In this document: positions 1 through 64,000 of the stretch, one piece after another
How positions within the stretch are numbered: position 1 is the first letter of the stretch
Layout of the letters: the number at the start of each line of letters is the position of its first letter
Assembly: GCA_003971905.1 (NCBI GenBank)
Contig: RSEE01000055.1
Location: 124,001-188,000 of the forward strand
DNA length: 64,000 nucleotides
Source of the DNA: Moniliella sp. 'wahieum'
Taxonomy: Eukaryota; Basidiomycota; Moniliellomycetes; Moniliellales; Moniliellaceae
Reading direction: 5' to 3'
Translations under genes and position numbers: made by a program
The notes under the pieces: model-generated
Database searches by the model: none
Told to the model about the DNA's origin: nothing
What the model saw: the letters and a program-made list of their open reading frames with translations, nothing else

Positions 1-20
1 GTCAATCCAGAAACGGTCGG

Positions 21-75
21 CGTCTCGTTGCCCGTCGCGTTGGGCGTCTCGTTGCCCGTCGCGTTGGGCGTCTCG
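21..75. repeat. 24-base tandem repeat, 2.3 copies
   Basis: Two perfect 24-base units (21-44 and 45-68), each beginning CGTCTCGTTGCC, are followed by a 7-base partial copy. The unit length is a multiple of three and the neighbourhood is GC-rich. It lies just beyond the inferred end of the ArfGAP gene, so it may be coding in a missed C-terminal frame or lie in the 3' flank. Confidence 0.75.
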
Positions 76-179
76 CGGTCCATCCCGCGGCCCGTCGGGC
101 TGCGCGTCGGCATCGCGCGCGTCGGGCGCAAGGGGCGAAAAGGGCGACAAGGCTGGCCCAGGCCCAGGCAAAGGAGGTC

Positions 180-3100
180 CTACCCCACCGCGGTACTCGA
201 TCCGCTTTCGGTTTCGGCGCGTTTGCGCACCGGTAACGATGCACCACGTACCTTGCCAGGCGTGGCGTCCAACGTAGGTGGAGACGTCACCCTTCGTCCC
301 CGGCCCACCGCAGTCGACTCCACCGACGCACCTGACACACCCAACGCACCCGATTCACCCGCCTGAGCCCCCGGTCCAGATCCAGATCCAGATCCAAGGG
401 TCCCCGTCAACTCGTTCGAACCGGGGTCAGTAGGTGCGGGGTGAACGTGCCTGAGGCTGGGCAAACCCACTGCCGTAGACCGAGAGCATATGGCCCGTCG
501 ATGTCCCCGTGGAGGGAGGAAGCCCGTCGGGTGCGTCGCCCCGGGCCACGGAAGCCATGGATTCGAGGGACGGCAAAGCGGGCGGCAAGGGGTCGTAAAA
601 GGGGTCATCGAGTGAAGTCCGATCCATCCGTTCGGCACGGTCGACACGGTCGGTCCCAGGAGGCGGCACGTCTTTTTCTCGCTCGAGGTGGTGCGGGTAG
701 AGATGGTGGAGGTGGTGGACGACAGCGTGGTGCGCGCGTTGGGCGGGGTTGGAACGTGATGGTTTGGTGGGCACGGGTGCGTCGGTGGGGGTTCCGTTTA
801 GGGTAGGCGCTGTGGGAGCGGTATGGGTGGATGACGCGACCCCCCCACCTGCGCCGCTTAATGGGGTCGTGAAGGTCGACGAAAAGGTTGCCATGGACGA
901 GGTGGAGGCGCTCATAGCTTGTGCCACCACATGGGTCGCATTAGGCGACGGCGCGTGGCGGACAAACCCGCTGGGCAAGGAGAATTCCCAATACGCATTG
1001 GCACGCGCATTGCCCCAAGCACGAGCGGCAGCAGCTTGTTGTTCGTTCCACGTATCAAAGTCAATGCTCTTGACTTTGCTCACGTGCACGCCCAAGGCAC
1101 GGTGGACAGAAGTACACTGGATACACAAAAAGATGCAACAGGGCTGCTCAAACAGCGACCAGGACGCCCAGCGTGGATCTGCCAACGGGAATCAGAACAT
1201 GCTAAGCAGAAGAAGAGGGGGGAGGAGGGCGTACTGGGTGCATGGCAGTCTGCACACAGGCGGTTCTCGGGCAACTGGGCCAAGGCCCGCACCTCGGCCA
1301 CCAGATTGACAGGGGGTGGGGTCGGATTCGAAGCAGCTATGGTGGATGATAAAGGCGAGGCCGAGGGTACTGGATTGGGACTGGAGGCGATTGGTTTCTT
1401 GCTCTTGGATACTACACCCGCAGGCACGGCATCACCAAAGGAGGTGGGGGAGTAGGCGGCAGCGTACGATCCCTGGCCATTCGAATCAGACATGGCTGAG
1501 GGGATGCTCACCGTCGATCCCGCCGTTGCAGTGGTAGGAGGGGGGAGGTCGGAGCTATGCATCATGTTACTGGCGGAACTGAGGGCGGGGAGGAACGGTC
1601 GCTGGCCAAAGAGGAGTCAGGCTGAAGCGACTTACCCCCCGGAGTAACCGACCTGCCTACCTCGGCAGCGGAGGTGGATGCTTCCTGCAAGCTGGCATTT
1701 CCGGGGGCGAGGGCGCCACCAGTCGAATCGACAAAAGCGGGTGTACTTCCCTGGTCGGGTACGATTGTCTGGTGCGAAGACATGTTGAGCAGCGCATCAG
1801 CAACGCCCTCTCGGATCGCTTGCACCCACTCTGCTAGATCAGCTGGATCGCGGGCGGTGACAAACCGACGGTCATTGAGAGAGACTAGCTCAAACACATT
1901 GTCACGAACACGAGGACCGCTGCCACTGTTGCCACCCCGCAAGAAGGGGAAGCGCTTGGATGATGCGCTCTTGTTCCCTCCTGAACTGGTCACACCGCCA
2001 GTAGGGGGGATGCTCATGCTCCGCCCTGAAAGGGGGGCGGTGCCGTTGACCGTGTCAGTTGTAGACGGATTGGACTGAATAGGATCCAAGGGGATTGGAT
2101 TGAAGGCCAACTCGGAAGCAGATGATGGGGAGTGACGCGGGTCTCCGGGTGCACTCGAGCCCAGTCGCATCAAGGTCGAAGTCAAGCTGTGCTGGGACCC
2201 GGCAGCACCGGCTGGGATACTTGGGATCCGAACTGTAGTCATGATGAGTGGCAATTCATGGACTGTGATTGTCGTCGCGGCATCCAAAGCGTGCTCTTTC
2301 CCACTCGACTTGGACCCTTGTGCATTGGGTTCGGGTACCGCGTTCTTCCGCTCCTCAGCCGATGGGGGGTAATCCAAGCCGGCATAGATAAAACCGATTC
2401 TGGACCCACCTCCATCCAGCACGGTCGCCAGGCCGATGCCTTGGACAGCTCGCTGGGCCAGTCCTTGTTGCCACGAAGCGTCATCCTGCCATTTCCCACT
2501 GGCATATTCATCTTGCGGGAGACCTGCAGAACGCCATTCTTGGACACAGTTGGCAGGGACAAGCCTCGCCCAAACGCCTGAATTGTTCCGGATCCGGAGG
2601 GAGGAGCTTCCGGCAAGACATGTTGGGACGGTCGTGGGGTTATCGAGGAGGCTTGGGAAAGCTGGGTCATGACGGGTCTGGTTGAACCCGTTGCGGAGCG
2701 CAGGTGAGTAGGGCAAACGGTGGATCCAGACGCTGAAGTCCCGATTCTGTCTGTTGACTCGGACATGCGGGGGGTACAATCGTCAGAGGTGGATGCCGGA
2801 GGCACCCTAGGACCTGAGGGCGGAGCGAAATTTGGGGCCGGTATGTGCGACACGACCCATTGCCTGACGTCGTTGAGGGGTGTTGGGAATAGCGGATGGG
2901 CGAAGAATTCTGAGTTGTTGGTAGAGGGGTATGTGACTCTCGGTCGCTGACAGTTAGGGTGTCGGTGCGATGCCGAGGCGAGTTGCCAAAGCCCCAGCGG
3001 GCAATCCCAGCTGGAGGGCGCAAGTCCAACGAAGCCCGAGGGAAACGGGAAGTGGCAGAGCCTGCCGTGCCGTACTCGGAGTTAGCATGCGAAGAGTAAG

Positions 3101-3891
3101 AAGGCCTTCGGGACGAACGGGGCGCATTGGAATAAAGAGGCACGGAGGGGCGCGGAACATCGGATGAGCGGCGCAGAGAAAAGTGTCTACCTGCCGCACC
3201 CAGTCCTAGACCGAGGTGAACGGGGCGTGCTTGGTCGTTGGTATGGTGGGAGGGGTGGGCCACAGGGATGGTTACGGCTGTCCGTGGTGATTCGGGCACG
3301 TCCCGTGCACTCAGGGCAGCAGAATCGTGGGCGTGAGATGCATCGGGCACGTCTCAGCGGCGGAGGCGGGGGGCGGATGGGGTGTGGGGGGCACTTGGCT
3401 GTGGCGCGGCGGCGAGGCGAGAAGAGGGAGGCGAAGCGGGAGGGACGGCGAGAGAGGGAGGGGGGTCTGTGGTTGAGGAGCCTGGCCCACGGGGGACAAT
3501 GCAGGGGGTGCGTGCTGGGTGGGCAGCGGTGGCTGGGTCTGCGGGGGAGGGGCCGATGCGTGTTTGCTCTTTTGGGGGTGAAGAGCTTGGGCAGGGACTT
3601 GGCGGGTTTGGTGCGCGGCCGCGCCTGGGCCGACGCGGAGTCCGGGACGGCCGAGACGGGCGGGAGAGAGGGAGGAGAAGCGGGGGTGCTTTTTGGTACG
3701 ACCGCTGGGGACGTTTCCGACGCGGGCTCAGGGGGCGTGCCGGTGGCCGTGGCTGGGGCGGCGGGGGAGCGGGGGCGCAGCGCTGGGGAAGGGAGGCGGT
3801 GGATGTGCGCACCAGGGCTGGGAGGGGGAGGGGGGCCAGGGCCAGGGCCAGGGCGGAATGCAGGTGGGGGCATGGGCATGGGCGTGGGCAT
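180..3891 (-). CDS. PH-ArfGAP domain protein (Arf GTPase-activating protein)
   Basis: Predicted GTPase-activating protein for Arf-family GTPases of vesicle traffic. The N-terminal third is Pro/Ser-rich. The middle (about 1560-2780) ends in a PH-type helix (FELVSLNDRRFVTARDP, then LAEWVQAI). Further on, an ArfGAP zinc finger reads CADC ... CIQC, followed by the family arginine motif in TSVHRALGVHVSKVKSIDFDTW-like context. An intron at 1179-1234 (56 bases, GTACGC...GGCAG) splits the finger right after CADCHAP; splicing restores NPRWASW. The spacing between the two zinc pairs is 21 residues rather than the usual 16. PH followed by ArfGAP is the order in AGAP/ACAP-type proteins; no BAR domain was recognised. 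The frame hops several times through single-base deletions. The start is uncertain: candidates are ATG at 3891, with a proline-rich leader, or at 3350. The stop at 180 is the best guess. Confidence 0.75.
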
Positions 3892-5332
3892 GAGGAGGAG
3901 GAGGAGGCGGCGGGCGGCGGAGGCGGCGGAGGCGGCGGAGAGGCGGCCAGACCGAAGCGAAGCACGGCGGGTGGCCGCAGCCAGGCGCAGTATGTATGCG
4001 CACGCGTGGCGCACAGCGCAGCTGCGCTGCCAGCCTGCGACGCCTGCAGCCTGCACGCCTGCAGCCTGCCGCGCCTAGCCTCGCGTGTGGCGACAGTGGC
4101 CGCGTGCCCCCCCACGACGCCTGCGCCTATCACGCGCCGCCAGTGCCCCCGTGCGCCTCCCAGCGCCCCACTGGCGCCACGCCCGTCCATGCCTCGGACC
4201 AGCGCGCCAGGGTGCGTGATATATGATACGCCGCAGTGGCTGGGCCGCCTCTCCTCTCGTCGGCCTCCCATGGCAGCCAACCCCCTCGCAGCGCCTCCGC
4301 CTCGCCGTTGCATCGCCCAGCCGTCGCTTGCGTCTGCGTAGCGCTTCCCAGCCCTCGCTCCTCCGCCCCCCACCAGCCCCTCCTTTCTACCGCGGCCACC
4401 GCCCGATCCCAGCCGAGCCTCAGCGCGGTGCAGACACCCCGCAACCCCCCACGCCCTCTCCTCTCCGCTCCCGTCGGCGGATGCGTCCGTGCGCTGGTCG
4501 CAACTCCAACATCCATCCATCTATCAGCTGGCTTGTGTGTCCTCGTACCCTATCGTATAGCATACCATCCCCCCATACCCCCCCCCCCATACCCCCCCCA
4601 TACCCCACAGATGCATGCAAGAGATATGGCCTCTTTCCTCCGTGGAGCTTCTGCTCCACATCCCAGCGGCCATTGCCGCCTGCGCCCCTGTGTGGGTCAA
4701 TGTACTCCATCGGTGTCGGTGGCGGTGTTTGGAATCCCGAACAGTGCTGAGTACAGGTTGTGGTTGGCCTGGGGAGGCTTGTTTTTCTGAATGGCCGCCA
4801 TACCAGCTCGGCCAATGGCTTCCCCGCATGGGCGCCCATCCCTGCTGGCGCCTTTCAAATCCCGTCCAATGGGGGCAGGCGGCCCCCAGGCACATCATCG
4901 ACATGCATCATCCATCGCCAGATCAGCAATCATTCATCACATTCATCACATGTCACAGACTATACATATCACCGCCATCTGTCCCGTCTGTCACGCCAGT
5001 CACACGTCACACGCTACCAACGTACCCCATATCGCCGTCAACGCGTCAACGCCACACCCCCGTCGTCTGGCTCTTGGCCTCGTGCGTCATCGCGGCTGGG
5101 AGGAATTACATCCATTACATACCCCCTGTTGCATGGTACATGGTACCCGTTAACCCCCCCCCCACATGGATCTTTCCTCCGCTTCATTCTGGACTGCCCC
5201 ATGGGGGTAAGCGCGCGAGTCATCAGTACTCACAACACACACTAATTAAATACTCTCACCCGTACTCAGTATTCACCGTACTCACGACTCAGTTGAGTAC
5301 TTACATGCGCGACTCACAAGGCTCAAGCGCTC

Positions 5333-5353
5333 AAGCTTCAAGCTTCAAGCTTC
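5333..5353. repeat. Palindromic heptamer array, (AAGCTTC)3
   Basis: Three perfect 7-base units, each the palindrome AAGCTT plus a C spacer. The next heptamer, AAGCGTC, keeps the phase. Member of the window-wide palindrome-plus-one family. Confidence 0.95.
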
Positions 5354-5919
5354 AAGCGTCACGGCGACATGTCACAATTGATGATTTTTGCACTTACGGA
5401 TTGACGTAACTGTGGAGAAGATAATGCCCGATATGCCCCTACTCTCCCATACTAGTGTGAAAGAGTGACTAGTGGCGAGAAAGATAGGGATTAACGCTTA
5501 GCCGCTTAACGATGATCGATTAAGCATCAATTCCAAAGAAAAGTAAGGTGGGGAGAAGTAAAACCCTAGGACAGGTGACCCAGTCTCACTAGTCACTTTC
5601 ATTGTGTTGGTCGCAGAAATGTCACAGGCTAGGACGCGCCTACAAGATGTCATGGGGCAGACCCAGAGCCGATTATCGTTCCAATCAGTTATTGGGCTCT
5701 GTTATAGATTTAGATGGAATGTTGGGTATGATGTGGGTGTAGTGGATCCCTCTGTGGCGATACCCACGATGCGTATAGACGAGCACTCAACGTTCAACCA
5801 AGTCCATCATAAGGGCGGGGGTACCACATATATGTCGCGGACCACCGTTGGCCAGAAGGAAACCCAGCCTATATGGACACAGGCCGAGCGGCCCAATCGA
5901 CCAGAGTGACTGTTACGCG

Positions 5920-6013
5920 GTGCGCCGGTTATCTCCGGACGCTGAGCCCCGCACGTCGTAGCCATCCCATCCAAACACGCGTCAGTCCCGTTAGACTAGC
6001 GAGAGAGAACCAG
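5920..6013 (+). repeat. Dispersed repeat, copy A
   Basis: About 95 bases match the reverse complement of 58544-58640 at an eyeballed 80% identity. The shared cores include TATCTCCGGACGCTGAGCC and TTAGACTAGCGAGAGAG. Both copies read a peptide GYLRTLSPA...VRLARE in one frame, but no longer open frame is conserved, so this may be a transposon end or an unknown noncoding element rather than a gene. Confidence 0.7.
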
Positions 6014-6286
6014 AAAAGGAGCCTTATCGAAAGCACCCTTAAACTACCCGGGTGGGTCCCACCCCGGGACGCCTCCCATGACAGTGACCGGCAGGTATCA
6101 CGCGTGCATACTTGTGGCGCAACGAAAGCAGCTGTGGCATCCCGACCATATCCTGCATTCACCGGCCACAACCGCGAGGCTCAACGCCGCATAACAGGCG
6201 AGACTACGGTTTCCCTTGGGGTTGGAGGCAGTTGAGAAGTGGACGAAGGCACGTGGGGGGAAGAAGCGGACGAAAATGCCCAAGTA

Positions 6287-8003
6287 TCAGAGAGGGGGCG
6301 TTGCATCGTGCTTGGCCTTCTCGCCATTCTGGCCATTCTGGTCATCCTGGTCATCCTGGTCATTGGGCAACGGTAGGGAACCAGGTCGCTCCGGCGTCAG
6401 GTGAGTGTCCTCGCGTTCGTTGGCGGGCCTAGGGAGCCCCTGGGCCTTGTTCCCGTCGCACCCAGCGACGTGACCGGGGAGACGATCGTGTCGGATCCGC
6501 TCTGCTGCGCTCACCAGAGCGCGGCGCAGGTGGTCAAGGTGCGAGCGGGAGTTAAGGTCCTGGCGCATGCCCGGCGGGACGGACCAAGAGTGACCCATGC
6601 GCACCGCGTCGCGCAAATGAGCAGTGCCGGACGAGGCGGTGAAAATTTCCCCCCGGGTGCAGCGATGGAGGCGGGACCAGATCCCGAGGTCCGAAGGCAC
6701 CACCGTGCCCGGTTCCGAGCGGCACAGTACCGTCGCCAACACTTGGGTCCAGATCAACGCAGTGGAAGCAACGTCGTATCCGCCTCCTCCTAGGACGAGC
6801 ACAGGTTTGCCACGCTGCACCAGCGTCTTAGTGCACCACTCGTAACTCTCGGAACCAAAGTTGAAGATTCCATGCGGGTCCGCCGCGTTCCCATCCGCAC
6901 CGAGTTGCAACACGTAGGCATCGGCGTCAAACGCCGTCAGGACCTGCTCCACCCCTTCCCAGACATGGCAGAGGGTAGGATCCGACGCGCCGAGGTCCAG
7001 CGGGACACGCAGCGCGTAGGGGCTGGTGCCGTCCTGGGTGGGGACAGCACCGACCACATACGGGGCCGGCGGGAAAAATCCCGGAGCAGCATGGTGGATG
7101 CTCAAGGTCAATACGGACGGATTGGAGAGGAACGCTTCTTCCTAGCGAGCAGGGTCAGCACACTTGCTGCGCATCCAGCTGGGGGCAAGGCGGCAAGAAG
7201 GGAGGGATACGCACCACGCCATCACCCCAGTGTAAGCCATGTCGATATACGCGATGCGATCCAGCCTGTGGGACCGGCTGGGCGGTGCGAACGGGCCTGC
7301 GCAGCGCCTGGATCGCCAGCACCACGTCGTTCAGGTAACAGTACCCATCAGCCGCGGCCTTGTGGGCATGGTGCCGACCTCCGTCAAAGGCAAGTGCCAC
7401 GTCTGCCTTGGCGGAACGCAGGATCTCGGCAGCCGCAACGCTCGCACCTGCAATAGCCAGCGCATGGGACGCCAGTGGTTCCGCTGGCCCCGCTGGGGAG
7501 CAAGGCGCAGCATCGGTTGTGGTACGCAGTGTCTTGCGCTTCTTCCGCGCTGGTGGAGCGGGAGGTGCACATAGGGAGCGCATATAGTCTGCGTCGTGGT
7601 ACAGACACGCGGCGGTGGGGGAGATTGGGGTGGGGAAATAGACCTTTGCCCGGTACGGTATGGCAGGGGAGGCGTGGCGCTCTTGCTGTGCCGCTTGCTC
7701 CTCACTTAGCTCCTCATCCCCACACTCGTACTGACGGTCGCTGTCGTTACCATCTTCATCTTCGTACCGGTTGACCATTTCGCGGAAGAGGCGCGCATCG
7801 TCGCCGGGGGGGCAGGCAAGCAGGTCGCGGTGCCAAGCAAGTGAGTGCACCAGTTCCGACCGGCCGAGGGAGGAGCGATCGCGGTGGACAGCCAGTTGGT
7901 CGCTCAGGCGGGCAAGCAGAGCGCTGGCCACATAGGCGACCCGTGGGGGCTGCGGGGATGGAATGGATGGGGCGCTGGCTCGGCCGGGGCGCTGGGCGGA
8001 CAC
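6287..8003 (-). CDS. Histone deacetylase, class I, HDAC8/Hos1-like
   Basis: Zinc-dependent lysine deacetylase, presumably nuclear. The start at 8003 is followed by a Pro-rich leader and PPRVAYVASALLARLSDQL, the usual beginning of the fold. GGRHHAHKAAADGYCYLND carries the paired active-site histidines. The zinc-site segment reads LHWGDGV where the family has HHGDGV; the histidine ligand is present but its neighbour is Trp (codon at 7227-7229). APGFFPPAP resembles the HDAC8-type SPGFFPGTG loop. LQLGADGNAADP keeps the third zinc ligand Asp, though the usual Cys of QCGAD is Leu. LVLGGGGYDVASTALIWT is the conserved glycine-rich loop with Tyr. The tail shows FTASSGTAHL and a final helical segment. 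A frame break lies near 7130-7240. The chain would be about 560 residues. HDAC assignment is firm; the subclass is less so. Confidence 0.88.
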
Positions 8004-8941
8004 ATTGGGGAGGGGAAGCGAGAGAAGAGGCGTGGGTCGTCACGGGCACGGGACGCGTCGTGGGTTCCCGCCCGCACACCGCTTCCGTCGACGCGCCTGC
8101 CCTTAGACGAAAGAAATATTGCAATTTCAATCACCCTCTCCGCGCACATCCCCATTCGCCTCCTCTCTCAGCACCATCCTCCACCTCCTGGATTGTCACC
8201 TCCTGTCCCCCAGATTGCGGGCGCGTTTGTAGGCACTGGAATAAACTCGCTACGTGTTTGGTTTGATGAGCAAGGAGAGCGCGAGGCGAAAGTCTGCTTA
8301 AAGGCCTGTAAGGGGACGAATCGATTCTCCTTCTCGTAACTATACCACCCGGACGTAATACCCGCTGGGGTGTGCTGGCTTGTTGCAGTCCGATGGGACG
8401 CAGCAAGCGAACCCTGTTTCTGGGCAGTTCTAGGTCCTCTCCTCCAGCTTGGCCCAGAACGAACAAGTTGGACCCGCCCCCCTGATCATCTCCTATCTCT
8501 TCCCACTCCTCCGTTCTCGCTTGCGATCCGAATTTCCGTCCGATGGGATGGGATTATGGGATGGGATAAAATACTATACAGGGCGAAACACTTCTCTGTG
8601 TTCTGTCCTCCTTATCACGCAAACGACATGGATCGAGATTAGCCACATTCATGGAGGGTAACAAAACGTAGGTATGCTATCGACGGAGTTCAACGTTTGA
8701 GTAGTTAGTAGTAGCAGGGACATCAGTAGGGTATGGTCGCCAGTTAGGGTCGAGGAGAGTGGGAAGGACGTTTTGGTAAACGGTACTGGGGTCGGTCCCA
8801 ACAGGGTATCGGTACAGGAGCAGGGAGAACTCTTACAGGGGGCCAAGAAAAACGTCGGGCGAGAAAAAAAAAACGTCTTCGCCATAATAAAGAGAAAAAA
8901 ACATCGTGGCCATAAAGGTCAAGGAGACGGTCGGCCACAAT
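8004..8941. other. Intergenic region
   Basis: No gene seen. It contains the presumed promoter of the deacetylase gene at its left end. Around 8680-8940 it is A-rich on the + strand with purine runs, consistent with the 3' flank of the gene to the right. Short open frames here have no recognisable protein character. Confidence 0.5.
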
Positions 8942-11167
8942 TCATGACAGGGGGAAAAGGGGATTCAAAGACCCGTCGCTCGCCTCAGAAGCGAGGTGAG
9001 AAAGCGAGCTCAATCCGAACGAGATGGGCTCACCTTCAGGAGGGCCAGAGGTTCTCGGGCGTGGGCGGAAGAATCCAATCGGCCACGCCAGTGTCGTCGG
9101 CGAGGGGCCCATTGCGAGCGGCGCGTCGAGCGTAGGCTTCATACCATCCCCTTGGCGGATCAGACAGTGACGAGCTCGTGTCCCCCGACCGGTTGGAGTG
9201 GCCAGGGCTGTTGGGGCAACAGCAATAATAGCGTCAACGGAGGCCTCGGAGGTAGCGGAAACACTAGGCGAAGCGAAAGCAGACGTGGATGGCGACGTGT
9301 CCACGAAAGTAACATCTGTCACAGCAGGCACCGCTTGCTTGGGCCGTGGCAGGTGCCGGTGTGGGTGCGGGGTGGCCGGCGGGTGGGCGCGCGCGACCGC
9401 GAGGGCCGGGAGGTGTAGTTCAGCACAGGCGAGGAAGACGAAGGTGTATTTCCCTTGTTCATCGTCCGCCTTGCCCTGCCAGGGGCACGCCCATTTTGGG
9501 CGCCGGATCCGGGCACGCCCCTCGCCGTGCGCCACCAGGATGACGACGTGTGGAGGGTGGGGGGGCTCGCGTCAACGTCCGAATCCGCGTCAGCGTCCGA
9601 ATCCGCGTCGCGTGTCGAAGATTTGGCGAGGTGGCGCAATAATTTGCCCGCGGCCCGGTTAGCCTGGAAACAAGAGAGGAAGATAGACGGTCAGAATGTC
9701 GTTTTCTTAGGAAGGGAAGTGAAGGGAAGGCTTCCGGGCCAACGGTCAACATACAGTTGGGAACCAAGTAAAGTGCATCCGCTGCAGTAGCTCCTTGGCC
9801 TAGACCGCGTTGCACGTCTTTAGGCAGACCAGCCAGCACGACGAGGGCCAGTGTCAGGGCAAATTTCGGAAGACGCTGCCATGCGAGGAACCGTTCGTCG
9901 GGACATGTGTGTGCGTGCACTGGACGAGGCGGAGATGCCACTGTGGGTATGGCGCAGTCCGGTCGGGGTCTCGAGCCACTTGTTCGGTACGATCAACAGC
10001 AAAAAGGGACAGGCGGGGGTTCACACAGGTGAACGTTTGCTGCGGCGGGCACAACAGGAGTCGATGGATCTCGAAGCCCGGTTCCAATTTGTATGAATTG
10101 GAGGAGAGCTGGGAGGGCTGGAGACACCACAGTTTGCCGGGATGGTGGGTGTAGAGCGTCGAGGCAACGCAGGCCAAGGCCGCTTCGTAGCTGTCAAACC
10201 ACCGATCCGGGGCCACGCAAACTGTGGTGGGGGGGGCATGGGATCGGTGCCGCGCGTGGGCGCGGCGTTGGGAACCGGGATGCGGCTCGTCGCGGCGTCG
10301 GTGCGCCGTTTCTTGGCGGCGTCTCTGCGCCGTTTGTTGGCGGCGTCTTGCGCCGTTTGTTGGCGGCGTCTCTGCGCCGTTTGTTGGCGGCGTCTCTGCG
10401 CTGTTTCTTGGCTTTGTTGACCACTTCCGCCGCACTTCTCGATGCGGTCTGGCCACAGGAGCGACGGGGGCGCGGGAAGAGGAGAAGGAGAAGGTCAGCG
10501 GGCCGGGCGCGCATGGACATGTAACAAATACGCACCGTCCAGGTCACAGGGTGCTGCCGGAGGAGGATCGACCGGTCATGCGCTGCAACGCGTCATCATC
10601 GAGCCGTGACAGCGCGGCCAACATCTCCTCGCGCCAGCCCAGGGGCGTGCCGCGGGCCTGGACGGGAACGCGGGGACAGGTGCGGGCGTGGTTGGTGTGT
10701 TCGCGGATGGTCCAGGAGGGCAGCGCGGGCGCGGACGGAGGGGCGGTAGCGGGGACGTGCGGGAGGACGAGGATGAGGAAGGGGCAGTCGTAGGAGCGGC
10801 AGGTAAATGCGGTCTGGATGGGACCGATGTCGGACGGAGCTCCTTCGTTGTTGGCACGGATGGTGGACCACAAAGACGCGCTCGGGACGTGGAGCAATGA
10901 CAACTTCAACTCCTCAATCCCGGCTAGATGCGCGGGCGACAAGCGGAGACCCGCAATCTTGTCGGCGACAAACTGCTGCTGCACCACCCGGGCCACCGCC
11001 ATCTCCCGCGTCGGGTACACCGTCCCATCCGACGTCCACGCCAACTCCGTTTCCGTTGCGGATTCCGTTGGCGTGGAAGTGGCCGTAGTGGCCGTTTCCG
11101 TCTCCCTCGCCTTCACCTTCGCCTTCGCCCTCGCTCTCGCCTTCGCCCTCGCTCGCGTCGTTGCCAT
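8942..11167 (-). CDS. Unrecognised protein with zinc-ligand-like motif and KRRRDAAN repeats
   Basis: I do not recognise this gene. From the likely ATG at 11167 the chain starts with a basic stretch of alternating Ala/Arg/Lys, then an acidic Thr/Glu segment, a region with TREMAVARVVQQQFVADKI, and a patch FTCRSYDCPFLILVLP ... SWTIREHTNH whose Cys-x4-Cys and His-x3-His spacing recalls FAR1/GCM-type DNA-binding zinc folds. A possible intron (GTGCGTATTT ... GGCCAG, about 10445-10530) follows. Then come five copies of an eight-residue KRRRDAAN-like repeat, a segment RWFDSYEAALACVASTL and a hydrophobic stretch FALTLALVVLAGLPKDVQ. A second likely intron (GTATGTTGAC ... TTTCCAG, about 9662-9755) precedes an Asp/Ser-rich tail. 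Nuclear DNA-binding is only inference. The boundary at the C-terminus is uncertain and the frame hops. Confidence 0.5.
10295..10412 (-). repeat. 24-base coding tandem repeat, five units
   Basis: Units at 10295, 10319, 10343, 10366 and 10390. Four are 24 (last 23) bases; the third is 23 bases because one C is missing from CTCTG. Read on the minus strand the unit encodes KRRRDAAN, a highly basic octapeptide. The 23-base unit throws the downstream frame out, which is either real or a sequence error. Confidence 0.85.
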
Positions 11168-11870
11168 GGCCCTGGAGCAAACGAGAGGAGTGGACGCGAT
11201 CCACCTGCAAACAGCAGCCCCGACTGGGCTCACCCCCATCGGCATGTGTGTATCACGTGATGCATACGCGGGGGCGCGTCACACGTCCACTCAATGCTCA
11301 GGCTGAGCACTGACTAGTGACTAGTGACTAGGACTCAGCACTGGTCCGTGCGCTAAGTACTACACCTCGCCTCGCATGGAGCAACAGGGTTATACCGGCT
11401 ACTCCACACAGAGGCGTATGCGATGGACAAATTTGTCCCTATTCTTCTCACGGGCAAGCCGGCGTACATCGAAGGCGCCGCCATGCAAAGATACGAATGG
11501 AAAGAGGAGGTCTGTTTTGAGGCCAAGCTCATGGTCGAGGTCGAGGCTGTAATAACGACACCGGCTATCAGTAGTAAAGGCGGAGACAACAGCTTTTCCA
11601 AGTTACAAGCTCAATGTCGCCCATACCGGCGTCTGGTACTCTTAACTGTGGATATTTTGTCACTTTTCATTTAAAACGACGAATCATCTTGTCTCTTTCC
11701 TCTTCGCGAGGGCAATGAGCACACACGAATGAGGAATGTTCAAGTGAACTGGGGAATGTCGCAAAGCTGTACTGGTACGAAATCCCCCATTTGGTCCATT
11801 CGAGAGACGAACCAAAGTGATATAAAACTGAGTCTTAGGCATGGACACGATCCCGCTAGCCAACAGAAGG
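11168..11870. other. Intergenic region with ACTAGTG heptamer array
   Basis: Between the start of the gene to the left and the stop of RAD50. It contains TGACTAGTGACTAGTGACTAG at 11311-11331, a member of the palindromic heptamer family, and the RAD50 3' flank. A possible RAD50 terminal intron (from 11910 leftward) could place a last coding exon around 11700-11840. Confidence 0.5.
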
Positions 11871-14800
11871 TTAGTAGCACAGCAGAGATAGATTGGGGAG
11901 AATTGAACGCACCTGAATCGTCGAGTTGCCGGCCAAGTCGCGATCGACGCGGTTGTACCATTCAAGCACCCCGCATTCTGCCAACCGAGTGAGGAACTGT
12001 TCGTCGTGAGTGATGATGATCAGCTGAGAGCGGCCGTTGGCGGCGCGCCGCTCCTTGATCAAGTCGGCAAGAGAACGGGCGAGGGCCTCAATGTTCTGAT
12101 GGTCCAGGTTTGTCGTTGGCTCGTTAGCGCCAAAAGAGAACAGTCCATGCTAAAAGAGTCTGCCAGCGCAAGACGAATGATGATGGAGGCCAACACTTTC
12201 TGTCCGGCCGAGCAACGGCCTCGCATGTCCATCTCAGCCCCATTCTTGACCATCGTGACACGGTAGTTGTATGTCCTCCTGGCCGCTGTTGAACTCTTGT
12301 CGGACGCCTCGGCCTTGATCATGATCTTCTCAATGTCGATACCTTGGTACGTCTTGCCCCAGAGGTAGTTGATGTTTTCGTTGATCTCTGCCATTTTGAT
12401 TGTGTGGTACTCGAGAATGCCCGTTTCGATGGAGCGTCGCAGCTTGTCCAAGTCTCGGTTCGCCCTCTCGTTGAGCTGAAACTCGGTTTGCTTGGCAACC
12501 AGGCGCTTGTTTGCATCGCGGAAATCTTCTTGCATCTCCTCTTCAGAAGACTTGAGCTGTTGAGTCAAACTCGCAATCTCGCCGCGCAAGTGGGCTGCCT
12601 GCCCCGCCCGTTCCCGCTCTTGGCGTCGGGACTCTGCATACTGCGTATTGAGTCGTTGCAGCGCCTCAATCTTGTCCAGCGGATCTAGATCGGCAATCTC
12701 CTGCTTCAACGAAGCAATTGTGGCAAGTGTCTTGCGATACCGCAGATTGTCATGCAAGTTGCGTTCCGTCGCGCCAGCTCAGTTCGTTGTCGGGTAACCT
12801 TGCTGGCCTCCTCCTCAACACGGGCAAGTTCAGTTTTCAGCGTCTCGCGCTCCTCCTCCAAAGAAGCCAGCGCCGCTCACATGTAGCGAGTTTGCGCTCG
12901 TTCCCCTGGGCTTGAATGGCGTTGAGCTCCTCGTCGATGGATCCCAACTCCCTCTGCGCCGATTTGACCTCCTCCACCAGCTGAGAGTGAAGTGCCTCTA
13001 CCTTCTCTCGTTGGGAGCGTGCGTCCCGCTGCCGTGCCTGAGCAGGTGTAATGGCGCTTTTGATCTGGGAGAGAGTGCTGGTCATTTCTTCCAACTGCGC
13101 TTCCGTCTGGGCAAGAGCCTTCCTTCCTTCCTCCACTTGCTCCTGGAGACCTTCCTTGCGCCGCCGTTCCTCCTCTGCCGCATGGCGAGCATTTTGGCCG
13201 CGTTCAAACTGCGTTCAGCAATTGTCACTGCGCGCTCGGCCTCGTTCCGCTCGTATCAATCTGGGAAAGGAGCTGCATAGCATCCCGATGGGCCTTGGTC
13301 GTGCTCTGGAGGCACGTCTCCAGCTCCGCCGCCGTCTCGGGGGTCTGGCCCAACTCCTCTAACTCCCGCTGGGTTTGGGCCGCTTCCTCCTTCAGTGCTT
13401 CGGCTTGTTCCTGGCGGGCACAAATTCGTTGAGCGTACCCCGGAGGGAAGGAGACTGTCGACAGTCTCCTGGGCATGCTGCACAGCCTCCTGACTGTGTC
13501 GCGAAGAGATCATCACCTCCTCCCGTTTCTTATCCGAACGTAGTACGGTCTCCCTCCCCTCTTGCAGCTCGTTACGCCAAGCTTGGACCATATCATGCTG
13601 CGCACGGAGCGATTCGACCTTGCGAATATCTTCCTTCAACCCTTCGAGATCGCTCTGTTCGAGCGCATAGCCTTTGGCCAAGCGGTCGTCCATGATCTTC
13701 TTCTGCTCAAGGATAAATGCGTGTACTTGGGGCAGATCATCATGTGAAACCCCGCGGCCGCAGGCTTTGCAGGGACGGTGGTGCTCAACTACCTCAACCA
13801 GCATCTGGCCGAAGAACTTGCTCATCTCCTGCGGCGACTGGGCAAGTTTCCTCTCCAATGCTTCTTGTTCGCCCAGGAGGGACTGATACGCCTGCTCGAT
13901 AGAACCGTTAAATTCGCCTTCGTTCGCCTCCACTGACTTGAGTGTCGCCTCTTTGCGTTCCTCATACTCCGCCAACTTCGACTGCACCTCCTTAGCGTAC
14001 GCTGGGCGACGTTGATTTCCATCTGGGCCGACTGAAGCGCATCTTCCTCCTCCCGATCCTTCTTTTGGGCTTGGCGAAGCTCTTCCTCAGCCGAATTGAG
14101 CGAATGGGCGAGGCGCTGAGGAGCATCCGCACTTTCCATCCCTTCGCCCCCCACGAGTTTGTCCCACCGGGGCGCAGTGACTTAGCCAGATCCGAGGCCT
14201 GATTGATCTTGTCCTGACGTTCCTTGACCTTGAGCTCCCACTTGGCTCGCACCGTGGCCGAGACGTTAAATGCTCGGAGACGAGCGTTGAGCCCCTCAAC
14301 CTCTTTCTGGAGCTTATCCACCCGCTCTCGCTGTTCGCCACGACGTTGATCAAATGCGCCCTCGGCCAATGCACGTTGGGCGTGAACTAGGTTGGCTTCC
14401 TCCCCTGCCACTTCGGCCTGGACCCTGTGCCCCGATGTTTCGGACAAGACGATCTGCTGGACCTTGGACTCGAGGTCGGCAAGTTTGGTCTGCTGAGCCT
14501 GACGGCTGGAGCAAGGCCGCTTTGGCCGTCCTGTTCGCGACTGACCCAGGAGCTTGCTCAGCTCCTCCTCGGCGAGGGAGAGTGCATGTCGTGCCTCGGT
14601 CACAGCTTCTGTTTGTGCCTCGCTCCGCCGCGCGAGCTCCGAAGAGAGGTGAGTGTCAAACTGGGCGCTATCGGCTTGGGACAGAGCACGGGAGGCATCG
14701 TACCCTCGGATTCCCAATGCTCGACTGAGTGTGTGCACCTTGTCTGTCCTCTTGGCCATGAGCTCATGATAGGTACGTATCCGAGCCTCTAGACCCCCCT

Positions 14801-15848
14801 TTTCGGAAAATTTCTTTTGGCGCTCTTGATCCAGCTCGTCTATCCTGCCTCGGACACGGGCCAGGGACGGCTCTTGCTCTTGCTCTCCTCGTCCAACGCG
14901 CAAGGTACTGGTGAAACCCATCGAGGCGTTCGCGCAATTCCTCGTCTGAACCTCGATCGTCTCCATGCCAATCGAAGCGATTCAAGTTCTTGTTGGCGCA
15001 AGGCTTCTCGTTCCTCTAGCAACTTGAGTTCGTTGACCGCTTTTTGTGCCTCAGCCGCCTTGTCGGCCGTTTGTTGATTCTCTTTCCCTCGTCGAGCAAG
15101 TTCATCCTCCAAGGCAGCCGACGCCGCCTCCTTCTCGTCCAACGCGGCCGTCAGCACAGCGATCTTGCGCTCGAGTTTCCCCTGCATTCTCTGTCGCGCT
15201 TGAGGCCCTCAAGCTCTTTGGCATCGATCTTGGCCTGGACTTGGCGTTCCTTGTAAAGAGACGTGACGCTGGTTAGGGCCTTGGTCCACTTGGTTGCTTC
15301 AAAAATCTCATCAAACTTGATTTTGAGTTTGGACGACTCGGACATGGGCCAGTTGCTGTCCTCCTGGTGGCAAAATGACGTTTTCCAGATCGCCTTGCTC
15401 ACGCCCATCTCTCGCGGCACAAGGTCGTCCACATCGTTGCACCGGACGCTGATCGCTGGGTTTTTGCCATGGGCATCCCGGTTTCTGGGTCATCCTTGTA
15501 AAGTGTGTTTTCCAAGGTCTTCATGGACAGTCCGCCGCCGGCCTTGGTGGAGACCATGAGCTTGCGCTGGACCATAAAGCGTTCGCCGCGGTTGTTTCGG
15601 AAGATGAGGCTGACATGGGCATGCACTTGGGGCGAGCCAGCCATATGGGGGTCGTAGACAAAGGCACCCTTGGTGTTGGGGGGCAAGACGCCTGTGGTGG
15701 CGTACTTGAGGCATTCGATGATGGTCGTTTTGCCGCTTCCGTTCTGCCCTACAATGACGGTGAGCGGCGAGTAAAAGGAGCAGCTCTGCTCGTCGCGGTC
15801 GCTGAAGGCGCGTATGCCGCTGATGGCCATGCGGTAGAGGTGGGCCAT
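11871..15848 (-). CDS. RAD50: DNA double-strand-break repair ATPase Rad50
   Basis: SMC-like subunit of the Mre11-Rad50-Nbs1 complex, which tethers and processes broken DNA ends and telomeres. MAHLYRMAISGIRAFS begins at 15848. Walker A is VGQNGSGKTTIIECLKYA (about residue 35). FCHQEDSNWPMSE follows after three frame hops. Long Glu/Lys/Gln-rich coiled coils flank the zinc hook CKACGRGV (around 13760). The ABC signature region is MDMRGRCSAGQKVLASIIIR, the D-loop/Walker B region LLALDEPTTNLD is broken by frame hops near 12100-12150, and the His-switch LIIITHDEQF ends the ATPase. A span of 3,978 bases gives about 1,320 residues, normal for the family. At least ten single-base deletions break the frame, e.g. 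CC to C and TTTTT to TTTT near 15375-15395. The last residues (...AGNSTIQ) may continue across an intron beginning GTGCGTTC. Confidence 0.96.
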
Positions 15849-16108
15849 GGCGGGTTAGCAGGTGGTGGATGGGATGCGACGAGGGGGGGCGGGTGTGGTA
15901 ACGGGCAACTAATGGTCACTGCTAATTAGAGTGTGGGAGCACCGCTTGCAGCGGAATGGGCGGGCGGAAGACGGCTGATGTAGAAATGTGTGAGACGTGG
16001 ACTGAGCGTGACGCGCGCGTCGTCTTTCTGGGGTAACCGGTAAGGCTGGCGAAGCTTCAGGTGCCCAATGGCCGTCCTCTGTTCGCCACGACTCCCACCC
16101 CCATCGAG
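15849..16108. promoter_or_regulatory. Shared divergent promoter of RAD50 and the SDR gene
   Basis: The 260 bases between the two start codons must hold both promoters and 5' UTRs. It contains no clear TATA box. GTTACC/GGTAACC-like and CTAATTAG sequences are visible. Inference from layout only. Confidence 0.5.
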
Positions 16109-17006
16109 ATGAGTGAGCAGCAGGTTGTTCTGATTACCGGCGCATCCCGCGGGATGGGCCTGCAGGTGGCCAAGTTCCTCCTCCACGGCACCCACAGTAT
16201 CCCCCCCTCCCGCGTTGTCTCCCTCTCCCGCTCCCGCCCCCCCGCGCTGAGCGAGCTGCAAGCGCAGTTCCCCCACAATCTCCTTCTTGTCCAGGGCGAC
16301 GTTACCAACCTGGACGACAACCAAGCTGCCGTCAAGGCTGCCCTTGACACGTGGGGTCGGCTGGATGCTGTTGTGCTCAACGGTGGCCTGATCCACTTTG
16401 GTTCGCTGGCCACGATGGATCCAGCCATGTTTGCCAATGTGCTTCAGGTCAACTTGGTCAGCTTGCAACTCACCCTTCATGCAGCTCTACCAGCCCTGCG
16501 TAACTCCCCTGGGCAAGGCAAGGTCGTCCTCGTCTCCTCCGGCGCTGCTGTTCCTCCCGTGCCGCCTGGGGCGCTTACAATGCCTCCAAGGCCGGTGCGA
16601 ACGCATTGATGCGTACCCTTGCTTCGGAGGAAGGAGGGGTGCCAACGCGGCGCCCATCGCCGTTTTTCTGTTCGTCCGGGACAGGTGGATACACAGGTTT
16701 GTATCCAATCCTCTGCTCTAATTTTTAGTGGGAGCTGACACCATGACCTATGATAGATGCAGGAGGAGATGCGGGATGCCCATCGTCCCGACTTTGACCA
16801 GGCTACGTTTGATTCCTTTTCCCAGGCCCACCGCGGAGGCAAGCTACTCAAGGTGGAACAGCCTTCGCATGTGATTGCTGCCTTGTCTGTACTGGGATCC
16901 CGCTCTTCCCCGCCAACAGCAGCGGAGAGGGCTTGGGCGCCCAAGGTGCGTTTTTCAACTGGAATGCCCCGAGGTCGCAGAGGCTACTTGGCAGTGGCAG
17001 GCCTAA
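16109..17006 (+). CDS. Short-chain dehydrogenase/reductase (Irc24/benzil-reductase-like)
   Basis: NAD(P)-dependent oxidoreductase of the classical SDR family, probably cytosolic; the substrate is unknown. MSEQQVVLITGASRGMGLQVA gives the Rossmann TGxxxGxG motif at residues 10-17. VVLNGGLIHFGSL replaces the usual NAG motif. VVLVSSGAA supplies the catalytic Ser. The catalytic YNASK (WGAYNASKAGANALMRTLASEE) is reached after a one-base deletion near 16570. VRPGQVDT follows a second deletion in the T-run at 16663-16667. An intron begins at GTTTGTATCC (about 16696) and ends TATGATAG before ATGCAGGAGGAGATG (about 16757). The final exon reads KLLKVEQPSHVIAALSV and, after a C deletion at 16967-16970, FNWNAPEVAEATWQWQA and stop at 17006. 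Total about 275 residues. Confidence 0.9.
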
Positions 17007-17577
17007 AAGCCAACGCACAATGGCTGTTCCTTTGGCAGCAAAACATTGGTGTAGGCTGTCGTACGTGGCATATTTTCCTCGGTACAGATGACACAAGACA
17101 TTGGCAAGGGCGAGGGCCAAAGGAGTACGGGCAATCCATGTAGTGCGAACACACACGCTGTAACGTCCACTATCTCAGCTCGACCTTTTCCTTGTTCCTG
17201 CGCGTATTGCATCGCCAGTGCATTCGTTGTGAGGGCATGCTCAGGTGTATTTGCAAACCGACACAGCGATATGAGATTCTGTTTGTGCGTGCTCTACGAG
17301 GAATGGAGGAGGCCGGAGGCGAAGGTGAGGCCGAAGGACGTGATGGGCGTGAGGTGCAAAGAGCAAGACTGGGCGAGGGTCGAGGCCTCCTCCATCATGC
17401 ATCATGTCATCGATCATCGCATCCCAATGTCCAATCACATGTCACACCCACATCACCTGCTGTCGACTGGCGAGTGTCCGCAGCCGGTGCGCAGCTCAGG
17501 TAGGGACAGGATGGGACGCAGGTGTGATGTGGGTTGGATGGTCAGGGCACGCCCCACTCCACTGGCTCTGTCCCCCC
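17007..17577. other. Intergenic region
   Basis: 3' flank of the SDR gene and upstream region of the next gene. CATCATGCATCATG and CATCGATCATCGCATC near 17395-17430 are degenerate members of the 7-base palindrome family. No gene is supported. Confidence 0.5.
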
Positions 17578-18652
17578 ATGCCCTCGCCGGTGTCGTGGGC
17601 GTCGCGCCGCGCGCACCGCACCCAGTCCTTCGACTCGGCCGCTGCTCCGCGGCCAGCCCACCGCGGGTGGGAGCTCAACTACCTCCCCGCCCGCCCCGCC
17701 CGCCCGCCCACGCCGCCCCCCGTCTCCTCCGCCCTCGGCCCCACCTCCACCCCGAATCCCATCTCGACCCCCCCCCAGGGCCGCACCGCGTCGCTGCGCC
17801 CTGGCACGCTGGCCAGCGCCTCGTCCGCCGCGCCCGCCACCGCCACCGCCACCGCCGCCCACCTGCCTCTTCCGCCGCCACCGTCCCCCCCGCCGACGGC
17901 CCCCCGTCGCGCCGGCGCCGCTCTCGGTGCCCCGCCAACATCGTCCCCTGTGTCTTCCCGCCGTATGCACAGCACTCGCTCGCTGTCCTGCTCGAGGTGC
18001 TCGTCAGCGGCCGTGTGCGGTCCAAGATGCGCGGTGTCGACCGGGCGACGAACGAGGTGGTGTTTGTGTGGCGCCGGGTGCAGGGATGTGGGAAAAAGTG
18101 TATGACCTGGTGGACGTACGGACGGGGGAGGTGGTGGTCCGTACGCGGCACGATTGGGGTACCAACACGTTTGCAGCGGAAGACCCAGTGTTGGGCGGCG
18201 CCCGCTTTGCCATTCGCCGTCGGACCCTCTTGTCGAGCGAGATGGTGGTGGACTGTGCCCTGGCCGCTCCAGCGGCCGGCCTGATGGTCGCCCGTTTCCG
18301 ATCGTACACCGACCCTACCAGCACACCCATGAGATTCTCCATCCCGCCGGCCCCGTCCTGGCTACATCCAGATCGACAAACTGAGTGGGCGCTTGTGTCT
18401 CCGCCTTTGGGGTACGCTGCCCTCTGCCGCCCCGCGCAGGCTTGCCTGGACTAACCAACCTTCTGCACAGTCTCTCCTGGATTCGACATCATTGTGGCCT
18501 TTGTGGTGGCCTGTGCTCGCCAAGAAAGAAGGTGGATTGGGCTATCGACCCACGACGGGGAACTTCAACGTGCCCCTACGCTTCACAGTCCCGATTACGA
18601 TCGGTGTTACGGCACCCGCACTGGCTCCTACGATGGCACGTACGCTGCGTAA
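17578..18652 (+). CDS. Unrecognised protein, possible LURP/tubby-like fold
   Basis: I do not recognise this gene with confidence. From ATG at 17578 the first 120 residues are Pro/Ala/Ser-rich (WELNYLPARPARPPTPPP and a PPPPPSPPP tract). After a frame hop near 17935 the chain reads FPPYAQHSLAVLLEVLVSGRVRSKMRGVDRATN, then VYDLVDVRTGEVVVRTRHDW and FAIRRRTLLSSEMVVDCALA. After further hops it reads YIQIDKLSGRLCLRLWGTLP. The end is hydrophobic, FDIIVAFVVACARQ, followed by a charged tail ending GSYDGTYAA at 18652. The run of short beta-strand-like segments about modified self-properties, with a C-terminal hydrophobic helix, resembles scramblase/LURP-one/tubby C-terminal-like proteins. That is a weak inference. 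Confidence 0.55.
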
Positions 18653-19918
18653 CCTCTTTGCATGGCCACGCAGCCGTCCCATCATCACTCGGTCCGCTCA
18701 TGGGCCATCCACCTTCCATCCACCATCCTTTTTCCTCGACTTCATCCACCCTCCGTACCCCTATGTCCTTAGTCCCTCATGATATCTTTGCCCGGCATCC
18801 TGGCCGCTTCACATCTGGCGTCCCCAAATCTACCCTCGCTCTGTTACTTTGGCTCGGCGACCCCCGCTCGACACTGGGCCGCTATTCAGTGCGAGTCCGA
18901 GGGAGGGGTCCCGCATACACCGGTTGTACCACGTTTACCCCTTTGTCTATCCTCTGTTACATGTTATCCTCTGTTACCTCTATTGTCTCATACCATTAAC
19001 TTCACACAGGCTGGGGTCGGGAAACATCTGATGCCGTTTTGTCGGTCTTAGTGCACCGCTCTTTCCTTTCCCCCCTGATTGCCGGTGAGGTATCGCCGCC
19101 TCCAACGTAGCCCGTCCGCGTTGCCTGGCGACCATGCTTACGCAGTGAGTGGGGCCGCAACAGGGAACATTGATGATACGCGAGAAGTTGAGGGTGCTAA
19201 GGCGTCCGTCAGCCCAAACCAAGCTGACCACCCCCTCGTGCTTGTTCACAAGAACCGAGACCCATGATAGATGAACAAGTGGAGCTGTACTGAGTTGCTT
19301 ACATTCTCTCCACATCTAGAAGCACAATGCAAGTTGCTTGGGACCTTCGTCCCAAGATTAAGTTCTGTCAATGATATGGTTGCAGTATAGCATGCCAGTC
19401 CATAATATGTTTCTTGCCAGACAGAGAGATGGGGTGTCACTGTATCTAATCTCCCTCTATGCACTAGGCTAGTCCCTGCACTTACCTTGGCTCTGTTCAA
19501 GGTTCAAGGTTCAAGGTGGAATCACGATCAATAACGAGCGAGTGCGAGAGAGAAGCGAGAAACAGTTTACTTTGCAGCGCCTGACCAAGCCCGATCGGGC
19601 GTGGCCGGTGGGGGGTCAACAAATGTCAGAGAGGGTCTGGGGGTCAAACTGGCGAACACACACGCAGTTGCGCAAGTGCAGGAAACGGAGCGATGGAATG
19701 GAATGGAATGAATTGGAATGAGATGAACGACCGGAGGGAATCGCGTCTCACGCCTCAGGCTTCAGGAATCAAGCGTCAAAGAACGAGAAACCCAAGTTCA
19801 TGATGAGATGAGGAACAAGGAACAAGGAACGGTAGAGGAAGGAGGAATGAAGCTAGGAGGAGGGAGGAGATTGAATATTGAGCAATGGAGGAGGGAGGTA
19901 GGGAGAACGGGGACCGAA
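18653..19918. other. Intergenic region, converging gene ends
   Basis: Lies between the 3' ends of two converging genes. It contains a copy of a dispersed repeat at 19348-19378 and AAGGTTC heptamers at about 19499-19520 (7-base period but not palindromic). A GGAATGGAATG tract lies near 19695-19720. No gene is seen. Confidence 0.5.
19348..19378 (+). repeat. Dispersed repeat, third copy (CCCA..TTAAG.TCTGTCAATGA)
   Basis: CCCAAGATTAAGTTCTGTCAATGATATG here closely matches 58977-59003 and 59122-59145, where the sequence is CCCAGCCTTAAGCTCTRTCAATGA. Three copies in 64 kb suggest a dispersed family. Confidence 0.65.
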
Positions 19919-22900
19919 TCAGTCTCTAATGCAGTGACAGGAAAAGAATGGGGAGGGGGAGGATGCGCCGAACCGACAAGCGAGGGCGCGGCGGCAACGG
20001 TTCTCCCTGCAACACGCGGTCCAGGCGGGCAACCAAGTCGGGGTCCAATGCCCATTGCGCCGCACGTGATTGACTCGGTGGGGGGGGGGGGCGGGGGCCG
20101 AAGGCGAGGCCGGGACGAGGACTGGAGCTGGAGCTGCCGCGATAGTTGGGCGGGATCCCAAGGGGGAAAACGGGATGGGGAAGGTGTGGTGAACGCCAGC
20201 GGGACCGCAGGCTGGACCCTTCCCCAATCGGTACATCTTCCCATTGTCCGACCCGCAGTGGGTCCATGCGCGCCTCAAGGCGGGACAAGGGAGGGTCAAG
20301 CAGGCGGCGCGTAAACGCGTCGGGGCCCACCAGGTCGTGCGCAAGATCATGCGCTTGAGCAGTGGTGGAGTGGGCCGATAGAGCCCAGGGGGGTTGGTCG
20401 GCTTCGTCGCCCTGAAAGGGAATACCGGCCCGCGAGGGCTGAAGAGCCCGCCCTGCTCCAGGCGCATACTCAGTCGGCCAAATGCTTCCCTCGAGACGGT
20501 GAGCCGACGGTCGCCAAGGAGTGTGCGACGCTGCTGGTCCGACGGATGCAACGTTTCCATCACCAACTCCATCGTGCCCGGGTCTGGCTTTCTGGCGTTC
20601 TGGCCACCACAGACGGGAGGGATTGCATCCCTTGTGAGGCAGGGATGGGCATGTGCTCGATCCCAAGTGTCACTGCCGCCTGTACCGCAGCTCTTGTATA
20701 TGCGTCTTCGGTTCGCTCCCCATCCTGGGGCAACATCACGTTGACCGTGTGGCATGCTGCTGCTGCTTCCATGTAGAGGGAATCCGAGTCGGGAGGCAGG
20801 GCTGGACGTGCAGCAAGGCCTGTAGGATGAAACATCCGCCGCCAATGAGGTAGAATGGAAAGGTAATCCCTCAGGTTATGGACCCCGCTTCCAGAGTAGA
20901 CGCAAAACGTGGCGCGCTGGTGCTCATTGAACTCGGGTGGCGGGGCACGGCACATGCACTGTAACTCTTCTTGCGGAACGCGGGTACGCCTGTCAGGGAC
21001 AGGTGGGTGAGCTTGTTGAGCTTGGAACGGCGTAGTACACCCCAGGGACAGTCAGACGATCGCAGTACGAAAGATGAATCCGCTCCAGTGACGTGTGTCG
21101 TTCGACCAGGGAGATAAGGGCCGCATCAGTCAGTCCTTGGACCTTGACAAGCCCGATCCGGCGCAGCTTGGGCAAATTCAGACCAATCTCTCGTACCGCC
21201 GCATCAGTCAAGTCAGGGCAATAAGCAAGATCGATGTACCGCAAGCGAGTGCAGGAGCGCACCAGATACTTGATACCCCGGTCTGTAATCCTAATAGTAT
21301 CAGTCATGGTCAGTATAGGGCCCGTCAACGTGGTGCGGTGTAGGAACGTACTTTTCGCATCGACCCAAATGGAGGTAGTGAAGGTTTTTCCCTAAGCGCG
21401 AGATGGCGTAGATGGCATCGTCGGTCAGGAGCGAACATTTCGAAAGAACCAAATTGCGCAACTTGGGAGAATGGTTAATGATCCCTTCGATAGCCGAATC
21501 GGTGAGCTGGGTGCAGTTGCCCAAATCGAGGATTCGGAGTTGCTCAAAGATGCGTGGTGGGCGTGGTGGGAGCGAGGCATGGGAAAGCGGGGGGATGTCC
21601 ATCTCCTTGTGAGGTGAAACGCCGCTTGCGCGTGAGGCCGTCGGACAAGCTGAAAGCACACCCGATAGTTCCGAACCGTATACGTCCTCTTCGTGAGTCA
21701 CGTCATCCTCGTCAAGAAGTGCGATCTTGGACGCATCGCGCACATCGGCGGGAACATGTCATCCTCCCATTATTGTCGAGGACGATGCCATTGGAGAGAA
21801 CGTTGGTGCGGCGAACAAGACCAGCATTAGGTGCTGGGAAACCCAGGGAGGTAAGTTGCAGGCAGCTGTAAGCTTCAGTTCACGAAGAACATGGGTGTGT
21901 CGCCAGATGGCGGCCACCCCCTCGTCCGAGACTTCAATGCAACCCGTCAAATCAATCTCCAGCAGATGACGGCAGTGCCGTGCAAGGGCGACACAGCACT
22001 GTTATTGACAAGAGCGCAATTGCCGAGCTTGACCCTGCGAAGTAGGGGACAGTGCAAGGCGAGGGGGATGACGCCTTTACTCGAAATCTTGGAACAGTTG
22101 GTAAGGTTGATACCTTGTAGGCGGGGGCACGCCTTGGCAATGTCTTCGAGTGTCTCGTCCGTAAGCTGGGCCACATCCGTTAGGTCAATGGCCACCATGG
22201 CGGTGCATTGGGGGAGCACGTCGCGCAAGATGTCGTCAGGCAAGTGTTTGGCCCCCCAAGGTCAGCCTTTCCAACTGGCGGCAGTGCGCAATTGCACGGA
22301 ACACCTGGGCACGGGGACCAGCCAGATCTTTGCCAATCAAACAGCAGTTGATCCTTCTCACATAATCGCTGTAGGGAACATGGTTTCAGGTGGCCCCGAT
22401 CCTTCTTCCAGCCCTAGGGGCGAGGTGACCAGAGGCAAGACCAAGGGGACCGGGGGTGTGGATGGGGATGAAATTAAATCCGACGATTGTGGCGGCGGTA
22501 GGAGTGCCGCTCTCTGACACGCCATGGTCAGGCAGTGGATTCCATAAACACCGACAAGAAGTCGGGTCGCTTCAGGAAGAGCGTTCGAGATTGAGTCTGT
22601 AGTGGCAGACCACCGCCAGTGGAGTGATCCGAAAGCTGGAGGATGGCGAGGGCGGACTGGAGAGACGGGGACAAAGTCTGCCCAGTTGAGCCAGCCAGGA
22701 CGGCGACCATGTGGTCAATACCCGAGGGGAGTGAATGTGTGTTTGTACCAGCAGCTCAAGGCCAGCATGGCACCAACGATGGCTGACGACCAAGCATTCG
22801 GTGAGATCCGCAGAGCCGTTGGCCTGGACGAATCGGAGAATTTGAAGCAAGATCTCGTGCGGGAGGGTGGCGAAGGTGGTCTTTGGCAAGCTGTCCTCTA

Positions 22901-23093
22901 CCAAGGACGGTAGGGCGGGCGTATCTTGGCCTCGGGCGCATCCTCCTCGTCGTCTCATCAGCAGACGTCGGTCATCGTCGTCGTGCCAGGAGGCGGACAT
23001 GGAATGGGCCGATACAAAAGCAGAGGAAGCCGAGGGGGGGGGGGAGGTGGAGGGAGAGGGATGGAGAGGGCGAGCGAGACGGAGTGCGAGCAC
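19919..23093 (-). CDS. GRR1: F-box/LRR protein, SCF ubiquitin ligase substrate receptor (Grr1/Fbp1)
   Basis: Substrate-recognition subunit of an SCF E3 ubiquitin ligase. The chain begins at 23093 with a Ser/Pro leader. The F-box is FATLPHEILLQILRFVQ (about residue 75). About ten leucine-rich repeats follow, with typical units such as IDLTDVAQLTDETLEDIA, GINLTNCSKISSKGV, LDLGNCTQLTDSAIEGI and IDLAYCPDLTDAAV. After the LRRs, HLSLTGVPAF leads to the Grr1-specific CRAPPPEFNEHQRATFCVYSG and GVHNLRDYL. These C-terminal motifs are what separate Grr1 from generic LRR proteins. An intron at 21291-21351 (61 bases, GTACGT...TATTAG) joins GRCEK to ITDRGI in frame. The frame hops repeatedly. The low-complexity C-terminus and its end at 19919 are approximate. 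In yeasts and Cryptococcus this protein links nutrient sensing, cell cycle and virulence; regulation here is not visible. Confidence 0.92.
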
Positions 23094-23672
23094 GGAATAG
23101 TCCCGTGTTCCCAGAGTGTCGGGCGAGTACGGGGAGTATCAAGCGAGAGAGTACCGCCGATGGGGTCCCGGTCAGCTGATCGGGGAGCAGCCGAGGGGTG
23201 AGCCAGAGAGGGTTTGGCGGTAGCGGCGCAGGCGCAGCGGCGCCAGCACTGGTGCCTACGTCCACTGGAGATTGGATCGAAGGCGGGGGCGGATGGATCC
23301 AGAGCGGGGCACGCAAAGAGGAGGAAGGCACGAGGGTGTCCTGCGCGCAAGGAGTGGAGCACGCAGTGGGATCCTCCACAGGGGACAGACGGACGCCGAT
23401 GGAGCTGGACTCGAGGTCGGCAGGGCTGGTGACAAGGGCCGGTGGCGGGTGGCGGGACGCGGGCGGAGCGCGGCAGGCAGGGGAGGTGTTGGCGGTGGAG
23501 GGAGGGGGGGGGCCCATGGCGGGCAGTGGGGGATGGTGGGGGCGTGTCTGAAGCGAGGCTTGGCAGCCGCAAATCGCCAATCAGTACTCAGTCATCGGCA
23601 TGCGTGTTCGCGTGCACTGAACACTGACGTTCACCTGAGCTCAAACGTTCATGTTAGCTGCCTCTCGGCCTC

Positions 23673-23780
23673 CGATCGCAGCCTCTCGTCTCGACTCTCC
23701 GATCGCAGCCTCTCGTCTCGACTCTCCGATCGCAGCCTCTCGTCTCGACTCTCCGATCGCAGCCTCTCGTCTCGACTCTC
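23673..23780. repeat. 27-base tandem repeat, four perfect copies
   Basis: Units at 23673, 23700, 23727 and 23754, each starting CGATCGCAGCCTCTCGTC, then a fifth diverging copy from 23781. The copies are identical, which implies recent expansion. The 27-base length keeps a 9-residue repeat open in every frame on both strands, but no gene is otherwise supported. Confidence 0.95.
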
Positions 23781-23943
23781 CGATCCCAGCCGCCGCCAGC
23801 AGCAGCACGCTCAGCCGCAGCACGCCACAGCGCCCCACTCCCCAGGATACGCAACCCTAGCGACCCTTCCCACAACTGCCCTCATGCCTCATGCCCCATC
23901 CTGCATCCCGCCCCTAACCGATGCTAAATGTGAAGGACCGGTG

Positions 23944-23976
23944 ACTAGTGACTAGTGACGCTAGTGACGAACTAGT
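23944..23976. repeat. Palindromic heptamer array, (ACTAGTG)n
   Basis: Two perfect ACTAGTG units (23944-23957), then a degenerate stretch and another ACTAGTG. Same unit as the array at 11313-11326. Confidence 0.9.
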
Positions 23977-24663
23977 GACGCGGGACACTTACTACCCACT
24001 GGTCACGTGCAGATAGCATGGTTCCTGTAGGTTCTTTTTCATCTTATCAGCAGAGCCTCGTGCCTAGTGCCCCCCCATACACGACAGCCCTACCACATCC
24101 AGCAGCCACATGCCACAGCCCCTCTCCGTTCACCATCCCATCTCTGCATCAACCCAACGCTCAACCTCAAATACGCTCAACCCGTGATCGATAAGCAAAA
24201 CCCAACACCACATATATGCCCCCGCCCAACATAATAGAGAGAGCAGCTGCCTCGCCGGCATTGGCTTCATCCAGTGCGGTTGCGACGCGCAGGGATGACT
24301 AGGGTATTCCGCTCAATCTAAATCCTATCCACAGTGGCGAGACACATCTTAACCAGCTTGTCAAGCTTCTCACGGTCTATTGAAACACCCCATCCGCAAA
24401 CCTCACACACCATCGCATCGAGCGCCCGTAGCATCCATTGGAATGAAGGTAGTGTGCATATTGCATGAAGCGGACAAAAAACGGAACTGTTCATCCATGT
24501 TCTGAAGATAATAGAGAAAGACTGAAAAACAGAATGAGATCGAATAGGTGCAACCTGAAAACGGATACAAGGGAACACTTTTTTCATGAAAGGCTTGATG
24601 CGATCAACAAGTTGGGTGACCAAGCGCCAAACCGAGAAAAAAAGAAGAGGACTGAGGACTGAT

Positions 24664-26864
24664 TTAGGCCACCGACACGGTGGGCGTGATCATCCTCCTG
24701 CGAGTGTAGACCGTACCGGCCTCCACATCCTCGTCCATATCCACGTTCTTGCCGTCGTTGCGCTCTCGGCGGCCGGCTGCCAAGGTCTGGGCAAAGATCG
24801 AGCGTTCCCGCACCTCCTTGCCCTTGTACCACAGAATGTAAATGGGGAAGATAATGAGGATCGAAGCAAAGGCCAGCAGAGTGGTGGCCCACTCGTACCC
24901 CATCTTTTCGTACATTGGTACCGAGAAATGGCCGAAATGCCCGCGAGGAAATCACGCGCCAGCGCATTTCCACCACACGCACTCGCACTATCGTCATGGT
25001 CAGCCAACAATCACAACAAGCCAGACACGGAACGTACCTGTAAGGACCGTAGGCGGCAATCATATAGTCAACAGTGGCAAAATAGATAGCATAATTGGCC
25101 ATCGAAATGAGCGCACTGAAAATTAGCGGTGCGATCCAGTGGGAATGAGGGGGACCCATGGAGGTCCAGGCAAAGCCGAATAGACCCAACGTCTCCCAAG
25201 GACAAAGGAAGAGAGATATGTCAAACGAGCCTCGGGCGTGAGCGCGTTACGGTCACGCTTCCTCTGCTTGAGCTCCCATCCAAACCGGGGCAGGTAGAGG
25301 CCCCAGCGATAACATAGCCAATGAGACCGAAAGAAAGGCGAGGCCGACTTCGACGGTAGTGAAACTCCACTGGCCAAACACCAGTTCAAAGCTTTCTTGG
25401 AAAATAAAGATAAGCATGTCGCTAAACCCGGAAAGAGGGAGCAGAATAGCACAATTGGCTCCCGCACAAACATCTCAAATGGACGGATCCAGTGCGTAGC
25501 CATCGACTTGAAGTTGATGCTACCCTTGGCCTCGGTCGGACCCCAGATATTGGACTCGCCGGCACGACGACGACGACGGGCCTCACGGTCCAAGAGGATG
25601 GTGGAACGTGTCTCGGGCACAATGAAAAAGTGAAGCAGCTGAGTCAGGCCATTGAAGCACAACTGACTCCAGAAGTTCCAAATCAAAGGCACACCAGGGA
25701 TGCCAAGGAATCCTCCGATGAACGCACCCCCTGACACACCAAAGCACGAGAGGAGCACCATGAATGCCAAAGCGTACTGCTGCTCGTCCGGCTCAAACAG
25801 ATCAGCCACCACAGCCAGGGTGACACCACCATTAGCCGTAAAGAGGCCACAGAAGAAACGAGAGACGACAATCGAACCAAAGTTGGGAGCCAAGGCAGCC
25901 AAAATGGTAAAGCCTTACAGTCAAGAGAAAGTTAGCTGGTTGCTTCAAAACAGGACAAACAGGGGGAGCTCATATACGCACTGTTGACGAGGGTCAAAGA
26001 CAATTGCAAGATTGGCTTCCTCCCAAATTCCTCAGACCACGGTGCCCACAGCTCACAGCCAAAACTGTAAGCCACCAGGTAAATCATCTGACCCACACGG
26101 GCCGCTTGTGCGCTGACATGGAACTTTTCGACAATCCCAGGCACGGCATTGGAGTAGCAAGAAGTGTTGTAGTTCATCGAGACTTGAATCAGGGCGGTAA
26201 AAACAAGGGTCAACCACTTCTTCCAGGTGGGGAAAGAATATCCTGTAGCGAGATACCCAGCGCGTTCAGTAAGAACAATCTTTCCTTCTTCGTTGGGGCG
26301 CAACTGCGCCTCGCCCTCAATCGCCTTTTCAGCGTTGGACTTGAGCAGGTCGTTCTTGTTCTCGATCCGCTTGATTTCATGGGGATAGTAAGTCCGCATC
26401 CGGTCGCCGAGGCCAGGGTGACGGATCTTGACACGTCCATCGGGATACTGGAAGGCAGTCAGAGCGGGGTCTTCCGTAGTCTCTTTTGTTCGGGCTCCTT
26501 CTCGTCTGGGCTGTCGACCGAAGTTTGCGATCCATCTTCGTTGGATGGCGGGGTGGAGTGCTAGCCTCTGGCTGGGACGGGTTTGGCACCTGAGCCATGT
26601 CGAGCGCCTCGGGTGGGGGGCGCCTCGACTGCTCATGTCACCGGGACGAAGCAGGGCGGTGAGAGCAGCGGCAGGAATGCTGCGAGTACGGCTCTTAGTG
26701 CGGGAGTGGGCATTGGTGAGCGCAGGACCTTCATCGTCTGAGATGGCTGTCTCGTCAGGCGCAGAGGCAGGGGCGGCATTGGACAGAGCCGCGCGGGCTT
26801 GGGCAGCCGTAGTCTGGGACCCCGCTGACGCCCTACCGGACGGGCGTGGCTCGGTACTTGACAT
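24664..26864 (-). CDS. Major facilitator superfamily transporter (DHA1, polyamine/drug type)
   Basis: Twelve-helix secondary transporter of the plasma membrane or an organelle; the substrate cannot be told. The start at 26864 (MSSTEPRPSGRASAG) opens a hydrophilic leader of about 200 residues. Transmembrane segments begin at KKWLTLVFTALIQVSMNYNT. The loop 2-3 motif is EEFGRKPILQLSLTLVNS. After the first intron come SIVVSRFFCGLFTANGGV, LGIPGVPLIWNFWSQLCF and the central loop with ETRSTILLDREARRRRR. Later helices include ALISMANYAIYFATVDYM and AAYGPYSASACGGNALARDF, a signature of this subfamily, then the last helix ATTLLAFASILIIFPIYILW and a charged tail. Introns are at 25914-25981 (68 bases) and 24988-25037 (50 bases), both with perfect GT/AG and in-frame joins (LVNS, GPYS). 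One or more frame breaks lie around 25200-25420. Confidence 0.92.
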
Positions 26865-28200
26865 GGGTACTGTGGCTGTTGGTTAGGCGAGTGCGGATGG
26901 GGTGGTGGTGGCAGTCCAGAAATGTAAAACGGTGTCGTTCTTGAGAGAGGAGAATCGAAAAGAATATAGCCACGCAGGGAAAAAAACGGCCGCGTAGAAA
27001 GAGCACCGTCTTTTAAACGCGTGACGCGTGACGTTGACGGACCCGCGCGTGTAAATCCAGTGGCGTCATCGTGCCGAAAAGTTCGATCACAGTGACGCCG
27101 ACAGTTTCGCACAGGGGGGCTGTCACATGTCCCATGCAATGCGTCACAATGTGACACCCCACCCACGCGCAGCAGGCCGGCGGAATGGCACACGAGGCGC
27201 CTTGGCAGTCGAAACTGGGCTCGAGCATTGCAACGCTTGCGGCAGTGTGACCCACCCCCCATCCGATCTAGGATCTGAATCTAACATCGTGATGACTGGC
27301 ATGGAACATGGTCACTGAATCGAGAGGACATGGCTGTTGGGCGTTGGGCCGGCCCACCTCCTACACGCTGCATCAGAGCAGCAAGTACCTGTTGGCCTGC
27401 GTGCTCCCGGCCAGCTGACGGACTGAATCTGGCCGGCGGCTCGGGGCCTGCCGGGGCCAGAACGCCCCGCCGGGGCGGTTCTGGCCTGTAACATGTTATG
27501 CAAGTTACGGCCACAGGAAACATACCGATGTAAACGTGGACGTTGAACGTACTACGTACGTTGAACGCTAACGGTACTGGACCCTGTGGGATAGGTTGTC
27601 GACTATCCACCATCCATTTTGTAATTGGCCAGTATCACGGTCCTCTTAGCTAATCAGGGGAATCTTCTCACCGCTCTCCCCGCCGATCCTGTTCTCCCTC
27701 CTCCTACCAGTGCATCTTTGGCTTCCCTTGGTACTTGGTCTCACCCGTATCGCCCGATTCTTACAGCCAGAGTAGAAGAGAGAACCTCTCTCTCTGGTTT
27801 CAACATATCAGAGTAGACGCCGGTCAGATCTCAGGCTGTTTTCGGTAAAACCACGGGAAGGGATGTGGAACTCAATATCAATGCTGTTCCTTCCACTCTT
27901 TTCACACTTTACTGCCAGCATCCTATTGGCTGGGGGACCACGGCCATTTCTTGACCGTCCGTAGTGATTAAACCAGTTCTAACTAGCTCTAACTCCTACT
28001 GGTCACTAGCCGTTTTAACTACCGGTTACCCACAGCCTCGATGCTCGCGCTCGCACACAACAGCGGTCGATGACGTCAGTGACCAGTGATTATCAATTAA
28101 ACCTAAGCCTAAGCCTTAGGAGCTAGCTTAGGCGCTTAGGCCCCTTCGGCCTTAAACTTTTAAGTGATCCATTACTAGCTTTACTGATTAATGACGTATG

Positions 28201-28275
28201 ATGCATGATGCATGATGCATGATGAAGATGGATGCCGGTGACCGGTGACCGGTGACCGGTGATGCATGATGCATG
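28201..28275. repeat. Compound palindromic heptamer array: ATGCATG, ACCGGTG, ATGCATG
   Basis: (ATGCATG)3 at 28201-28221, a 19-base linker, then (ACCGGTG)3 at 28241-28261 running directly and in phase into (ATGCATG)2 at 28262-28275. Two unrelated palindromes share one 7-base register. Confidence 0.95.
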
Positions 28276-28598
28276 ATGCCTGCCGCCGAGCAAAATAAAC
28301 GCCTTCGAAAAAGTGAGCAACTGCTGTCACAGATTGTCGCCTACTGTTGCCCGCCCGGGACAAGGCGGATCCATAGAGCAACTGGGAAACCCGGTAACGA
28401 ATAGTACCCAACATGCAACAGCCAGTTACCGGTTGCCGGCTACCGGTCACCGTACCAGCAACCCCAGGAACCGCCAAGAGTCAAATAATCGTCGGCGCGA
28501 CCGCCACATGAAGGCTGCTTGTGGTGACCGGTGTGGCCTGTGGTGAGTACTCAGGCTCAGTTAACTGAGTGCGGGCAAGCTCTGTCTGGGGATGGTTC

Positions 28599-28619
28599 AA
28601 CGTTCAACGTTCAACGTTC
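28599..28619. repeat. Palindromic heptamer array, (AACGTTC)3
   Basis: Three perfect copies of AACGTT plus C, followed by ATTAATG, itself palindrome-plus-one after a one-base offset. A second AACGTTC array is at 53234-53247. Confidence 0.95.
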
Positions 28620-29408
28620 ATTAATGATTCCACCCTCCCCCACCGACCATGGGGAAAGGGGCTCGACCGGCGACCAGAGCGCCCTGTGCGCGCAGCGTCA
28701 GGCGCGTCAGATCTCAGACCGTCAGACCGCGCCACGCGTCAGGAACCACTCTGAGAATGGCGAGAAGGCGCTAAAATTAATATAAGGACTCACCGGTACT
28801 CCCCGAGCATCCCGCTGCTGCCTTCCCTGATAATTGCATCCCCACCATCTCTCCCCTTTTTGTCATGCTCGCCTCCCACAGGTTTGCTAAGGCCATATAT
28901 CGGCAGGCCTGGGGCCCAAGGGCCTAAGACTTAAGGCAAATGTAAGCCACGGGGTAAGGCACCAAAAAAGGAAGGCAAATGTCAAAAAGAGCCCGAGAGG
29001 AACTGTGCCCAAAACGTAAAGTCGAAAAAGGGAATAAACTTCGATACTACACAATGGGGGAATGTATGGGACCGCATGGTTCTCGGATTTTGTTGGAGGC
29101 CGGATTTCTCGTTTGTCAGTGGCAAAAAATTGCCTGTATGTTTGTGTGGCCGAGACAGGCACACGCCAATAACGTCTTCAATACCGCAGCCTCCACGAGC
29201 TCTTTGGAAGCAGGACTGAGCGCGCTGAAGCCTGCTGGAGTTATTATCTGAAGTTTGAAGAGCTTGTGAAGCTTGAAGGTAGGATAGTACAGCCATAACC
29301 CAAGTAGAAACTAGTACGTGGAGCTAGGTGAATATTGAATAAGTTTAGAGGTTCTGGCACGTCTGCGTCATCATATGCACATGCATCATGCGCCATGCGC
29401 CATGCACC

Positions 29409-29443
29409 ATCGATCATCAATCATTAATCATCGATCATCGATC
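29409..29443. repeat. Phased palindromic heptamer array with sequence switching
   Basis: Five consecutive heptamers in register: ATCGATC, ATCAATC, ATTAATC, ATCGATC, ATCGATC. ATTAAT is again a perfect palindrome, and the intermediate ATCAATC is one substitution from each, as if a paired change had passed through it. Confidence 0.95.
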
Positions 29444-29569
29444 ATCAAATCAGTTGACTAGGAACTGCGCTGTGCCAGTTTCTAGTTACTTCTCGATTAC
29501 TAGAAGGGTCTCTCGTGTGACATGCGCCACGTGACGCGTGACGTATGAGCATACGATGTGGTTGAGATC

Positions 29570-29590
29570 ATCGATCATCGATCATCGATC
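29570..29590. repeat. Palindromic heptamer array, (ATCGATC)3
   Basis: Three perfect copies of ATCGAT plus C. It lies 127 bases to the right of another ATCGATC array. Confidence 0.95.
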
Positions 29591-29720
29591 AGAAGACTTG
29601 CAGGCTCCTGCAGCACTTCCGGTCCGGCGTTGCTCGCTCCGCGGCCGGCGGTGTTTCATACGGAGCGCGGCTGCGGCAGTGGCTATCGCACCGAGTTTTA
29701 CATTTCCCGCCGAAGTGGTC

Positions 29721-29741
29721 ACCGGTCACTGGTCACCGGTC
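29721..29741. repeat. Palindromic heptamer array, ACCGGTC type
   Basis: ACCGGTC, ACTGGTC, ACCGGTC in register. The same palindrome ACCGGT occurs with a G spacer at 28241-28261. Confidence 0.9.
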
Positions 29742-29863
29742 ATCGAGGTCATCGGTCATTTGTCCTCTCTGTTGCGCCATACGTGATGCGTGACGTTGTG
29801 TGACTTGCATGTGCAACAACTGTGTGTTTGTTTTAATGCTCGCTCGTTTTGGGGAAGTTATTC

Positions 29864-29902
29864 AAGCTTCAAGCTTCAAGCTAATGTCACGCGTCACGCG
29901 TC
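29864..29902. repeat. Palindromic heptamer arrays (AAGCTTC)2 and (ACGCGTC)2
   Basis: AAGCTTC at 29864-29877, then, after 11 bases, ACGCGTC at 29889-29902. Two different palindromes, each repeated with the same spacer C, lie almost side by side. Confidence 0.9.
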
Positions 29903-29967
29903 AGCGTCACGAGTCAAGCTGGTCAACCTTCAAATCTTCAAGCTACAAGTGAAGCTTCGTGCACTTC

Positions 29968-29988
29968 ATGCATCATGCATCATGCATC
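29968..29988. repeat. Palindromic heptamer array, (ATGCATC)3
   Basis: Three perfect copies of ATGCAT plus C. The reverse complement of ATGCATC rotates to ATGCATG, so this is the same array type as 28201-28221 in the opposite orientation. Confidence 0.95.
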
Positions 29989-31968
29989 ACTCATCATATG
30001 CGCGACTAGCGCGCTGATGCGCTGATGATTGGTTAGCGTCGCACCCCGTTCCCCTCCTTCTCTCATGGTGCGTTCAAGGTCGGACTACACCAACTGACAA
30101 GAAGCTATCTATAACTGTTCCTCCTCGCACAGTAGTGCAATCGTCATCCTTAGCTTGGTAGCGTAGATACTTGTCAATTAACGGACAACCGCGGTTCTGC
30201 ATTCTGGGCTCTCAGATCTCATTATGGTGTGACCGATTCATGGCGCTCACCCATTGATAGCCCAGTGTAGTGCTTCGCCTCGCCCTAGCCCCCATTCTTT
30301 CAGGAGGGAGTAGTGATTAGTGATTTGAGTGGGTCATGTAGCTCATCGAGCGCATTTCGATCCTGTGCCACCTCTCGACCGTTGCATTTTTGCAAAACAA
30401 TCTCTGTGATGAAAATGTCACATTGGAGGCGAAGGTGAAGAAGGCCAGAGGACTAGGTGAAGGGATGTAGCAATCGTTCGTGGGGAAGAGGCAAGAGCAG
30501 AGGGCATGGTACGAAGCGGGACAACAGGGAAAGGTCGAGACGCTCGGGACGAAAAGAAATTGGAAATGGGAGCCTGCGAGCTGCGCTACATCCGGTTTGG
30601 AAGCGAAAGGCGGGCGAGAGAGGGTCCTGAGCCCTGGCCGGCCTTACCTGCAAGCGTCTCCTCTCGTTTCCTAAACGGGTTTTGGCGCAAACAAGCATGG
30701 TAATGTGGGGAGTATGCTAATGCATTATTCCTTCTGCGCTTACAGTGTATAACGATACCAAAAATGGCAAAAATGGAAGCGGCAATTACTGTATAGAGTG
30801 CGACTCGGACGCTTCACTCGTAAAGTCTGTGGTGCGGTGGAACAGGGCACTCTCCGACGAACCGAACAGTCTATTACAGGAAAGCTAGCCATCAGCAGAG
30901 AGTGGGCACAAGTTACAAGTGAAGCGAAGAACGGTGCGGTGGTGGAGAGACAGGACACTAAGTAGAGAAGGAGGACGGAAAAGGCGAGCGCGCGCGCAAG
31001 CGCGAAGAAGTATCGGGTATGAACTGATCTTTAGTGCCTCTGAGCCATAGCGCCAGCCTATTAGTGTCACCCCCACGTCACAAAAGACCCCCCCCCACCT
31101 GATAACTTGCCTAGGAACGCCGTGAGGACGAGGGGAGGTACGGGCGCGGGCGGCTTGTCCATTGCAGATTGGGAGGCGCGGCGGAAGGTCAATAGTTAGC
31201 CTCCGCCGTTAAAGAACAGAGAGCCACGCTTCCCTTGCAAGTACTCGTGCATATACAGCTCGCGGCCATCAAAGTGGAGCAGCACGTCCGTTGTGTCCCT
31301 GGAGGCTTGGGCAACGCGATAGGGGCCCTCCTACTTGGCTGCTAGTGCTCCAAGTGTCTCGCAGCGTTTTACGGCGCAAACAGAGCGCTTGACCAAGCAT
31401 CCGGGCGGGAAGTGGATACGCTATACCCGCGGGGATGCAGTACGCGTGGCGGCGATGCTGCTCTGCAGCTCGCGCAGACGCTCCGCACTGATGAAGTGGT
31501 CCTCCTGTACGGAGAAGCGAAGTTGGGTTGGACTGGCCTCAGGGATATGTGTGCTTGCACCTTCGGAAACGTGTTGGAGAAGCGGCGCTCAAAGAAGATG
31601 GTAGCGGGAGCGGTATGGTCAATGTGGCGACAGAGCCTCTCAGGGGCGGACATTGTGGGCGTGCACCACAAAGGCGTCGTCGAGCACTGCTGGCCAACAC
31701 CCAATTTGGAGCAGAAAGAGGAACGGAGGGTAGTGCATAGCCTTTTCCAAACTCGACACCTCTTATTGACCGCCGACAAGGTCAAGAAGGCCTGGATAAC
31801 TGGATAACGATACCGCCGAAGCTGCGGCGGCTGACCTCAAATAGAATGGAGCGCACCTGGGACAAACCGTGCCAGTTGGCGCTTATCCATCATGCTACAG
31901 ACATTCAATCTGCGGGCAGGACGCGAATATGCGAGTCCAGACCAATTTCCGGAGTTTAGTGCTCCCAA

Positions 31969-32066
31969 CTATGATCAAGCTAGATCAAGAAGCATATGAT
32001 AAAGTGGAGCTGCCGTTCATATTGAGGCCTAGAGAGTTATAGGTTCCTCCGGCACTCAGCAAGCCC
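31969..32066 (+). pseudogene. Fragment of a non-LTR (LINE) reverse transcriptase
   Basis: Reads MIKLDQEAYDKVELPFILR, closely like the LDQEKAYDRV..PFLLR motif A region of LINE reverse transcriptases. After a frame break VPPALSK follows, as in the family's GFPPALI. No other RT motif is intact nearby, so this is a dead scrap. Identification rests on this one block. Confidence 0.5.
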
Positions 32067-32777
32067 GAAGACAGTGTGGACGCGATCACCTATATATAAT
32101 CTGCAAAAAGCTCAAGCTGCCCCGCGGCGGTCTAACTTCCACGCTTCTGCTTTGTTTCCATCTTATTGCTCAGCACTCCTACTGAGCAGTCTCTGCTACG
32201 GAAGTGGGGATGTTTGATTATCGATTATCATGAGGCAGCAGAGGGGGGTGGTGATGACGCGCGTCAGCATGACGCGAGCACTGTATTATTGGAAAAGCAT
32301 GGAAAGGTCCGCATTTATCCGCGGGCGAAAGGGAAGTGTGTCACCAAAAGGTCATGACCGCGCGTGAAAACAAGGGCAGGGTTTTTAAAACACCTTGTGG
32401 CATATGCCACAGGCATGTTCCCTGCTCCCCACAGGTTATTTGCGGTTGCTTCTGTTCTTCCACCACCCTGCTTTGAGCTGACCGTCGCGGCCGAATTCTG
32501 CCTCTGTCCTTCACGCGCCCTCCATTATCGGTAGACAACTACTCCGCTGCCTGTTGGCTGGACTCAAAAAACCTCAGTTGAGTGGCTGACTCTCGCGACG
32601 AGGAGAAAGAAACCCGGCTGGCAACAGCGGTAGCGGTAACCGGCATCTTGCACGGCAAATACGCTTGTTTTTGTCGCCAACTCACTTATCCTCACAGCTT
32701 TTGCCGCCCATTGCTTGCCATAAGGTCAGCGTTGGTTTGGCAGTATCAGCCAGTCCATTTTCCCCGCGGCATCCAGG

Positions 32778-34112
32778 ATGCGATCGTTGTCGCAGTCGTA
32801 TCACCCGTCGCCACCCCGTTCGCCACCCCGTTCGCCCCGGGCTGCATCCTCTAACCATCAGTTCCAGACCGGCTTGCAGCTCACACGGCCACTTCTCTTG
32901 TCCTCCAGCCACTTTGATATGAACTTGCCCTCCAAGAGGAAGCACAGCCGTCACTCGCTCCCCCGCTTGCTCCAGCTGAGGATGACGACCACCTCTCAAC
33001 TATCCCTGGAACCGATGTTTCCATTTGCGACCACAACAACACTCCTCTCCTTGTTGAACCACCACCTGTGTCCTGCCGATTATGGCATCGCTTATGGAGC
33101 GGAAGACGTACCACAGACGGTAGTTCTCCAACTAGGGAAGACCCCAGTCTTCAGTTAACAAGCGCTGAAAGGCGGCAGATCGTGTTGAGAGTTGGTTTCA
33201 CCATTGCGTGTCTCTTTTTATGCTGCATTTCCGCTCTGGTCGGGATTCTTGGGGTGTGTCTCCCTCCGGTTGAACCTGAAGATAAGGGCCAGTTCCGACT
33301 TCCGCGGTCGTTTGATGAGCTGGTGGTGCTGCATACGTTGATGATAAAGTACAAGGAATCATACAGTGCCCGCCTGCTCATCTGCTGGACCTCCACATTC
33401 ATTTTTCTTCAGGCCTTCTCTATCCCCGGGAGCATGTGGATGGCTATTCTCGCCGGAGCAGTGTGGAGTATGCCCATTGCCTATCCACTGGTCATATCGG
33501 TGCGTTACTCTTTTCGCATATTATGCCCTACTACTGCGACTGACTCAAACGCGATATTTACATTAGGCTGTGGCGTGCGGAGCGACGGTAGCGTACTTTC
33601 AGCATGCCCATGGACTCACTCTTGTTGGTTCGGCCGCGGTGGAGACAGCGGGTTGAGAGTTGGAAGGCCCGGATTCAAAAGGAAGACCACCTCATATCCT
33701 ACCTTGTCTTACTCCTCCGCATGGCTCCCGTTCCCCCCCCAGTGTGGTCAACATTGCTTCTCCCCACTTGGGTGTGAGCTTGTTCCCGTTTTGGATCAGT
33801 ACGGCGATTGGCACCGCAGCTGTATCATTCATTCAAGTTACCCTAGGCCAAAAGCTGGAAGAAATGAGTACACCTGAGGAGATGCAACTCGTTTCAGGCC
33901 ATAACATCCTCCTACTCGGTGGGATCATCTTGGCTGCGCTCGTTCCGTTGGCGGCGAGGAAAGTTTACCAACAATCCCCCTTGGAAGATCCTGCCGGGCC
34001 AGAAGGCCAGGTTGCACTTCCCCCGATGCCCGGCCAGCCGATTCCTCCGATATTGAGGCTCATCTCAACGGATGAAGGGAGCTTACTTCCCTCCCGAGAT
34101 CCTAACTCCTGA
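32778..34112 (+). CDS. VTT-domain (TMEM41/Tvp38/SNARE-associated Golgi) membrane protein
   Basis: Multi-pass ER/Golgi membrane protein; animal TMEM41B and relatives are phospholipid scramblases used in autophagosome and lipid-droplet formation. The hydrophilic N-terminus (STIPGTDVSICDHNNTPLLVE) is followed by helix 1 (GFTIACLFLCCISALVGILGV). The VTT hallmark is STFIFLQAFSIPGSMWMAIL, then AGAVWSMPIAYPLV. An intron at 33500-33566 (67 bases, GTGCGT...CATTAG) joins LVIS to AVACGATVAYFQ in phase 0. After a frame hop near 33640-33720 the conserved second half reads YLVLLRMAPVPPPSVVNIAS, FWISTAIGTAAVSFIQVTLG and QKLEEM. A final helix ILLLGGIILAALVPLAARKVY and a Pro-rich tail end at 34112. The start is approximate. 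The next gene (GPI1) follows in tandem after 355 bases. Confidence 0.88.
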
Positions 34113-34467
34113 TTTGAATGCACGTTAGTTGAACTTAACAGTCGATGCTTCTTCCGACTGTGCCGTGGCATCCGTAACCGACAATTCGGACACTTCACGT
34201 TGATTCCCCCATATACATGTGCACCATATTATTCAGGATCCGTGGTGGCAGGGGCGGTACTGATGGTGGCTGTGGTGGTGGCGGCGGGTTGTGGGGGTGA
34301 TGCCGACGACAGAGAGAAGTAAATGAAAAAGGAGTCACCGACAGCGTTAACAATTGTTTGTTCCAATTCCGCCCACGCGGGACTAGCCCCGCTGCCTGCC
34401 TGTGGTGCACTGGCATCAATTGGCTGTTGGATGTTAATCGCCTCAACTTGGCTCGAGCTCGTCGTCG

Positions 34468-36245
34468 ATGCTCATCTTTGTGCCGCGGGACCTACCCCTC
34501 CCCAAGCCCTCCTCGCCTCTTGTTCTGATCGGCCACCGCTTTTCAGCTGACGGCCACTCGGCTCTCGTCGTTGTTCATGGCTTGGATTCTTGCCATTTGG
34601 CCGCCTGGGGTGGCACGACACTCGCACGCAAGATACGCCACCATCGCCGTCCGAAACAACAGACGTGATCCCGCTGGGCTTGTTCTACAACCAAGATGAC
34701 TGCGTGGATGCGATTTCGCGTGATTATGATCTGGTACTTCAGGTGCACTCGCTATCTCAGCCGGGTAGGCGTCGGTCTCTCTCAGATATTACCTTGATGT
34801 ACGAAGAACCCAATGCCTTGCTCGAACAAGACTCACACCTTTCTCTTCTGTCAGATTCTCATCGTATCCTCTCCCCACGCTCATCCTCTACGACCCTCCT
34901 AATCCTGACTTTCATCGTTTCCTTGCCACATCACCTATCTATCTCGCCAGAAGCATGCATCATCAACGGAGGCAGTCGACGACGGTCAGACGTTCGTGTT
35001 GGCCATCCAAAAAATCAACCAGGTTATTTCCACGCGCGCAAGCTACAAGGCATGCAACCATCTTCTCATTCATCCAAGGCAGGATGGCTATTTTGTCCCC
35101 ATTCGATGGCTGCGTGCGGCGGTGGGATACCCGCCGCTGCTATCTCGTTCCCGTGTCGCGCGGCAGGTGTACGTGCGCCTTACCCAGGCGACTGTTGCCC
35201 CCGTGGTGGCATCTGATCTAAGGCGCAGGCGACATGCTGGGGAGCCAGCAGCCTGTCTCTCACGACCCTACATGGCTGTGTGGGGCAGTCTATGGCTTAT
35301 ATTGTACGACATTCTCCTGGGGCAAGTGATGGCCGCTATGCTCGTGTCCATCGCGGATGCAGGCAGGATCGCTGCTACAAGTCAATGGGTGCACAATATC
35401 CTAGTGGTACAGCCGATTGCGCTGCTCACCTGGCTCGAGCAGTGGCCTGTGGGCCTCAAACTCAACACTCCCCTTGCAACATTCTTGGGTGATATGGCGC
35501 GAGCGCTGTTACTGGCGTTTGATGAACTATTGTTGCACCTCTCTTGGTCTTGGGGGAGCCGCCCCTCTCGACCTTACTGGTCCAGGGACTGATTTGGGGA
35601 TGCAAATATGGGGGTTTGGCTCTCTTCTTTGCCTTGGCTACTGATGTGTTATCAGTACTCACGCTCCATCTCCGCCTTCTTCATGTGGGTTTAGCCGCTA
35701 CTACCCGCGCTCTGGGCCAGAGTCTCTTCGCGCTGTTCCTTCTGTTCCAAGGGCGGAGGAGAAATCCCCTCCGAGGGGGGCGGATTGACAGGGCTGGGCA
35801 GTATGAGGTGACCAAACTCTACTCGGAACTCTCCTCTTTACGCTGCTGCTATTCCTTGCGCCAACAGTGGGAGTGTACTACCTTTGTGCGGCAATTCCTC
35901 TTGGCGGGCTGGTCCTTCTCACTGCGCTTCTCGACGCAGCTCGTGCGACCGTCAATTTCTTCCCCCACTCTTCTTCTCTCTCGGATTAAAGATCCAGCAC
36001 GAGTACCTGGGGCTGTGTCATTGCTGATGATTGAGCCAGGACTCTTGCGTCGCGGCAGCAGCAGCGGGTGGGGAACGGCGTACGAGCTGCACTCTCAGCC
36101 TGTTTCGGTTTCCCAACTGTTCGACGGCTACACGGACCAGCTTGCGCCATTGTGGGATGTTCCAACAGCATTGTGGAATCTGGCACGTGCACAGCCATTG
36201 GCACTGCAGGTTGCTCCTCTGTCCATCCCATTTTTGGAGGAGTAG
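34468..36245 (+). CDS. GPI1: GPI-GlcNAc transferase subunit Gpi1/PIG-Q
   Basis: Membrane subunit of the ER complex that makes GlcNAc-phosphatidylinositol, the first step of GPI-anchor synthesis. The likely start at 34468 (MLIFVPRDLPLPKPS) resembles the N-terminus of fungal Gpi1. The middle has YDLVLQVHSLS and YFVPIRWLRAAVGYPP. The conserved core reads WLEQWPVGLKLNTPLATFLG, then ALFFALATDVLSVLTLHLRL and TTRALGQSLFALFLLFQGRR. RRNPLR..RIDRAGQYEV follows, and after frame hops SLLMIEPG and a C-terminus ending SIPFLEE at 36245. At least five single-base breaks occur. About 590 residues fits the family. The fragment of PIG-T, another GPI-pathway gene, lies 26 kb away, probably by coincidence. Confidence 0.9.
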
Positions 36246-36535
36246 AAGGTGTTGGCCATGCATGAGATTCGATACCCATCCACCAGTATGTGGGCACAGC
36301 GTCGACCATAGTTTGCTCCACCTCGATTGCGGCGGAAGGGATGGAATTGAATTGCGGCGGGCCAATTCCGCCTCCCAGTGGAGCACACGCTCCTCCAGCC
36401 TCCTGGGGCCAAGTCGGGGGAAGAAGGGTAGCGAAGACTGGCGCAGTGCGGGCGCTCACGCGTCGCGCCTGCTTTTCTAGTTGGTTCGCCGAGCCCTTCC
36501 ACATTGACGCCACCACCTCATCCACCGCCACACCC

Positions 36536-38251
36536 ATGGCTGCTGTAGCGCACACGTCGTCCAGCGCCCCGGGCGCTACCGGGGGACCGGGAAACAAGGC
36601 CTTCAAGAATGCTGACAAGCCTGATGAGGTCCGCCGCTCCAACATGGCGGCTGCAAAGGCGGTCAGTGATGCGGTCCGCACCTCTCTCGGGCCCAAGGGC
36701 ATGGACAAGATGATTCAGACCGCTCAAGGCGAGGTAGTGATTACCAACGACGGAGCCACCATCCTCAAGCACATGGCTGTCATGCATCCCGCTGCTCGCA
36801 TGCTCGTCGAGCTTTCCCAGGCCCAGGACATTGAGACGGGCGATGGCACCACGTCGGTCGTGGTTGTGGCAGGGGCGCTCCTGGGTGCAGCTGAGAAGAT
36901 GCTGGCCAAGGGGATTCACCCCACCGTCATTGCCGAGTCGTTTGTCAAGGCATCTACCAAAGCCGTTGAATACCTGACCGAGATCAGCACCCCCATCGAC
37001 TTGAGTGACAAGGAAGCCCTCCTCCGTGCTGCTCACACCAGTCTCAACTCCAAGATTGTGTCGCAGTACTCGTCGACGCTTGCGCCGATTGCGGTCAATT
37101 CTGTACTCCGCCTGCTGCACAACAACTCCCACTGCGCCGGGACCTGTGTCGGCACTGCCCATCACCTCCACTGGCGCAGCTCAGGAAAGCGCGCGTGGCA
37201 CCGTCGAGCCAGCGGGGACAGCGACGAGTGATGAGCCATCGGTGGACTTGCGCGACATTCGGTTGGTAAAGAAGGTGGGGGGCACCATCGAGGACACGGA
37301 GATGATGGATGGCCTTGTACTGGAGCAGAACGCAGTGGCCAATTCTGGCCCGACCCATATGGAGAAGGCTAAAATTGGCGTGTGTCAGTTCCAGCTGTCT
37401 AGCCCCAAGCCTGATATGGACAATCAGATTGTGGTCAACGACTACCGTCAGATGGACAAGATCCTGAAGGAGGAGCGGCAATACTTGCTCAATATGTGCA
37501 AGAAGATCAAGAAGCTGGGTGCAATGTCTTGCTGCTGCAAAAGTCTATCTTGCGCGACGCTGTCAACGACCTTGCGCTCCATTTCCTGGCCAAGCTCAAG
37601 ATCCTTGTCATTAAAGACATTGAGCGCGACGAGATGGAGTTTGTGTGCAAGACGCTTCACACCACCCCCATTGCGGACATTGATGCATTTACCGAGGACA
37701 AGCTGGCGTATGCAGACTTGGTTGAGGAGGTACAGCTTGCGGGCACGCGTGTGGTCAAGGTGTCTGGCATCAAGAACATGGGCAACACCGTTAGCGTCCT
37801 GTGCACCGGTGCCAACAGCCTCGTCTTGGAGGAGAGCGAGCGGTCGCTTCACGATGCGCTGTGTGTAGTACGCTCGCTTGTCAAGAAGCGCGCCCTGATT
37901 GCCGGCGGTGTGCCCCGAGGTGCATGTTTCGCGGCAGCTGGCCCAGTATGCACAAAAGTTGCAGGGCATGGAAGCCTTCTGTTTCCAGGCATTTGCCGAT
38001 GCTTTGGAGATCATCCCACCACGTTGGCCGAAAATGCAGGGCTCAACCCGATCGCTATCGTGACTGAGCTGCGCAACCGACATGCTCAGGGGGAGACGAC
38101 CGCCGGCATCAATGTACGCAAGGGAACAATCACCAACATTCTGGAAGAAAATGTGTTGCAGCCCTTACTTGTCAACACGTCGGCCATCGAGCTTGCTACT
38201 GAGACCGTGTCCCTCCTGCTTCGGATCGACGACTACCATTTGGCCAGGTGA
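36536..38251 (+). CDS. CCT4: T-complex chaperonin CCT subunit delta (CCT4)
   Basis: One of eight subunits of the cytosolic CCT/TRiC folding ring, whose main clients are actin and tubulin. From ATG at 36536: [31 protein letters not shown] (nucleotide loop), [12 protein letters not shown] and the catalytic [32 protein letters not shown] and [17 protein letters not shown] follow. The delta identity comes from [36 protein letters not shown] and [20 protein letters not shown]. The end has [20 protein letters not shown] and [16 protein letters not shown], stopping at 38251. An insertion of roughly 35 Ala/Ser/Thr/Pro residues sits at 37115-37230, where other CCT4 proteins pass directly from VNAV..D to SVDLRDI. 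Frame hops lie near 37120, 37520 and 37910-37960. Confidence 0.96.
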
Positions 38252-38492
38252 AGAATTGCATCAGCATTTTGGTCGTTTTTATGTTGCTACTAAGCGTCTT
38301 CATGATGTGGGTGGCTGACTACATATCGAGAGCCTATAACGAAAGAGCGAACAATATCTGTGTAGTACAGCATGTGTGCATGGAAGCCCTGCTCCAGAAG
38401 CAGGCAAGAAGGCAGATCAATGCCATTGGCTGGCCCACCAGCTAGCGGGTTGCGAGTCAGCCCTTTTTTTGGGGGGGGGGCATGCAAAGCAC
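38252..38492. terminator. Convergent 3' region of CCT4 and eS1
   Basis: The 241 bases between two stop codons must carry both polyadenylation regions. A T7-G10 run at 38464-38480 is a likely trouble spot for sequencing. No clear AATAAA is present. Confidence 0.4.
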
Positions 38493-39274
38493 TTAGACGC
38501 TAGCGAGGGGGGTGGGCTCGACGAACTCAGCGCTCTTGACCTTGGCGCCAAGGTCCTCAGCACCCACCACGTTAGCCGCACCACCGTGGAGTTCAACCAA
38601 ACGCGAAACGTCAAACTTGGGCTTCTTGATGATCTTGACCTTGTGGACAAACACGTCCTTAAGAGGGTAGATCCCACGAGTCGACTTCTCGATCTCGCGG
38701 CCAATGACCTCAGGAATGAGCTTCTGGACAAGCTCCTTGATGTCGCACGTCTCGATCTCGCGCTTGATGATCTGGAACATCTTTTGCCGGATGGCGCGCA
38801 CCTGGGCCGACTGGGCGTAGGTGGTCTTCGACACGCTGTTGGAGCGACGCTTGGTGAAAGCAATGACAAACAGACGCACAACGTAGCCGTCCGTCAGCTT
38901 CACATCCTGGTGTGCCTCAATGGTGGTCTGCCACTTGCGGACGAGCGAACGGATCTTGTCCGTAGTGAAGTTCATCGAGTGGAAGTTGGTAAGGCACGAC
39001 CGGCCCTGAACCTCATCGACGCGCAGAGAAAACTTGCGGAAGGACTGCTCCTCGTCCTTGTTGAGGTCAGCGAGCGAGGCCTCGACGATGCGGCCCTTGA
39101 GCGAGTCGTTGGCGTTCACCAGACCCTGGGACTTGTTGACGATGGTCTTGCCAACAGTACGGTTGTCGAAGAAGGTGGGTGCCCGGATGTCGTGCCACAC
39201 CTTGCGCGACATAGGGTCGACCGTCTTTTCTTCATGCCCTTCTTGCCGAGCTTCTTGTTCTTGCCGATCGCCAT
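38493..39274 (-). CDS. RPS1: Small-subunit ribosomal protein eS1 (S3Ae/Rps1)
   Basis: Component of the 40S ribosomal subunit near the mRNA exit. [16 protein letters not shown] starts at 39274, followed, after restoring one A lost from the A-run at 39226-39229, by [16 protein letters not shown]. The rest is a clean single frame: [75 protein letters not shown] and a tail with [10 protein letters not shown] ending EPTPLASV. About 259 residues, normal for eS1. This is one of the best preserved genes here and therefore a good yardstick for the indel rate. Confidence 0.97.
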
Positions 39275-39296
39275 CTTGGAAAACTGTCCGGGAACA

Positions 39297-39416
39297 CTGC
39301 GCACAGAGAGGTTAGCGCTACTCCTTGCCATGGATGGGGCCGTCAACGGGCAGACGACGACAGTATCGGTGTCGCCGTCCTGACAGAAGGGCCCTACTGG
39401 CGGGCACGATGCTTAC
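39297..39416 (-). other. Probable 5' UTR intron of the eS1 gene
   Basis: On the minus strand a donor CGAG/GTAAGCATC begins at 39416. A branch-like GCTAACC lies 17 bases before the acceptor CTGTGCGCAG ending at 39297, 22 bases upstream of the ATG. 5' UTR introns are common in fungal ribosomal protein genes. Confidence 0.65.
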
Positions 39417-39704
39417 CTCGAGGGTGGCGGTCCTAGTGTGTCGACGGTAACAGAGACGGCGAGAACTGCTGTTTGGTGGGAAGGCGGACACGGGCCAGGG
39501 GGTAGTAGGGTTATCCCCTCTGCTGCGGCAACTCTTCGACCTAACCCTATACTTTCAGCAGTGCCGCTGTGCTGCACTCGCCAATTGCAATTTGCCATCA
39601 ACACGACTGATTTCAATCAGCTACGTGAACTGTGGGGCAAATTGTCGCTTCCTACGCATTAACCGTGCCGCTAATACGATCGCTTTCTGGGGCGCATCTG
39701 TTCT

Positions 39705-42116
39705 TTATTCCTCTACTCCCAGTAGCAGCCGCACATCACTCGGCTCCAGTTCGACCAGCGCATCCGGATCTTCGTAGCCGCCCTCAGGGCTGCGCAAGGC
39801 CTCCACAATCCGGGCGTACGTGTCTGCCATGCCCCCAACGCGGCCGCATGAACCGACGAACGAATGGAAGGATCCTTCAACGGCGAAAGCGAGCGAGCTT
39901 CCAGCGGAGCACCCGATCGTAGTACCTCGCCCAGTACGAGCATCGCTTTTGACACAGATGCCGAATCGCACTCTCGATGCTGTGCGAGTGGTGTGGTATC
40001 GCGCAGAGGTAGCCTTGCCAATGGTCCTAGAGCAGCCTGATCCAACGAGACGTTGGGTGTAGGTTTCAACCAGGGCTTGGACCAAATCGGCACGTTGCTT
40101 CTCCAACCGTTTGGCCGCAGTGGCCGCAGGGCCAATAGGGGAAACAGGGCTGCCTGCCTGGAAGCGCAGACAAAATGATCGTAACAGTTGATAAGAAGAT
40201 ACCTTGGTCAAACCTCTCCTCGCCATACCCCGCGGATTGGGGAGCGCCGGTGCTGGGGGGCGAGATCGCTAGCCAATCGATCACACAGTGCTTCCATAGC
40301 CCCCACCAATTGAGTGACAATGGCACCCAATTGAACCTGGGCCATCTGCCGTGGTGCGTCAAGCGTGCCGTCATCCTGACTGGTATCAAAAGGCATTGCC
40401 GCGGAGGCCGTCGCGAGAAGATTCTTGAACGCCGCCGCTTCAGATTCGAGATATAGCTCCTTCGGATTGGTGGATGGATCTGCTTGCCTGATCTCTGAAG
40501 CGTGGCGGTTAAGCTCAGCATCAAAGGCGAGGGCTGCACGACGGGACAGATCTTGTACCGCTAGAACGAGTGGGCTGTGCTCCATCCGTCCTAACGTGGG
40601 CGGAGGGTGACGCGGTAAAATCAAGAATGTGGGCCAGACGGAGAAGTTGAAGCGAGTCGTTACCCTTCCCTCCCGCAGAGGTAAGTACACTCGTCACACG
40701 TTCTCGTAGAGGACGGGCTAGGGGAGCGAGGTACGGTTGACCAGTTCGTTCACAGCTTCCTCGGCCGCCGTCAATGCAGGTCCTGTGCCTTCCCGCACCC
40801 CTTCCACTTCCTCCTGGGCCCACTGGGCCGCACTCGGGTCAAGTCGACCGAGCCCGAGTCGACCCCATGGCGCCGGGTCCAATCCTGTGGGCCAAAGGAG
40901 TATCCGCCTCTCCATACCGGGGCGATGTAAGAGTGCAGAATAAACTTCCCTCTCACTTGCCGAGGCCTGATGAACCCAAGCAAGCATATCGCCAACGTAC
41001 CGCAAGGAATCATGCGCCTGCGCTTCAATTGGACGTTCCCCGGGTCCCGAACCAAGACGCAAGGCCGTCGAAGGAATAGAGAACAAGGCGCGCTCTCGAT
41101 CCGCCAGCTCAGACAGAGCCGGGCGGAGAAGACCATCCTTGCTTTCTTGTGGAGAAAGGCAACCGCTCGCGGCACTTCACCAGCAGGGTGGAACCCAACT
41201 CCAACTGGGACGATAGGCTTGGATCGCGGAAGCGTACAATAAGCCATTGGGACAAGCGATGCAAGCCTCGATCCAGCTGGGCCGAGGCGGCTTCCATCAC
41301 GTCCACCCCAGCGCGGATCCCACCACCTTCATGGGAAGCAGCCTCGCTGCCGGCGAGAAGCGACTGGGCTTCGGAGCGGATTCGTACCAGACGATCAAGG
41401 GCAGCAAATGTATGCTCATCCACGTGGGTGTCCGCCTTATCTAGGGCGGTGACCATGTCTTGCGGGAGGGTGAAACGGCGAAGGAAAAGATTCGTGATCG
41501 TCTGCTCCATCTCGGCCTTGGTTGCTTCGGCCTGGGCTGGCTGGGCACTGGCCAGGAGCGGAGCGCAGAGACTGGCGGCGGTACGGGTTTGACGCTGGGC
41601 GGTGGTGGTGGCAGTGTGCATGTCGGCCAGACTGGCATCAAGCGCATCGAGGTCAGCGACGATGCCGTCGAGGCGAGCGAGGACGTTGTGAACGACAGCG
41701 CGGCGGGATGTGATGAGGGTATGCTCCATCTCCGCCTTCAGTGCAGCGACGTCGGTAACAGCGCGAGGGTCTGAGAGGGTGCTCTCAAGGATGGGCTCGT
41801 CGGGAAGGGTGTGGGCGTGAATGTGGTGGAGACGGGCGAGTGCGCCGAGGGTCTGGGCAGCGCTGGAGGCGTCAATGGGACGGGCGAGGAGGGCCTCGGC
41901 GCGCAGCAGCAGCACCGCCGAACCGTCCCGCTCGCCCCGCATGGGCGGCATGGGAAGCGGCATGGGCGCGGAGCGTATCCGAGAGGGCGGCCGAAGGGCA
42001 GGGTGGGCCGCAGGGCTCAAGAGTGGCTGGGGGAGCCTGCGGCCAGAAGGAGCTCGGGTCGGAGGCAATGCGGCCGCTCGCCATCGCCCATCCATCGTCG
42101 CCCCACCTGGCCTCAT
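39705..42116 (-). CDS. COG6: Conserved oligomeric Golgi complex subunit 6 (Cog6)
   Basis: Subunit of the COG tether that catches retrograde vesicles at the Golgi. The likely start is 42116 (MRPGGATMDGRW) or 42095. The N-terminal helices include LARLDGIVADLDALDASLAD and KAEMEQTITNLFLRRFTLPQ. The family core is FAALDRLVRIRSEAQSLLAG, AGVDVMEAASAQLDRGLHRL and LSQWLIVRFR. After frame hops, HDSLRYVGDMLAWVHQASAS and EREVYSALL are diagnostic of Cog6. The C-terminal half has FDAELNRHASEIRQADPS and ends VELEPSDVRLLLGVEE at 39705. About 800 residues matches fungal Cog6 proteins. An intron may lie near 40160-40215. The gene follows alpha-tubulin in tandem on the minus strand. Confidence 0.9.
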
Positions 42117-42125
42117 CGATCGGTG

Positions 42126-42139
42126 ATCGATGATTAATG
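42126..42139. repeat. Palindromic heptamers ATCGATG-ATTAATG upstream of COG6
   Basis: Two different palindromes with the same G spacer in one register, within 30 bases of the Cog6 start. The position suggests that such elements can sit in promoters. Confidence 0.8.
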
Positions 42140-42617
42140 ATTGGCAATCGATGGTCGTGTTGCGTCCATCTCTCGTTTCAACTTTCATTCGCTCGGGCCA
42201 TTCCGCCAGCCAGCCGCCTGCCCCTGCAATTCCGCCGGATGTTCGTGCCCCCCGCCCCCCTGGTTCCCCCTATGGGCACATGGCTGACACATACCAACGC
42301 ACTGTGCGCCGAAAGGCCATTGAGCTGTACCACATGACCGCCAACTTCCACCCCACCAAGCTCCCTGCTCGGATCACTATGACGATCAATTGTCTAACTC
42401 TCGCTCTATCAGCGTGTCGATGCATCCTTCGAATCCGGCGCATTAGGAGGAATAGTACTTCAAACAAGGGGCGTCGCATGTCATCCCTGGCTGATTCTTC
42501 TCCAAAAGAGTACAGATGTTGGGAAAAAGACAGCGCCACAGAAGGTCGAAAAAAGAAAGGGATATATATGGAAACGCCCGAGGGCTCATACAAAACACTG
42601 GGCCCCACCACACACTC

Positions 42618-43964
42618 TCAATATTCCTCTTCCCCCTCTTCGTCCTCCAGCACGTCTCGGCAGCAACCTCTTCATAGTCCTTTTCGAGCGCAGCCAGGTC
42701 CTCGCGGGCCTCGGAGAATTCGCCTTCCTCCATGCCCTCGCCGACGTACCAATGGACAAAGCACGCTTCGAGTAGAGCAAGTCGAACTTACGGTCGAGCC
42801 GGGTCCAGGCCGACGAAATGGCTGTGGTATTGGCCAACATGCAGAGCGAGCGACTCATGGGAGCCATGTCGCCCCCAGGAACCTGGGAAGGCGCTTCGTT
42901 GCAGATACCAACCTTGAACCCAGTAGGGCACCAGTCCACAAACTGGACCGTGCGCTTGGTCTTGATTGCCGCAATGGCCGTGTTGACATCCTTCGGCACC
43001 ACATCGCCCGGTACAGAAGGCAAGAAGCCATAAACTTGCCCTCACGTGGATCGCATTTGACCATCTGGTTGCCCCGATCAACGCGGACGACGTCATTTTC
43101 CGCCACACTGTTCTGCTCATGCGACACCTTGTCGTCCGAGACGATGGGCGAGAGGGACGCAAGTGGGAAGTGGATGCGAGGGAAGGGAACCAGGTTGGTT
43201 TGGAATTCGGTAAGATCAACGTTCAGCGATCCATCAAACCGGAGCGAGGCGGTAACCGAAGACACAACCTGCGCAATCAGTCGGTTCAGGTTGGAGTACG
43301 AAGGCGAAGCAATGCCCAATTTGGTCTTGGCAATGTCATACAGTGCTTCATTGTCCACCATGAAGGAACAATCGGAGTTTTCGAGCGTAGTGTGGGTCGT
43401 GAGCACGGAATTGTACGGCTCCACCACTGAAGAAGACATCATAGGCGCAGGGTAGACCGAAAATTCGAGCTTGGCCTTCTTTCCATAATCTTGAGCGAGA
43501 TGCTCGAGGAGGAGCGAACCAAACCCTGAACCCGTGCCTCCGCCAAATGAATGGAAGACAAAGAATCCCTGCAGCCCTCCAGTCGCATCGGCCAGCTTGC
43601 GGACTCGCTCGAGTGTGTCGTCAATCAGCTCCTTGCCCACGGTGTAGTGACCCCGGGCATAGTTGTTGGCCGCATCCTCCTTGCCTGTAACGAGCGTTTC
43701 AGGGTGGAAGAGGGAGCGGTACGTTCCTGTCCGCACCTCATCCACCACATTGGGCTCAAGATCAACGTAGACAGAACGAGGCACGTACTTCCCTGAACCT
43801 GTCTCGGAGAAGAAGGTGCTAAAGCCATCGTCGTTTGCCGAAGGAGAAGCCTCGAGAAGGCGGCCATCAGGCGAAAGGCCGTGTTCTTGCAGATACAGCT
43901 CCCAGCAAGCATTGCCAATCTGGATGCCCGCTTGGCCGACATGCAACGAGAGAACTTCACGCAT
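42618..43964 (-). CDS. TUB1: Alpha-tubulin
   Basis: GTP-binding subunit of microtubules. [20 protein letters not shown] begins at 43964, as in all alpha-tubulins. The nucleotide motif is [39 protein letters not shown] carries the catalytic Glu of the alpha subunit's T7 loop. [20 protein letters not shown] and [20 protein letters not shown] follow. The chain ends [10 protein letters not shown] at 42618, with the terminal Tyr. Lys40, acetylated in animals, is absent: the loop reads [13 protein letters not shown]. Three single-base breaks are exactly placeable: GGGG to GGG (CCC at 43007-43009), TTTT to TTT (AAA at 42758-42760) and one near 42650-42660. No intron is needed in the frame. About 449 residues. 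Confidence 0.98.
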
Positions 43965-44063
43965 TGTAGGTGTTGAGGGGTGTGTGTGGCTAGTACAGTA
44001 GGTGCGGTTGGTGGGGTGGTAGTAAAAACGAAGCTGGATATAGAGAAGGTAGACGTAGTTTGG

Positions 44064-44074
44064 CTTTTTATATA
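44064..44074 (-). promoter_or_regulatory. TUB1: TATA box of the alpha-tubulin gene
   Basis: TATATAAAAAG on the minus strand, about 105 bases upstream of the ATG, a usual distance for a strongly expressed fungal gene. Confidence 0.55.
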
Positions 44075-44364
44075 GACTCTCGCTCGCGCAAATTGGGCGG
44101 TGGCCCACGACCGTGCTCCCAGCACAGAGGCGTAGTGTGTCTCACGCCTGCCCGCACGAGGCGCGTGTGTGGCGCTGTGGTGGGCCAAGCACAGGGCCCC
44201 TTGGCGGGGAAATGGGTTTGGGTTGTCGCCGAAAAACACTGCCCCCCGGGCAGCCCCTTAAGTTAGGTGGCAGTCTGCGTCAGCAATCGCTCCTTCTTGC
44301 GCTCCAAATGAACGGCCGCTCGGGGGCCTTCAGCAAGCTTAGCTTAGCGCCAGTAAGCCCCATC

Positions 44365-44378
44365 AAGCTTGAAGCTTG
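44365..44378. repeat. Palindromic heptamer array, (AAGCTTG)2
   Basis: AAGCTT plus G twice, followed by AAGCAGG. It is the reverse-complement form of the AAGCTTC arrays. Confidence 0.9.
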
Positions 44379-46701
44379 AAGCAGGCATCGTGAATCATGC
44401 AATATGCGCCCTTTATTCATCGATCATGCCCATCATGTACCGGGCAGGGCACCTCTCTTCAAGCTTCACCGATAGAGCGCGGCCCTCGCGCGTCGGTATA
44501 TTACCGGCGGTGTGGCGGATTCCATGCGATCAACCACATACAGGAAGAGGTACTTCTCTGTTTTGTTTATTTTTCTCCTTCCACCGCCGTTCACAGTCTG
44601 TTCATCAACTCACTCTCCAATGATTCCCGCCCTGTACATGTAGCACATCCTTTTAACGTGAACCACATATATACCCCAACCGTCCCAAAACTGAAGAGAG
44701 ATGTTGTCACGGGACGTTGTCACGGGACGACGAATATTAAGAGTCGCGTTGACAGAGCCACCTCTACTCTGTTATCGTCGCTCTCACTTTTTCTCAGTTT
44801 CTCTCTCCCTATCACTACTCAAGTTATCTAACTTTCGCTATCGTGACTCGGATTCTCGGCCTATCTATACAAAACCCATAACAACCGTCTCTTTTCCCCT
44901 CAACACCCTTCTTCTAGGAGGACTCAACTCTAGAAGAACCACCTTTCCGATCCGCTCGCTTGCCCTCCCTCGCCCATCGAGTCTCCCCGCTTTCTCGTCC
45001 GGCCCCTATTAGCGTGTAACCTCCTTGCAGACGCTGCCTGGCTCTTCTCGACGAACAACAAAGCACTACTTGCGACCCTCCTACGTTCACGCTAGTGTTC
45101 CTTTGGACTTTACATCTCATCTGAAACGTGTTCAGTAAGTCCTCCGTGATTCTTGTCTCCGATGGGTAGGGAAGGTCTCCGCCTGGGAAGTCAGCAACCC
45201 CGCTACAAATGTGGTCTCTTATCCAGTCCTCTATCAGGTATGTTTATCATCTTTTCTTGAAGCTTGAAGCACCGTACTACGGATATCACATCAGCTTCTC
45301 GTCCTCTAAGATCTAAGATATATATATTCACGCAGAACAAATCATCGTATCAGAGGTGGCATTGTATAGACGACGCTTCTACAGGCCGACCACACACACA
45401 GTATACTCACTGCCTTCCATCCTTCTCAGGAGGGCAGCAAATTTCTCAGTTTCCATCATGAAGGTGATTTGGCTTCTAGCTTCACCTCTCTGCAGCAACA
45501 GATCTATGATCGGATGGTAGTTCTCTGTTATCCACATATTGGGCGCGGCGGAAGCGCGAAAAAGGTAAGAACATGACTGTTGGTCTATATATTGAAGCGC
45601 TGGTGAGGAGCGCCGAACCACATAGTTAAGCGCCAAGCAAATAATAGGTCTTGACCCTTTTGTGTTGCGACGGTAACTGACTTTACCTTCACTGGCCGTG
45701 GAGCCCTTCCATCAGCCCCACGGCCTCACTAGCTTACTAGCCCACTAGCCCCCGTGGCTCCGCGGACTCCGAAGGTTGCTTGCTGGCACGGGCGTACCGG
45801 GCACCAGCGACGAAAGTAGTCTCCTGCTTTTGCTACCATCAACGCCCTTCGTCGAAGGGCCACAGAGGATATTTATCAGGCCGGATAAGCCCGAAGGCCT
45901 AAGGCCAAGGTTAGGCCCCCAAGATCTGACACCATCACAAGTTCGTACCCCCAACCTTGCAGGATAGGCTCATTCTATACCTTCTGAGATGGTCGATGAG
46001 CGCGGTGTGAGCGCGGCTAGAACGTCAAACGTTAAACGTCCGTCACATGTCACAAGAAAGGTGCTGTGGAGATGGGAGCCAACACAATGGAACAACCCTA
46101 CAAGGAGTACCAACAGTGCTGGTGACCGGTGACTTGGTCGATGATCGAGATGATCGGGGTGGCTGGCTGGAACGGTGGGGGACAGCCGGTAAGCGCTACG
46201 CCGGTAAGCGGTAAGCGGTAACCGGGAACCGGCGTGGTGCAACCCTAGGAGTAACGCAACGCGTAACGTAAGGCCGGTGGGGAGTGAATTTGAAATTGCA
46301 CGCACCCTCTCCATGGGTGCCCGGGCCCGTTTGAGGGGGCTGGCCCTGGGCCCTGGGCGGCGCGCATGTGCATGTGCCCTTGCAGCACGGCGTGTGGCAC
46401 CGCATGTGTGCTGTGGGCCTCGCGCCCACATCACGCGTCCGTGCCAAACGCCCACCGCTGAGCCTCAGCCCCGCCGCTGGAAGCGCGCATCACCGATCGC
46501 TGATCCGCAGCAGCCGAACACGGCCGCCGCATTGTTGCATCCTCATCGAATATCGATCCCTCATCGATCGTCCGCGTCCTCGCAACCTCCACCGCCGTCG
46601 TCACTGCGTCCACGTCCCCCTCTCCTCCACCGCCAGCCCGCGATGGGTGTGCAGTGGCACTAAAAACCCCACCCAACCGACCGCCCCGCCCCCCCTCGCA
46701 C

Positions 46702-49700
46702 ATGCCTCCTCCTCGCCGCCCGTCCTCGACGGCGAGTTCGGCGGCCGTCCTACTCGCCCCTCGCGCCGCTCGATGAGCAGCCCGAGACCCAACCCACCAC
46801 GGATCCTGACCACGTCAGCTATCTCGGCAATGACCATGTGCCCCAGCCCAAACTGGGCTGGCTGCGTCACTTCAAGCTACGCATTCTGTACGGCGCCATT
46901 CGGTACCTCAACTTTTTTCGCATCCACGTTATTGTCTTTGTCTTTGCGCCCCTCATTGCCAGCGGCATTTTCTATGGTGCCAACGACCACGTCCACGTCC
47001 CCTACATCGATTGCCTCTTCCAATGTGTGTCGGCGATGACCGTGACGGGCCTGACGACGATCAACATCTCCCAGATCACCGGTTCCAGCAGAGCATTCTC
47101 TATGTTCTCATGTGGTGCGGCAATATTTCCACTGTTGGGTGTGTCATGGTCTTGTCCGTCGTTACTTTTTCCGCAAGCGCTTTGAGCATCTTGTACGCCA
47201 CGACCCCAAGATTCCCGTCGCGCTCGCCACATCCAGCGTCAGGTGTACAAGCAACAGCAGGATCAGATTGCTCGAGTCCACCGCTTCCTCCGACCAAACA
47301 AATACCGATCTGGGACAAATCCAAGTCCTCCAGTAAAGATGACTCTGAGCTCAGCACGACGCAAACTCTAAGTTCGACTCATCATCCCCTACCCAGGGCG
47401 AGAAGCGCAGCGACAGTCCGTTCATCACTCCTCTCCCCAGTGCCCAGGAAACAGCGTCTGCCCTTCAGACCAGAGCGCTGTCCATTTATCATCGTCTCTT
47501 GACTCAAGCGGCACGACGGCCCATCCGACGATAGACAGCCCACGCCCCCGCCGGTCAATAAAAAGAAGCGTGGTCGCAAATCCCCTCTGACGGCAGAAAT
47601 GATCAAGCGTGTTGACCGACCGGCGGGGTCAAGTTGGGCGGGCAAGAACATAGTTCCGGTAACGATGGGTTTTTTCAACGAATCATGCCCCACCATGGCT
47701 CCGAACATGACCAACCCAAGCCGAACCCACAAATGCGCCCTCTGAGGATCCAACACGCCCCGTTTTGCCCCCCTACCCGAGAGCGAATTGGCCAACATCC
47801 CTGCGGAAATTCGTGCGCGGGACTTGCAGTTGGCTGCGCTCCGGGCCGACGAGGATGAACCTGATCGGGGACGTGACCGAAGACGGGATCCCCAGGCAGA
47901 AAGTCGCCCCCACTCTCGTCCCCGCAGAGGTATTATCCATAGCGCCTCTGGGGCTACCACGCCCGAGGAGCGACGGCGCCGACGCTCGCCTTCGGCTTCT
48001 CGGGAGAGAAAGGATCAGGAATCGTTCCTGACGGCTTTTCGTGAGGGGGCCGCCCGGCATGCCCGTCAGGAAATGGAGCGAGAAAAGGAAAAGGAACGGC
48101 GCAAGCGTGGCGGTGAAAGCTCCGTCGCTGCCACTCCCCTTGCTCGTAGTCCCCTTCAGGTTAGCCGTGCTCCCACGCCTGAAGTGGTATATCCTTCCCA
48201 AGCCCCCCACATGGACTTGCCGCCTGAGCTTTCAGGTGCGCCGACGCATGCCGATCCTTCAATCAACTTGGCCCCAGCGCTTCCTGAAGGCTCGCAACCG
48301 ATCTCGTCTCCTGCAGCTTCCGCTACGCCGGAAGAATCAGGGCCAACTGATGTGCCAGCAGTACCTCAAAATATGAGAATTCCAGGACGCCTTTCCAGAC
48401 CTCGCTCGTTGTCGGTCCGGGCGGTCGCCGTCAAGACCCGAATCACCCCTCTCATCGCTACCCGAGGAAAACGACGCGACGGATGCAGGTGCATATGGTA
48501 TGTATCAGATGGGAATGAACGATTCCGACCGGTATTCTCGTTCGAGCGGGAGCCAGTTCCGCCGGTCCCGCTCGCCGGCAAGTCGGTACGAGGGGCAGCT
48601 CCCTCTTCCGAGGGCGTTGGAGTGGGCCTCTCCTCGGCTTAGGGCGCAAGCAATGAATTTGGCTGAAACGGGCGCTAGAACGGCGTCTTCCTCTGGCTTC
48701 CCCCGTACTGCCACCCGTTCCACCGCGTTTGACCAGGCTGTTCGACGGACAAGGACCTTGGGCCCCGGTATGCCTCGCACCCAGACCCAGCAGAGCAGAG
48801 ATACACTCGGTTCCCTGCGCCGGACCCAGACCCGTGTGACGCATTCCCTCGGACCCAGACCATTGGTTTTGCGGACAACACGCAGTTCATCCCTGAAGGA
48901 TATACCTCCTTCCGCGCGGCCCGGGGCTCCGGGGGCGAACAGCAACGGGCAACTTCTCCCGTACGCAGACGTACCGGTCGGGAATGGGAATGGGGGAACG
49001 TACGCTCACCGGTCGTACCAGGGGTCCGAAAGGGTACGGGTACAGAATGGACCGGACCAACACGATGCTGGACACGATGCAACGGGTTTGGGGGGCTGGC
49101 CTACGCCGACCGACTTTCTCATTTATATCTACCGTCGTTTGAGACCCCCCACGCCGCGAGACCACTTGCCGCGCATGAACACGATCACATCCACATTCTC
49201 GAGAGGGCAGGATGGAGGAGAAGGAGATGCTTCCTCTGGACCAAGACGGAACTACTTTTCCTTTGATGTGCTTGTATCGCGCAACAGCCGCTTCCATCGC
49301 CTTACAGAAGCTCAACGAGAAAGCTCGGGGGTGGAGTATCGTGCCCTTGATCTCCTGAGCAAGCTGGTTCCGATCTACATTCTCGGGATCAACTTCCTTT
49401 GCGTTACTGTGGTTGCCCCTTATGCTGCAAGTAGACAGCACAATTCACAAGTACATTCCTGTTTTTGAGTCGCAAACCATACACGCCTAATCGGGTATGG
49501 TGGGTCTTTTTCAATTCCATCTCTGCCTACTCCAATTCGGGCATGTCGCTCATTGACACCTCGTTCCAAAATATGCAAGATGCATACCTGCCCATGACCT
49601 GTGTCGCCTTTCTTATTCTCGCGGGCAACACAGCCTTCCCTGTCTTTCTGCGCTTCTTTATCTGGCTGTTCCCATTTGGTTCCCAAACCAGCAGGACCCA

Positions 49701-50944
49701 CGAGTCGCTTATGTTCCTCCTGGACCACCCGCGCAGATGCTTTGTGTATCTGTTCCCTCAGCGCAAACTTGGTTCCTTGTCTTGACTCTTCTCTGTCTCA
49801 AGTACGTGCTGCTCCCCCCTTTCCTTGGTTCTCTCTCTGACCCAATACACCAGCTTGACCGATTGGGTATGCTTCCTGGTCCTTGACTTGGGCAACCCAG
49901 TGATCATGACCATTTCCAAGGGTCAGCGTGTGTTTGATGGGCTGTTTCAGGCGGTTGCTGTCCGCGCCGCCGGGTTCCAAGTTGTGTCGGTATTGCGTCT
50001 TGCGCCTGCGGTCCAGGTCCTGTACACGGTCATGATGTACCTCGCTGCGTTTCCCGATCGCCATGTCGGTGCGGTCAACAAACGTATACGAGGAGCGGTC
50101 GTTAGGTGTGTTTGATGACGGTTCGGACGACGATGACCCTGGGGATACACCTGGTCCTTGGTCAAGACGTGCGACCGGTCAGAAGCGGGGGTGGTCATCT
50201 TACCTTGTGCACCATGCACGGAAACAGCTGTCGTTTGACTTGTGGTGGCTCGCTTTCTCCTTTGGTTACTGTGCATCGTGGAGAAACACCAGCTGGAACG
50301 AGAGGACAACCAATCCTGGTCACAGTCTTTTCCTGTTTATTCGAGCTCACCTCAGCCTATGGTACGGTTGGCCTCTCCATGGGTACCCCTATGGACAACT
50401 TTTCCCTTTCCGGCCGGTTCAATGTCCTGGGGAAGTTGATTGTGATTGCTGTCATGCTGCGTGGGCGGCACCGTGGCCTCCCGTGGCCATTGACCGAGCC
50501 ATCATGCTCCCTGATGACCTGGAGCCAGGCGAAGCCGAGGTGTTGACGCCTTCGCTTGGGCCCGAGTCGGACGTGTGGGAGGACGACGAGGAGAACATGT
50601 CGGGCGCGGATGAAGATATGGGGGGCCAAGAGGGGGTGCAACACCACGATTACAGCGCCCGCCCCGGGTCGGTGGAAGGATATACTGTCCGCACCCCTCC
50701 CCCACAAGAACAACCGCTTTCTACCAGCCCCGCATCGTTCCATGAGGAGCCGGTAGTCCCCACTTCCCCCACAGCAGAGGCGACCACTGCTCGCTCCGAC
50801 CTACGAAAAACCAGTGCTATCCCCACCTCTCTTGCCCCCTGCGGAAGTGGGACACGCGGAACGACCGATGGACTCGACGCACCTTCCCTCCTCACCAAGG
50901 CTTTCGAACGAGGAGAGCCAAACCTCGAACACTTTCATCCCTGA
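46702..50944 (+). CDS. TRK1: TRK-type high-affinity potassium transporter
   Basis: Plasma-membrane K+ uptake protein with four pore-loop repeats. A Pro-rich N-terminus from ATG at 46702 leads to KLGWLRHFKLRILYGAIRYL and NFFRIHVIVFVFAPLIASGI. Pore loop 1 reads VSAMTVTGLTTINIS. GCVMVLVRRYFFRKRFEHLV is the usual segment after M2. A very long hydrophilic loop (about 47200-49250) is rich in Arg, Ser and Pro. The second repeat begins FHRLTEAQRE and EYRALDLLSKLVPIYILGIN. Pore loop 2 is AYSNSGMSLIDTSF, loop 3 VAVRAAGFQVVSV and loop 4 TSAYGTVGLSMGTP; the key glycine is present in all four. An intron at 49802-49853 (52 bases, GTACGT...CACCAG) restores LNLTDWVCFLVLDLGNP. The acidic tail ends at about 50944. 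Many frame hops. About 1,400 residues, somewhat long for the family because of the loop. Confidence 0.93.
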
Positions 50945-51447
50945 TGGGTTTCCTATACATATATATACCTTTCTCTCCAATGCTTCCTTCTGCCAGCATC
51001 TTTCTTTTATTGCGCATCTCTATACTATCTCAATTATTATCGTCATTCTGCTCATCGACATATGTGATGATGCATTGCCACATGACAGTGCCACACCTGT
51101 GCCTTGTGTTATACTTAGTAGCTCCTACCTGTGCACGTAGCTATAGATCGTCGATCAAGCCTTTTGTATCGACGTATCCTCAAACCTCGTTGGGGTTCGC
51201 CCATCATGGATGGACAACTCATTTTACCCCGTGTGCATACGCCTATGTATGCACAGCTCTGCTTTCGAAGGGGGAATGCGTTGAGCGCTCAAGAGACAGA
51301 GAGAGGAAACGACGGTATACAACACATCTTGGCCTCTGCACTCATACACCAATGCAAGGATAGTATGAGGCCTGCACGATCCGATCCTCGAGTGTGTATG
51401 CGCTCCATACTATGCGGGATGCCACCATGTTCACAAAATGAGCCCGG

Positions 51448-51798
51448 TTGTGGAGGAGAAAAGAGGAAACGTGGTGTGTCCTCCGGCAACAGGCGTCGTA
51501 TGTGCACGGATTATATCCCATGATGTGGGTAACGAAGGAGCATTTGGTACCATTGAGGGATGGAGATGGATCCCACATCTTGAGAGACCCCACCAGAGGC
51601 CAGGTTTGTGTATTACTGGGGAAGGTGGTGCATAAGGATATTACGGCGACGGCTTTTTGGGACCCCTCGGGAGAGAAGGAGCTGCATGCATCTCGACAGA
51701 GAGCAGGTCGGTTGCGCCATGATTACGATATAGCAGTGAGGCACTCTCAAGGCACCCTTTCCTCTGATGGCTATGACAACACACCGATAGTATTATGA
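51448..51798 (+). CDS. Small open frame, unknown
   Basis: 116 codons. The C-terminal part (PLRDGDGSHILRDPTRGQV and DITATAFWDPSGEKELHAS) has a natural-looking, charged composition, but nothing is recognised. No promoter or intron supports it. It could be a real small gene, an exon of a broken gene or chance. Confidence 0.2.
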   Translation: MWRRKEETWCVLRQQASYVHGLYPMMWVTKEHLVPLRDGDGSHILRDPTRGQVCVLLGKVVHKDITATAFWDPSGEKELHASRQRAGRLRHDYDIAVRHSQGTLSSDGYDNTPIVL

Positions 51799-52489
51799 TA
51801 CAAAAGATTTCCAAATACAAGACGAGTTTGCGCGCCCCAGAAGGAGAACGAGAGTCCTCCTCCTCTCCTCTGATGTTTTATATATACTCTCTCTAATTAG
51901 TGATCCTGGTTCCCCAGCCTTATAAGGTAACGTTAGGCAGTGGTGAAGCTTAGAGGAAAACAGGAGCTGGGTTGAACGTCATCGACAAAAACTTCGAGCT
52001 AATATATTCAACGTCAACGTTGCTTCCAACATTCCCGCGCACAAGAGATGTATGCAAGAAGTATGTATTACCCGAAATCATAGCCTACTCAGCTGCGTTA
52101 AAACCTTGATTATTCTTCCGATCCTCCGTCCTTCCGCGCCAAGCGCCCAAGCCGGCTTCGAGCTTCATCGATCTTTTTGCCATATGGTGATGTGATGCAT
52201 CATTATGGGATGGGGATGACCGAGAAGTGAGCGCTCCGCGCTCCAATCGCTGGTTAATCATTGTTGTGACACGCACCCGTGACCGCCTGGCCGTACCTTG
52301 CCCAATCGCAAAAGGCATTCGCATTTCGAGCGCAGCAAGCTTCAAAAAGAGTAAAAACCAACGGATCCCATTCAATGCATATCAACGTCATCAACATACC
52401 CAGGTACATGCATCGTGCATTGCATCATGCATTGTGCGAGCTCCCGGTTCGTTCAGGCACGCGAAGGCATACGTCCACAGGCCCAACCA

Positions 52490-52723
52490 CTAACAGGTGC
52501 CATCAGGTGCCACACGTCCCTTGTGGATTGGATGATTATTTTCGCGATGCATGATAACACTCTTTCCGTCCGGCAAGAACCCTATATGTGTCTCTGTTTC
52601 CGTAAAGGAATACACAGTCTCAGATGTCGTCATGTCATACTGAAGAGTGACATTCGGCTGCTGTACAACAGTCTTCGGATTTATAGTGCCTTTTGCGTCC
52701 GCCGATCGAGCAAACATACACAT
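52490..52723 (-). CDS. Small open frame, unknown
   Basis: 77 codons, MCMFARSADAKGTINPK ... TETETHIGFLPDGKSVIMHR. It resembles a beta-rich peptide rather than random translation, but no family is recognised and it sits among repeats. Weak. Confidence 0.2.
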   Translation of the reverse strand: MCMFARSADAKGTINPKTVVQQPNVTLQYDMTTSETVYSFTETETHIGFLPDGKSVIMHRENNHPIHKGRVAPDGTC

Positions 52724-52891
52724 AGTGCCGGCATAGTATACCCGTGAAACGGGAAACGCTCTCCCGGCGTTTTGTGGCTTGTGGGGGGAAAAGAGGAAGC
52801 AACTGAGCGCTTATTCTTACTCGGCGAGTATAGAAGCGTCCTCAAAATAGGCGCGACCGCGATCAGGGAGATATTTTGCCCATCGGATCTC

Positions 52892-52916
52892 AGATCTCTC
52901 AGATCTCAGATCTAGA
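52892..52916. repeat. Palindromic heptamer array, AGATCTC type
   Basis: AGATCTC, then TC, then AGATCTC and AGATCTA. The register slips by two bases inside the array. Confidence 0.85.
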
Positions 52917-53156
52917 TCACGGCAAGGCCTCTGGCAAGACCAAAGGGTTCAACTATAATTTAACTATTAGTCGCGCTTCCTTTTCTCTAATGTAATGTCT
53001 CGTTCACGGCCGCAGTGGGGATAATCGATGGATGCTTTGTGTCGAAAAAGTATAGAATTAAGTGTGTGGATCTAGTGGAACCTATCTATAGATCCACTTC
53101 AATATGGATAATATTGTTACTCTAAATTGAACCTCACAAGCACCAAGAGCTCTTAC

Positions 53157-53177
53157 AGATCTCAGATCTCATCGATC
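53157..53177. repeat. Phased heptamers AGATCTC-AGATCTC-ATCGATC
   Basis: Two AGATCTC units pass directly and in register into ATCGATC. The palindrome changes at two symmetric positions, but spacer and phase do not. Confidence 0.95.
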
Positions 53178-53233
53178 ATCGGATCATCATGTATCAGATC
53201 ATCAATTCTCATATCTCAACGTTCAAACCGTTC

Positions 53234-53247
53234 AACGTTCAACGTTC
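53234..53247. repeat. Palindromic heptamer array, (AACGTTC)2
   Basis: Preceded by ACCGTTC in register. Same unit as 28599-28619. Confidence 0.9.
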
Positions 53248-53297
53248 ATTGAGAATAAGCCTCTCAGGCCCTCATTAGGCCCTCAGGCATCGACTTC

Positions 53298-53360
53298 AAG
53301 CTTCAAGCTTCATTGAGTACTGAAGGCCTCAAGCTTCAAGGGCCTCAAGCTTCAAGCTTC
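53298..53360. repeat. Palindromic heptamer cluster: AAGCTTC and AGGCCTC
   Basis: (AAGCTTC)2 at 53298-53311, AGGCCTC-AAGCTTC in register at 53324-53337, and (AAGCTTC)2 at 53347-53360. Another switch between palindromes in one register. Confidence 0.9.
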
Positions 53361-53497
53361 AAGATCCTCCACTTCAAGCATGATGCATGATATGCATATG
53401 AGACGTTTTCGTAATCGCGACCCTCCCTAGGCATCTCTTCACAAGCTACACTAGCCACTTACTGCTTTTAACATACTTGCGCGAAAACTCCGTTGTA

Positions 53498-53511
53498 ACG
53501 CGTAACGCGTA
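53498..53511. repeat. Palindromic heptamer array, (ACGCGTA)2
   Basis: ACGCGT plus A twice, followed by ACGTC. The only array type here, with 53741-53754, whose spacer is A. Confidence 0.9.
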
Positions 53512-53733
53512 ACGTCTATAACGCATGAAGCTTGAAGCATGTTAAACGTACGTTAAAAACGCACGTGTGATGATGCAGGAGTAGTAACTAGTTATGTAAA
53601 GATGTGTGTGTTAGCTTAAGTCCGTGGGGAATGGCGCAACAGATGTAGCCAGGCGGCAGCAACCGCTAAGCGCTGAAAGCGCTAATAACCGCCCGGAGAA
53701 ACCGTCGTCATGCTGGAGATTATACATGGATTA

Positions 53734-53754
53734 ATCGATCATCGATAATCGATA
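53734..53754. repeat. Palindromic heptamer array, ATCGATC-ATCGATA-ATCGATA
   Basis: Three units in register in which only the spacer base changes (C, A, A). Confidence 0.95.
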
Positions 53755-54062
53755 ATCACGACAACGCATCCGCGGCCTCTCCATGTCTCCCTCTCGAACA
53801 AAATGATGTTGAGACGACCTCCCCCCGTAGCCGCGTTACCGCGTAACCCCATAACTACACAGTAACTAGTAATGTTTGGCACTTGGCCATTGTCAGAGAA
53901 GAAAATGGGCCAACAAGGGTAGGCAGAAGAGAAGCAACATATATGTGTGCTGGAAGAGATTATACTTGTCTTCGAAAACCAATAACTGAGACGTATGTGG
54001 ATTGTGTGTGTGCAAGCAGTACAGCGTGCAGCCAGTGTCATGTGTACGGGGCGGTTATGAGG

Positions 54063-55521
54063 TCAATGCATAGAGCATAGAGCCCCCGCCGGAACGCACA
54101 TGCCGTGTATCTTGTGGGTAGCTGCCCGCGCATATGAATAACTTTTACGGTTGCTGTTGATTGTTGGCATCGCTTCGAGGGTTGTTTGGAGACAGCACTG
54201 CATCGTGCTGATGCTGGAAGGAAGACCAAAAGGAAGGTGGTGGATGAGGAACAACGATGGCTGAGAGGCCATCCGCCTGTCTGGGGCGGTTTCCCCCGCC
54301 GCGGCAGTTACTACTGGGAGGACCGGGGCCGGGGGCGGGGGCGGAGGATGAGATGTGAAGTGTGCCTCCGCGTAGGATGTCGATGAAGCTTCTGGCGCTT
54401 CGGTCGTGTGCGGGCCAGTGGTGAAAGTGGGCGAATGGCTATTGGGCCAGTGATTACTCAACGATGGCCCTCCAACTTGGGATACCGAAGGTCCGAAGGG
54501 GAACGGCTTTGGTTTCACATCCTCCGGTCATGGGTTAGTCCAAAAGACAGTTGTTGGTATCCAGTGCCATCGGCCGGAACAAACGCAAGACGACCAGAAT
54601 CACTGGCATAGGTTGGAGGGTCTCGACGTAGCTCCATGTACCCATTCGATGTCCCATTCCCGCATGCCCAGCAGATTGATGCGCAGTCGGGTCATAGTTA
54701 GATTGAGGGGAAATGGATGGGGCTGGAAATGGTCTACCCCCGGAGGCATGTCTGGGGGTCTAAGCGACACTCCGTTTGGGTGCTGCACAGGTGTTTGGTT
54801 CACAGAAGGAGGAAACGAACCGATGCCGTGGCGAAAGATGCGCGGTTCCGCCCCAGGTCCGCTTACTCCGGGTAAGGGAGCATGCAGCTCAAAAACGGTC
54901 CGTCTCTTGGCTTCTGCTTCCGGCTGGACCATCCAGAACATGAGGCCGAACTTCGGCCAGCTGAAACGAAACCGCCGTCGTGCTTGCGGGGTTCGCGTCA
55001 GGCGACGAAACCAGAAGGTTCACAGGTAGAGGATTGGGGCGCTGCTCATAACCTTGGCTTGTTGCAAGATGAGGATTGTGCTGATGGTGCATGGCCTGCA
55101 ACATCCCTCGCAACCGCGTGTTTTCTTGGCGCAATTCTCTCACTGTATCTGTAAAGTTTGGGGGGGAGGGGGGCGGAGTTAGCATAACGTTTTGCAAGCC
55201 TGAAGAGGGATGCTCACTTTCGAGATCAGCAATGTACTTCCTGCGGCGCTCACGGAACGCACGCTGCACCTCGAGGGCACGAGTGGGAGCTGCATCGCTT
55301 CGAGGTCGGCGGCCACGAGCCATTGGATTGCCCAATGTCCAGAACCTTCTGGGGCGGCGGAGTTGGTAGAAGATGTGAGAGGTGAGTCCAAGGGACTGTT
55401 GCGGGCGGAGTGGTGGCGACAGGAGTCAAGAGCCGTAACCACAAAACTGGTGCGGACTTTGGCCACAGGATGGGGTCGGCCCTGTCGATAGACGATATAA
55501 TACGACACATCGCGCCTCATC
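54063..55521 (-). CDS. bZIP transcription factor (basidiomycete type)
   Basis: Predicted DNA-binding protein. The basic region is ARGRRPRSDAAPTRALEV, then QRAFRERRRKYIADLE, close to the Pap1/Yap1 QRAFRxR block, but the invariant Asn of bZIP basic regions (N-x3-QRAFR) is Ala. I recall related basidiomycete proteins with RAREVQRAFR, so this may be a lineage feature. An intron at 55149-55217 (69 bases, GTGAGC...TTTACAG) falls at the start of the zipper and splicing gives DLENTVRELRQENTRLRGML in perfect frame. The rest is Pro/Ser-rich: PRPHVLDGP-like stretches, INLLGMREWDIEWVHGA and SGRLAFVPADGTGYQQLSFG. One frame stops at 54515; another, also coding-like (NHWPNSHSPTFTTGPHTTEA), continues left, so the C-terminus is uncertain. 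The start, near 55521 (MRRDVSYY) or a little downstream, is also uncertain. Confidence 0.75.
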
Positions 55522-57261
55522 GCGGGGCGTTGGTAACGGCACCTTATACACACACACACAAGAGGGAGCTGCCTATGCGACATCCCTTCCCTCCAGGATC
55601 CACCGCAGAGCGGCAGCTGGAAGCGTGCGCCACGTCGCAATTGCCAATTCATCCCATTGCGACCTTTCGGATCACTTCACCTTGACCCATTTGACACAGC
55701 AGGCGGGCCCGAGTCCCTACGGAGTCCCTTCGTTGGGTTCACGCGACCCTATTCGTTGAACACACTGAACATGTGGCATGAATATCAAGGAGCGCTCAGG
55801 CTGAGCAGCCACCGCAGCCTCAGCGCCTCAGCCGCTAGCGGAGCCACAAGACGCTGGACGCTGGACCACTGCTAGACCCCTATGCACCCCTCTTGTAATG
55901 GGTGATGTATGATGTGTGATTTGGCGACCGCTGGCGCTGAGGCGCTGAGCGCGCCTGACCGGTGACCTCGGAGAGCGGATCGGGAAGTTGGTATCGCCTC
56001 GTTAAAATGATGGGGTGTAAGGGTCGGGCGATACGAGTGTAGGCCGACTGCCGGTTGCGGGTTACCGGTTACCCGCATTACATGGTCGTACCGGTCATAC
56101 GAATACTGTCGCCGCTGATGGTCACCGGTCGTGCAGGTACGCGTTACGTGGCTACGGTCATATTGCGGCACGAATCTGTGGGGGAGAAGGGGCCCAAGGT
56201 ATACACCTGTGTTCTGGTCAGTTGGTTACAGCGCCGGTCTAGCCATGTCTAGCCAGATCTAGCCGCGCTCAGCTCAGTCTGAGCTCGCTGAGCGCTCGGG
56301 CTAAGCGGAGCTCAGTGGGTTGATCACGAGATCATCGACCATCTATCATGCATGCGGAGCAGGTCTTTAGTCAGATCGGTCAGAGGCTGTGGGTCTATAG
56401 CTAAAGGGAGAGGTCTCCGATTATTCGGTTAACACAGGTGCACTCATTGATCAGAACCGTAATCGATAATCCTACCGGTATCATATATCACCTATCATCG
56501 ATCAGCGCTCTCTCAGGCCTCAGGCTAGTGATGTGACCGGATCCGATGCCAAGCGAGAGACAGCAATCAACAACTGGGGCCAATAAACGATAGGGATTGA
56601 TTGCTGGTGAGCGCTAGTAGAGAGTAGCGGAGAGGGAGGAGGAGGGAGTGGAAGAGAGAAGACTAAGAGCTACGACTACTGAGGCTTCTAGAAGGAGGCA
56701 TGTCGGACAGCCACGCTTCCGCCCGAGCGGAACTAGCGGAGCTAGTGCTGGATGGAAGTGGCTGGGAGCGCCAGAGTCCGGCTATGCCTTTGGCACACCG
56801 CACTAGTGTCCCAACAGTAAGCCACCTCATCGATCATCCAGGCTCAGGCGGAACACTCGACGGAACAAGATCGAGTGGGGGAAATTGCTCTCGTGCGATC
56901 AGGGGAGTGGCAGAACGAAATTGATCCCACGGGCGTCATGACCTATTTATCGAGAGACTCCCTGCTTTTTCCACCTGTACTTAAGTGCGTGGCATCCCCT
57001 TGGCGAGGCCACTTACAAGTCGTCGCTGCATTAGTTGCAATGATGCATCAGTCTCTTGATATAATGATGAACGTATTAAGGTGAGTATTTTATGGATGAA
57101 CAATATATGTGCTCTCGATTATATCTGTGGATGGCCTCTGAGATCTGACGACGCTGATGCTCACTTTTATATATGGTCTGTGCTGACCCCTTCCTCTTCC
57201 CCAAAACGCATCCGCGCGACAAGAATTGCCCCCACGCTAAAGCCGAAGTCGATTGGCCTAA

Positions 57262-57837
57262 ATGAGGTCACCAAGTTTTTCCGGCACCTTTGCGACCGCT
57301 GTCGCCCCGTTTCACCACTGCTTGCTTTGTCCTTATTTTCCGTTGCGCCTGCGGCAAAACGAACCCTCTTTTGACATGTCTTTTCCTTTCTACACCCCTA
57401 TTGTGCCCGTTTTCCCTTTTAGATATACTCTGTACCCCTGGTTATGGTGGGGATCCTTTCCCCAACACCTCCCATTCTGGCCCCTTCTCTCGCCTTTCCT
57501 GCCCGACTCCTCTGCCCGCTTCCAGCCATTGACTCAGTACAGAGGCAACTTCGTCTACCAGCTTTCCATTAGCCCACCAGCCGCTTCGAGTCCCCATACC
57601 AACTTATCGCTTGGGTTCCTTTCCAGACGCAGCGTCAACAGCCGCCCCTGTTTAGTCCCAACTCTGGCAGTGTGTTTCTTCTCCATATTGCCTCTACCCG
57701 TTCCCAACAAGCCCTGGAGACTTCAGCAATGCGTACGCCGCCTTTCCACACGTGAAGCTGTCTCCGCTCCACCCCCAAAGGCCCCTTGTCATGGGGGGGG
57801 TCCCGAGGTGCCCCCCCCCTGTAGTTTAGGGGTGTAA
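57262..57837 (+). CDS. Unrecognised open frame in repeat-rich region
   Basis: 191 codons with a Phe/Pro/Leu-rich composition (FPFYTPIVPVFPFRY, WLWWGSFPQHLPFWPL). No domain is recognised. The composition follows a CT-rich tract, so it may be a by-product. It could also be part of an unrecognised transposon. Confidence 0.2.
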   Translation: MRSPSFSGTFATAVAPFHHCLLCPYFPLRLRQNEPSFDMSFPFYTPIVPVFPFRYTLYPWLWWGSFPQHLPFWPLLSPFLPDSSARFQPLTQYRGNFVYQLSISPPAASSPHTNLSLGFLSRRSVNSRPCLVPTLAVCFFSILPLPVPNKPWRLQQCVRRLSTREAVSAPPPKAPCHGGGPEVPPPCSLGV

Positions 57838-58543
57838 ACCCTTGGACAGATCAATCGGTGGCTCGTCCGTTAGGTCCTGCTCCAGATCCTGGTTGAACCG
57901 AGCGGGTGTAGAGGCTAGGGAGAGACCCTCTAGTTTGGGTGGCTGCCTGCGTGCAAAGGCCGCAGTCCAGACCCTCCGAGGTAGGAGCCGTGTACGTAGG
58001 TCGATAGACCAGCTGAAGGGGTCCAGGAGCTCCGGAATTACTCTGTTCCTCGCCGCGTTACCACACTCGGTACGCTGTAGCCGGCGGGAACAGACAGAGT
58101 CCTAAAGAAGAGCAAGCGCTACTGATGTGAGTAATCGCGGCTTGCAGTGCACTCGACGTAAGTCGTAAATTCGTAAGCGTAAGGGTGGTAGAAGGTGGAC
58201 GGGCGAGAGAGGAAGTGGTAGTCGGGGAGACCAACGGTAATAGACAGGATGGTCGACAAGGACCACAGCTAGCAAGCCTTAGACATGGCTGCTTATATAC
58301 AGCAGAGGGAACCAGACCTCAAGTGCCTCATGACAGGTATAGACAGAATGCGGGGCACTTCCCAGAAAGGTAAAGAAGACTAATGCACAGCCCTTGCTTC
58401 CCAAGGCGCTGACGCTGCGCAGTCGGGCGCAACAGGAAGGGTTCTGACAAGACTGGCCGCAATAGGCACAAAGCATCGTACCGATAAGACCATGCGGCCA
58501 TGGCGGGCCGCGGAGGATATCCGCAGCAAGGATAAGGTGTCGA

Positions 58544-58640
58544 CTGGCTCTCTCTCGCTAGTCTAACCGAACTGACGCATGTTGGGCTGAGATGTCTACG
58601 ACATGCGGGGCTCAGCGTCCGGAGATAGCCGGAGCGCCCC
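58544..58640 (-). repeat. Dispersed repeat, copy B (inverted relative to copy A)
   Basis: The reverse complement matches 5920-6013. In the minus-strand frame it reads SGYLRTLSPACRRHLSPT and VRLARES, against GYLRTLSPARRSH and VRLAREN in copy A. Conservation of this peptide despite base changes hints that the frame mattered once. Confidence 0.7.
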
Positions 58641-58974
58641 GTAACCCCCTTCTCGTCCCTACCTCCGCTCGGATTCACCAACTAGCTCTTCAAGCCAGAA
58701 ACCACCGTGAGTTGTCCTTCCGTGTCTCCTAAGGGTTTTTGTACCCCACAAACCTGGGTGAGGCCCCTGACAGGGCCCGCCCGTGACTGTTAGCTTTTGT
58801 GGGCAGTGCCGCAAGGTTCTGGAGGCTTGAAGGGAGACCATCACCCTGAAAACAGTAGTGCCATTCTAAACGAGGAGAGTCGCTCTGTGTGGGGGAAAGA
58901 ATGTCTTTTCCCCGAGAAAAGGTATCATATATCACGGGCAAAATTATTTAGAACCGCAAAACGTATATATCCCT

Positions 58975-59170
58975 GTCCCAGCCTTAAGCTCTGTCAATGA
59001 TATGTATGCAATAGCGAGTATATTATACAAGGATTAAGCTAAAGAGACTGTATATTATACAAGGGATTCAACTAAGCCCCGCAAGATGAACGGTTCGGCT
59101 TAGACGTAGCGTTTCTCCTATCCCAGCCTTAAGCTCTATCAATGAGATAGGGATTAAGCTAAAGAGACTG
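58975..59170 (+). repeat. Direct repeat pair (CCAGCCTTAAGCTC and GGATTAAGCTAAAGAGACTG)
   Basis: TCCCAGCCTTAAGCTCT occurs at 58977 and 59121, and GGATTAAGCTAAAGAGACTG at 59031-59050 and 59151-59170. The spacing between the two blocks differs (about 30 versus 5 bases). The second copy is thus an internally deleted version of the first. A third relative of the first block is at 19348. Confidence 0.75.
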
Positions 59171-59547
59171 GATGATCGATGATTCCTCACGGGAATGAGC
59201 ACGTTCTATGCGATACCGTCGGATATATATGTCACAACCCCTGGCATCCTGATGGACGCCGGTGACGATAAGTTTCTAGTATACGAGACGAAATTATGGT
59301 CACAGCCGGAGGAAATAGGAGGAGAGTGAAAGGTAAATGTTTGTGGGAGAGGTGGCTGAGGCACGACAGAGAGTGAGGTTGTGTATACCCCTCCACCCTC
59401 CCTTTCCCTACCCCACGTTGTGTATTATCTTTGAAGGGCAAGTTATTAAGGTTATTGGGGCAGAGAAAGGGGAAGTGGGGCGCTCTTGCTGTCTTCGGGG
59501 GCATTGTTACTAACGGAACGATGCTGTGTCACAAACTATGCTCCCCT

Positions 59548-59561
59548 ATGCATGATGCATG
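59548..59561. repeat. Palindromic heptamer array, (ATGCATG)2, abutting a tRNA gene
   Basis: Two ATGCATG units end two bases before the 5' end of tRNA-Ile. Confidence 0.9.
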
Positions 59562-59563
59562 AT

Positions 59564-59659
59564 GGTCGATTAGCTCAGTTGGTCAGAGCGTGGTACTAAT
59601 ATGTCCTGCCTGGAGTGTTGGTAATGCCAAGGTCATGAGTTCAAGCCTCATATTGACCA
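59564..59659 (+). tRNA. tRNA-Ile(AAT) with intron
   Basis: The cloverleaf is complete. The acceptor GGTCGAT pairs with ATTGACC (one G-T). The D arm is GCTC/GAGC. The anticodon stem is TGGTA/TGCCA with loop CTAATAA (anticodon AAT at 59598-59600). The variable loop is AGGTC and the T arm ATGAG-TTCAAGC-CTCAT, with discriminator A. A 22-base intron (59602-59623) interrupts the loop one base 3' of the anticodon, the canonical place. The A box (TAGCTCAGTTGG) and B box (GTTCAAGCC) are intact. Confidence 0.95.
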
Positions 59660-59663
59660 CATA

Positions 59664-59670
59664 TTTTTTT
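59664..59670 (+). terminator. RNA polymerase III terminator of tRNA-Ile
   Basis: A run of seven T beginning five bases after the tRNA. Confidence 0.85.
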
Positions 59671-60000
59671 ACTTGTTCTCTTCCTGATGGCTTTGGATCA
59701 AGCTCTTTCGAGCTTTTCCTGCCCTGTTCTGCTGAACAGGATTATTGGATTGCTGAGAAAAGGCCATGCAGACACGTATCAACCACCAAAAGATCAATGG
59801 ATTATCCAGACCATTGAGAGTGCTGGAGGTGGGCGAGCCGCCGTGGGCGGGTACATGTGTGCTAGAGGAACAGGAAGAGAAGAGAGGTTGCCCGCAGAGC
59901 AGGATCAAATGGGTGAAGGAAGCTGATGCAACAACGAGGACAGCTGCAAGAACAGCTGATATGGTTGCCAGCTGTAGTCGATGTGGTTCCCAATTTCGCA
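59671..60000. other. Short region between tRNA-Ile and thioredoxin gene
   Basis: On the minus strand 59850-59980 reads LATISAVLAAVLVVASASFT, which looks like a C-terminal membrane anchor. If one more base was lost near 60001 it would belong to the thioredoxin gene to the right. Confidence 0.35.
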
Positions 60001-60549
60001 TTAGGCTGAATTCGCATTGTCCCCCGCCGCTTTACGGCGGCGATAGTCCTCTGCAGATCCAAAGATCCAAGGCTTGAGGATGGAGAACTGGCGACTGCCC
60101 GAATAGTCGGCAACGTGCTTTCCATCTTCGTAGAGGCGCATCGAGGGATAAGCAAGCACATTTTCTTGGTCGCAAATATCCCCCTGGACTGTACAATCAA
60201 CACGGGCCATGTAGAAGGCACTGGAGTCTTCCAAGTGGGCACTGATCTCGCTTAGGTCCTTCCACGTAGGCATGAAGTTTTTGCAGTCTGTAACCGAGCA
60301 GAGGTTAGCTCAGAAACTCGATCATCGTCAAGGACAACATACGAGGGCAATAGGGGCTGTAAAATTCCACAAACCACATCCCGTGAGCCGTCTTGGTGGC
60401 AAAATCGGCAGCTGTCAAGGAGCGCAGGCCTGATTCATCACTCTGAACGGGAGCGGGAGCGGGGCAGGGGCTGGCACTGGTGCGGGGGATGAAGAAACAA
60501 GAAGAGCACTGGCCAGAGCGGCAGCAGTGGCAAGGGCAGGGAAGCGCAT
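60001..60549 (-). CDS. Secreted/ER thioredoxin-fold protein with CPHC active site
   Basis: Small PDI-like oxidoreductase of the secretory pathway. The signal peptide is MRFPALATAAALASALLVSS (start at 60549), followed by an Ala/Pro linker. After one C lost near 60440 the chain reads SDESGLRSLTAADFATKT, then MWFVEFYSPYCP. An intron at 60288-60342 (55 bases, GTATGT...GTTACAG) splits the active site; splicing gives CPHCKNFMPTW. The remainder is thioredoxin-like: FYMARVDCTVQGDICDQENV, LAYPSMRLYEDGKHV with the cis-Pro after AY, and WIFGSAEDYRRRKA. It ends at 60001 unless the hydrophobic stretch to the left is an anchor in another frame. CPHC instead of CGHC is seen in DsbA and in yeast Eps1, and usually makes the pair more oxidising. 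About 160 residues, single domain. Confidence 0.85.
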
Positions 60550-61591
60550 GTTGGTGGCGGCAGGTGGTGTCCTATGGCCAACGTTACACGTTACGTGGTG
60601 CTGGCGAGTGGCAATGGTTGATCGCAACGGCAGTGCCGTTGCAGTGGCAGCGGGTGCTCGTTTGCATTCATTACTTGAATTAATTCGTTTGATCCATTCC
60701 ATTCGCCCACGTGATGTGTGACACTGACGCGTAACATGTGACAACTTGTGACCCACGTGACGCGCGTGACGCGTGATCGGCCGCCTCTCGCCGGCTACCC
60801 CGTTCACTATATAGTGACTTCGAACTAGCCGGGTCGCTGGACGTCCTTGGACTCCTCCAGGTCCTCACATGTCACAGCGTCTCATGAACGCTTCGCTCAG
60901 ACACTCAGATCTCAGAACCTGGGCTTCAATCTTCCAGCTTCAATCTTATTGAGCTTTGTGCTTCTTCATCTTCTCACAAGTAATAACATGTAACAGGAGA
61001 TGGAGATGGGGGAAAGGATGAGGATCATATCCATCGAGTGGAAAGAGAGCGAGATATATATGCCTCGAGTCACATGGAGGGAAAGAGGGAGCACAATCCA
61101 AAGGGGGAAAACAGGGTCTAGAACAAATCAAGGGGCCAGACAACTTGGTCACAAATAAACGTGATCAAGTGAATCTGTGAGAGATCCTGAGATCTGATCC
61201 CGACAAGTAACGATTAAAAAGAAGAGAGAGGAGATGATGCGGGCACACATGATGCAAATCATAAGAGAGAGAATCGGGCAGAACGGTGACGAGAAGATGC
61301 GATGAGATGTGTGTTAATCGCATTGATCACCTAGCGAATGTCACATGGTCCCGAGGTGCCTCAGGCCTCAGGCGAGGTCTCAGGCTGAAGAGGGCCCAAG
61401 AAGTTGAGAGCCTCAAGCTCAAGCTCAACCCCTCAACGTCCTCAACCCTCAACGTTGAAGTTCAACTTGAACCCCAATCAGTTTTTCAACTATTACTCCA
61501 ACTAATCATACAGTAGCGCAGTTTCCAGATACTAGAGAATCACCGAGCATGTCGAGCCTCCAACTGTAAAAAAGATCGCCACAATCAAAAA
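60550..61591. other. Intergenic region, 1 kb
   Basis: Contains the promoter of the thioredoxin gene, a cluster of palindromes with G spacers (ACGCGTG, CACGTGA and ACATGTG at 60715-60775), AGGCCTC at about 61358 and a CTCAACG-rich stretch at 61420-61460. No gene is seen. Confidence 0.5.
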
Positions 61592-61696
61592 TGCACTCGC
61601 CGGGATTCGAACCCGGGCAACAACTTATGCTAGCTCCTCGTGATGGAACCCCAAAGACATGGGAAAGTTGCATCTTAACCACTTGATCACGAGTGC
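61592..61696 (-). tRNA. tRNA-Gly(CCC) with 33-base intron
   Basis: On the minus strand the acceptor GCACTCG pairs with CGAGTGC, discriminator A. The D arm is ATC..GAT with GTGGTTAA. The anticodon stem is CAACT/AGTTG with loop TTCCCA-A, giving anticodon CCC. The variable region is four bases and the T arm CCGGG-TTCGAAT-CCCGG. The intron (TGTCTTTGG...AGCAT) lies one base 3' of the anticodon. A T5 run (61587-61591 on the plus strand as A) is the Pol III terminator. The Gly identity depends on the loop alignment. Confidence 0.88.
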
Positions 61697-61855
61697 TGTT
61701 AGAACGAGACAGCACAAAGATCTGTCTAATCTCACTTATTAACATCTCCCCACTCATCCCCGTCTCTTATTAGACGTTTTTCCAATATAACAGCCTCAGG
61801 TTACCCGTTACCACAGTATCCATAGGAGAAAGGGTATAAGGGAGCTGACCTGTCG

Positions 61856-62448
61856 ATGATCCCCATGACAACTACAAGGAAAGGATGTCTGTCCAAGGGT
61901 CTGGGCGCTCCTATTGGCTCGGTCCTCGCGGGCAGCAAGGCGTTCATTGCCAAGGCACGCCATTTCCGCAAAGCCTTTGGCGGCGGGCTTCGCCAGACTG
62001 ACCCTACTGCCGCAGCTGCCCGCGTGGCACTCGAGACGGGATTCCCCAAGTTGAAAGCGACCCATGAGCTGGCACGATGGGCTCAATCCCAACTTGAACA
62101 GTTGAGGGTGCACATCGCCATTCCAGCCGAAACGAATATGGTGCGTGTCCTCGACCGATCCCCAGCTTGGACTGACTTTTGCTGTAAAAGCTCTTTCTTG
62201 ACACTCTAAGCATCGGGGTTGGCCCCGACGAGGTGATGGAGCGAGCTTCCGGGCTGCCTGAGCCGCTGCTTACCTATGGCCAGCGCTTCGTCTTCCACAT
62301 CAATACGTCTCCCGAGGCTGTCCAGGATTTGGTTGGGCTGATTGCGCAGCTCAAGCAGGAAAAGCTGGATCAGGGCTTTGATCCGGACAAGGGATTGGAG
62401 CACCGCAGCGCAGTGGGGGGGATCTATGGCCAACGGAAGCGTAAATAA
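61856..62448 (+). pseudogene. GLY1: 5'-truncated L-threonine aldolase fragment
   Basis: PLP-dependent enzyme cleaving threonine to glycine and acetaldehyde. The sequence enters the family abruptly at CLSKGLGAPIGSVLAGS, whose SKGLG lysine is the PLP-binding residue (near residue 200 of about 380). It continues FIAKARHFRKAFGGGLRQTD, then LKATHELARWAQSQLEQL and IPAETNMV. An intron (GTGCGT...TCTAAG, about 62141-62209) is followed by GPDEVMERASGLPEP, GQRFVFHINTSPEAVQDLVG and a tail ending GIYGQRKRK. The catalytic first half is absent: upstream lie only short frames and a tRNA gene. The tail reads smoothly, so the loss may be recent or an assembly junction. Classed as a broken copy. Confidence 0.8.
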
Positions 62449-62707
62449 ATGGGACACCGAGAGCGCGAGGAGCGACCGACGGTAAACACGACATGGCCTT
62501 TCTATATCCTAACACTTTGGCAATGAGCACAACACTGGGTCGGTTCACCGAGCCAGCAAGGATGATCTAGTTATGCGCCTCGGGCCCAGGTGGGGTATTA
62601 TGCCGCCATCATTCTCTTCAATGGACTTGACCACCCTCTCTACATGAGCAAAACGGTGTGAGCAGAGAGTGATGTTGGCACCCATCTGCGGTTGCCTCGG
62701 TTAGGAT

Positions 62708-63000
62708 TTGAATCGGAGGGTGGCAGTAGAACATTGGCGCGAGCAGCGCCACGCCGTCTCCAAAGCCGCAAGTGGTCTCGGCTCAGCGCGCCTGCCCGAG
62801 TCGCCTCGGCCGTTGCGCAAGGCGAGTCGGTTGGATTGGGTCCGGCGCTACACTCAACCGGCTTTGATCGAACCAGCTGTACCCCCCGACTTTAGCATGC
62901 CCTACAACGTCATCATTATGGTCTCCACCATGGCGCTCTTTTTGGATCGATATTCAACAACTTGTTTCGCTCATATGTGGATGTGGTTGTACCGAGGTAA
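62708..63000 (+). pseudogene. GPI16: 5'-truncated GPI transamidase subunit (PIG-T/Gpi16) fragment
   Basis: Only the last 80-100 residues of a protein that is normally about 600 long. RRYTQPALIE then PDFSMPYNVIIMVSTMALFF lead to the single C-terminal membrane helix and SIFNNLFRSYVDVVVPR, ending at 63000, after restoring one T missing from the run at 62939-62943. The motif DFSMPYNVI is diagnostic of PIG-T. No lumenal domain is found upstream; the preceding 250 bases do not translate to anything recognisable, and the threonine aldolase fragment comes next. Either a truncated copy or an assembly join. Confidence 0.78.
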
Positions 63001-63153
63001 TTGGCACTTCGCTCCCACCGCGTTGACCGTTACATTGTTTGGGAGGTGTACCCACCAGCTACGTGCAAAGCGTAGCAGTAATTGTAGTGTACATGCATGG
63101 GAGGAAACAGAGAGGGGAAGGAGGGAGGACGACCAAAAAAAAAGAGCCCCGGC

Positions 63154-64000
63154 TCACAAGAAGCCATTCTCCATCAACATCTTGGCAATTTTTTCGTTCT
63201 CGTCTCGTTCCCGAGGCTCGAGTCGGAGCGATTGCCGATACAACTCTTCGTCTGATTGAACCTCCACAAGACTGTCTTTGATAAACCGCTGGATGCCTTG
63301 GACCGGGGTGAGCACATAGGGCGTACTCTGGTACGTGCCAATCTCTTTGACGACCTCGGCAGTCATGCGATGCTGTTAAAATTGATGAACTGGCTGGGGC
63401 GAAGCAGGTTCAAGTTGCCCTCGTCGATGAACGTCAGGTCCGTCAAGTAACACCCAAAAAGGGGACGCAAGGCGGGTTGAGGTTGTGGATCATATCGCGG
63501 TACTGGGCAAAGTTCTTGGTATTGAGCAGCAACTTGTTGACCGAGTTGAACGTATCCCGGTTCTTGGTGCTGATCAGCTGCCACGTGGCGCGTAGCCGGT
63601 AGATGGCCGCACTGTTGGTCCACTGACGATGGCCGTCATGGAGGCAAAATTATGCAACCGTCTACACTGATCAGCAATCTGAATAAAGTGCCGCAGCCAC
63701 TGCGCCCGCGTCCTCGCCTCAGGCTGGAGGAGGATGGACTCGACCACCCATCCAGTGACCTTGTTGCCTGTCGCAACAATCTCTTTGATGTGGGGCGAAC
63801 GGATGTGTCCGTCCTCTTTGGCCCAGTTGCGATCAAGACACTCTTGCGGCCGAATCCGGCCAAAAGCGTTTGCCTCCCGGATGGTGAGCTGGCGCGCCAT
63901 CTCAAGCGGATCAATGTCCAGGAACTTGATGTGCTGCACCGTCTTGTGGGCAAGATGGGAGGAGGGGCATTGCTCGTGTTAATCGAAAGTGTCTTGCGCG
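63154..64000 (-). CDS. CDC25: Ras guanine-nucleotide exchange factor (Cdc25/SOS), C-terminal part
   Basis: Activates Ras by exchanging GDP for GTP. The window holds the catalytic CDC25-homology domain and the true C-terminus; the N-terminus lies beyond the right edge. Visible in order: FLDIDPLEMARQLTIREANA, then IKEIVATGNKVTGWVVESIL, RAQWLRHFIQIADQCRRLHN and the core FASMTAIVSGLNSAAIYRLR. PCVPFLGCYLTDLTFIDEGN and a final helix IAKMLMENGFL follow, ending at 63154. Two or three frame hops lie between 63360 and 63660. The fold matches fungal Cdc25, Ste6 and Bud5-type exchangers. Cdc25 is preferred because the motif string is Ras-type, but the other paralogues cannot be excluded without the N-terminus. 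Confidence 0.9.

Follow-up and report, generated by a model that had tools for sequence, protein, structure and literature searches.

Seven-base-pair units of TNA and a self-complementary tetramer in the genome of Moniliella sp. 'wahieum'

Described systems and the Moniliella units

P nucleotides, as known from V(D)J joining and hAT footprints, are short reverse-complement copies of end bases that stand beside a duplication and vary in length. CNG repeats are tandem palindromes with one spacer, whose single strands can pair with themselves at the cost of one mismatch in each unit, and the cyanobacterial STRR are heptamer direct repeats, many of them intergenic. A heptamer direct repeat of one fixed sequence, TAACTGA, also occurs in many intergenic copies in the Beggiatoaceae (PMC4679880). 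In yeast rad27 lines, the events described in parts of PMC5677150 consist of a reverse-complement copy taken from a nearby strand, followed by a return to the original template, and they involve existing inverted repeats or palindromes. Hairpin-creating template switches follow a similar course, with reverse-complement copying and then a switch back to the original template (PMC8794818), and loss of FEN1/Rad27 yields small inverted triplications with medians of 148/160/148 bp, as given in sections of PMC13334657.

We analysed one stretch of 64,000 nucleotides of the Moniliella genome (contig C55, positions 124001-188000; hereafter the window) in an assembly of 69.5 Mb and 223 contigs. Genes recognised in it, which mark the genome as eukaryotic, include those for alpha-tubulin, a subunit of the CCT chaperonin, an MFS transporter, a COG6-like protein, and a protein with a histone deacetylase domain. 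The 7-bp units described here resemble template-switch and quasipalindrome mutations in containing a reverse-complement copy of adjacent sequence, but this copy is always two bases long and T-N-A is needed beside it; unlike the yeast events sketched in PMC5677150, the units show no prior inverted repeat. They share with the triplications outlined in PMC13334657 direct copies that flank an inverted one and, if the mechanism proposed below is right, the fold-back of a flap end, at 5/2/5 bp here versus 148/160/148 bp there. They differ from CNG repeats in having a period of seven, any tetramer, mostly single units, and a one-sided first product, and from the Beggiatoaceae heptamer, with the fixed sequence reported in PMC4679880, in that any tetramer is allowed and its halves covary.

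The rule shared by the units

The first-pass annotation described a family of 7-base arrays, almost every unit a palindromic hexamer that begins with A and ends with T plus one spacer, mostly C or G. Such arrays do occur at the locus it singled out, as three exact period-7 runs at 28198-28224 (ATGCAT plus G), 28235-28262 (ACCGGT plus G), and 28260-28279 (ATGCAT plus G). Across the window, 34 of the 53 exact period-7 runs (at least 14 bp, two or more copies) consist of a palindromic hexamer and a spacer; the same holds for 57/133 runs in a 200-kb sample made of ten kb from each of contigs C1-C20, taken at fixed positions and thus non-random, with runs of one base excluded from both counts. The excess over composition for which the annotation proposed a test is present: one dinucleotide shuffle of the sample gives 17 period-7 runs with four palindromic ones, and at periods other than seven the palindromic fraction in the sample is no higher than in the shuffle. 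An A..T hexamer is found in 86 of the 91 palindromic runs of window and sample together, 77 of them with C or G as the spacer; five of the 91 hexamers lack the initial A, and the spacer lies close to the background of TNA sites, with C in slight excess.

The rule that the units share is a TNA triplet followed by a self-complementary tetramer, and not the hexamer. In sample and window combined, the tetramer is self-complementary in 234/403 cases of TCA-N4-TCA and in 30/67 of TTA-N4-TTA, against an average of 5.9% over all flank pairs, and TCA..TCA stands alone among the 4,096 triplet flank pairs around four bases. The excess lies at a gap of four, and at one of 11, which equals two units. It persists in isolated units with no neighbour at 7 bp (TCA 109/218, TTA 21/43; next unrelated triplet 11%), and centres of the same symmetry, A-N-T, C-N-G, and G-N-C, are self-complementary in 1-8% of cases. 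Self-complementary units number 164/307 in the sample and 100/163 in the window, whereas 200 kb of E. coli K-12 in four stretches gives 14/213 (the first stretch alone 7/49) and shuffles about 6%. Three neighbouring patterns were seen in sample and window: the perfect 10-bp palindrome TGA-N4-TCA is enriched (22/72), but as the flanking copy is absent in 16/22 it was treated separately; TCA-N3-TGA is in mild excess (54/128 against 32 expected); and a weak version of period 8, whose loop is the four bases CTCA/TGAG, gives 8/15 and 5/10.

The genome at large was covered in part, by a 20-mer count and by pattern lists with a free filler drawn from the first contigs. The assembly contains the 20-mer TTCAAGCTTCAAGCTTCAAG 532 + 611 times, against 0 for its backwards control. 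For each pattern the first 100 places listed were counted. The filler is AG in 78 of those for TCACT-NN-TCACT (C1-C2; 2,538 places genome-wide) and AC in 72 of those for TGAGT-NN-TGAGT (C1-C3; 1,551 genome-wide), and the control TCCCT-NN-TCCCT (C1-C6; 946 genome-wide) has AG in 4. Adjacent units of one array count as separate places in these lists (ten at C2:480318 in the TGAGT list), and the backwards control, being the same string as the pattern, is uninformative for them.

Units lie at 130 places in the sample (0.65 per kb; shuffles give about six units) and at 74 in the window, which makes 204 in 264 kb; the density in the sample extrapolates to some 45,000 units in the genome. At 57 of the 74 window places there is a single unit, so the supposed family of arrays is for the most part a family of single units. 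Stop-free reading frames of 250 aa or more make up 37% of bases but contain just 11 of the 130 sample places, a depletion expected of any frameshifting 7-bp insertion.

All 16 self-complementary tetramers are found, from AGCT (42) to AATT (2). This bears on the suggestion of the first-pass annotation that the arrays may bind a family of homodimeric proteins. Palindromes, and their depletion in long reading frames, would suit such sites. However, a protein site keeps a sequence and not bare complementarity, whereas here every tetramer occurs, the pair beside TNA is nearly free, and complementarity is kept without sequence; the depletion is the one that any 7-bp insertion would bring, and many places differ between alleles. 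We therefore rejected the homodimer site for want of a conserved sequence and regard selected binding sites of one such protein, or of a family of them, as very improbable. The other reading offered in the same annotation fits better: a synthesis, templated or based on hairpins, by which symmetry is enforced agrees with a complementarity that is kept whatever the bases.

The 12-bp product, its growth and its alleles

The basic product, TNA-cd-d'c'-TNA-cd, is 12 bp long: two direct copies of a 5-bp sequence enclose a filler of 2 nt, which reverse-complements the two preceding bases. A plain abTNAcd site that had received 7 bp would read the same. The 6 + 1 unit of the arrays is real as a palindromic period-7 run, but the primary product is this single 12-bp insertion anchored on TNA. 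Among runs of at least 12 bp, the only ones counted, the commonest length is 12 (56/171), with a second peak at 19, and the two commonest forms, TCA-xy-y'x'-TCA-xy (31) and y'x'-TCA-xy-y'x'-TCA (26), are one form seen from opposite strands. When sites with the same triplet 7 bp away are excluded, 130 isolated units remain, of which 84 have the extra pair on one side, 23 on both, and 23 on neither. The unextended side of the one-sided units shows single-base matches in 8 and 3 of 46 and in 9 and 3 of 38, near or below chance; the missing pair is therefore not one that was present and decayed.

When loops of 1-6 bases were scanned against stems of 1-4, the strong excess fell on loop TNA with stem 2, where the filler is the reverse complement in 133/170 cases for TCA, 137/183 for TGA, 20/31 for TAA, and 17/31 for TTA; other period-7 rows of the scan (for example loop 1, stem 3) show these arrays again in a shifted register. 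Three-base loops with a stem of one, three, or four show no excess in the scan, and longer or shorter stems with this loop were rejected because the excess lies at stem 2 alone. A full fold-back of the 5-mer was rejected as well, the full inverted 5-mer, which would have period 10, being found in 0/237 cases. A pre-existing imperfect inverted repeat is not seen, for the unextended side shows no excess match and the odd palindrome d'c'TNAcd, where it stands alone, is scarcely above background (7.5% of lone TCA sites, against 5-8% for other centres). The complementarity seems to have been created in the insertion event itself.

For the 84 one-sided isolated single units, we set the inferred ancestral site against the TNA sites that lie no more than 400 bp away. 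The event requires T and A around a nearly free N, which is C in 40, G in 30, A in 8, and T in 6, against a background of 35, 36, 15, and 14%; the spacer described as mostly C is mostly explained by this near-background composition with its slight excess of C. The pair cd is nearly free too, with GC, GG, AA, TT, and TA low (GC 1 against 6.1 expected, GG 2 against 5.9). T is scarce just before TNA (6 against 18.3 expected), and recognition of a wide flank was rejected, as this shortage is the main departure that the comparison shows; low T at -7 and +8 is an artefact of excluding neighbouring TNA.

Arrays are most simply repeats of the single-insertion event. Growth from one anchor ab-TNA-cd predicts b'a'ab units to the left, cdd'c' units to the right, and outer flanks ab and cd. 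We confined this test to chains in which every unit is self-complementary, and 136 of the 167 such arrays (130 of the 167 being single units) fit one anchor heptad exactly, a fit that a pure unit would reach by chance about 12% of the time; the remaining 31 violate the rule. Of ten mixed arrays, six are exact one-anchor fits and four fit on one side; both sides of one TNA are used. The joining of two palindromes in one register, which had been noticed at the annotated locus, holds and is explained by such growth: at 28239-28276 the flanks are GG and TG, as expected from an anchor GG-TGA-TG (Table 1).

Table 1. Units, arrays and allele differences listed by position in the window; the other allele lies on contig C1
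Feature	Coordinates	Strand	Remark
Mixed array, CCGG x3 then TGCA x2, TGA strand	28239..28276	+	Anchor GG-TGA-TG, growth in both directions
TGA + TGCA x3, then TG	28199..28222	+	Right-hand type
Single unit TGA TTAA TGA	28185..28194	+	
TGA CGCG TGA	27022..27031	+	Other allele with an additional non-palindromic heptad adjoining
TCA + ACGT x3	28597..28620	+	
Single unit TCA GATC TCA	28707..28716	+	
Single unit TGA AGCT TGA	29267..29276	+	
C1 allele +7 bp	29294..29294	+	CATAA here, CATAA TG CATAA there
Single unit TGA ATAT TGA	29329..29338	+	Other allele 7 bp shorter, TGG for TGA
TCA + TTAA, TCGA, TCGA	29421..29444	+	Other allele 7 bp shorter
Single unit TGA CGCG TGA	29532..29541	+	This allele only; stretch poorly aligned
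TCA + TCGA x3	29568..29591	+	Other allele 7 bp shorter
TCA CCGG TCA, non-palindromic unit, TCA CCGG TCA	29719..29742	+	
TCA + AGCT x2	29862..29878	+	
TCA + CGCG x2	29887..29903	+	Flanks against one-anchor rule
TCA + TGCA x3	29966..29989	+	Other allele 14 bp shorter
TCA + AGCT x3	5331..5354	+	
TGA + CTAG x2	11311..11327	+	
TGA + CTAG x2	23942..23958	+	Flanks against one-anchor rule
Mixed TGA + TCGA, TTAA	42124..42140	+	Right flank alone fits
C1 allele +7 bp	53097..53097	+	CTTCA here, CTTCA AG CTTCA there
Mixed TCA + GATC, TCGA	53162..53178	+	One anchor TC-TCA-TC fits
TCA + ACGT x2	53232..53248	+	
TCA + AGCT x2	53296..53312	+	Not found in other allele (gapped alignment)
TAA + CGCG x2	53496..53512	+	N = A
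Single unit TAA TCGA TAA	53746..53755	+	Substitution breaks unit in other allele

In four alignment blocks totalling 16,196 bases, the other allele, on contig C1, differs by 3.6% substitutions, and the comparison of allele lengths that the first-pass annotation had in mind covers these two alleles of one genome. Indels of 7 bp number ten, against 7, 2, and 8 of 4, 5, and 6 bp and a single one of 8 bp. Four of the ten are single TNA units present in one allele (29294, 29329, 53020, and 53097), with the caveats that the shorter allele reads TGG at 29329 and already has an odd palindrome at 53020; three are steps in array copy number (29427, 29566, and 53861), and three have no clean TNA fit (27599, 28664, and 52802). 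Array length varies between the alleles in whole units, by steps of 7 and 14 bp. Among 46 unit places, 31 are common to both alleles, five are found in C55 only, and ten in C1 only. The 15 one-allele places comprise four clean 7-bp differences, four places made or broken by substitutions (27489, 29479, 52158, and 53746), and seven in gapped or unclear alignment, while the number of palindromic units differs at 16 of the 31 shared places, in some of them through substitutions. An artefact of assembly or sequencing is hardly credible, given that 31/46 places are common to two alleles at 3.6% divergence and that both the 20-contig sample and the places listed genome-wide follow the rule. Two other differences lie in the same region: an 8-bp one at 30011, GCGCTGAT, and at 27679 an additional 178 bp in the C1 allele, bounded by a short CCCGC match and perhaps a deletion in the C55 allele.

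These length steps invite comparison with hairpin-favoured slippage of tandem repeats, as in CNG repeats, whereby pre-existing 7-bp odd palindromes would be duplicated since the unit folds. Each unit is self-complementary save one mismatch, arrays differ by whole units between alleles, and the shorter allele at 53020 already holds the odd palindrome; at least some of the copy-number change is probably slippage. As the origin of the units it is improbable, however, and period-7 slippage of old palindromes was rejected, since lone odd palindromes are so little enriched and the first product has a palindrome on one side only; mixed arrays, moreover, follow the flanks of one anchor. CNG-like centres were likewise rejected, the CNG and GNC centres being self-complementary in 4-8% of cases. 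Where a microsatellite would consist of tandem copies of an ancestral unit, we found a one-sided first product with a reverse copy and a predominance of single units.

Proposed fold-back copying and its alternatives

We hold, with moderate confidence, that a recurrent, sequence-triggered event of fold-back copying writes 7-bp insertions at TNA. What is kept in the units is complementarity and not sequence, which points to DNA copied by DNA. The change would be a gain rather than a loss, and would convert ab-TNA-cd into ab-TNA-cd-d'c'-TNA-cd or its mirror image ab-TNA-b'a'-ab-TNA-cd, in steps that may be set out as follows:

(i) DNA synthesis may end, or the DNA may be nicked, at the edge of TNA.

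(ii) The end would then copy the two bases beside TNA in reverse, as d'c', so that d'c'-TNA-cd folds into a mini-hairpin whose stem is 2 bp and whose loop is three bases. The path, the simplest that leads to just this product, can be drawn as a fold-back of a 3' end at the TNA edge; in an alternative drawing, the growing end would switch onto a displaced 5' flap that starts with TNA and is ligated across the three-base loop.

(iii) Synthesis would resume on the original strand, with TNAcd repeated, and the hairpin would be fixed as a 7-bp insertion. The continuity of the sequence is consistent with such a return to the original template.

(iv) Further events inside the product would give the same palindrome and thereby extend an array, while a second palindrome could arise only if the outermost TNA fired towards the other flank.

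Several observations count against fold-back copying in this form. Simple physics predicts neither a strict 2-base stem nor a limit to T-N-A, GC-rich stems are unfavoured, 23 of the 130 isolated units have neither flank, and 31 of the 167 arrays depart from the one-anchor rule. The limit to T-N-A, together with a 2-base stem among which strong stems are unfavoured, suggests the geometry of an enzyme rather than the stability of a hairpin. We put forward only tentatively, as something we doubt more than we believe, that the lineage has a dedicated enzyme or an altered polymerase or flap system that recognises T-N-A and makes a fixed 7-base insertion templated by two bases.

The product is also formally equal to a 5-bp duplication, TNAcd, plus two P nucleotides, such as are left when a hairpin-sealed flank is opened, and hence could be the excision footprint of a cut-and-paste transposon, either of the hAT/V(D)J type or of a TNA-targeting kind like IS1031 or PIF-Harbinger. 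Events occur on both sides of the symmetric TNA, and TNA is the target of the IS1031 group, while PIF/Harbinger uses TWA. Against this origin, which we consider unlikely, the filler has a fixed length of two, whereas P nucleotides vary in length, and no element was found, either in a self-comparison of 274 kb or in a genome search for PF13359. The self-comparison gave few dispersed repeats, the one examined being LTR-like, and no DNA transposon was recognised, compared with 204 unit places in 264 kb. The search for DDE_Tnp_4 (PF13359) gave 0 candidates in 69.5 Mb, with a control that was positive in just 1/14 known genomes, and the hAT dimerisation domain PF05699 had no match in the genome, with a control that was silent. 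PIF-type excision, moreover, is known for precise repair (PMC4561436).

If a dedicated enzyme or altered system of the kind put forward above does write the units, they would form a new, strictly rule-bound class of indels, with about 45,000 units by extrapolation in one genome, and one that is still running. Full-text searches of the open-access literature brought up nothing like a 7-bp rule anchored on TNA among the papers listed. Insertions are usually described by their length and local repeats, and here one rule predicts the letters inserted as well as the sort of site that receives them. Fold-back copying becomes directly testable on very many natural examples within one genome, and an enzyme, if there is one, may be findable by setting species that have the signature against relatives that lack it. 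Covariation that resembles selection for pairing may here come from mutation alone. The units also offer highly variable markers.

A few further features of the window and the genome were recorded. The region of the CCT gene (window 36290-39383) has further matches elsewhere in the assembly at 98%, at 84% (two), and at 85-86% (two), which suggest a diploid of hybrid or polyploid origin; C9, C38, C160, and C109 carry the gene in more distant copies. The LTR-like dispersed repeat, of ~860 bp, lies at window 57787-58645, at 3174-4016 of L014, and at 6256-7087 of L017; it looks like a solo LTR, and the window copy has CCCCT on both sides. Matches to 5.8S rRNA number 14 (L034, L035, and 12 other places), many of them only a few kb from where a contig starts, which would suit rDNA near chromosome ends or contigs that broke there. 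A tRNA gene of 97 bases lies at window 59564-59660, called by ARAGORN with an unclear anticodon and matched by Rfam as tRNA, and tandem repeats of 24 and 27 bp occupy 10292-10412 and 23663-23791, respectively.
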